32,565 nt of DNA from an uncultured Bacilli bacterium (GTDB taxonomy: Bacteria > Bacillota_I > Bacilli_A > RF39 > UBA660): NCBI GenBank assembly GCA_944329365.1, contig CALVIC010000014.1:1-32565 (forward strand), given 5' to 3'. Positions within the stretch are counted from its first letter, which is position 1; each line of letters starts with the position of its first letter. The notes under the pieces were generated by a model. That model was not told the origin of the DNA and made no database searches. It was given only the letters and a program-made list of their open reading frames with translations. The position numbers and the translations under genes were made by a program. Shown piece after piece: positions 1-32,565 of the stretch.

Positions 1-57
1 TCGTTACTGACCCTCTATTACTTGTCCAATTATCACTAGTTTTTGGTTTGACCAACA

Positions 58-1338
58 CTACTTGACATTGAACCTTTCTTTTTCATAAACTATGACAGAT
101 TTATTAGTAAAACTTAAGTTGTCTATATAATCTAAGAAATCTTCATATTTTAAATTTTTATAAATCATGTATATATTGTAAAGTGGTTTTTTGTATAATT
201 TTATTTGACTTGTAATAAGGTCCCCTATCTTAACCGGATAATCCAATTTTTTTAGGAGTGAGATTATTTGATACTTTTTTAATAGTTCAAAATCATCTCG
301 GGTTATTTTTTTATTTTGTAAATCGGCAGTTAAAATTGAGGTAGCATCTTTTTCTTCTTTGACTTTGACATAATTTTGAATAACGTAATAACCATCCATG
401 ACGTCTAGCGAATAATAGACATATGGAGTTATGTAATTATCGTCTTTTTCAGTTATGTCTTTTAGATTAGATAAAACGGATAATTTTTTAGATAAATAGA
501 TTTTCATCATGGCGTAATCAAGAGGAAAATTTTCAAGGTTTTGAATTTTTTCTTTATAGGCAATTTGAATAAGTTTACCTTTTATTTCGGTTTGAATATA
601 TTCTTTTTCTTTAAGGACGGTTTCTGGTTCGTGAACTTGTTTTATTTGTGGAAGGCATTTACTTGATAAAGTTTGACAGTTTTTATTTAAAAAGTCAATT
701 ATTTCTTTGGGGTTTATATTTCCGGCAATTACTAAATACATATTATTCGGGTTATAAAATGCTTTATAATAGATTTCTAGCTCTTCTTTAGTTATGGCAT
801 ATAAATCTTCAAACATGCCTTTTTTAAAATTATTATAGTCTTTATAGTGAGATGAATGAAAGAGGTTTTTCGCTGTGTTATCATAAATTATTGTTCCGGT
901 TTTTCCGAGACGACTTTTTAATTCAGCTTCGATAATTCCTTTTTCTTTAGATATTCCTTCTTCCGTAAAAAATGGTTCACTGACAATTCTCAGGAGAGTC
1001 TTTAGATTATCGTAGAAATTATTATAACCTAAAAAACAGTATTTTGTTTCATCTAAACTTGTTGTAGCGTTGTATTGGGAAGAGTTTTTTAGAAAATTAT
1101 AAGAAAGGTCACCATCCTCTTTATTAAAGAGGATATGTTCGAGAAAATGAGCGGTATGCGGCGATACTTCATATTCTTTTCCTTCAAAGGTAAATTTATT
1201 TACGGCAAGGCCGGTAGAAACTGTCATTTTGGCATAAGTTTCGTCTAATGGTAGTTTGCAAAGATAAACTCTAAGACCATTATTTAAGACTTCTTCAAAG
1301 ACGGTGATATCTAGTCCTTCGTATTCTTTCTTTTCCAT
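58..1338 (-). CDS. M16 family zinc peptidase, YmfH-like (catalytic partner, pair 3)
   Basis: A 426-residue protein of the pitrilysin/insulinase clan. The zinc site of M16 enzymes is visible: His64-Phe-Leu-Glu67-His68, with the distal metal-binding Glu expected at about 139 (EAELK), about 70 residues downstream, which is the family spacing. The N-terminal strand with NGLRVYLCKLP and the N90-A-T-T stretch also fit. Members cut peptides or small proteins inside a closed chamber made by two half-shells; the other half is presumably encoded by the gene just upstream (1338..2582), whose stop overlaps this ATG in TAATG. SD GGAGG lies 7 nt before the ATG. No signal peptide or membrane segment, so probably cytoplasmic. 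Closest named relatives are the Bacillus YmfF/YmfH pair; the substrate is unknown. It is one of three such genes here. Confidence 0.9.
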   Translation of the reverse strand: MEKKEYEGLDITVFEEVLNNGLRVYLCKLPLDETYAKMTVSTGLAVNKFTFEGKEYEVSPHTAHFLEHILFNKEDGDLSYNFLKNSSQYNATTSLDETKYCFLGYNNFYDNLKTLLRIVSEPFFTEEGISKEKGIIEAELKSRLGKTGTIIYDNTAKNLFHSSHYKDYNNFKKGMFEDLYAITKEELEIYYKAFYNPNNMYLVIAGNINPKEIIDFLNKNCQTLSSKCLPQIKQVHEPETVLKEKEYIQTEIKGKLIQIAYKEKIQNLENFPLDYAMMKIYLSKKLSVLSNLKDITEKDDNYITPYVYYSLDVMDGYYVIQNYVKVKEEKDATSILTADLQNKKITRDDFELLKKYQIISLLKKLDYPVKIGDLITSQIKLYKKPLYNIYMIYKNLKYEDFLDYIDNLSFTNKSVIVYEKERFNVK

Positions 1339-2582
1339 TATTTTTCCTCCCCTTTTAAGAAAAATGTAGCACTTGTGTTTAATTTTTTGACTAAAGTGGA
1401 TACATTTTCTTTGGTTACTTTTCGATAATTTTTTCTTTTTTCTTCGATATTATCTGCGTCAAAAATGATTTCATCTTGAAATTGCCGTTTTAAATTATTT
1501 AAATAATCGGAATCCTTGTTTAGTTCTAACAATTTTTTGTTTATAGCATTTTCAAGATATTCATTTTCATATTCCCCATTTTTTATTTTTTCTAATGTTT
1601 CTTTGATTAAAAATTCTACTCTTTCATAGTCTTTTGCATTAATAGCCGTATGGATGTACTGGCTATTTGTATATTTGTCACTAAATGATAGGATATAATA
1701 ACAAAGGGATTCTTTTTCTCTTATTTCGCGGTACAAAAGTCCATTGTTAATTCCAATTATATTATTTAATACTGGCAAAACATAGTTTTTTTCGAAGGCA
1801 GTCATTTTACTTAAATAATAACTTTTAAATAAAATGCTTTGGATTTTATCGGTTCTTTCAATTTTTAGGCCTTGGACCGGTTTGGTTTCACTTAAATAAA
1901 ATTGTTTTAAATTAGTATTTCGAGGATTTAAATTCAAATTATTATTTAACACTTTTTTTACTTCTTTTTCATCTATATTACCGACTAAAAAGACTTCAAC
2001 TTTTGACGTGTTTATAAGTTTTAGATAATAGTCATAAAGTTCTTTTTCGCTTGTAGATTTTAGGGAAGTTATTTGTTCTTGAAGATTTGATTCAAATGGG
2101 TATATTTTTTGAAGGGCTAGTAGTTCATTATAGGCATATGCTTCTTTATTATCCGGCATGGTTTCTAAACGGTTTAGCACTTTATTTTTGGCGTATTCAA
2201 AGATTTCTTTAGAAATACCATTTTCGATAATGTTTTCGTTATAGGCATATTTTAGAAAATAGGAAATATTTTTATCATTCATTCCTTTTTCGGTATATTT
2301 TTCATGAATAAATTGGCCAGAAAAATGATAAAGTATGACATTGCCTTTTATTTCTTGATAGAAGTCATAGTTTGGTTTATAAATTTTTAATTCTTGGCGC
2401 TGGCGCTCTTTTTGAGAATTATAGACAGAGTTATATAAAACTGTTAGCAATAATTTTCGGTAAATAAAATCTTCTTGAGTTAGATTTTTTTCAAAAACGA
2501 TATCAAAACTAACTTCATGATATTTATCTGTCTGTAATAAATGAACATTATAACCGTCTGTTTTAAAGTCTACTCTTCGCAT
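1338..2582 (-). CDS. M16 family peptidase-like protein, YmfF-like (non-catalytic partner, pair 3)
   Basis: A 414-residue M16-fold protein without the HxxEH zinc motif at the N-terminus. It keeps the C-terminal-half signature REIREKESLCYYI, the Arg/Tyr loop that in two-subunit M16 enzymes completes the active site of the zinc-bearing partner. It should therefore act as a heterodimer with the product of 58..1338, which starts at its stop codon. The start MRRVDFKTDGYNVH aligns with the starts of the other two F-type proteins in this window and follows AGAAGGA with 7 nt spacing. Role inferred from family; substrate unknown. This is the most divergent F-type copy. Confidence 0.85.
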   Translation of the reverse strand: MRRVDFKTDGYNVHLLQTDKYHEVSFDIVFEKNLTQEDFIYRKLLLTVLYNSVYNSQKERQRQELKIYKPNYDFYQEIKGNVILYHFSGQFIHEKYTEKGMNDKNISYFLKYAYNENIIENGISKEIFEYAKNKVLNRLETMPDNKEAYAYNELLALQKIYPFESNLQEQITSLKSTSEKELYDYYLKLINTSKVEVFLVGNIDEKEVKKVLNNNLNLNPRNTNLKQFYLSETKPVQGLKIERTDKIQSILFKSYYLSKMTAFEKNYVLPVLNNIIGINNGLLYREIREKESLCYYILSFSDKYTNSQYIHTAINAKDYERVEFLIKETLEKIKNGEYENEYLENAINKKLLELNKDSDYLNNLKRQFQDEIIFDADNIEEKRKNYRKVTKENVSTLVKKLNTSATFFLKGEEK

Positions 2583-2607
2583 TTTATAGTCCTTCTTTCT
2601 TAGATTT

Positions 2608-2636
2608 AGTTTAATAAAAATTTATTTTTTTGTCAA
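2608..2636 (-). promoter_or_regulatory. Probable promoter of M16 pair 3
   Basis: On the minus strand TTGACA (2631..2636) and TAAACT (2608..2613) are separated by 17 bp. This lies just after the terminator of pair 2 and about 30 bp before the ATG at 2582, so pair 3 seems to have its own transcript. The -35 is consensus; the -10 is weak. Confidence 0.55.
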
Positions 2637-2639
2637 TCA

Positions 2640-2666
2640 AAAAAGATAAGGGTCACTTATCTTTTT
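2640..2666 (-). terminator. Rho-independent terminator after M16 pair 2
   Basis: Perfect 11-bp stem AAAAAGATAAG / CTTATCTTTTT with a 5-nt loop, running into a T-rich stretch on the minus strand. It overlaps the last codons of the gene ending at 2653. Confidence 0.75.
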
Positions 2667-3918
2667 CGACGATGGTTATTGTTTTGTTGCTGAAATCTAA
2701 TTTAGAGGCAAATTCTTTAAAATTATCATAGGAAATATTTTTATAAGTATCATAAATATCGTAATTGACGTTACCGTATAAATAAATATCACTAGAGATT
2801 GAGTCTCTCGTTCTAGGTACTTTTTCAGTAAGTAAAACAACTGAACTTAATAAAATTTTTTTGATTAAATTAAATTCTTTTTCAGAGTAATTTTTATCAT
2901 TAATAGCGTTATCAATGAGGTTTATAATTTTTTCGGTGTCTTCTTTAACTGTAATTCCGACATTTATAATGTAATAATCATCAGCTTTATAAAAATTACA
3001 GCCAACATCAGTTATAATATTTTCATCATTGAAGGTTATGTCTGGGAAATCAGATATTTCACTAAACTTTAAATTTAGGAGTAGTGAAAAATATAAATCG
3101 GTTATTACTTTGTTTTCGTTAGGAGTTTTTACTTTATAGCTGATTAAGATTTCTTTGTTTTCAGTATTTTTATAAATAATTTCTTTTTCTCTAACAACCG
3201 TTTCTGGTTCTTTTTTAGAGATTTTAATCGGTGGTTTTTGATAAGAAAGTCCTAAATCTTCATAATATTTTTTTATAAAGTCTAATGTTTTATCTAGTTC
3301 AAAGCCACCAGTTATGGTCAAATACATATTACTTGGATGATAAAAGGCATTATAGCAATCATAAAGCATTTCTTTGGTTATACTATTTATATCTTTTAGG
3401 GAACCTAAAACAGAATTTTTAAAATAGGAATTTTCAAATAGATTTTCGTTTGATTTATCGTAGGCAACTGACCTTGGTTCGTCTAAGGTGTTTTTTTTCT
3501 CTTGAGAGATTATGCCTTTTTCTTTTAAAACGTTTTCATCGGTAAAATACGGTTTGTGCACGGTATCTAATAAGTTTTTTAGATTTTTAAAGAAGTCATC
3601 CCCACCTTCAAAGTGATAGGCGGTTATATAAGGAGTTGTAAAAGCATTGGCATAAGCTCCAGTTGATTCATAGACTTTTAAAGGGTCTGTACCATCTTCT
3701 TTTTCGAACATTTTGTGCTCGAGGAAGTGAGCGATTCCAGCAGGAACTTTAATGTCTTTACCGTTTAACTCAAATTCTAAGACGGATCCACCAAAAAGGA
3801 CGGTCATTTGGGCAGCTACTTCGTGTCTTGGCATTGGACAAAGAAATAAACGAAGACCATTTGGTAAAGTTTCTTCAAAGACGTCTAAATCTAAATTTTT
3901 AAATGTTTTTTTCTCCAT
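2653..3918 (-). CDS. M16 family zinc peptidase, YmfH-like (catalytic partner, pair 2)
   Basis: A 421-residue M16 peptidase with an intact zinc site His64-Phe-Leu-Glu67-His68 and the distal Glu at 140 (ISQEK). The substrate-strand motif N91-A-F-T and AYHFEG after it are typical. Of the three catalytic copies this looks closest to the usual YmfH form. The ATG at 3918 follows AAGGAG and lies inside the end of the partner gene (20-nt overlap), so translation is probably coupled to 3899..5170. No export signal. Predicted role: peptide or small-protein processing or degradation in the cytoplasm with its partner; substrate not inferable. Confidence 0.9.
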   Translation of the reverse strand: MEKKTFKNLDLDVFEETLPNGLRLFLCPMPRHEVAAQMTVLFGGSVLEFELNGKDIKVPAGIAHFLEHKMFEKEDGTDPLKVYESTGAYANAFTTPYITAYHFEGGDDFFKNLKNLLDTVHKPYFTDENVLKEKGIISQEKKNTLDEPRSVAYDKSNENLFENSYFKNSVLGSLKDINSITKEMLYDCYNAFYHPSNMYLTITGGFELDKTLDFIKKYYEDLGLSYQKPPIKISKKEPETVVREKEIIYKNTENKEILISYKVKTPNENKVITDLYFSLLLNLKFSEISDFPDITFNDENIITDVGCNFYKADDYYIINVGITVKEDTEKIINLIDNAINDKNYSEKEFNLIKKILLSSVVLLTEKVPRTRDSISSDIYLYGNVNYDIYDTYKNISYDNFKEFASKLDFSNKTITIVEKDK

Positions 3919-5170
3919 GGACTTCTCCTTTCAGCAAAAAGATGGTATCAATATGAACTTTTTTGGCTAAAGCTGATATATCTTCTTTAGTTACTTTACT
4001 TATGTTTTTTCTTCTCTCATCGACACTGTCACTACCAGTTAACTTTTCGGATTCAAAGTTAGATGTTAGTGAATCTAAGGAGTCTTCAATGTTGTTTAGG
4101 GAGTTATAGTATACTTGACGAGCGCCTTCTAAGTATTCATCTGGATAATCCGCTTTAATCATTTTTTCCATATTTTCTTCGATGAGGTCGTAGACTTCGT
4201 CAAATTTATCTGCATCGATGCCGGCAAAGATATTCATAATTCCGGTTAAGCTTTCTCTAGATGAGTAGATGTAATAGCAAAGGGAATGTTCTTCTCTGAC
4301 TGTATTAAATAAAAGTGAATTGTTTCCACCTAAGATCCAAGAGTACAAGGTAAAGACGTATTTTTTTTCAAAGTCATTTAGGTTTAGGGCTTTACAGCCG
4401 ATTAAGACTTTGCTTTGGTTGTTTGGCACTGGCTCACTATATCCATGAGGAGGACTATTATAGGTCTTTTGAGTTATATAAGCGAAATCACTATTTTTTC
4501 GAGTGGATGAAATTTTTAGTTTTTTATTTAAGGTGGCGATAATTTCATCTTCGTCAATGTCTCCAGCTATAAATATATCAAATTTGCTGCTACCTATCAT
4601 TTTCTGATAAAAGTCATAAAGCATTTTCGATGAAATTTTTTCGGTTTTATAATACATTTCTTCTAAAGTGACTGGTTTAAAGTCGTAGACTTGCATATAT
4701 CCTTGTAATCTTACTAGTGAATAAGCATCTGGACGATCTTCAAGAGATCTTAAATAGTTAAGTCGGTTTTTCTTTTCTTTTTCGAAAATATCTTCTATAA
4801 ACTTATTTCCATCGGTTTTAGGTTCAAATATTATTTTAAGCAAATATTCAATGGTTTTTTCGGTCATGCCTTTTTCTGTGTATTTTTCATTTAAAAATGA
4901 ACTTCTTAGAGAAAACATGCTTTGATTACCGCTGACTGACGATTTAATTGTCCAAGCTGGGTCATATATTTCCGCACATGAGATATTTCGCATCTTTAGG
5001 GTTTTATAGCCTGTACTTAATGGTAAGACGTTTTCTAAAAGAGACATAAAAAAGCGGTCTTCTCTTTTTAAAGGAAACCTGATTTCAACGTTAAAATTAA
5101 CAGTTTTAAATTTATCTGTTTTTAATAGGTGAAGGTCATAACCTTCCATTTTTAAATCTTTGTATTCCAT
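3899..5170 (-). CDS. M16 family peptidase-like protein, YmfF-like (non-catalytic partner, pair 2)
   Basis: A 423-residue M16-fold protein lacking HxxEH but keeping the Arg/Tyr loop VREEHSLCYYIYSS in its second half. It starts MEYKDLKMEGYDLH behind AGAGGTG with 6 nt spacing, 30 nt after the deoD stop; no terminator is obvious in that gap, so deoD and this pair may share a transcript. A short palindrome CAATTTT-AC-AAAATTG (5196..5211) covers the deoD end. Expected to form the second shell of a heterodimer with 2653..3918. Confidence 0.85.
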   Translation of the reverse strand: MEYKDLKMEGYDLHLLKTDKFKTVNFNVEIRFPLKREDRFFMSLLENVLPLSTGYKTLKMRNISCAEIYDPAWTIKSSVSGNQSMFSLRSSFLNEKYTEKGMTEKTIEYLLKIIFEPKTDGNKFIEDIFEKEKKNRLNYLRSLEDRPDAYSLVRLQGYMQVYDFKPVTLEEMYYKTEKISSKMLYDFYQKMIGSSKFDIFIAGDIDEDEIIATLNKKLKISSTRKNSDFAYITQKTYNSPPHGYSEPVPNNQSKVLIGCKALNLNDFEKKYVFTLYSWILGGNNSLLFNTVREEHSLCYYIYSSRESLTGIMNIFAGIDADKFDEVYDLIEENMEKMIKADYPDEYLEGARQVYYNSLNNIEDSLDSLTSNFESEKLTGSDSVDERRKNISKVTKEDISALAKKVHIDTIFLLKGEVHGEKNI

Positions 5171-5200
5171 AAGTTCACCTCTTTTTTAGTATAATCAATT

Positions 5201-5914
5201 TTACAAAATTGAGTCTAAGGCTAGTTCAATCATTTTATCTAAACCTTTTTCTCTTTCTTCAGCAGTTGCAACTTCGTCTATGTATTTAGAGTCGACAACA
5301 CTCATTAAACATGAAGCTTGTCTACCAAGCATTTTAGCTACATAAAATAAGGCAAAGGCTTCCATTTCAGCTGAGATTGGTTGGATATTTTCTGGGATTC
5401 TTTCAAAAAATTTAGATATGTCGGTGGCATAAACATCAAAACAGTCTAAACATGCGGTTGTTCCTTTATATATTTTGATATTTTTGCTTTCAGCAGTTCT
5501 TATAATTTTATCGTTTAGTTCTTTACTTGCTTCGACTAAATGACATTGTTCATTGTTTAAAGTCAAGGCAAAATTGCTTTCGCTGTAAACGTTTTCAGAT
5601 AAGATAACATCAAATAGTTTCATTTCTTTTAAATAAGCGCCACATGAACCAATTCTGATGATGTTTTTAACGTCATAAAATTTATAGAGTTCATATGAGT
5701 ATATTCCCATACTAGGCATTCCCATGCCGCTGGCCATGATGGTTACTCTTTTATTTTTATAGTACCCCGTATAAGCATAAATATTACGAACTTCGTTTAC
5801 AAGTTTATAATCAGTTAAATATTTTTCTGCTATATATTTGGCCCTAAGCGGATCGCCTGGCATGATAACTGTTTCGGCAATATCTTCTTTTTTGGCTTCA
5901 TTATGTGGAGTCAT
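5201..5914 (-). CDS. deoD: Purine nucleoside phosphorylase, DeoD type
   Basis: A 237-residue protein of the hexameric PNP/uridine phosphorylase family. It cleaves purine (deoxy)nucleosides with phosphate to give free base and (deoxy)ribose-1-phosphate in purine salvage. Visible signatures are TVIMPGDPLRAKYIAE near the N-terminus (phosphate loop GDP-R), ASGMGMPSMGIYSYEL, IIRIGSCGAY, and SAEMEAFALFYVA, where the Glu contacts the ribose. The usual catalytic Asp region reads SVVDSKYID rather than the common SDH, a small deviation. The start is ATG behind ATAGGTG. The gene lies between two M16 pairs, has its own promoter with an 18-bp palindrome on the -10, and is probably cotranscribed with pair 2. 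No functional link between nucleoside salvage and M16 peptidases is known to me. Confidence 0.93.
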   Translation of the reverse strand: MTPHNEAKKEDIAETVIMPGDPLRAKYIAEKYLTDYKLVNEVRNIYAYTGYYKNKRVTIMASGMGMPSMGIYSYELYKFYDVKNIIRIGSCGAYLKEMKLFDVILSENVYSESNFALTLNNEQCHLVEASKELNDKIIRTAESKNIKIYKGTTACLDCFDVYATDISKFFERIPENIQPISAEMEAFALFYVAKMLGRQASCLMSVVDSKYIDEVATAEEREKGLDKMIELALDSIL

Positions 5915-5933
5915 ATTTTCACCTATCCTTTTC

Positions 5934-5951
5934 TAATGTAATTTTACATTA
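5934..5951. promoter_or_regulatory. Perfect palindrome over the deoD -10, candidate operator
   Basis: TAATGTAA-TT-TTACATTA is an 18-bp perfect inverted repeat that covers the predicted deoD -10 box (5941..5946). Position and symmetry are those of a repressor site; the regulator is not identifiable here. Confidence 0.5.
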
Positions 5952-5969
5952 TCATTTTATATAAGTCAA
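5941..5969 (-). promoter_or_regulatory. Probable deoD promoter
   Basis: TTGACT (5964..5969), a 17-bp spacer, and TAAAAT (5941..5946) on the minus strand, about 27 bp before the deoD ATG. Confidence 0.65.
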
Positions 5970-5990
5970 ATAATTACAATAAAATCAATT

Positions 5991-7253
5991 TTATTTTTCA
6001 ACTATAACGTAGCTTCGGTTTGAAAAATTAAGGTTTTTAATAAAATTTTTAAAGTCTTGGGCATCTAAAGAATTTATTTTATCGTAAATATCATAATGAA
6101 CTTTTTGATATTTTAAGAAATCACTTTCAATTAAGGAGGCTACTCTACTTGAATTTTCAAAGTCTAAGATTAAGCTTTTAATCATCAATTTTTTATATAT
6201 TTCCGTATACTTAGTGTTTATTTCTTCATCTTTTAGGGTGTCATCTATTAATTTGATGACTTGTTCAGGTGCGTTTTGAACTGTTACTTCAAAGTTTAGG
6301 TAAGAGTGGGTTTTAGTGTGAAATGTACTGAAGTTAATGTCAGATATGTAGTTCGGATTTTTTAAAATGTCCTCGTATATTTTAGTTAACGAACCAAATT
6401 TTAAAGTTAAAAAGGCATTTAAATAGACTCTGAGTTTATATTCATCGATTTTAGGTTTACTCATTTTGTAATTTATAGATATGTATTTATTGCTTATGTC
6501 TTTTTTGAATATTTCTTTTTCTTTTAAAACTTTTAATGGTTCCATGTATTCTTTTCTGATTACATTAAAGTTTTCAAATTTTTTGGTTTGATAAAATTCT
6601 TTTACCTGTTTGATAACTTTTTCAGGATTTACATCTCCAGCTATTACTAAAAACATATTAGATGGTTTATAAAAATAGTCAAAACATGTTTTAATCATTT
6701 TTAGATCTATTTTATCTAAGTCTGAGGCTTTACCACCGGTATCATAACGATAACTATCTTCGATAATCGTATTTTCAAGACATTTAGTGTCTGAAATAAA
6801 GCTTGGATTATCTTCGTATTTTAAAAGTTCTTGTCTGATTATATTTCTTTCTTTGTCGACATCTTTTTTAGTTATATTTAGCGTAGTTACGCATTTTAAT
6901 AAGGTGTTTAAGTTTTCTCCAAAGTTACGTGGTCCATAAAAGTGATAAGCGGTTACTGTTTTACTTGTGTAGGCATTATGGGAGGCAGAGTTTTTGTTGT
7001 AAATTTCAGCCGGGTCAAAATCACCATCTTTGGTATAGATTAGGTGCTCGAGAAAATGAGCAGTTCCAGTATAAGTTTTAATAAAGTTTTTGTCTTCTTC
7101 TTTTTTAAATTCGGTGTCTTTAGATCCATATAAAACTGTCATTTCAGCAAATATGTTTTTTCTTTTAATTTTACAGATATAGATGCGAAGACCGTTTTCT
7201 AAAACCTCTTCGTATACGTAATTATTTAATTTGTTAAATTTTTTTCTAATCAT
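5991..7253 (-). CDS. M16 family zinc peptidase, YmfH-like (catalytic partner, pair 1)
   Basis: A 420-residue M16 peptidase. Zinc site His66-Phe-Leu-Glu69-His70, distal Glu at 142 (IIRQELLKY), and the strand motif H-N93-A-Y-T with TAYHFYG. The ATG at 7253 follows AGAAGG and overlaps the end of the partner gene by 8 nt, so the two are translationally coupled. No signal peptide. After its stop there is only an AT palindrome (5978..5995), a weak terminator at best. Same predicted biochemistry as the other two catalytic copies, but the sequence is clearly divergent from them, which fits distinct substrates or old duplication. Confidence 0.9.
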   Translation of the reverse strand: MIRKKFNKLNNYVYEEVLENGLRIYICKIKRKNIFAEMTVLYGSKDTEFKKEEDKNFIKTYTGTAHFLEHLIYTKDGDFDPAEIYNKNSASHNAYTSKTVTAYHFYGPRNFGENLNTLLKCVTTLNITKKDVDKERNIIRQELLKYEDNPSFISDTKCLENTIIEDSYRYDTGGKASDLDKIDLKMIKTCFDYFYKPSNMFLVIAGDVNPEKVIKQVKEFYQTKKFENFNVIRKEYMEPLKVLKEKEIFKKDISNKYISINYKMSKPKIDEYKLRVYLNAFLTLKFGSLTKIYEDILKNPNYISDINFSTFHTKTHSYLNFEVTVQNAPEQVIKLIDDTLKDEEINTKYTEIYKKLMIKSLILDFENSSRVASLIESDFLKYQKVHYDIYDKINSLDAQDFKNFIKNLNFSNRSYVIVEK

Positions 7254-8511
7254 TTTGACCTTCTCCTTCTAAGAAAACAATGGCTCTCATGTAAACTTTT
7301 TTAGCTAAATTCATAATGTCTTCTTTAGTTACTTTTTTTATCTTTTTGATTTTGTCTTTGTTGGAATCATCGCCATAGATTATTTCGCCTTCCATATCGT
7401 TTGTGCAGGTGGTGATAAAATCTTCGGTGTCATCAAATGATGTGATATATGATCGTTTAAAGTCGTCTATATAGGTATCGCTAAAGTTACCGTTTTTCAT
7501 ATCTTCCATTTTGTTTTTGACGACACTCATTATTTCATCGTAGTTGTTTTTATCGAAGGCGGATGATATTCTAATTATCCCGGTAAAGTCATCACGGCCA
7601 GTAGTTATAGAATAGCAAAGGGATTTCTCTTCTCTCACTTCTTTATTTAAAAGAGATGAAGAGTCACCACCTAAGATAGATGAATACATTCTCAAGACGT
7701 AATTGCTTTCAAAGAAAGACAGATTTTGGGCGACAAGGCCGATTGCAAGCATGCTTTGTTTATCGGATATTTTTTCTTTGATTATTTTAAGTGGTTCTAC
7801 TTTGTTTTGAGTGATGTATGGTGATGGCAATTTATTTAAAACTGGTTTATAGGTAATTTGTTTTTGGATAATGTCTTTGATTTGGTTTTCATCAATGTCA
7901 CCAGTGACAAAGATTTCTAAACGGGAATTTTTTAAGAAATTCTTATAAAATTTATAAAGTGATTTTCCAGTTACTTCTTTTTCTTTTTCGATAGTTTCAT
8001 TTAAAGATAATTTAGGAAAGCGAGTTACCGGCATGTTTTCAAATAGTTTTCTGGAAATATAGCTTCTCCTTTGTTCTTTAATGGTTTCCATTCCGTGAAT
8101 GTCTTCTTTTTTGATAACTTCGAGGATTTCTTCATCGAAAGAGTCATTTTTTATTTTGGGGTTAAACAATATATTGAAGGCAAATTCGATGGTTTTTTCG
8201 TTCATTCCTTTTTCCGTATATTTTTCATTTAAAAAGGTTAAGGCCAAGCCAAATATTTGAAGTGTTCCTGATGATTGGTAACCTATTTTATAGCTAGGGG
8301 CATATAGCTCGTAGGAAGCTAGATATTTATCTCCTATAGTTTTATATTTAGAATTAGTCCGGGAGAGAATACTTGCTAGAAGAGGAATGTTATATTTGAA
8401 GTTTTGCTTTTCCTCGGTAATTAGGTCGACATAGATTTTTATTTGTTTGAAGTTTTTAGTTTTTAAGATATGAAGGTTATAGCCTTCCGTTTCATAATTT
8501 TGGTATTTCAT
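7246..8511 (-). CDS. M16 family peptidase-like protein, YmfF-like (non-catalytic partner, pair 1)
   Basis: An M16-fold protein of 421 residues without HxxEH; the C-terminal half carries KEVREEKSLCYSITTG, the Arg/Tyr loop, with CYS where the other two copies have CYY. I place the start at the ATG at 8511 (MKYQNYETEGYNLH): it has GAGGGTGG at good distance and aligns with the other F-type starts. An upstream in-frame ATG at 8532 lies inside the predicted -10 box, hence before the transcription start. It is the first gene of the M16 cluster in transcription order and the presumed partner of 5991..7253. Confidence 0.85.
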   Translation of the reverse strand: MKYQNYETEGYNLHILKTKNFKQIKIYVDLITEEKQNFKYNIPLLASILSRTNSKYKTIGDKYLASYELYAPSYKIGYQSSGTLQIFGLALTFLNEKYTEKGMNEKTIEFAFNILFNPKIKNDSFDEEILEVIKKEDIHGMETIKEQRRSYISRKLFENMPVTRFPKLSLNETIEKEKEVTGKSLYKFYKNFLKNSRLEIFVTGDIDENQIKDIIQKQITYKPVLNKLPSPYITQNKVEPLKIIKEKISDKQSMLAIGLVAQNLSFFESNYVLRMYSSILGGDSSSLLNKEVREEKSLCYSITTGRDDFTGIIRISSAFDKNNYDEIMSVVKNKMEDMKNGNFSDTYIDDFKRSYITSFDDTEDFITTCTNDMEGEIIYGDDSNKDKIKKIKKVTKEDIMNLAKKVYMRAIVFLEGEGQND

Positions 8512-8530
8512 AAAACCACCCTCATTAAAC

Positions 8531-8539
8531 ATTATAACA
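8531..8539 (-). promoter_or_regulatory. Extended -10 promoter of M16 pair 1
   Basis: TG-T-TATAAT on the minus strand immediately follows the bceB terminator, with the SD and ATG (8511) 15 to 25 nt downstream. The -35 region overlaps the terminator stem and is not consensus; the extended -10 makes the site plausible. Confidence 0.6.
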
Positions 8540-8541
8540 GA

Positions 8542-8566
8542 AAAAATCAGATTTACTCTGATTTTT
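8542..8566 (-). terminator. Rho-independent terminator after the Bce permease gene
   Basis: Perfect 10-bp stem AAAAATCAGA / TCTGATTTTT with a 5-nt loop and a run of T on the minus strand. It overlaps the stop of the permease gene and separates the Bce module from the M16 genes. Confidence 0.8.
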
Positions 8567-10541
8567 CATTGATTATTCTTTTACTTGTAAAATATGTGAC
8601 GATGAAGTAACCACCATAGATGGCTATTATAAGCAGAGCGGTCATGGCAATTGAACTAATATTAGTAGTAACACTCATACTTTCCATTATTTTACTTGCT
8701 GACATTATTCCAAATACCGAATGGATAATAGCTACTAAAAGCGGTAACATAAAGAATATGCCAATTTGGATAAATAGAGCCTTATTTAATTTTTTATCAT
8801 CAACGCCAATTCGTCTTAACATTCCATATTTTTCTTTATTGTCACTACTATCTGATAATTCTTTTAGGGCGAGAATTGCGGCAGATGATATAAGGAAGAT
8901 GATTCCTAGATATAGTCCGATAAAGATCATGATTGCTCTTAGGCCAGTACTGGCGGTATAGATATCGATTTTAGTATCAGCTACGGCACCTTCTCCGTTT
9001 ATTTCGTCCATATATGACATAAGTTCAGAATTTGCTTCATCTTTGTCACCTTTGAAGTTAGCTGCTAAAAAGTTTTTGGTTATTTCACTTAAACTTATAT
9101 CGATGTTATCTGGAACAACGACGATACCGGTATTAGATTTATTGCCGCTCATTTGAAGTAAGCCTTCGACACATTCTTTGTATTTATTATGAAGTGTTTT
9201 ATCGCCTATTTGGATGGTCACACCTTTTGCGAGGGCCTTATTTTCATATTGTAACATTTGTTCATAGTCGGCGACTAAAATAAATTCGTCTTCGTTTAAG
9301 GTATATGTTTGGTTACCGTAAAAACTGGCAATTTTATTATAATCTGATATCGTCATAACTGGAAGCCAATTGTCAACGAGTAAATTCGGATAATCTTTTT
9401 GGACATCATTTAATATTGGAGTTAGAAGTGATCCGACTGTGACAGTATCAAAACCATAGGTATAACTTTCAGTATATTTGGCAAAGTTATCTAAGTTATA
9501 GCCAACTTTAGTTAAAATGTTTTTCGCAGTTTTTCCTTCGGCATCAGAATACGTATAGACAAGGACATCGGCTGGGGTTCCATATTGAAGGTCGTTTTTA
9601 AGTGACATGTTAATAGACCAAGCTGATGAGAATATTGTGATTGTGAAGAATAATAAAAGGCAGATGATACTCATCGAAAAGACAGTAGTGTTTACTTTAC
9701 TATTTATTTGTCTTAGAATGAAGATATTTAGGTTTTTAAGATATAACTTTTTATTACTTTGAACTAGTTTTAAGATAAATCCTGAGATTCCAAAGAACAA
9801 GAGGAAAGTTCCAATTATTCCAAGAAGGATACTTGTACCAAAGAGGTCTAAAGAATCTAGTCTTTGGGTGGCAAAGTAATAAGCAATGCCTAAGATTACA
9901 GCGGCTATTAAGAAGATAACAACTGATAACCCGAGACTGCGTACTTTGATTTTTTCGCCTTTTTTAGAGGCGTTAAGCAAGTCAATTAGTTTGTATTTAG
10001 TTACGGCAAAGACGTTAAAGATCATTACAATTAGATAAATAATTACATAATAGAAAATTGTTTTAATCGCAGCCGCCTTAGAAAAGACAAAGGTAAATTC
10101 TGACATATCTGCTTCAAAGAGATTTGCAACAACGATACTCATGAACTGAGATACGATTATTCCGATTATTAGTCCGGCAACTAAAGAGATGATGCCGATA
10201 ATAAAGGTTTCCATTAGAAGAATTTTAGAGACATCTCGTTTTCCCATTCCAAGGGTCAGATAAATTCCAAATTCTTTTTTTCGCCTTTTGATCAAAAATC
10301 TTGAGGCGTAGATTATCAGAAAGCCTAGAACGATAGCGACAAAGATGGAAACTCCACCTAAGAATTCGTTCATCAGGCCGATTATTTCTTTTTCGGCATC
10401 GTTTAGTTCAAGCATAGCTTGCTGGGAATCCATGGCATTAAAGACATAGAATATAGCAACGCCTAAAACTAAAGTTAAAAAGTAAATTGCGTAATCTTTG
10501 AAACTTTTTTTAATGTTTTTTAATGACAACTTAAAGAGCAT
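8553..10541 (-). CDS. BceB-type ABC transporter permease (FtsX-like)
   Basis: A 662-residue integral membrane protein with the length and layout of BceB permeases: TM1 about 18-36, TM2-4 between about 62 and 178 (with the cytoplasmic FtsX-type segment KKEFGIYLTLGMGKRDVSK), TM5-7 about 204-308, a large extracellular domain about 310-525, and three final TMs. The second FtsX-like segment NKEKYGMLRRIGVDDKKLN sits before the last TMs. In this family the extracellular domain recognises cell-wall-active peptides (for example bacitracin-type or lantibiotics) bound to lipid II-cycle intermediates, and the permease frees the target and signals to the partner kinase. It overlaps bceA by 11 nt; GGAGGGG precedes the ATG. 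Substrate cannot be told from sequence alone. Confidence 0.9.
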   Translation of the reverse strand: MLFKLSLKNIKKSFKDYAIYFLTLVLGVAIFYVFNAMDSQQAMLELNDAEKEIIGLMNEFLGGVSIFVAIVLGFLIIYASRFLIKRRKKEFGIYLTLGMGKRDVSKILLMETFIIGIISLVAGLIIGIIVSQFMSIVVANLFEADMSEFTFVFSKAAAIKTIFYYVIIYLIVMIFNVFAVTKYKLIDLLNASKKGEKIKVRSLGLSVVIFLIAAVILGIAYYFATQRLDSLDLFGTSILLGIIGTFLLFFGISGFILKLVQSNKKLYLKNLNIFILRQINSKVNTTVFSMSIICLLLFFTITIFSSAWSINMSLKNDLQYGTPADVLVYTYSDAEGKTAKNILTKVGYNLDNFAKYTESYTYGFDTVTVGSLLTPILNDVQKDYPNLLVDNWLPVMTISDYNKIASFYGNQTYTLNEDEFILVADYEQMLQYENKALAKGVTIQIGDKTLHNKYKECVEGLLQMSGNKSNTGIVVVPDNIDISLSEITKNFLAANFKGDKDEANSELMSYMDEINGEGAVADTKIDIYTASTGLRAIMIFIGLYLGIIFLISSAAILALKELSDSSDNKEKYGMLRRIGVDDKKLNKALFIQIGIFFMLPLLVAIIHSVFGIMSASKIMESMSVTTNISSIAMTALLIIAIYGGYFIVTYFTSKRIINEKSE

Positions 10542-11298
10542 CGTTTAAATCCCCTCCAAGTAAGGTTACAACATCGATTATTTTGTCGAAGAATTCTTTT
10601 CTTGTATCATTGCCTTTTACTAATTCGTTAAATATTTTTCCGTCTTTGATAAAATATATTTTGGAACAGTAACTAGCGGTAAAGGCGTCGTGAGTAACCA
10701 TGAGGATTGTTGCATTTAAGCTTTGGTTAAGGTCTTCTAATTTTTCTAGAAGCATTCTACTACTTTTACTGTCTAGGGCTCCTGTTGGTTCGTCAGCTAA
10801 AATCAATTTAGGATTTGTAACTATAGCTCTTGCAGATGCGACTCTTTGTTTTTCACCACCACTCATTTGATAAGGGAACTTATTTAAGATTTTCGTAATG
10901 TTTAATGTTTTAGCTACTTCTTTGATTTTCTCATCGATTTCTTTAGGCCTTTTGCCTTGAATAGTTAAAGCTAAGGCAATATTTTCATAAGCTGTTAGGG
11001 TGTCTAACAAATTAAAGTCTTGGAAGATAAAACCTAAGTCTTCTCTTCTAAATTTGTTTAATTTTTCACCTCTTAGTTCAGTAACGTCGGTTCCACTTAT
11101 TAAAATGTGGCCACTTGTCACTTTATCAATGGTCGAGATACAGTTTAAAAGGGTTGTTTTTCCTGAGCCACTGGCTCCCATAATCCCGACAAATTCTCCT
11201 TCGTAAACGTTAAATGAAATATTGTTTATGGCTTTGGTTAAGTTGCCACGATTTCCATAATATTTTTCAACTGTTTTAACCTCTAATATTTTTTCCAT
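10531..11298 (-). CDS. BceA-type ABC transporter ATPase
   Basis: An ABC ATPase of 255 residues that energises the permease encoded next to it. Walker A GASGSGKTT (about 41-49), Q-loop FIFQDFNLLD, signature MSGGEKQR (about 145-152), Walker B LILADEPTGALDS (about 165-177) and the switch His in MVTHD. I choose the ATG at 11298 (MEKILEVKTVEKYYG) because GAGGTG lies 6 nt before it; an in-frame GTG at 11307 is part of that SD and is not a real start. First gene of the transporter transcript, behind its own promoter and a Bce-type operator, so expression is probably induced by the neighbouring two-component system. Confidence 0.92.
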   Translation of the reverse strand: MEKILEVKTVEKYYGNRGNLTKAINNISFNVYEGEFVGIMGASGSGKTTLLNCISTIDKVTSGHILISGTDVTELRGEKLNKFRREDLGFIFQDFNLLDTLTAYENIALALTIQGKRPKEIDEKIKEVAKTLNITKILNKFPYQMSGGEKQRVASARAIVTNPKLILADEPTGALDSKSSRMLLEKLEDLNQSLNATILMVTHDAFTASYCSKIYFIKDGKIFNELVKGNDTRKEFFDKIIDVVTLLGGDLNDAL

Positions 11299-11318
11299 TT
11301 CTTTCACCTCTTGCCTTC

Positions 11319-11347
11319 ATTATATAGAAGTTTTATTTGGTTTACAA
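11319..11347 (-). promoter_or_regulatory. Promoter of the bceAB-like operon
   Basis: TTGTAA (11342..11347), 17-bp spacer, consensus TATAAT (11319..11324) on the minus strand. Predicted start near 11312, leaving a short leader that contains the SD. Confidence 0.75.
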
Positions 11348-11366
11348 TTTAATTTACTTACAGAAA

Positions 11367-11382
11367 CTTACACGTTTGTAAG
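11367..11382. promoter_or_regulatory. Bce-type response regulator operator
   Basis: CTTACA-CGTT-TGTAAG is a perfect inverted repeat matching the TNACA-N4-TGTAA pattern known for BceR-like regulators. It is centred about 62 bp upstream of the predicted transcription start of the bceA-like gene, and a further half site TTACA lies at 11358..11362. Position and sequence both point to activation by the response regulator at 12770..13435. Confidence 0.8.
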
Positions 11383-11392
11383 AAAAAAAGAC

Positions 11393-11749
11393 TTATTTTA
11401 AGTGGCTCAGATAGTATTCTTTACCTTTTTTAGTTACTTCATAAGTCTTATTGTCTACTTTTTTTATCAGTTTTTTATTTTCAAGATTTGTTAAGGCTAT
11501 TTGCCATTTATCTTTTTCTTCTTTAGTCTCGTTTTTTAAATCTACTTGATAGCCACCTGATTTTAGAACATTTTTATCTAAGGTAATTACACTACCTATT
11601 TCTGCTGCGCTTCTAAAAATCATCGTTTCTCTTTCGTCTAGTTTAATGTTTACCTCTAAATTTTCTAGGCTAAAGGTAAAGTCATCGTCGCCTAAGTTTA
11701 TCGTAAATTCATTGTTTTCAAATCTTTTGCTTTTGGTTAAGTAACCCAT
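11393..11749 (-). CDS. Small protein of unknown function in the Bce module
   Basis: A 118-residue soluble protein that I do not recognise. The N-terminal half is strand-rich and acidic (GDDDFTFSLENLEVNIKLDE); the C-terminal third, LTNLENKKLIKKVDNKTYEVTKKGKEYYL, reads like the recognition helix and wing of a winged-helix domain, so a small DNA-binding or protein-binding role is possible. It starts 1 nt after the kinase stop and ends just before the Bce operator, so it belongs to the regulator-kinase transcript. The canonical Bce module has no such gene. Confidence 0.75.
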   Translation of the reverse strand: MGYLTKSKRFENNEFTINLGDDDFTFSLENLEVNIKLDERETMIFRSAAEIGSVITLDKNVLKSGGYQVDLKNETKEEKDKWQIALTNLENKKLIKKVDNKTYEVTKKGKEYYLSHLK

Positions 11750-11750
11750 T

Positions 11751-12773
11751 TTAATCTTTCCTCTCTATTTCTTTAGTCATCGAACCTAGTGGGAAGGTTA
11801 TTTTAACTATAGTTCCCTTCCCTACTTCGCTTTCGACGGTAACTCCGTGAGATAGTTTATCACAGAGGGTCTTAACAAGATATAAGCCCATTCCTGTCGA
11901 ATTATATTTGCTTCGGCCATTTTGACCGGTAAATCCTTTATCGAAGATGCGCGGAAGATCTTTCTTATCGATACCGATTCCATTGTCTTCAAAATAAAGG
12001 GTGATATTTTCTTTATTCTTTTTTGCATATATAGATATTTTAGGATTTTCCTTTAAATATTTCAAACTATTGGAAATAATTTGCTTGGAGATAAATTCGA
12101 GCCATTTACTATCGGTTTTAACTTGATAGTCGATATTGTGAATATCCAAGGATATGCTTTTTAAAATAAAATCCTTTTTAAAGTTGATCATAACTTTGTT
12201 TATAACGTCTTTAAGGTTTGTATTTTTTATGATGTAATCTTTTTCGAGATTTTGACTTCTGGCGTAAAACAGAATGAGTTCGACGTAATTATTTATTTTT
12301 GCTACTTCTTCTTTGATACTGTCAGATACTTTGCCCGGATTGTTTTCGGTTATTAGGTTAATAGTTGAAAGTGGAGTTTTTATTTCGTGAACCCATAGTT
12401 CCATGAATTCTTCAAATTCTTCTTCTTTGAATTTATATTTGTTTATTTGTTCGCGTTTATATTTCTCGGTCGTTCTAAGGATTTTTTTCAGCATTTCACC
12501 TTCGATGAAGTAAGCTTCCGGCATGGCTTCAGTGATTAACGATTTATTATCTAAATGATCTAAGATATTTAGGGTCTGATTATAAAAATTCTTCCTTTGA
12601 ATAAAGCCGGAGAAAATAAATACGATACCGAATAAGACAAGTAAAAATACAACCATTACTAGTGCGGGGGTGATTAAATCAAAAGTGTCTAAGATAAAGG
12701 CAATTAGAAAGATTATAAATATGTAAATAATTATTATAATTGTTTTTTCTTTGATAAAGTCTTTGAATTTCAT
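11751..12773 (-). CDS. BceS-type intramembrane-sensing histidine kinase
   Basis: A short sensor kinase with two N-terminal membrane helices (about 10-30 and 35-56) and almost no extracellular loop, the hallmark of kinases that sense through a BceAB-type transporter. The phospho-acceptor motif is WVHEIKTPLSTI (His about 129), followed by the N-box ISNSLKYL, G1 EDNGIGIDKKDLPRIF and G2 GMGLYLV of the ATPase domain. I prefer the ATG at 12773 (MKFKDFIKEK, 340 residues), though its GATGGGG is about 12 nt away; an upstream ATG at 12791 (346 residues) sits directly against AGAGG, too close. It overlaps the regulator gene by a few bases, consistent with one transcript. Confidence 0.9.
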   Translation of the reverse strand: MKFKDFIKEKTIIIIIYIFIIFLIAFILDTFDLITPALVMVVFLLVLFGIVFIFSGFIQRKNFYNQTLNILDHLDNKSLITEAMPEAYFIEGEMLKKILRTTEKYKREQINKYKFKEEEFEEFMELWVHEIKTPLSTINLITENNPGKVSDSIKEEVAKINNYVELILFYARSQNLEKDYIIKNTNLKDVINKVMINFKKDFILKSISLDIHNIDYQVKTDSKWLEFISKQIISNSLKYLKENPKISIYAKKNKENITLYFEDNGIGIDKKDLPRIFDKGFTGQNGRSKYNSTGMGLYLVKTLCDKLSHGVTVESEVGKGTIVKITFPLGSMTKEIERKD

Positions 12774-13435
12774 AAGATTATGTAACCCCATCCTCTTCTA
12801 GTTTCGATAACATCTTTAAATCCTAGATCTTCGAGTTTTTTTCTCAGTCTTGCCATGTTGACGGTTAGAGTATTATCATCGATAAAGGTTTCAGTATCCC
12901 AAAGGTAGTTCATGAGTTCATCTCTAGTGACAACGGTTCCTTGCCTTTCCAATAGGTAGGAAAATATTTGAATTTCGTTTTTGGTCAGGATGATTGTTTG
13001 ATTATTATAATCGATTGTTCCTTTGGATAAATTTATTTTCATGCCTTTATATTCTAAGATATGGCTTATTTCTGGTTTACTTCTTTTTAAAACTGCTTCA
13101 ATATGGGCGAGGAGAATTTGCATGTTATAAGGTTTGGTTATAAAGTCATCGGCTCCATAGTTCATGCATAATAATTCATCCATTTCGGTATCTCTACTAG
13201 TTACGATAATTATTGGGATTTTGGATGTTTTTCTTATTTCCCGGCACAAATGCATACCATTTATTCCAGGAATGTTTATATCTATTAAAATAAGATCTAT
13301 TTCTAGTTTTTTTATTTGGTCTAGAGTGTTCTCAAAGTTGTTTATAGTTAGTATTTCATAACCGTTATTTTCTAAAAAGGTTTTAAGTTCTTCTCTTATT
13401 TTTACTTCATCTTCAACAATTAATATTCTTTCCAT
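12770..13435 (-). CDS. BceR-type OmpR-family response regulator
   Basis: A 221-residue response regulator: receiver domain 1-115 with acidic pocket E8-D9, phospho-acceptor Asp52 (LILIDINIPG) and Lys101 (ITKPYN), then a winged-helix DNA-binding domain with LTKNEIQIFSYLLERQG, NTLTVNMARLRKKL and the terminal RRGWGYIIL. It should be phosphorylated by the kinase encoded just downstream and bind the inverted repeat in front of the bceA-like gene. ATG behind GGTGAT; divergent from tspO. Confidence 0.93.
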   Translation of the reverse strand: MERILIVEDEVKIREELKTFLENNGYEILTINNFENTLDQIKKLEIDLILIDINIPGINGMHLCREIRKTSKIPIIIVTSRDTEMDELLCMNYGADDFITKPYNMQILLAHIEAVLKRSKPEISHILEYKGMKINLSKGTIDYNNQTIILTKNEIQIFSYLLERQGTVVTRDELMNYLWDTETFIDDNTLTVNMARLRKKLEDLGFKDVIETRRGWGYIIL

Positions 13436-13454
13436 TTTATCACCACTAATTATA

Positions 13455-13463
13455 AGTATACCA
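13455..13463 (-). promoter_or_regulatory. Possible extended -10 promoter of the regulator-kinase operon
   Basis: TG-G-TATACT on the minus strand, about 20 bp before the ATG at 13435; no clear -35. An opposing TATAAT at 13492..13497 may serve tspO. Confidence 0.4.
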
Positions 13464-13513
13464 TATTATTTATATTTTAAAATAGTTTACATATAATAAT
13501 TATAGGTGATTTA

Positions 13514-13957
13514 ATGAATAAATTTAAACTTTTTATCGATATTTTAATTCCAGTAGCGATTGGAGGAATTGTAGGTTTTATAATCAATCCTTATATCGAT
13601 TATAACTCGCTTGTAAAGCCACCTTTATCTCCTCCAAGTATTGTTTTCCCGATTGTGTGGACAATTTTATATGTTTTAATGGGTATTTCTTATTACTTAT
13701 TAAAGAATCCAGGTAAAAAAGAAAAAATTTTTTATTTTGTTCAGCTTGGAGTTAATGCTTTATGGTCAGTATTCTTCTTTATAGGTAAATTTTATTTATT
13801 CTCATTTATTTGGATTATTTTACTAGATGTTTTAGTTATATTTATGATAGGTATTTTTTATCAAAATAGTAAAATATCTGGATATTTACAAATTCCTTAT
13901 TTGATTTGGATATTGTTTGCGACTTATTTAAATTTAGGTATTTATGTTTTAAATTAA
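13514..13957 (+). CDS. tspO: TspO/MBR family membrane protein
   Basis: A 147-residue protein with five membrane helices and the family signatures: the proline-rich loop KPPLSPPSIVFPIVWTILY after TM1, LGVNALWSVFFF in TM3 and YLIWILFATYLNLGIYVLN in TM5. TspO proteins bind tetrapyrroles and other lipophilic ligands; bacterial roles include porphyrin handling and stress response, with details varying. SD AGGTGAT lies 5 nt before the ATG. It is divergent from the response regulator gene and convergent with recO. Substrate or partner cannot be deduced. Confidence 0.93.
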   Translation: MNKFKLFIDILIPVAIGGIVGFIINPYIDYNSLVKPPLSPPSIVFPIVWTILYVLMGISYYLLKNPGKKEKIFYFVQLGVNALWSVFFFIGKFYLFSFIWIILLDVLVIFMIGIFYQNSKISGYLQIPYLIWILFATYLNLGIYVLN

Positions 13958-13985
13958 AAAAGGCTAATTCGATTTAGCTTTTTAT
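13956..13985. terminator. Probable bidirectional terminator between tspO and recO
   Basis: AAAAGG-CTAA / TTAG-CTTTT hairpin with one bulged G and loop TTCGAT, T-runs on both sides, between two convergent genes. Confidence 0.6.
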
Positions 13986-13987
13986 TG

Positions 13988-14728
13988 TCAGTTAATTAGT
14001 TTTTGAAGGTTTTTAATGAATGATTTACTTTTTAAATATAGGCCTGTGTATCTAGTATAGTAATCATCTAAAAACATATTTATTTCGTTTTTAGCTTCAG
14101 GACTTATGTCTAGTTTAGTTATTTTAGAGATGTCAACATAATAGAACATTCTAATTAGTTTAATAGTTTTACTCGATACTCTTTTTTCGTTTGTGAAGCA
14201 TTTATTACAAACATATCCACCTCGATAACTTGAAAGGGTTGTAATACCTGTTTTTCTTCCGCACATGGCACATCTATCTAAAACAGGCATAACTCCTAAA
14301 AAGTCTAAGTGTTTGAGTTCTAGAATATTCATAATTACTAACGGGTCAAAGCCATCGTTTATTTTAATCAAGCTTTGAATTAATAATTCAAAGACTCTTT
14401 TATCGTTGTTTTGTTTGATTACGCCTTCACTTAGCTCTAGAAGATAAGCGGCATAGCTTATTTTTGTTATATCTTTTTTGAGATTTTTAAAGGAGTTTAT
14501 GATGCTTACTTCTTTTAGGGTTGATAGTTTGTTTTCTTTATAATAAATAATAAATTTACCATATGTAAGTTTGGATGTGACACTTCTAAATGGACTTTTT
14601 AGGCTTCTGGCTCCTTTGGCCATGATACCGATTAGTCCGTGTTCTTTAGTGATTACGTTAATTATCTTGCTTGTTTCACTATAATTCGTTTCACTTGTGA
14701 CGATTCCTTCAACTTCTTCTAAATGCAT
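13988..14728 (-). CDS. recO: DNA repair protein RecO
   Basis: A 246-residue RecO: N-terminal OB-fold (residues 1-80, beginning EVEGIVTSETNYSETSKI), helical core, and a zinc-binding site with Cys153-A-M-Cys156 and Cys174-N-K-Cys177. With RecR and RecF it loads RecA onto SSB-coated single-stranded DNA during gap repair. The C-terminus KSFIKNLQKL is usual. The ATG follows AGAGGATAAT and comes 1 nt after the yqzL stop, so it is coupled to yqzL, as in Bacillus. Confidence 0.95.
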   Translation of the reverse strand: MHLEEVEGIVTSETNYSETSKIINVITKEHGLIGIMAKGARSLKSPFRSVTSKLTYGKFIIYYKENKLSTLKEVSIINSFKNLKKDITKISYAAYLLELSEGVIKQNNDKRVFELLIQSLIKINDGFDPLVIMNILELKHLDFLGVMPVLDRCAMCGRKTGITTLSSYRGGYVCNKCFTNEKRVSSKTIKLIRMFYYVDISKITKLDISPEAKNEINMFLDDYYTRYTGLYLKSKSFIKNLQKLIN

Positions 14729-14729
14729 A

Positions 14730-14819
14730 TTATCCTCTTTTTTCTATTTCTTTAAATTTTAAATAATAGTCGATTTTTCCAGTTATTCTAAATAAATTCC
14801 AAAGTTCTTTTTTAGTCAT
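14730..14819 (-). CDS. yqzL: YqzL family small protein
   Basis: A 29-codon gene. Its product begins MTKKELWNLF, continues RITGKIDYYLKFKEIEKRG, and shows the YqzL pattern W-x-x-F-x-x-TG-x-I-x-x-YL-x-x-KE. GAGGTG sits 6 nt before the ATG, and TAA is followed by one base and the recO ATG. YqzL lies between era and recO in Bacillus too. Function is unknown; the conserved position suggests a link with the recO/era neighbourhood. Confidence 0.88.
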   Translation of the reverse strand: MTKKELWNLFRITGKIDYYLKFKEIEKRG

Positions 14820-14885
14820 AAGTTTCACCTCAATTATATAATGGTACGTTTATTATTTTTTTATTCATTTTAATCATAACACAAA

Positions 14886-14910
14886 AAGAAAATCTATTAA
14901 AGACTTTCTT
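14886..14910 (-). terminator. Terminator after era
   Basis: On the minus strand AAGAAAGUCU pairs with AGAUUUUCUU (10 bp including one G-U pair, 5-nt loop) and is followed by TTTTTG. It overlaps the era stop codon and separates era from yqzL-recO. Confidence 0.65.
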
Positions 14911-15796
14911 ATTCAGTAAAATCAGTAAATTTAAATTCGTTTAAATATTTTTCACGATCACGCCATTTTTCGATGGTTTTAACGTATAGTTCTAGATAAA
15001 CTTTGGCATCTAAAATTTGTTCTAAATCTTTTCTAGCTTCAATTCCTATTTTTTTTAGTTTTTGACCTTGTTTACCAATAATTATTTTTTTTAAGGAATC
15101 TCGGTCGACGATGATATCGACATTTATTATTCTATTTGTTTTGTCTTTGACAAATTTAGTGGTTACGCAAGTTACAGAATAAGGTATTTCTTCACTTGTC
15201 GTTCTTAGAATTTTTTCTCTGACTATTTCAGAGGCCATAAATTCTAAGCTGCGGTTAGTGACGGTATCGTTATCAAAAAATTTTACACTTTCGGGAAGAT
15301 ATTTTTTGATAACTTTAATTAAGGTGCCTGTGTTTTTATCCTTTAGGGCAGATACGGGAACGATATCTGACCAATTATACAAATCTTTATATTCTAAGAT
15401 TTTATTAAATATTTCATCTTTAGATAGACCGTCTATTTTGTTAATTACTAAGATAACGGGTTTACCTGCGTTTTTAAGTCTTTCAATGATGTATTTATCT
15501 CCCCCACCTAAACCAGCTTTGGCATCGATGAGAAAACATACAACATCAACGTCGTCGATGCTATAGTAGGCACCTTTATTTAATATTTGGCCTAATTTAT
15601 GGTTAGGTTTATGGATTCCTGGGGTGTCGACAAAGACAATTTGGGTGTCTTCGTCATTATAGATTCCTTGAATTAAATTTCTAGTTGTTTGGGGTTTATC
15701 AGATGTTATTGCGAGTTTTTGACCAATTATTTGATTAAGTAAAGTTGATTTACCAACGTTTGGTCTTCCAGTTAAACTAACAAATCCACTTCTCAT
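14909..15796 (-). CDS. era: GTPase Era
   Basis: A 295-residue Era, an essential GTPase that binds the 3' end of 16S rRNA and checks 30S subunit assembly. G1 is G10RPNVGKS17, G3 is DTPG (57-60) followed by IHKP, and G4 is NKID (119-122), with SALK as G5. The C-terminal KH domain includes IIVDRDSLKKIIIGKQG with the conserved GKQG loop. SD AGGAGG is 6 nt before the ATG. It follows dgkA by 11 nt; the cdd gene found between dgkA and era in Bacillus is absent. Confidence 0.97.
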   Translation of the reverse strand: MRSGFVSLTGRPNVGKSTLLNQIIGQKLAITSDKPQTTRNLIQGIYNDEDTQIVFVDTPGIHKPNHKLGQILNKGAYYSIDDVDVVCFLIDAKAGLGGGDKYIIERLKNAGKPVILVINKIDGLSKDEIFNKILEYKDLYNWSDIVPVSALKDKNTGTLIKVIKKYLPESVKFFDNDTVTNRSLEFMASEIVREKILRTTSEEIPYSVTCVTTKFVKDKTNRIINVDIIVDRDSLKKIIIGKQGQKLKKIGIEARKDLEQILDAKVYLELYVKTIEKWRDREKYLNEFKFTDFTE

Positions 15797-15807
15797 TTGT
15801 TTACCTC

Positions 15808-16212
15808 CTATATTAGTCCGAATAGTAAAAGTATTTTAGGAACAAAGATTATTATGGCTATTATAATAGCCGTAAGGCCGAAGATTAAAACAGCAGCAGC
15901 GGCGGTATCTTTAGCAACTTTAGCTAAGGGATGAACTTTATCCGTGATTAAGTCAATGGTGGCTTCAATACTTGTATTTATAAGTTCTGTGGCAATAACT
16001 AAGCCGATTATCAAAAAGAGAATAAGCCATTCGGTTACGGATATTTTGAAAAATATACCGGCGGCTATAGCTACTATCATAGCTAAAGTGTGGAATAAAA
16101 TGTTTTGTTCATATTTAAAGGCGTATTTTAGACCATCCAAGGCATAATTAAAGCTTTTGAAAAAACGTTTGATTCCATGTTTCTTTAATTTATCGCGTGA
16201 GACCGTATCCAC
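15808..16212 (-). CDS. dgkA: Diacylglycerol/undecaprenol kinase family protein
   Basis: A 134-residue membrane kinase with three helices. The conserved block ELINTSIEATIDLITD followed by KVHPLAKVAKDTAAAAVL carries the catalytic Glu, the metal-binding Glu and the Lys-Asp pair. In Gram-positive bacteria this family phosphorylates undecaprenol to feed the lipid carrier pool for wall synthesis. The start is GTG at 16212, backed by AGGAGGAG at 7 nt spacing; it overlaps the end of ybeY by 23 nt. An extra 20-residue basic N-terminus precedes the usual start of the fold. Confidence 0.93.
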   Translation of the reverse strand: MDTVSRDKLKKHGIKRFFKSFNYALDGLKYAFKYEQNILFHTLAMIVAIAAGIFFKISVTEWLILFLIIGLVIATELINTSIEATIDLITDKVHPLAKVAKDTAAAAVLIFGLTAIIIAIIIFVPKILLLFGLI

Positions 16213-16633
16213 TTAAAATCTCCTCCTGTTTTGCGAACATGATTTTTTCATCCTCTTTTTTTATGTGATCATAACCTAAGATATGAAGCAGACCATGAAT
16301 GGTAAGAAACGCCATTTCTCTTTTTTCACTATGGCCATAATCTTTGGCTTGAGAATGAATTTTATCAACTGATATATAGATGTCACCTAGAACTCTTCCG
16401 AATTCAAAGGTTGGATTTTCACCTTCTTCTAGGGCAAAGCTGATAACGTCGGTCGGTCTATCGATGCCTCTGTATTGCTTGTTGATTTCTCTTATTTTTT
16501 CATTATCGACAAAGATAATATTAAATTCAACATTTTCAAGTTTTAGTTTTTTGAGGGCATATTCGACAAATTTTCTTTCCTCTTCAATATCAATTTGTTC
16601 ATCTGTTTCGTTAAATATTTCAAAATTATTCAT
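16190..16633 (-). CDS. ybeY: Endoribonuclease YbeY
   Basis: A 147-residue YbeY, a zinc endoribonuclease acting in 16S rRNA 3'-end maturation and ribosome quality control. The signature H113-GLL-H117-ILGYD-H123 gives the three metal ligands; RPTDVISFALEEG and LGDIYISVD are the other family blocks. SD AGGAGTG overlaps the stop of the VanZ-like gene 1 nt upstream. Part of the ybeY-dgkA-era order common in Bacilli. Confidence 0.95.
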   Translation of the reverse strand: MNNFEIFNETDEQIDIEEERKFVEYALKKLKLENVEFNIIFVDNEKIREINKQYRGIDRPTDVISFALEEGENPTFEFGRVLGDIYISVDKIHSQAKDYGHSEKREMAFLTIHGLLHILGYDHIKKEDEKIMFAKQEEILSGYGLTR

Positions 16634-16634
16634 T

Positions 16635-17246
16635 TTACACTCCTAGTTCTATTAGGTTAAGCATATACATTGCGCCTAACACAATTACTATAATCACTAT
16701 TATATTATAAAAAATAGGTCTTTTCAACACATTTGGCAAATGCTTTTTGATATTATCCATGGACTTAAAGACGGTAAAGCCAATTAAGCCTCCTATTATG
16801 TTTAAGATTATATCGTCAATATCAAATACTCTTCCAATTAAGAGCTGAGTGGCTTCGATGGAGACAGAGGCGATTAAAATCATAAGAAGTGCGGATTTAA
16901 ATTTTTTTAACCTTAAGAAGTAACCAACAAAAAATCCATATGGGGCGAATAGAACTATGTTACCGAGAACGTTTTTGATAAACAATCGACTACCGAAGTC
17001 ATATCTAAACATTTCTTTAAACGGAATAAAGTTTGAGGTTGACCAGCTAACGTCTTGGAATGTTACAACATAGAACAAACATAATACGTAGATTATAAAT
17101 GCAAGTGACAACAATTCTTTGTAAAAAACAAATTGTTCTTTATTTTTGAATATGTAAACTAGTCTTAAGCTGATAACGATAACTGAGCTTATCAAGATAG
17201 TTGGCCAAACTTCGCCAAGAATTTGCATAATTTGATCTCTAATCAT
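16635..17246 (-). CDS. VanZ family membrane protein
   Basis: A 203-residue protein with five or six membrane segments and the VanZ signatures NFIPF, NVLGNIVLFAPYGFF and SIEATQLLIGRVFDIDDIILN. VanZ gives low-level teicoplanin resistance in one case; most chromosomal members have no defined role, though a cell-envelope role is likely. I start at the ATG at 17246 (MIRDQIMQIL), which has GGGTG 6 nt upstream; the in-frame GTG at 17255 lies inside that SD and on the yqfD stop. It occupies the place where Bacillus has phoH and the HD-phosphohydrolase gene yqfF/pgpH. Confidence 0.88.
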   Translation of the reverse strand: MIRDQIMQILGEVWPTILISSVIVISLRLVYIFKNKEQFVFYKELLSLAFIIYVLCLFYVVTFQDVSWSTSNFIPFKEMFRYDFGSRLFIKNVLGNIVLFAPYGFFVGYFLRLKKFKSALLMILIASVSIEATQLLIGRVFDIDDIILNIIGGLIGFTVFKSMDNIKKHLPNVLKRPIFYNIIVIIVIVLGAMYMLNLIELGV

Positions 17247-17251
17247 TTTTT

Positions 17252-18400
17252 TCACCCAATTTCTGCATAATCAGTAATGTCTTCGTAAACTGCAAAAAAC
17301 ATTTCTACTTCTATTGTACTATCTTTAACGACACTTTTCAAATATTTATGTCTTATAATGTATTCGTCCTTTTGAAGTTTATCTTTGATTTTTTTTATTG
17401 ATAGTTTTTGAGCTTTTTCTAGAGCTTCATCAAAAGTTAGAATTTCACTTGTTATTTTTGTCTCTCTTTGATTTGACTTTACTAATTTAAACGGCAATAA
17501 AGGGTGAGATATAATTTCTTTTTCAGTTTCTTTTTTATTTTTATATTTATTAAAGGTTAGCTCTAAATTATGATTTAAAAATTTAATTTTATAAATTTCT
17601 TTTGTATTGCCGGTTTCTTTTTCTTCATAATAGGCAAATGGATATTCAGTTTTAGTAACATACCATACTTCGGCATAGGCTTTGCCTTCTGATTTGACTT
17701 TACCAGTTACTTTATTATTGAATATAAGATTGCCATTTACAATGATATCACCTTTATTTACGTAATCGTCCATATCTTTGACAATATCTCCTTTGGAGGC
17801 AACAACTTTTTTTAAGACTCCCGATTTTTTGGCGATGATGTTTCGCGGAGTATTATTATCGTTATTTTTAGTAATTTTTCTTTCTTCAACTCTGACAACG
17901 TATTTTGTTCCTTCTTTTTCAATTTCTAGCCATTCTAATTTATTTGGGTATTTATTAAGAATTTTTTCTTTGATTTTTTCTAGCTCATTAAAGGATTTGC
18001 TTATAGAATACTTTTTGATTCCATACTGGGTGAGTTCATCTTGAAGTAAGGTTCTTATTTCTTTACTAGAATGAATGACTTCGATGTCAAATATGACATG
18101 AGTAAAAAAGAGAAATATTAGAAAAGATATGGTTATGATAATGATTAAATGTGTGTTAAGTTTTAGGTTTTGTTTGATTTTTAAAAGTCCATAGACATTG
18201 TTTTCGGTTATTTGATATATACTCTTTATTTTGAAGATGGTTTCTAGGTCTTTTTTATAAACAAGGATAGTCACATGATTTTCGTCTTTATATTTTAGGG
18301 ATAATATTTCTATTTTTTTAGTAGTTAACCTTTTGATGAAGCGGTTAATATTTTTTCCTTCGATTGTCAGGGAGACTTTACTTTTAATATATTCGATCAT
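17252..18400 (-). CDS. yqfD: Sporulation protein YqfD family
   Basis: A 382-residue YqfD-like protein. A cytoplasmic N-terminal part (about 1-90) is followed by one membrane helix (IIITISFLIFLFFTHVIFDI, about 86-107) and an extracytoplasmic domain with LQDELTQYGIKKYSISKSF, VRVEERKI, KKSGVLKKVVASKGDIVKD and the closing SVVKDSTIEVEMFFAVYEDI. In Bacillus yqfD is expressed in the mother cell and needed for forespore engulfment-stage morphogenesis. ATGA overlaps the yqfC stop. Presence supports a sporulating ancestry; no other sporulation gene is in the window. Confidence 0.9.
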   Translation of the reverse strand: MIEYIKSKVSLTIEGKNINRFIKRLTTKKIEILSLKYKDENHVTILVYKKDLETIFKIKSIYQITENNVYGLLKIKQNLKLNTHLIIIITISFLIFLFFTHVIFDIEVIHSSKEIRTLLQDELTQYGIKKYSISKSFNELEKIKEKILNKYPNKLEWLEIEKEGTKYVVRVEERKITKNNDNNTPRNIIAKKSGVLKKVVASKGDIVKDMDDYVNKGDIIVNGNLIFNNKVTGKVKSEGKAYAEVWYVTKTEYPFAYYEEKETGNTKEIYKIKFLNHNLELTFNKYKNKKETEKEIISHPLLPFKLVKSNQRETKITSEILTFDEALEKAQKLSIKKIKDKLQKDEYIIRHKYLKSVVKDSTIEVEMFFAVYEDITDYAEIG

Positions 18401-18630
18401 TTGAATTCCACGGCTTCAATGCTTCCGCTTATTAATACTTCATCATTAAGGAGTTTAGAGATTATTAGATTTTGACCTTTAACGGTTATAACTCCGTTTT
18501 CATATTCGATAATAATTCTTTTATCATCGAAGTGGTCAATGGTTTTATAGTTTACAATGTCAATTTTACCGTCTACTATGTTAATGCGAAAATCTTTTTC
18601 TAAGATATAATTACGAAGGTCTTTAAGCAT
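18397..18630 (-). CDS. yqfC: YabP/YqfC family sporulation protein
   Basis: A 77-residue, strand-rich YabP/YqfC-family protein (DGKIDIVNYKTIDHFDDKRI, VITVKGQNLIISKLLNDEVLISGSI). YqfC sits directly before yqfD in spore formers. I take the ATG at 18630 (MLKDLRNYILEKD) with AGGTGAT 7 nt upstream; an in-frame GTG at 18642 lies within the SD itself. It overlaps yqfD by 4 nt (ATGA), so the pair is translationally coupled. No convincing promoter was seen in the 60 bp before it. Confidence 0.85.
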   Translation of the reverse strand: MLKDLRNYILEKDFRINIVDGKIDIVNYKTIDHFDDKRIIIEYENGVITVKGQNLIISKLLNDEVLISGSIEAVEFK

Positions 18631-18677
18631 TTGGACTATCACCTATATTAATTTTATTTAAAATTAAATTTATTATG

Positions 18678-18708
18678 AAAAAAACAGGATTTTTGGTCAG
18701 GTCCTGTT
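18678..18708 (-). terminator. Terminator after the NfeD-SPFH operon
   Basis: AACAGGA / TCCTGTT 7-bp stem with a 12-nt loop, followed by TTTTTTTC on the minus strand; it covers the stop codon of the SPFH gene. Confidence 0.75.
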
Positions 18709-19594
18709 ATTTTTTGTCTTTAAACATCTCTTCAATCGTAGTACCTAGTGTAGCTAAATTTTGAAGATCTGATGGAACGATTATTTTCGTTGCTTGACCA
18801 TCGGCTACTTTACCTAGAGCTTCAAAACTTTTCAAAGTTAAAACGGATTTGTCCGCTCCGGCTTCTTTAAGCATTTTAATGGCATCGGCTTCGGCTTCGT
18901 TTAATTTACGAATTGCTTCAGCTTCACCTTCAGCTTCTTTGATTTGAGCTTCTTTACTGGCTTCAGCTTTTAGAATCGCACTTTCTTTTTCTCCTTCAGC
19001 AATCAAGATACTAGATTTTTTCTCACCTTCGGCTTGAAGAATTTTTTCTCTTCTTTCGCGCTCGGCACGCATTTGCTTTTCCATTGCGTCTTGGATATCT
19101 TTAGGTGGCAAGATATTTTTGACTTCAACACGGTTTATTTTGATACCCCACGGGTTTGTTGCCTCATCCAAGATTGAACGCATTTTGGAATTAATTATGT
19201 CTCTAGATGTCAATGTTTGATCTAATTCTAAATCACCAATTAAATTTCTCAGGGTGGTGGCGGTTAGATTTTCAATGGCATTAAGTGGATTTTCAACTCC
19301 ATAGGTATACATTTTAGGATCAGTTATCTGGAAATAAACAACTGTATCTATTTGCATAGTAACGTTATCTTTAGTGATAACTGGTTGGGGTGGAAAATCT
19401 TTAACTTTTTCTTTTAAGCTTACTCTTGATGAAACACGATCTATAAATGGAATTTTAAAATGAAGTCCATTTCCCCATGTTGTATAATATGATCCTAATC
19501 TTTCAATGACATAACATTCTGATTGGGACACTATTTTTACGTTTGGTAAAATTATAACCAAAACGAGAACTAAAAGAATTATTAAGAAAGCCAC
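18707..19594 (-). CDS. SPFH/stomatin-like (QmcA-type) membrane protein
   Basis: A 295-residue prohibitin-homology protein. An N-terminal membrane helix (2-18) is followed by the SPFH domain (NVKIVSQSECYVIERLGSYY ... INRVEVKNILPP, about 20-185) and a long helix rich in Glu, Ala and Lys with AEGEKKS, AEGEKES, AEASKEA and AEGEAEA repeats (about 195-250). Such proteins form large ring or cage assemblies that organise membrane domains. Unlike Bacillus FloA this is the longer stomatin/QmcA form. GTG start with AAGGAGG 7 nt upstream; the start overlaps the NfeD stop by one base. NfeD next door is its usual partner. Confidence 0.92.
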   Translation of the reverse strand: MAFLIILLVLVLVIILPNVKIVSQSECYVIERLGSYYTTWGNGLHFKIPFIDRVSSRVSLKEKVKDFPPQPVITKDNVTMQIDTVVYFQITDPKMYTYGVENPLNAIENLTATTLRNLIGDLELDQTLTSRDIINSKMRSILDEATNPWGIKINRVEVKNILPPKDIQDAMEKQMRAERERREKILQAEGEKKSSILIAEGEKESAILKAEASKEAQIKEAEGEAEAIRKLNEAEADAIKMLKEAGADKSVLTLKSFEALGKVADGQATKIIVPSDLQNLATLGTTIEEMFKDKK

Positions 19595-20025
19595 TATTTT
19601 TCCTCCTTTACCTTCTCTACTTTGAGTTTAACCCCATTTAGTTCAGTAACTCTAACTAAACTTTCTTTTTGGATTAGACGGTCTGCTTCGGCAGTCCATC
19701 TTTTACCATCGACTTTGACTTCTCCTGGATTTGTTTTAGTGATTTTTTCGGTTACAATTCCAGTCATACCGATTACTCTATCGGCATTGGTTTTGGGATG
19801 GCTTTTGTTGAAATGTTTTACTAATATGGGTTTTGTGGTTATCAGGAGTATAACGCCAACGATAACAAATACAGCGAATTGAATTATGTAATTGTCGGTA
19901 AGTAAGGATACACCCAAAGCGCATATACCACTGGCTACAAACCAAACTGTTGTTAGATTAATTGACATAGCTTCTATTAAGGCAAGTAATATAACGATGA
20001 TTAACCAAACTACCCATTGTGACAT
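19594..20025 (-). CDS. NfeD family membrane protein
   Basis: A 143-residue short NfeD: about three membrane helices (7-27, 28-45, 47-68) then an OB-fold (about 80-140) with RVIGMTGIVTEKI, PGEVKVDGKRWTAEAD and GVKLKVEKV. NfeD proteins are obligate partners of SPFH proteins, here the next gene, with which it overlaps. GGAGGGG lies 6 nt before the ATG. A strong extended -10 promoter precedes it. Confidence 0.92.
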   Translation of the reverse strand: MSQWVVWLIIVILLALIEAMSINLTTVWFVASGICALGVSLLTDNYIIQFAVFVIVGVILLITTKPILVKHFNKSHPKTNADRVIGMTGIVTEKITKTNPGEVKVDGKRWTAEADRLIQKESLVRVTELNGVKLKVEKVKEEK

Positions 20026-20048
20026 GTTTATCCCCTCCTCTGATTAAT

Positions 20049-20078
20049 ATTATAGCATATGAAAGACGTTAATTACAA
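20049..20078 (-). promoter_or_regulatory. Promoter of the NfeD-SPFH operon
   Basis: TTGTAA (20073..20078), 18-bp spacer and TG-C-TATAAT (20049..20057) on the minus strand, about 25 bp before the ATG at 20025. Confidence 0.75.
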
Positions 20079-20081
20079 CAA

Positions 20082-20103
20082 AAAAACATCTTGCGATGTT
20101 TTT
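20082..20103 (-). terminator. Terminator after the coiled-coil gene
   Basis: Perfect 9-bp stem AAAAACATC / GATGTTTTT with a 4-nt loop, followed by a T-rich stretch on the minus strand; overlaps the stop of the gene ending at 20102. Confidence 0.85.
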
Positions 20104-21955
20104 ATCTAGTTCTACCCTTTACTTGCTCTTCCATTTCAGCTTCCCTAGCTTCTTGCTCCTTCAACTGAGCCATATATTGAAGTGGATTTAAATTATTTTC
20201 GGTTTGACCACTCATAATTCTAACTAATTCATCAGCTATATTAGATGTTTGATCATCGTTCATAACTGGAGATGATGGAGTGTCAAATACTGGTGTGCTG
20301 GTTGACTCTGATTCAACAGTCGGTTCTGGTGTGACAACAGGAATTTCAGCTGTTTCAGGTTCATTTGAAGTTGCCGGAATATTTACAACTGGGCTTTCTG
20401 GCTCTAATGGTGCGACTTGATCATTTGCTGGAACTTCGCTTGTTTGATTATCGATGTTGCCTTGGAATTCAACTGGAGAAACGACAGTTGTATCAGAATC
20501 AATTTCTTGCTTTACTACGGACTGCTCATCTTGCTCATGAGGCATTTCAGCCGGTTTTACAGTATTTTCTACTTCACTAGTATTTCTAGCAAGTTGAATT
20601 CCTCTATTTAAAGCATCATAGAAGTTTGATACGGCATTTTTCAATTTATTTAATTCCTCTTCTAAACTTTCGATTTGTTTCTTATAATCCTCACCTTGAG
20701 CTTGAAGATCAGATATTTGTTTATCTTTTTCATCATTGGTTTTACGAGCAGAAGCTAATTCGGCTTCCCTTGCTTTTAAAGTTTTCTTTGTACTATCTAA
20801 TTCTTGATTAGTTTTGTTTAATGTCGTTTCAGCCTCTTTCAAATTATCTTTAGTTTCTTTTAATTCGGCTTTAAGTTCTTGACTATTTTTCTTAGCTTCA
20901 AAAGTATCTTTAGATAATAGTGATGACGTTTTTACTTTTCCGTCATTTTGTTGATGAGCAAACTCTTTGAAGTATTCTTCATAATCTGCAAAGTCTGTTA
21001 AGTTCTTAAGATCTTTATATATTATGACTTGCTCGGCACTGACTTCGTTTATTTGAGTATTTCCTCTGTCTTTTTGAACAGGAGTAATTTTACGTGCCTG
21101 GCCTGTAACTACACGTGTTGCTGGATTTTCTTGTGGAACAGGTGCAGGCATAGTTTGAGTAACAGGTGTTGCTGTTACATCGTTAACGTTGTCATTGCCT
21201 TTTCCTTTTGCTGAGTCGTTTAGATCTTTGATGTAACCAAAAAATTGTGGAAGCATGTTTTCGATATCGTCTTTATTAAAATCACGGTAAGATAAATCTG
21301 CATATTCCTTTAATGAATCGATATAGGTTTTTAATTTTTCTCGGTCGGCTTTTGAAAGCTTAGAATTTTTTTGCAAATCTTTAGCTATATCTAAATGATC
21401 TTTGATTCGCTCTTTTAGCAAATCAATGCTATTTCTGAACTCTTCTTTAAGTTTAGCTTTATATTTTATGTGACGAATAAAATGCGGGATAACATAGAAC
21501 TTACGAGATACTGCACCTTTATTTTGATATGATACGGCGTATTTTTGATTTTTTAAATCGTCTATTTGTCTATCGTATTCTTCGATTTGCTTGTTTATCT
21601 CAGTTATTTCTTTTGTACTCCATAAGCCGGATTCATTTAAGCTTTTTGCTTTTTCTTTAGCAGCTTTGCGTTTTTCTTTTAGTTCTTTTAATTTTTCATT
21701 GATTTTTTGAAGTTTTTTGTCAATTTCTTCTTTTAGCTTAGTTTGTTCTTCAGAACGTTTGAGTAGATTACGAAATTTATCAATCATTTTTCTAGGAACT
21801 TTAATTGGTTTTGAACCTTTTTGAGTTACAGTTTGTGCTTCTTGGTTTGCTTCTTTAACTCCGGCCCTAGCTTGTCTTTGGATTTCTTCAGGTGTTAGGC
21901 CTGTTGCTTTCTGTAACTCTTCAGGAGATAATCTTCTTTGCTCTTCATTATTCAT
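20102..21955 (-). CDS. Large coiled-coil protein of unknown function
   Basis: A 617-residue soluble protein that I cannot assign. Layout: a short helical head with two related segments (SPEELQKATGL and TPEEIQRQARAG, 10-32); a charged coiled coil (about 62-140); a basic aromatic stretch SRKFYVIPHFIRHIKYK (150-166); a helical region to about 248; a Pro/Val/Thr linker (255-300); a short folded segment (305-335); a second long heptad coil of Lys/Glu/Leu (350-445); an acidic Pro/Val/Thr/Glu region (465-570); and a helical tail (573-617). No signal peptide or membrane helix, so cytoplasmic; a structural or scaffold role is only a guess. It follows a DUF1292 gene by 6 nt with GGAGTGAT as SD, in one operon. 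Confidence 0.85.
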   Translation of the reverse strand: MNNEEQRRLSPEELQKATGLTPEEIQRQARAGVKEANQEAQTVTQKGSKPIKVPRKMIDKFRNLLKRSEEQTKLKEEIDKKLQKINEKLKELKEKRKAAKEKAKSLNESGLWSTKEITEINKQIEEYDRQIDDLKNQKYAVSYQNKGAVSRKFYVIPHFIRHIKYKAKLKEEFRNSIDLLKERIKDHLDIAKDLQKNSKLSKADREKLKTYIDSLKEYADLSYRDFNKDDIENMLPQFFGYIKDLNDSAKGKGNDNVNDVTATPVTQTMPAPVPQENPATRVVTGQARKITPVQKDRGNTQINEVSAEQVIIYKDLKNLTDFADYEEYFKEFAHQQNDGKVKTSSLLSKDTFEAKKNSQELKAELKETKDNLKEAETTLNKTNQELDSTKKTLKAREAELASARKTNDEKDKQISDLQAQGEDYKKQIESLEEELNKLKNAVSNFYDALNRGIQLARNTSEVENTVKPAEMPHEQDEQSVVKQEIDSDTTVVSPVEFQGNIDNQTSEVPANDQVAPLEPESPVVNIPATSNEPETAEIPVVTPEPTVESESTSTPVFDTPSSPVMNDDQTSNIADELVRIMSGQTENNLNPLQYMAQLKEQEAREAEMEEQVKGRTR

Positions 21956-21961
21956 ATACTA

Positions 21962-22234
21962 TCACTCCTCATTCCTTATAATATCGCGCATAACATCTTT
22001 GACTTCGTTCCATTCTTTAGGTGGAATTGTATCTAATTCATAACCATCTTCGGTTTCACTAATAATTGATGCATGTACTGTTTCCATTTCTTGTTCATCT
22101 ACTTCATTAAACGTATATAAGATATAATTCTTCCCTGTCTCTTCAAGCTGGAAGCATAAGAGTACTTCAGCTTCGGCAATTGTGCCATCAGTTTTTTTTA
22201 CTTTGATCTTTTGTAGACTTTCAACTTTTGCCAC
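21962..22234 (-). CDS. DUF1292 family protein
   Basis: A 90-residue acidic protein with the DUF1292 pattern: a charged strand with DGTIAEAEVLLCFQLEETGK, then YILYTFNEVDEQ, ASIISETEDGYELDTIPPKE and a C-terminal helix EWNEVKDVMRDIIRNEE. The family is widespread in Bacillota and has no defined function. The start is GTG at 22234 with GGAGGGG 6 nt upstream. It leads the coiled-coil gene in one transcript behind a strong promoter. Confidence 0.85.
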   Translation of the reverse strand: MAKVESLQKIKVKKTDGTIAEAEVLLCFQLEETGKNYILYTFNEVDEQEMETVHASIISETEDGYELDTIPPKEWNEVKDVMRDIIRNEE

Positions 22235-22259
22235 TTAAGACCCCTCCATTCTATTTTTA

Positions 22260-22288
22260 ATTATATCATAGCAATTTTTTTTTGACAA
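22260..22288 (-). promoter_or_regulatory. Promoter of the DUF1292/coiled-coil operon
   Basis: TTGTCA (22283..22288), 17-bp A-rich spacer, TG-A-TATAAT (22260..22268) on the minus strand; transcription should start near 22253, before the GTG at 22234. Confidence 0.85.
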
Positions 22289-22332
22289 CAATTTTAAATA
22301 AAAGTATTAGAAGTTTTTGACGAAGTTTATCA

Positions 22333-22611
22333 TTATTTGACGTTGCTACTATGTTTAATTGATTCGACTTCAATTATAAAGTCTTTTGTTTCAACTTTGT
22401 CACCTTGTTCATGGCCTTTAAGAATGGTGGCAAGTTCACTATTAGGTTTAACGGTAAGGACGTTTTTCATTCGTTTTTTCAAACCAATTCCAAGTTTAAC
22501 TTTTTGAGGTGTTAAAGCTATTGGTTTATTTTCAAATGGAACTTTACTGAATATAAGAACGTCGATTATGTCACCTTCTTTTATTCGGCTGTTTTTAATA
22601 CGTACTGTTAT
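22333..22611 (-). CDS. Unknown 92-residue protein, apparently starting at ATA
   Basis: An open frame of 92 codons without interruption, ending TAA, with protein-like composition: VRIKNSRIKEGDIIDVLIF ... ALTPQKVKLGIGLKKR ... GDKVETKDFIIEVESI. It has no ATG, GTG or TTG between the in-frame upstream TGA and residue 37. The only codon well placed is ATA at 22611, 7 nt after GAGGTG (22619..22624), inside the end of the gene 22595..22978. The alternatives are a single-base sequence error (ATG read as ATA) or a shift from the upstream frame (+1 would be needed). A late TTG or ATG start would leave about 45 to 55 residues. Product not recognised; predicted mostly beta with basic patches. Confidence 0.65.
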   Translation of the reverse strand: MTVRIKNSRIKEGDIIDVLIFSKVPFENKPIALTPQKVKLGIGLKKRMKNVLTVKPNSELATILKGHEQGDKVETKDFIIEVESIKHSSNVK

Positions 22612-22978
22612 CTTTGATCACCTCTTTTACTATTTCAAAGTTTTCTGGTTTTTCAATACTTCCTTCACTGATGAAATCTTCGCCAGAGATAAATTTAAGA
22701 ATTAGTTTCCAATTTTCATCGATAAAATAGTGCCCATCATATGTGTAATTTTTATTCCAAGATAAAGTGTGAAAGTCTTTTAGCGTTTTTAGAACTATTT
22801 TAAAGTCTTTGGAAGATAACTTTTTACCATATATTTTTATTTGTGCGGTTTTATCTGTAATGTATTCATCAATTTTGATATCTTTAGTAGTCAAATAATA
22901 TATTCTTTCTAGATTTTCGGTAAAGTTTTCTTCGATAAAAATGATTGTATGAATTTCATCATATAATTTTACACGCAT
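22595..22978 (-). CDS. Small protein of unknown function
   Basis: A 127-residue soluble protein that I do not recognise. It looks alpha/beta, with many Lys, Ile and Tyr (for example KLILKFISGEDFISEG). ATG behind GGGGGAGT at 6 nt, preceded by an extended -10. Its last codons (EVIKDNSTY) overlap the start of the 92-codon frame by 17 nt, and the SD of that frame is read here as part of KEVI; the two are therefore probably one operon. Confidence 0.75.
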   Translation of the reverse strand: MRVKLYDEIHTIIFIEENFTENLERIYYLTTKDIKIDEYITDKTAQIKIYGKKLSSKDFKIVLKTLKDFHTLSWNKNYTYDGHYFIDENWKLILKFISGEDFISEGSIEKPENFEIVKEVIKDNSTY

Positions 22979-23003
22979 ATGTTTACTCCCCCTTCTATAT
23001 TTG

Positions 23004-23012
23004 ATTATATCA
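23004..23012 (-). promoter_or_regulatory. Possible extended -10 promoter of the small unknown gene
   Basis: TG-A-TATAAT on the minus strand 26 bp before the ATG at 22978; no good -35. Confidence 0.45.
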
Positions 23013-23025
23013 AAAAAAGATTTAA

Positions 23026-23763
23026 TTAGTTTAGTTTTTTACGTTTTTTTGCTTCAATAATTAATTTATCAAATAATATTTGATATTTATCTTCTAGTTC
23101 GGGGTGAAACTGGGTACCTATTAGGAAATGATTTTCATCTTTGGCTTCGATGGCTTCTAAAGTTCCATCTTTACTGCAGGCGGCGGGTTTGAAATAACTT
23201 GATTTATCTAAAACATTATTTTTCACAGAATAGTCATGAAGGGACGGGACAAAATATTTATCTGTTTTTAGAATTTTATATAGTTTGCTTTCTTTGTCGA
23301 TATTGATTTCGTGTTTTGATACATCTATTTGACTTAGGTAGAACGGATTTAAGTTATTATGACCTGATTTTTTTTCGAGGAAATTATCTTCGTCTTCTCT
23401 TTTGAAGTTGCCAGTTATACTCTGATAATTTGGTCCATATGTTTTAGATGCCCAGTCATAAGCTATTAGGGTTTGCATGCCAAGGCAGATTGCGAGAGTG
23501 GGAAGTTTACTAGACATAATATAATTTACAACATTTACTTGATAGCTATCGATGGAAGGCCCTCCTTCTAAGATGATTCCATCACAGATTTTTAATGAAT
23601 CTAGGCTGAATTTACCGTCAGGAAATACAAGGCCTATAGGAATTCCTCCACCTTTAATGATTCTTTGAGCATAATTATCGACAAATTTAGTGTAATTTTT
23701 AAATGGTTTATCGTCTTCTTGATGATGAGCGGCAATTAGGCCGATTATGGGTTTTTGATTCAT
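23026..23763 (-). CDS. Class I glutamine amidotransferase-like gamma-glutamyl hydrolase (peptidase C26)
   Basis: A 245-residue protein of the C26/PuuD family. Start block PIIGLIAAHHQEDD, oxyanion region DGIILEGGPSID, nucleophile elbow AICLGMQ with Cys93, and the His-Glu pair in GTQFHPELEDK complete the Cys-His-Glu triad. Family members hydrolyse gamma-glutamyl bonds, as in gamma-glutamyl-GABA or wall-related substrates; the true substrate here is not known. The usual GG[V/I]D reads GGPS-ID. SD AGGAGG lies 7 nt before the ATG; a near-consensus promoter precedes it, divergent from dapA. Confidence 0.87.
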   Translation of the reverse strand: MNQKPIIGLIAAHHQEDDKPFKNYTKFVDNYAQRIIKGGGIPIGLVFPDGKFSLDSLKICDGIILEGGPSIDSYQVNVVNYIMSSKLPTLAICLGMQTLIAYDWASKTYGPNYQSITGNFKREDEDNFLEKKSGHNNLNPFYLSQIDVSKHEINIDKESKLYKILKTDKYFVPSLHDYSVKNNVLDKSSYFKPAACSKDGTLEAIEAKDENHFLIGTQFHPELEDKYQILFDKLIIEAKKRKKLN

Positions 23764-23782
23764 TTTTTTACCTCCTAAGGTT

Positions 23783-23812
23783 ATTATATTCTTAAAATTT
23801 TGGTGGTGTCAA
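23783..23812 (-). promoter_or_regulatory. Promoter of the C26 hydrolase gene
   Basis: Consensus TTGACA (23807..23812), 18-bp spacer, consensus TATAAT (23783..23788) on the minus strand, about 20 bp before the ATG at 23763. Confidence 0.85.
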
Positions 23813-23872
23813 ATGAGATTATAATAAATTGTTTGAGGATTTTTTTTGATAGTTTTTTTCTTAATTTGGGTT

Positions 23873-23903
23873 TATAATACTGATTATAAGTCTTTATGAC
23901 TTA
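23873..23903 (+). promoter_or_regulatory. dapA -10 box and leader hairpin
   Basis: TATAAT (23873..23878) with no good -35 at 17 bp, followed by the perfect inverted repeat TAAGTC-TTTAT-GACTTA (23887..23903) just before the SD GGAGG. The leader is far too short for a lysine riboswitch. Confidence 0.4.
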
Positions 23904-23922
23904 GATAGATGGAGGACTAGAA

Positions 23923-24807
23923 ATGAAAAAAGAAATATTTAGAGGAGTGGGAACAGCTATTTCGACTCCATTTGAAGGTGACGCGGTTAATTATAAGGCC
24001 TACGATAGATTACTCGATTATCAATTAGATAATGATATCGATGCGATTATCGTATGTGGGACGACTGGCGAGTCAGCTACGATGGACATAGATGAACGAA
24101 AACAGCTTATCGAGCACACAGTCTTAAGAACTGGCGGAAGAGCTAAGGTAATTGCCGGAACTGGGGGCAATAACACAAAAGAGGTAATTGCAATGTCAAA
24201 ATTTGCGGATAGTATTGGTGTTGATGGTCTTTTGGTTGTCACTCCTTATTATAATAAAGCAACTCAAGATGGTTTAGTTAAACATTATAAGTTAGTTGCA
24301 GATAGTGTTAATATACCAATTATCGCCTACAATGTTCCAAGTAGAACTGGGATTAATATTACACCTGAGACTTGTAAGAAGCTAGCAGAAATTTCAAATA
24401 TAAATGCGATTAAGGAGGCTAGCGGAGATATTTCACAAGTAGCTAAGATTGCTGCTTTATGTGGGGATAATTTGAATATTTATTCTGGTAATGACGATCA
24501 AATTATTCCGGTTTTAGCTTTAGGGGGCAAAGGGGTTATTTCTGTTTTGAGTAATGTAATGCCTTTTTATACGCGGCAAATGGTCATGGAATTTTTGGAA
24601 GGACATATAGATTCAGCAAGACGAATGCAGCTTGATGTTTTAGATTTATGTGAAGCTTTATTTTCTGAAGTTAATCCGATTCCTGTTAAGGAAGCTTTAA
24701 ATCAAATGGGATTTGACTTTGGAGAGCCAAGAATGCCTCTTACCCCGATGAGCAGGGATAAGGCTAAAGCTTTGACAAAGAGTTTGCAAAATCATCATTT
24801 ATTATAA
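23923..24807 (+). CDS. dapA: 4-hydroxy-tetrahydrodipicolinate synthase
   Basis: A 294-residue DapA that condenses pyruvate with aspartate semialdehyde, the first step of the diaminopimelate/lysine branch. Visible: GTTGESAT (Thr47, Thr48), TPYYNK (Tyr110), AYNVPSRTG (Tyr136, Arg141) and the Schiff-base Lys164 in NAIKEASGD, each at a constant offset of three from the E. coli numbering. SD GGAGGA is 8 nt before the ATG. It stands alone on the plus strand with a strong bidirectional terminator; no other lysine-pathway gene is in the window. Confidence 0.97.
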   Translation: MKKEIFRGVGTAISTPFEGDAVNYKAYDRLLDYQLDNDIDAIIVCGTTGESATMDIDERKQLIEHTVLRTGGRAKVIAGTGGNNTKEVIAMSKFADSIGVDGLLVVTPYYNKATQDGLVKHYKLVADSVNIPIIAYNVPSRTGINITPETCKKLAEISNINAIKEASGDISQVAKIAALCGDNLNIYSGNDDQIIPVLALGGKGVISVLSNVMPFYTRQMVMEFLEGHIDSARRMQLDVLDLCEALFSEVNPIPVKEALNQMGFDFGEPRMPLTPMSRDKAKALTKSLQNHHLL

Positions 24808-24835
24808 AAAATATTGGATTTTTCCAATATTTTTT
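24806..24835. terminator. Bidirectional terminator between dapA and the DUF362 gene
   Basis: Perfect 13-bp stem AAAAAATATTGGA / TCCAATATTTTTT with a TTTT loop between two convergent genes. Confidence 0.92.
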
Positions 24836-25718
24836 ATTCTAGAGTTATAAGTTCATAATCACGAGAACCAATGCCTAAATCAGCGGCGGCTTCAACAGTA
24901 TGAACACCGTGAAGTGATTCGATTCTCTTGATTAGTTTATCTTTTCCGGGGTCAGTACTGTTATAAACTAAATCTAGGCAAGCTTGGTCAACAGCAACTG
25001 GATCTAAGCTAGCTAAGATACCTACATCTTGCATACATGGAGCAGAAGCGTTACCATCACAGTCACAATCAACTGAAATGTTTTTCATGACATTGATAAA
25101 TGCCATATTCCCATTAAAATATTTAACAACACTTGAAGCGGCGTCAGCCATAGCTTCTAAGAAACAATCTTGCTCTGGAAGATTATTAAATAATTCTTTT
25201 TGTTCACTTGTCTTACCTGCTGTATGGATTAGGGTTTTACCAGCTGATGATGCACAGCCGATTGAAAGTTGTTTTAATGCGCCACCATATCCCCCCATAG
25301 CGTGTCCTTTAAAGTGAGATAAGACTAGCATTGAATCATAGTTGGCTAGATTTTTACCAACATAGTTTTTCTTTAAAACTTTTCCGTTTGGAATATCTAA
25401 TTCTAAGTCTGGACCTTCAGCGTCCATCAAATCAAACGGGAAGTATTTATCCCATTCGTGGTCTTTGATTAATTTTTCATGTTTTTCTGTATAGTTTCTA
25501 GCTCCAGCGTAAGCTGTATTACATTCTACTACTGTTCCATTTACATGGTTAATTACATCTTTGACAAAGTCTGGTCTTAAATAGTTTTGGTTACCAGCTT
25601 CTCCTGAGTGCATCTTAACGGCTACTTTGCCTGGTAATTTTTTATCTAAGGTTTCATAAGCTTTAATGATATTTTCAGGAGTTATATCTTTAATAAAATA
25701 TACTTTTGATTTACTCAT
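24834..25718 (-). CDS. DUF362 domain protein
   Basis: A 294-residue protein consisting of the DUF362 domain: KVAVKMHSGEAGNQNYLRPD, NTAYAGARNYTEKH, LSHFKGHAMGGYGGALKQLS, the cysteine cluster CDCDGNASAPC and LASLDPVAVDQACLDL. Many relatives carry a ferredoxin-type 4Fe-4S domain; this one lacks it, although the cluster CDCDG...C could hold metal. Biochemical role is unknown in the family. I start at the ATG at 25718 (MSKSKVYFIKD), 6 nt after AAGGTG; the in-frame GTG at 25727 is inside that SD. Confidence 0.9.
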   Translation of the reverse strand: MSKSKVYFIKDITPENIIKAYETLDKKLPGKVAVKMHSGEAGNQNYLRPDFVKDVINHVNGTVVECNTAYAGARNYTEKHEKLIKDHEWDKYFPFDLMDAEGPDLELDIPNGKVLKKNYVGKNLANYDSMLVLSHFKGHAMGGYGGALKQLSIGCASSAGKTLIHTAGKTSEQKELFNNLPEQDCFLEAMADAASSVVKYFNGNMAFINVMKNISVDCDCDGNASAPCMQDVGILASLDPVAVDQACLDLVYNSTDPGKDKLIKRIESLHGVHTVEAAADLGIGSRDYELITLE

Positions 25719-25741
25719 GTTTTTCACCTTCCTACTTTTTT

Positions 25742-25772
25742 ATTTTACCACCTGGAGCTGACTTTATGTCAA
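25742..25772 (-). promoter_or_regulatory. Possible promoter of the DUF362 gene
   Basis: Consensus TTGACA (25767..25772), a 19-bp spacer and TG-G-TAAAAT (25742..25750) on the minus strand; the spacer is long but the extended -10 supports it. Confidence 0.5.
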
Positions 25773-25795
25773 GCTTTTTTGTTATTTATAATTTA

Positions 25796-25825
25796 AAAAC
25801 GTGAAGCTTTAGTAATTTGCTTCAC
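25796..25825 (-). terminator. Terminator after the Asp-box protein gene
   Basis: Perfect 7-bp stem GTGAAGC / GCTTCAC (25801..25825) with an 11-nt loop, followed by GTTTTTAAA on the minus strand, 5 bp after the stop at 25830. Confidence 0.8.
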
Positions 25826-25829
25826 ATTT

Positions 25830-26984
25830 TTATTCTGACAAATTCCAAGTTAATCCATCATCGGTACTTATGAAATCTAAAGGAATATCTTCATAACCCG
25901 TGTCATCATCTTTAGCGGCATATACCGAACATTTTAGATGAAGAGCGTTATCTTTTAAATACGGAAGTTTTTCAATAGTTATAAACTGAACTTTATCATT
26001 TACATAATTAAATTTTGTAACTTCAAAGTTTTTACCACCATCGTTAGTTACATACACATCATTACTATGACCATCTAGCCAGATATTACCAGTAGAGATT
26101 ACAAATCCTTGATTTTTATTTAAAAATTTTGCTTTGGCTTCCCTGCTTACAATAATATCCTCGTCTGTAACATAGTCAAATGTTTTACCACCATCAGTAC
26201 TTTTTAAAACTGAAACGCCCATTCTTTGAGCAAGAACGTAACCAGTTATGCTTACACGAATTATTTCTTTGCCAAATTTCTTTTCATAAATGGATTCTAA
26301 ATCTTCAGGTAAAACATAATAATCCTCTTCTTTAAATTCAGCATCATCATATGATTCATGTTCATCTTTATCGACAATTTTACCATTTTTATCTTTGGCA
26401 AAATCAACCGTTTTTTCATTTATAACATTACCTTTATTATCATAGTATGTATATTTAACGCCATTTGGTGTGTCTGGATTTTCAAAAGGGTCATATCCCC
26501 CATTTCCAAAATTACCATGAACTTTTTCTTTGGTCCCCATTAATAGTGGTCCGTAGTAATTATAATATGAAACGTCAACGTTTTTAAACGATTTAACTAC
26601 GGCAACGTATTTTTTTCCATCTAAGTTAGTCACATGTTCAGGAAGAAATTGAAAGATTATTACTATGTATTTAGAAAATAAAAGGCAAAACATAGTGAAG
26701 AAGGCCGCTGTTAAAGTGGATACAATTTTCATAAGTGTCGATTGTCTTAAGGCCCACTGAATAAAACCAATAATAAAGGCTACTGTTAAAACGATAAACA
26801 CAGTTATAATAAACCAAAGTCTAAATCTGATATTTATTAAATATAAAATAAAACTTAGTAAAAGAAACAAACCGATTACTATTAAATCATACTTTAAAAT
26901 ATTATTTTTAAGTTTGCTGGCAAACTTTTTCCAAGTCTCTTTTTTTAAGAGTTTTTGTTTAATATCGTTCATAAATTTCTTCAT
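25830..26984 (-). CDS. Membrane-anchored protein with Asp-box (BNR-like) repeats
   Basis: A 384-residue protein: basic N-terminus, three membrane helices (about 33-51, 54-75, 88-113), then an extracytoplasmic domain. The latter has three Asp-box motifs of the S/T-x-D-x-G-x-T-F/W type: STDGGKTF (262-269), TNDGGKNF (313-320) and STDDGLTW (373-380). Asp boxes mark beta-propeller hairpins in sialidases and in Ycf48-like or photosystem-assembly-type propellers; three copies are too few for a full propeller, and no sialidase catalytic residues can be claimed. The ATG lies 4 nt after the upstream gene with AAGGTG inside its end, so the two are coupled. Function unknown. Confidence 0.85.
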   Translation of the reverse strand: MKKFMNDIKQKLLKKETWKKFASKLKNNILKYDLIVIGLFLLLSFILYLINIRFRLWFIITVFIVLTVAFIIGFIQWALRQSTLMKIVSTLTAAFFTMFCLLFSKYIVIIFQFLPEHVTNLDGKKYVAVVKSFKNVDVSYYNYYGPLLMGTKEKVHGNFGNGGYDPFENPDTPNGVKYTYYDNKGNVINEKTVDFAKDKNGKIVDKDEHESYDDAEFKEEDYYVLPEDLESIYEKKFGKEIIRVSITGYVLAQRMGVSVLKSTDGGKTFDYVTDEDIIVSREAKAKFLNKNQGFVISTGNIWLDGHSNDVYVTNDGGKNFEVTKFNYVNDKVQFITIEKLPYLKDNALHLKCSVYAAKDDDTGYEDIPLDFISTDDGLTWNLSE

Positions 26985-26988
26985 AGCG

Positions 26989-27753
26989 TCACCTTAATAA
27001 AATATAGTCAATATAATCAGATAGATAATTATCCATCAAAATCAAGCTTTTCTTTTTAATTGCAAATTCAGACTTAGTTGGAATATTTGTTTCATCATCA
27101 TTAGTAATAAAATCAGTTCTTGTATATATTAACTTATTTCCTTTTATTTCGAATGTTCCAGTAGAGTTTTCAATTACTTTGCCATCTGGAACGGTGTAAA
27201 TATATAAATTAGCAGATGGATTATCTTTGATGCTTGTTTCGTTAAGCAAATAAGAAAAGGCGACGTGAATTTTATCGGTATCCATGACTTTAGCGTTAGT
27301 TTTACCAATTTTATCTTCATAAGTTTTTAATTTGAAAGTGTCACAATAGTTTCCATCTTTAACAGCATAAGAAATAGTTGAATAGATTAGATTGCTTTTA
27401 ACTGAATAATTAATGATTGTTGTATTGGTACTTTTATCATAATAATAGACTGTGTCATTACAAGTTACGGGTTTTAGTGTTTTTAAATAATCATTTACTT
27501 CGTTTTTTAAAACTTCTTTACCTCTAAAATTTTTATAGGAATAATTTTCATCGTTATTTTGCATCATAAAAGAAAATTTAGGTACTCCTAAATTAATGGT
27601 TTTATTATCATAATGAGTATATGATGGGTGCTGAATGACGTATCCAAACGGCAATATTTTGAACAAGAGTATGCATATTATGATTATTAATATAGTTAAT
27701 ATTATATATAGTTTTTTATTTATTCTTTTTTCTTTTTTTAGATTATTTTTCAT
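26989..27753 (-). CDS. Single-pass membrane-anchored protein of unknown function
   Basis: A 254-residue protein with a very basic N-terminus (KNNLKKEKRINKK), one membrane helix (about 15-36) and an external domain rich in Asn, Tyr, Thr and Ile. It contains two isolated cysteines (CNDTVYYY and YCDTFKLK) that could form a disulfide. No lipobox and no family recognised. ATG behind AGAGGT at 5 nt; ends in TGA. It is the first gene of a two-gene operon with the Asp-box protein, so the two may act together at the outer face of the membrane. Confidence 0.85.
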   Translation of the reverse strand: MKNNLKKEKRINKKLYIILTILIIIICILLFKILPFGYVIQHPSYTHYDNKTINLGVPKFSFMMQNNDENYSYKNFRGKEVLKNEVNDYLKTLKPVTCNDTVYYYDKSTNTTIINYSVKSNLIYSTISYAVKDGNYCDTFKLKTYEDKIGKTNAKVMDTDKIHVAFSYLLNETSIKDNPSANLYIYTVPDGKVIENSTGTFEIKGNKLIYTRTDFITNDDETNIPTKSEFAIKKKSLILMDNYLSDYIDYILLR

Positions 27754-28082
27754 AAATTACCTCTTTTATTTTTGCGGATTATCTTCGAGAAAAAATATTT
27801 AGCAAGCTTTTCATAATTATCCAGAATATTAAGATTGGAATCTATATTAATTATTTTGATATTATATACGGCTTATCATGTGCCCCTTATATTATGGGAT
27901 GGATAAGTTTTTTCGAATTTAATGCGAAACTTTATAATATTAAAGTTTTCTATTGTGTCAATATAATAGTCTCTTCATTTTTTTGAAACTCAATTTGAAA
28001 GAGGCGTAGCTATATTTTCAATATTAAAATATTCTTTTATTTCTTGATTTATTTTTATTATACTACAGATAAGTTTCTATTA
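27754..28082. other. 329-bp AT-rich gap, possible decayed gene on the minus strand
   Basis: No intact gene is seen. Reading the minus strand, short protein-like stretches in different frames follow each other: KINQEIKEYFNIENIATPL, then DTIENFNIIKFRIKFEKTYP, then KLAKYFFSKIIRKNKRGNL ending at the ATG of the next gene. That could be a small gene broken by frameshifts, but AT-rich DNA can give this by chance and part of the last stretch is explained by the SD. A TATAAT-like box lies near 28055 on the same strand. Confidence 0.3.
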
Positions 28083-28484
28083 CTACATTTTACTGATGTT
28101 TATGATATCATCGATTTGTATTTTTTCATTATTAGTTAAGATGAAGATTTTATTTACTTCATCTATTTTTTTTATGTTTGTGATGATTGTTTTATAGGAG
28201 CCACCACTTTTTCTTTGGTCTTTAATAAAGTAAGTAATAGTTACTTGGGGCACGGATTTAATGTTTTCTTTGATAATTTGAAGACGATTATTTATAACTG
28301 TTTTTAAGCCTTCGTCTAGTTCGATTTTTTTATCTGTAATTCTGGCAGTTTCTTTTATTTTTTCAGAATAGCCTGTTAAAGCTGAGAATGGAGCAAACTG
28401 GGCTGAACGATTATTTAAAGACATTCTCGGATGATTTTTAGATACATGATGTGGCAGGTTGATTATATCCTTATATTTATTCAT
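28083..28484 (-). CDS. YolD-like protein
   Basis: A 133-residue YolD-family protein with the signature near the N-terminus, PRMSLNNRSAQFAPFSALTGY, which occurs next to UvrX/YqjW-type polymerases. The C-terminal half is a small beta domain. YolD-like proteins are predicted partners or modulators of Y-family polymerases during the SOS response. It overlaps the polymerase gene by 8 nt and should share its LexA-controlled promoter. Confidence 0.9.
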   Translation of the reverse strand: MNKYKDIINLPHHVSKNHPRMSLNNRSAQFAPFSALTGYSEKIKETARITDKKIELDEGLKTVINNRLQIIKENIKSVPQVTITYFIKDQRKSGGSYKTIITNIKKIDEVNKIFILTNNEKIQIDDIINISKM

Positions 28485-29952
28485 GATGACCGCCTATTTG
28501 CCTATTTCTTTCCATCATCGTGCCTCCTTCTTCTAAGTTCATACCTCTTAAGATAGAGTTTTTGCCAAATTTTTGTTTGATGTTTAAAACGACGTTTTGT
28601 AGTTTTCGCTCTTTTTGTTCATCTTTTATTTCTAAGTTTAAGTTTTTATTTTGAAGGTTTAAATCAGTAAACAGGTTAAACTGTCTATATTTGGGTTTTC
28701 GATCTTCTAAAGATTCTTTGGTTACATTTACCGCGCATATATTTATTCTTTTGATAAGCATATTTTTATTTACGATTTGCTCATACAATTTTATAGCCTC
28801 TTCCATAATTGTTTTGGATACGCAGGTTTTGTGGTCTAGGGTAATGGTTCCATGAGAATGTTTAGGTATTTTCCTTCCATACATGTCGATTTCATAGTTA
28901 CTCGTGTTTTGATTTTGAATATCATAACCTAGGGTAATGGTTAATTTATCTGTTACTAATTTTTTAGAGGCAAGGTTTAAAGATAAGGCTTCAGACATTT
29001 CTTTAATAATCAATTTGGATTTATTATAATCATATGGACAGCTTAGAACTTGACCTGAACTTATGCTTTGAGATGATGGCTGATAGTTTTTGATTGATTT
29101 TAAGGTACATGGTTCATAACCCCAAGCATGGTCGATTAAGATTTCAGCGTTTACACCAAATAGTTTATATAATAGTTCTTCATTTTGAGTAGAACAAAGG
29201 GCGACGTCACCCATAGTATACATTTGATATTTTTCAAGCTTCTCTGCAATACCTTTCCCTACTCTCCAAATATCGGTAATAGGTTTATGATTCCACATTT
29301 TATATCTATAAGTCATTTCATCTAACGCGGCAATTCTAACGCCGTATTCATTAGCTTCTTCGTGTTTGGCAAGGACGTCCATGGCTACTTTAGCTAAAAA
29401 CAAGTTAGTTCCAATGCCGCCGGTCGCAGTTATACCCGTTGTATCATAGACGTCTTTAATCATTTTGGTTACAAGTTGTTCCGGTGATAGATTATAGTAT
29501 TTTAAATAATCGGTTAAATCAAAGAAGGCTTCATCGATGGAATAAACGTAGATATCTTCACTCGAAATATATTTTAAATAAGTATTATAAATTTTGGCGG
29601 AAATGTTTAGGTAATCTTTCATTCTGGGAGGAGCGATGATAAATTCAAGTTCTTTTGTTTGGTCTTGAAGTTCATCTTCGTTAAAGGATTTTCCTTTAAA
29701 TGGTTTATATTTATTTTCTTTTTTTCTTTGATTATTTATTTCTTTAACTTTACTTATTACTTCAAACAGTCTTGCTCTTCCAGGAATACCATATTTTTTT
29801 AAAGAAGGACTTACAGCTAAACAAATAGTTTTTTCGGTTCTGGTTTTATCGGCAACAACTAAGTTTGTTTTTAGAGGGTCAAGGCCTCTTCTTGTGCATT
29901 CGACTGAGGCATAAAAACTTTTTAAATCGATACAGGCATATACTTTTTCCAT
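28477..29952 (-). CDS. Y-family DNA polymerase, UvrX/YqjW (UmuC-like) type
   Basis: A 491-residue translesion polymerase. The palm motif YACIDLKSFYASVEC has Asp9, and the catalytic pair Asp140-Glu141 lies in VYSIDEAFFD. The little-finger region follows, and QFNLF near residue 420 is a likely sliding-clamp binding motif. The tail KNSILRGMNLEEGGTMMERN is typical of the UvrX branch. It copies across DNA lesions at the cost of accuracy. ATG behind GGTGATT; the promoter spacer contains a LexA box, so it should be SOS-induced, with the YolD gene behind it. Confidence 0.95.
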   Translation of the reverse strand: MEKVYACIDLKSFYASVECTRRGLDPLKTNLVVADKTRTEKTICLAVSPSLKKYGIPGRARLFEVISKVKEINNQRKKENKYKPFKGKSFNEDELQDQTKELEFIIAPPRMKDYLNISAKIYNTYLKYISSEDIYVYSIDEAFFDLTDYLKYYNLSPEQLVTKMIKDVYDTTGITATGGIGTNLFLAKVAMDVLAKHEEANEYGVRIAALDEMTYRYKMWNHKPITDIWRVGKGIAEKLEKYQMYTMGDVALCSTQNEELLYKLFGVNAEILIDHAWGYEPCTLKSIKNYQPSSQSISSGQVLSCPYDYNKSKLIIKEMSEALSLNLASKKLVTDKLTITLGYDIQNQNTSNYEIDMYGRKIPKHSHGTITLDHKTCVSKTIMEEAIKLYEQIVNKNMLIKRINICAVNVTKESLEDRKPKYRQFNLFTDLNLQNKNLNLEIKDEQKERKLQNVVLNIKQKFGKNSILRGMNLEEGGTMMERNRQIGGHHE

Positions 29953-29969
29953 TTAGAATCACCAATTTA

Positions 29970-29998
29970 ATTTTAACTCGAACAAACGTTCTTGTAAA
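29970..29998 (-). promoter_or_regulatory. SOS-type promoter of the Y-family polymerase gene
   Basis: TTTACA (29993..29998), 17-bp spacer, TAAAAT (29970..29975) on the minus strand. The spacer is almost entirely the LexA box. Confidence 0.75.
29979..29992. promoter_or_regulatory. LexA (DinR) operator
   Basis: CGAAC-AAAC-GTTCT matches the Gram-positive LexA pattern CGAAC-RNRY-GTTYC except for the last base. It lies between the -35 and -10, so bound LexA would block RNA polymerase. Confidence 0.88.
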
Positions 29999-30075
29999 TA
30001 GTTTTTTAGAATTTGGAAATTTTTTACAAAAATTAAATTTAAAAAATGATTTTAATATTAATATAAGTGATTACT

Positions 30076-31395
30076 CTAATTTTGTTTATGAGCTTTTTTC
30101 CAAGCTTTTATTTTTTCTAGACGTTCTTTAAAGCGAATTTCATTTCCTTTGGTTCCCGGTTTATAATAGGTTTTGCCTACTAAAGATGGTGGAAGACATT
30201 CCATCGCCGTAAGTTTAGATTCAGTGTCGTGAGCATATTGGTATCCTTTACCGTAACCTAAGTCTTTCATAAGTTTAGTTGGAGCATTTCGGATAACTAG
30301 TGGAACAGGTTCGGCAAGCATCTTTTTAGCATCAGAGCTCGCTAGCTGATAAGCAACGTCACATGAGTTAGATTTAGGAGCAAGTGACATGTAAATGACA
30401 GCTTCAGACAGATGAACCGTGCATTCAGGCATGCCGATAAAATGGCAGGCTTGATAGACATTGATAGCAACATTTAAGGCATTCGTATCGGCAAGACCAA
30501 TGTCTTCTGATGCAAAGCGGGTTATTCTTCTGGCAATATATAACGGGTCTTCGCCGGCTTCAAGCATTCTGGATAGCCAGTAAACAGCGGCATCAGGATC
30601 GGAATTGCGCATAGATTTATGGAGAGCAGAGATGATATTATAGTGCTCCTCCCCGTCTTTATCATAGAGAAGAGTTTTTTTATTTAAACATTGTTCGATA
30701 GTTTCTTCGGTTACTTTAACTATTCCATTTTCTTCTTCAGAGTTAGTGATAATCATGTCTAAGGTGGTCAAAGCGTTTCTAGCGTCGCCACTGGCAAATG
30801 AGGCAATATATTTTAAACTTTCTTCAGATACTTCGATTTTTTGATCACCAAAGCCTCTTTCGTCGGTAAGGGCTCTTTTAAGTAAGGTTAGAATATCTTC
30901 TTTGGATAATTCTTTTAAAACAAATACTCGACATCTCGATAGAAGGGCGGAATTGATTTCAAATGATGGATTTTCGGTAGTGGCGCCTATCAAGGTTATC
31001 GATCCTTTTTCGACAAAGGGCAAGAAGGCATCTTGCTGGGCTTTATTAAACCTATGAATTTCATCGACAAAAACTATCGTTTTGATGCCTAATCTAATAC
31101 TATTTTCAGCATTTTCCATGACTTTTTTTATTTCTTTGATGCCAGAGGTTACAGCTGAGAAGTTAATAAATTCCGATTTGGTTTCATGGGCGATGATTCT
31201 AGCTAAGGTAGTTTTACCAACTCCTGGGGGGCCCCAGAAAATCATAGAAGATATATTGTCGGTTTCAATCATTTTTCTTAAAAGTTTGCCTTCGCCAATT
31301 AAATGACTTTGGCCGGCAAATTCACTTAAGTTTTGCGGTCTCATTCTAGATGCGAGTGGCTCGTTTTTAAAATTTTCAAATAATGATTCTTGCAT
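30076..31395 (-). CDS. rarA: Replication-associated recombination protein A (RarA/MgsA)
   Basis: A 439-residue AAA+ ATPase acting at stalled forks and single-stranded gaps. Walker A GPPGVGKTT (55-63), Walker B VFVDEIHRFNK, sensor 1 GATTENPSFEI, arginine finger in SALLSRCRVF, and the C-terminal oligomerisation domain with SDPDAAVYWLSRMLEAGEDP and RNAPTKLMKDLGYGKGY. The N-terminal MQESLFENF resembles a clamp-binding peptide. AAGG lies 8 nt before the ATG. It is 18 bp downstream of the MmcQ-like gene on the same strand, probably cotranscribed with it. Confidence 0.96.
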   Translation of the reverse strand: MQESLFENFKNEPLASRMRPQNLSEFAGQSHLIGEGKLLRKMIETDNISSMIFWGPPGVGKTTLARIIAHETKSEFINFSAVTSGIKEIKKVMENAENSIRLGIKTIVFVDEIHRFNKAQQDAFLPFVEKGSITLIGATTENPSFEINSALLSRCRVFVLKELSKEDILTLLKRALTDERGFGDQKIEVSEESLKYIASFASGDARNALTTLDMIITNSEEENGIVKVTEETIEQCLNKKTLLYDKDGEEHYNIISALHKSMRNSDPDAAVYWLSRMLEAGEDPLYIARRITRFASEDIGLADTNALNVAINVYQACHFIGMPECTVHLSEAVIYMSLAPKSNSCDVAYQLASSDAKKMLAEPVPLVIRNAPTKLMKDLGYGKGYQYAHDTESKLTAMECLPPSLVGKTYYKPGTKGNEIRFKERLEKIKAWKKAHKQN

Positions 31396-31413
31396 ATTGT
31401 CTGCCTTCTTTCT

Positions 31414-32427
31414 TTAGTTTAATTTTTGGGATATTGCTTCAGTTATTTTTCTTGGGCCGCGGATAGCTTTAATACCAAGAGAATTTAGATATTTAAAGCT
31501 TATATCACCTTGATTATATTCTTTTAAAAGTTTTAGTTTCATAATATATTTCATTTTAATGTTTTCGTTTTTAAACCCATAAGGAATATTTACTTCTGTG
31601 GCCTCACATTTAAACATTACTGACGAATATGGACTTCCAAGATAAATGTATACAGTGTCACCAGGATAAATTTCACTGGATTGTTTCCAAGTGATGGTTT
31701 TATCACTTTTAAAATGATTTATTACATCGTAATATTTTGGGTTTGCGGGAATTAGCCAGTTTCCTTTTTGGTTTACAAGGTTATACGATTTATCTATAAG
31801 ATTCATGATTTCACTATCGTCTAAAGTATCATCTAAGATAATAGAAATCCAGCTTTGTTTGTTCATATGATAGGCTTTATAATATCCCTTTTTATTTAAA
31901 AGGGTTGAAATTTCTTCTTTACTGAGTTTGATATTGAATACTTCGACTTCACCGGTTTCTTTAGATAATTTAGATTTATCTATATTCATGATGATGGCAT
32001 ACCATTTATTATTTCTACCTCGAAAAACACCAAATCCAGGATTTTTATCCCACAAGAATTCTGGTTTATTTTGATATTTTTCGATTATATATTCGGCAAG
32101 GCGATTTGACTGATTATAAATAAAATAGTTTTCTGTAAAACAATTTTCTTTAATATCTTTTAAGATGTTTTTGTACTCTTCTCTTACCGAATTTATAAAC
32201 GAACTCTCTGTTTTTAATCTGATATTGGTATATTCTTCCCCTACTTCTAAGTCTTCAACTTTACCGGATATTTTTCCGGTTTCATCAATTGTTATTTGGG
32301 CCTGAAAACTTCCTTCCATAAATGTTTTAGAATATGTATAGTAATTTTTAGTTTTTTTAAATCCATACTTTTCTAATTTATCAAAAGATACATGAGTTTT
32401 TTTAAATATTTCTTCTTCAATATTCAT
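31414..32427 (-). CDS. MmcQ/YjbR-like protein with an extra C-terminal PUA/EVE-like domain
   Basis: A 337-residue protein. Residues 1-215 match the MmcQ/YjbR family (double-wing DNA-binding-like fold), including FLWDKNPGFGVFRGRNNKWY, VFNIKLSKEEI and GYYKAYHMNKQSWISIILDD. Residues 222-337 are an additional domain, NWLIPANPKYYDVINHF ... ITWKQSSEIYPGDTVYIYLG, whose W-x-P/F-N start, central Trp and GDTVYIY strand resemble EVE/PUA-like folds that read modified bases. Plain MmcQ proteins are about 110-120 residues. SD AAGGAGG lies 7 nt before the ATG; rarA follows. Role unknown; a DNA or RNA contact is inference. Confidence 0.82.
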   Translation of the reverse strand: MNIEEEIFKKTHVSFDKLEKYGFKKTKNYYTYSKTFMEGSFQAQITIDETGKISGKVEDLEVGEEYTNIRLKTESSFINSVREEYKNILKDIKENCFTENYFIYNQSNRLAEYIIEKYQNKPEFLWDKNPGFGVFRGRNNKWYAIIMNIDKSKLSKETGEVEVFNIKLSKEEISTLLNKKGYYKAYHMNKQSWISIILDDTLDDSEIMNLIDKSYNLVNQKGNWLIPANPKYYDVINHFKSDKTITWKQSSEIYPGDTVYIYLGSPYSSVMFKCEATEVNIPYGFKNENIKMKYIMKLKLLKEYNQGDISFKYLNSLGIKAIRGPRKITEAISQKLN

Positions 32428-32565
32428 ATAAAGCCTCCTTAGATATCACTATATTTACTATACTATTTTTAAGAAAAAAATCTAGTGGTTTTGATGTGAA
32501 CCCTGTTTGGTAGACATCATAAAAAAACCGGGTTTAAAAAATCAAGGGCGAACGAAGTGAGTTCA
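32428..32565. other. Window edge: leader of the last gene plus inverted repeats
   Basis: Next to the SD a TATAGT box lies on the minus strand. Further out are TGATGT...ACATCA (32492..32519), AACCC...GGGTT pairing around 32499..32535 and GAAC-GAAGTGA-GTTC (32550..32564). These could be one structured element or a cut-off terminator; the window ends before it can be judged. Confidence 0.35.

Follow-up and report, generated by a model that had tools for sequence, protein, structure and literature searches.

The pairing of a small DUF1292-like gene with a long coiled-coil protein, here called X, is conserved in the genus Candidatus Coprosoma, recurs in other genera of the family, and occurs in some of these as a fusion within a single ORF, which bears out the coupling proposed by the original prediction. 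By profile comparison, the small gene is homologous to the DUF1292 family (PF06949; YrzB of B. subtilis) and X is a member of a fast-changing gut-bacterial family. The pairing and the fusions suggest that the two proteins work together. A coiled-coil scaffold bound by DUF1292, for which we infer both the binding and the scaffold role, is the best explanation overall, and we give it an even chance of being correct; our confidence is well above this for the genomic pairing, which was observed directly, and a little below it for the scaffold role.

The gene pair and its transcription unit

The window, i.e., the whole 32,565-nt stretch of DNA that was analysed, is an entire contig from a host genome of 1.30 Mb. 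As originally described, it contains an ORF for X situated 6 bp downstream of a DUF1292-like ORF, and both are real genes. The features of the locus are as follows:

22260..22288, minus strand: promoter TTGTCA-17-TATAAT, with TG before the -10 (sequence scan)
21962..22234, minus strand: type II DUF1292-like gene, 90 aa, GTG start (Pfam DUF1292, AlphaFold2, dN/dS)
20102..21955, minus strand: X, coiled-coil partner protein, 617 aa (ORF, family in the same slot, AlphaFold2, dN/dS)
20081..20104, minus strand: intrinsic terminator-like hairpin, from the X stop codon (-8.1 kcal/mol)
20049..20078, minus strand: separate NfeD promoter-like site (10/12 match, TG)
19594..20025, minus strand: NfeD-like neighbour (Pfam NfeD, 49.0 bits)
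18707..19594, minus strand: SPFH/Band_7 (stomatin-like) neighbour (Pfam Band_7, 145.9 bits)

The closest named record to the DUF1292 protein of the window belongs to C. intestinipullorum (98%), and named records with related DUF1292 proteins identify the genus as Candidatus Coprosoma, given in PMC8035907 as GTDB genus CAG-822 of the order RF39. As described in PMC10868615, RF39 bacteria are mostly walled by prediction, and spore formation is predicted to be possible.

Promoters meeting the same definition (TG ahead of the -10, or a score as high, at least 9.5) precede DUF1292-X in 38/42 loci, compared with 58/400 random stretches, and nearly all of the conserved ones have a 17-bp spacer and TATAAT. 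The original claim of a strong promoter shared with DUF1292 thus holds as to a near-consensus and conserved site, "strong" being a statement about its sequence. Downstream of X, a terminator-like hairpin was found in 32 of the 37 loci with a downstream stretch (24/400 in random stretches) by a laxer search, the stricter scan giving no hairpin at 20081..20104. Among 32 loci in which both starts are available, DUF1292 and X overlap by 4 bp in eight and by 1 bp in six. Because NfeD has its own promoter-like site, DUF1292-X would form one transcription unit and NfeD-SPFH another. Upstream, between a 127-aa gene and DUF1292, there is also a conserved open frame of 94 codons (22333-22617, minus strand); neither the window nor G019 offers an ATG, GTG or TTG close to its beginning, where G028 does have an in-frame ATG, and it may use an unusual start codon.

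The X family and its predicted layout

X had been called an orphan, a designation that did not survive, as homologues occupy the same slot across the genus. A query with the single X sequence matched only 3/59 genomes, its own included, and among the 58 others identified just G019 (81% across the first 502 residues) and G028 (37%), because X evolves fast; searches by slot and by profile were needed. Thirty-three of the 36 same-genus genomes, besides that of the window, yielded a fetched type II DUF1292 locus. A complete X ORF of 467–687 aa follows DUF1292 in 30/33 of these loci, so that the neighbourhood survey proposed with the original prediction did find a conserved neighbour; two of the remaining three are cut by a contig end, and one leaves no room for X. 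Two genomes have no type II locus, G035 being without a DUF1292 match and G027 having a weak one only. When a profile was built from 31 X proteins and run on a second collection, the ORF that follows DUF1292 was matched in 36/41 loci; this collection includes many of the same genomes as the first. Four of the five misses run into contig ends, and L109 is a true miss. Nine loci of this collection have an X that was not part of the profile: seven were matched, with E values from 3e-5 to 7e-69; of the other two, one is truncated and the second is L109. Across the class the profile matched 24/198 genomes. Outside the genus the best E value was 1.5e-7 and the matches fell mostly in the coil, and for that reason they are not counted as homologues.

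The newly named X partner family is defined by the slot after a type II DUF1292, an N-terminal basic motif, the central LxDLTxFxxYxxY and a long coil, all of which are present in X of the window. These characteristics are general among X proteins of the genus, which often also carry a KG[KR]TR-like tail; the most divergent member, L068, lacks the central motif. The segments of X are:

21767..21817, minus strand: residues 47–63, partner motif GSKPIKVPRKMIDKFRN (motif window in 28/31 genus X proteins)
21524..21793, minus strand: residues 55–144, predicted helical hairpin (AlphaFold2)
21461..21514, minus strand: residues 148–165, aromatic basic block (sequence; net charge +5 over 145–165)
21011..21199, minus strand: residues 253–315, predicted disordered linker (pLDDT <50 for 253–310; dN/dS 0.76–0.79)
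20879..21010, minus strand: residues 316–359, central motif LxDLTxFxxYxxY ... LLxxxxF (genus alignment)
20567..20911, minus strand: residues 349–463, single 115-residue helix, predicted coiled coil (AlphaFold2, heptad run)
20261..20566, minus strand: residues 464–565, acidic Pro/Thr/Glu linker, mostly predicted disordered (AlphaFold2, composition)
20105..20119, minus strand: C-terminal tail KGRTR (tail pattern in genus X)

The AlphaFold2 model of X has a mean pLDDT of 70.8 and a low pTM (0.32). It places helices at residues 158–249 and two short C-terminal helices after the acidic linker, and agrees with the two long helical stretches originally described, one of hairpin and helices (55–249) and one a single helix (349–463). 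The aromatic basic block was likewise found, as were the Pro/Thr/Glu linkers, in which these residues account for 27% (253–315) and 39% (464–565). The expected lack of an export signal was also borne out, in that no stretch of 19 residues in any of the 31 X proteins of the genus reaches a Kyte-Doolittle hydropathy of 1.6, the level sought for a membrane span or export signal. As to the cytoskeleton- or scaffold-like layout, the layout itself fits the predicted fold; a scaffold function would be a further step. The central motif block is the best-conserved part of the genus alignment. The tail pattern [GH][KRM][THS][RLM], picked post hoc once the tails were known, occurs in 17/31 genus X proteins, 2/45 other partners or tails and 3/399 control ORFs.

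The dN/dS of X is 0.40 and 0.39 relative to its two nearest relatives, from which it follows that X is a real gene under constraint; values of up to 0.79 make the first linker its fastest-evolving segment. The corresponding values are 0.02–0.10 for DUF1292 (0.02 against the nearest relative) and 0.00–0.03 for SPFH. The X linkers of L044:7346-8806 and L066:6957-8456 consist of near-identical tandem repeats, e.g., PEVTMPDFELPKEE, and linker length therefore seems to vary by repeat expansion. A fast-evolving putative scaffold can pass for an orphan while gene slot, promoter and motifs stay conserved.

Clear homology to a known family, which would have spoken against the original prediction, was looked for by profile, PDB sequence and fold, PADLOC and PHROGs searches, and only generic coils matched X. 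Among these are weak coil matches to SMC and Rad50 models which, together with the basic patches of X, could mean that X is not a scaffold and instead organises nucleic acids or is SMC-like. The match to SMC (TIGR02168) reaches 31.6 bits against a cut-off of 567, is confined to coils and brings with it no ATPase head or known DNA-binding domain, and we regard this reading as quite improbable. Still less probable is that the locus derives from a phage or acts against phages, with one component evolving fast: X does diverge fast and has weak coil matches in PADLOC and PHROGs, but these are generic, the locus is inherited in synteny beside housekeeping genes, and dN/dS is below 1 wherever it could be computed.

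DUF1292 types, pairing and fusion

The DUF1292-like protein of the window scores 22.9 bits with PF06949, below the gathering cut-off of 24, and is therefore a divergent member; a fused relative (L138) scores 24.2 bits. The ruvX-linked type I copies are recovered by a type II profile, with E values ranging from 1e-10 to 3e-12 within Coprosoma and from 2e-14 to 1.5e-18 elsewhere in the family. The copy in the window precedes X and is without the ruvX context of B. subtilis, and a second copy in the same genome (L170) adjoins a RuvX-like protein, so named from its sequence. In a tree built on 90 columns, the 32 type I rows lie on one side of a branch with a support of only 75, and a 36-row genus type II set, including one row from another genus, has a support of 98; the distant rows L068, L108 and L109 fall outside this set. 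Judged from sequence, the ruvX-linked paralogues are separate from type II. Fusions require at least three changes on the tree by parsimony, of which the starred branches force only one. DUF1292 is present in 155/198 sampled genomes of the class, and outside the family its open frames do not exceed 188 aa among the matches listed.

In AlphaFold2, DUF1292 is modelled with five beta strands and one helix at the C terminus (pLDDT 80.6). Searches of the PDB by sequence and fold returned weak matches to small beta-barrels, the best SH3- or Tudor-like barrel having Z 4.6 and rmsd 2.2 over 46 residues, and Foldseek gave no match to the model at E ≤0.001. SH3- and Tudor-like barrels often bind peptides; the match is too weak for membership of that fold family to be claimed.

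A literature search for DUF1292, YrzB and PF06949 found no description of function. In B. subtilis, yrzB is listed as a "putative anti-sigma factor" and numbered between yrrL and yrrK (PMC3814617). The module might accordingly be a regulator with X as adaptor or decoy, in which DUF1292 could, e.g., be a factor of the anti-sigma or envelope-stress kind that X tethers, and the type I copies examined here do stand in a similar gene order. The available part of PMC3814617 gives no backing for the label, however, nor was any sigma factor noticed near the locus; we consider a regulator unlikely.

For the other genera of the family, 53 of 60 stretches were used, chosen from DUF1292 and SPFH matches (L130–162, L185–204); L163–L169, which had been picked for their SPFH gene and showed no DUF1292 match, were left out. 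They yielded 48 type II ORFs, of which 35 have an ORF of at least 150 aa next, within 60 bp, and 10 are fused to a tail of at least 80 aa in the same ORF. Three fall outside this rule: in L157 the next ORF (335 aa) has a start that overlaps, in L161 it has 141 aa, and in L192 it has 171 aa and begins 66 bp further on. The partners differ widely in sequence. No fusion was found among 32 ruvX-linked type I loci, which were selected by us from 15 + 20 fetched after dropping L173 (no copy) and L215 and L224 (not ruvX-linked). Since most type I copies are also followed by a long ORF, encoding a protein of about 360 aa, a long next ORF is not distinctive by itself; what distinguishes type II is fusion and the kind of partner. 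Coil-like runs of at least 50 occur in 32/45 partners and 31/31 genus X proteins against 45/127 controls, a crude score which 35% of controls pass, and the L159 partner has no coil at all.

These data bear on the possibility that DUF1292 and X are merely co-transcribed, without joint action, in a neighbourhood kept by descent. Both genes do lie in a syntenic block with NfeD, SPFH, YqfC and YqfD. Against this, other genera retain the pairing elsewhere on the chromosome and with very different partners, and there are single-ORF fusions, which makes joint descent alone an unlikely account.

Several further arrangements were observed. In L140 (G245, 1808-4402) DUF1292 units occur in tandem, the first split from its coil partner and the next fused. 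L224 (G304:C24) has an extra DUF1292 with a 429-aa protein after it, in addition to the L159 pair of the same genome, and the module may thus be multicopy. A YutD-like gene often precedes type II DUF1292 in other genera (L152, L155, L162 and others), assigned by a PF06265 match in L152 and by likeness elsewhere.

The partners share a short basic motif, K-x-V-K-V-s-x-x-M-x-x-x-L, e.g., GNNPVKMPKKFGNIMST (L130) and EHRSVLVSRKFINGLVT (L140). With significance (p ≤0.05) judged against each protein's own shuffles, a matrix of 28 genus motifs identified 10/27 non-genus partners or tails and 10/142 control ORFs, and a matrix of genus and fused motifs 17/35 split partners and 7/127 controls (Fisher 1.5e-8), leaving 18/35 split partners without a significant motif. 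These are the cleaner tests; the motif windows of fused tails were chosen by eye for their resemblance to the genus motif, so that the fused-to-genus comparison (8/31 with the same top window) is partly circular. The place of the motif is not fixed, since only 9/35 split partners have their top window among residues 1–60 (5.4 expected). In the fusions, a motif-like stretch, read by eye, follows DUF1292 at a distance of at most some tens of residues, and for this reason the motif is proposed as a docking element. A degron-like C-terminal A, seen post hoc in 10/35 split partners and 25/399 controls, is not claimed.

Proposed mechanism and known systems

We propose that one promoter would drive a two-gene module composed of a conserved small beta-barrel, the type II DUF1292, and the fast-evolving coiled-coil X. 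The two proteins probably bind each other or a common client, the conserved basic strand-plus-helix at X 47–63 being the likely docking element. X might then oligomerise through its coils and act as a cytoplasmic scaffold with flexible spacers, to which we assign slightly less than an even chance. That X acts close to the membrane, perhaps together with NfeD and SPFH next to it, is a step we hold as rather unlikely.

NfeD stands directly after X in 26/30 genus loci, and a stomatin-like SPFH gene usually comes after it. The exceptions are L060 (one ORF before NfeD), L044 (SPFH directly), and L057 and L063 (neither). The order DUF1292-partner-NfeD-SPFH occurs in five other genera (L130–L134), NfeD being separated from the partner by 0–2 ORFs; L160 has NfeD, with no SPFH recognised, and in many other genera, e.g., L145–L149, SPFH lies away from DUF1292. 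A membrane-like window was found in 2/45 other-genus partners (L134 and L150). From this gene order a membrane link of DUF1292-X is plausible, against which stand the separate promoter-like sites of X and of NfeD/SPFH and the terminator-like hairpin between the two. In one subgroup of the genus (L055, L057, L061, L063, L064 and L066) the block has an extra protein of 438–482 aa downstream, after SPFH in 4/6 loci, and several of these proteins end in an ...ESYSxQIA-like sequence.

A replacement of the cytoskeleton by X was also considered, and this idea is weakened: full-length MreB was matched (E value about 1e-147) in 21/22 same-genus genomes, the one without a match being that of the window, and DivIVA-family proteins in 22/22, so that the genus has no cytoskeletal gap to fill. 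More tentatively, we speculate on a two-component scaffold found throughout the lineage of RF39-type gut bacteria, in which type II DUF1292 would dock on the short basic motif of otherwise unrelated-looking, rapidly changing coiled-coil rods, an adaptor-plus-rod arrangement that in Coprosoma might be membrane-proximal via the NfeD/stomatin neighbourhood; this extended version is doubtful. If true, it would be the first functional handle on DUF1292. The pairing and fusion with coiled-coil rods point to an adaptor role for this widespread family and give it a candidate partner.

In comparison with known systems, the DUF1292 of the window shares homology with the PF06949/YrzB family, as both its Pfam score and the recovery of type I copies by the type II profile indicate, but differs in falling below the cut-off, in its lack of linkage to ruvX and in being paired or fused with a long coiled-coil protein. 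The neighbours NfeD and Band_7 form the pairing of the SPFH1 operon in the SPFH-NfeD operons of PMC2636767; X and DUF1292 lie upstream of them with a promoter of their own, and the available description of the operon there includes no such partner. The likeness of X to SMC, Rad50 and EzrA is one of generic heptads, far below curated cut-offs and with no non-coil domain in common. Crescentin and intermediate-filament-like scaffolds resemble X in a long coil, flexible flanks and a weak match to the crescentin rod (Rod_CreS, PF19220; 23.1 bits against a cut-off of 100). That match is confined to one coil, however, and X is set apart from crescentin by its DUF1292 partner and its specific motifs.
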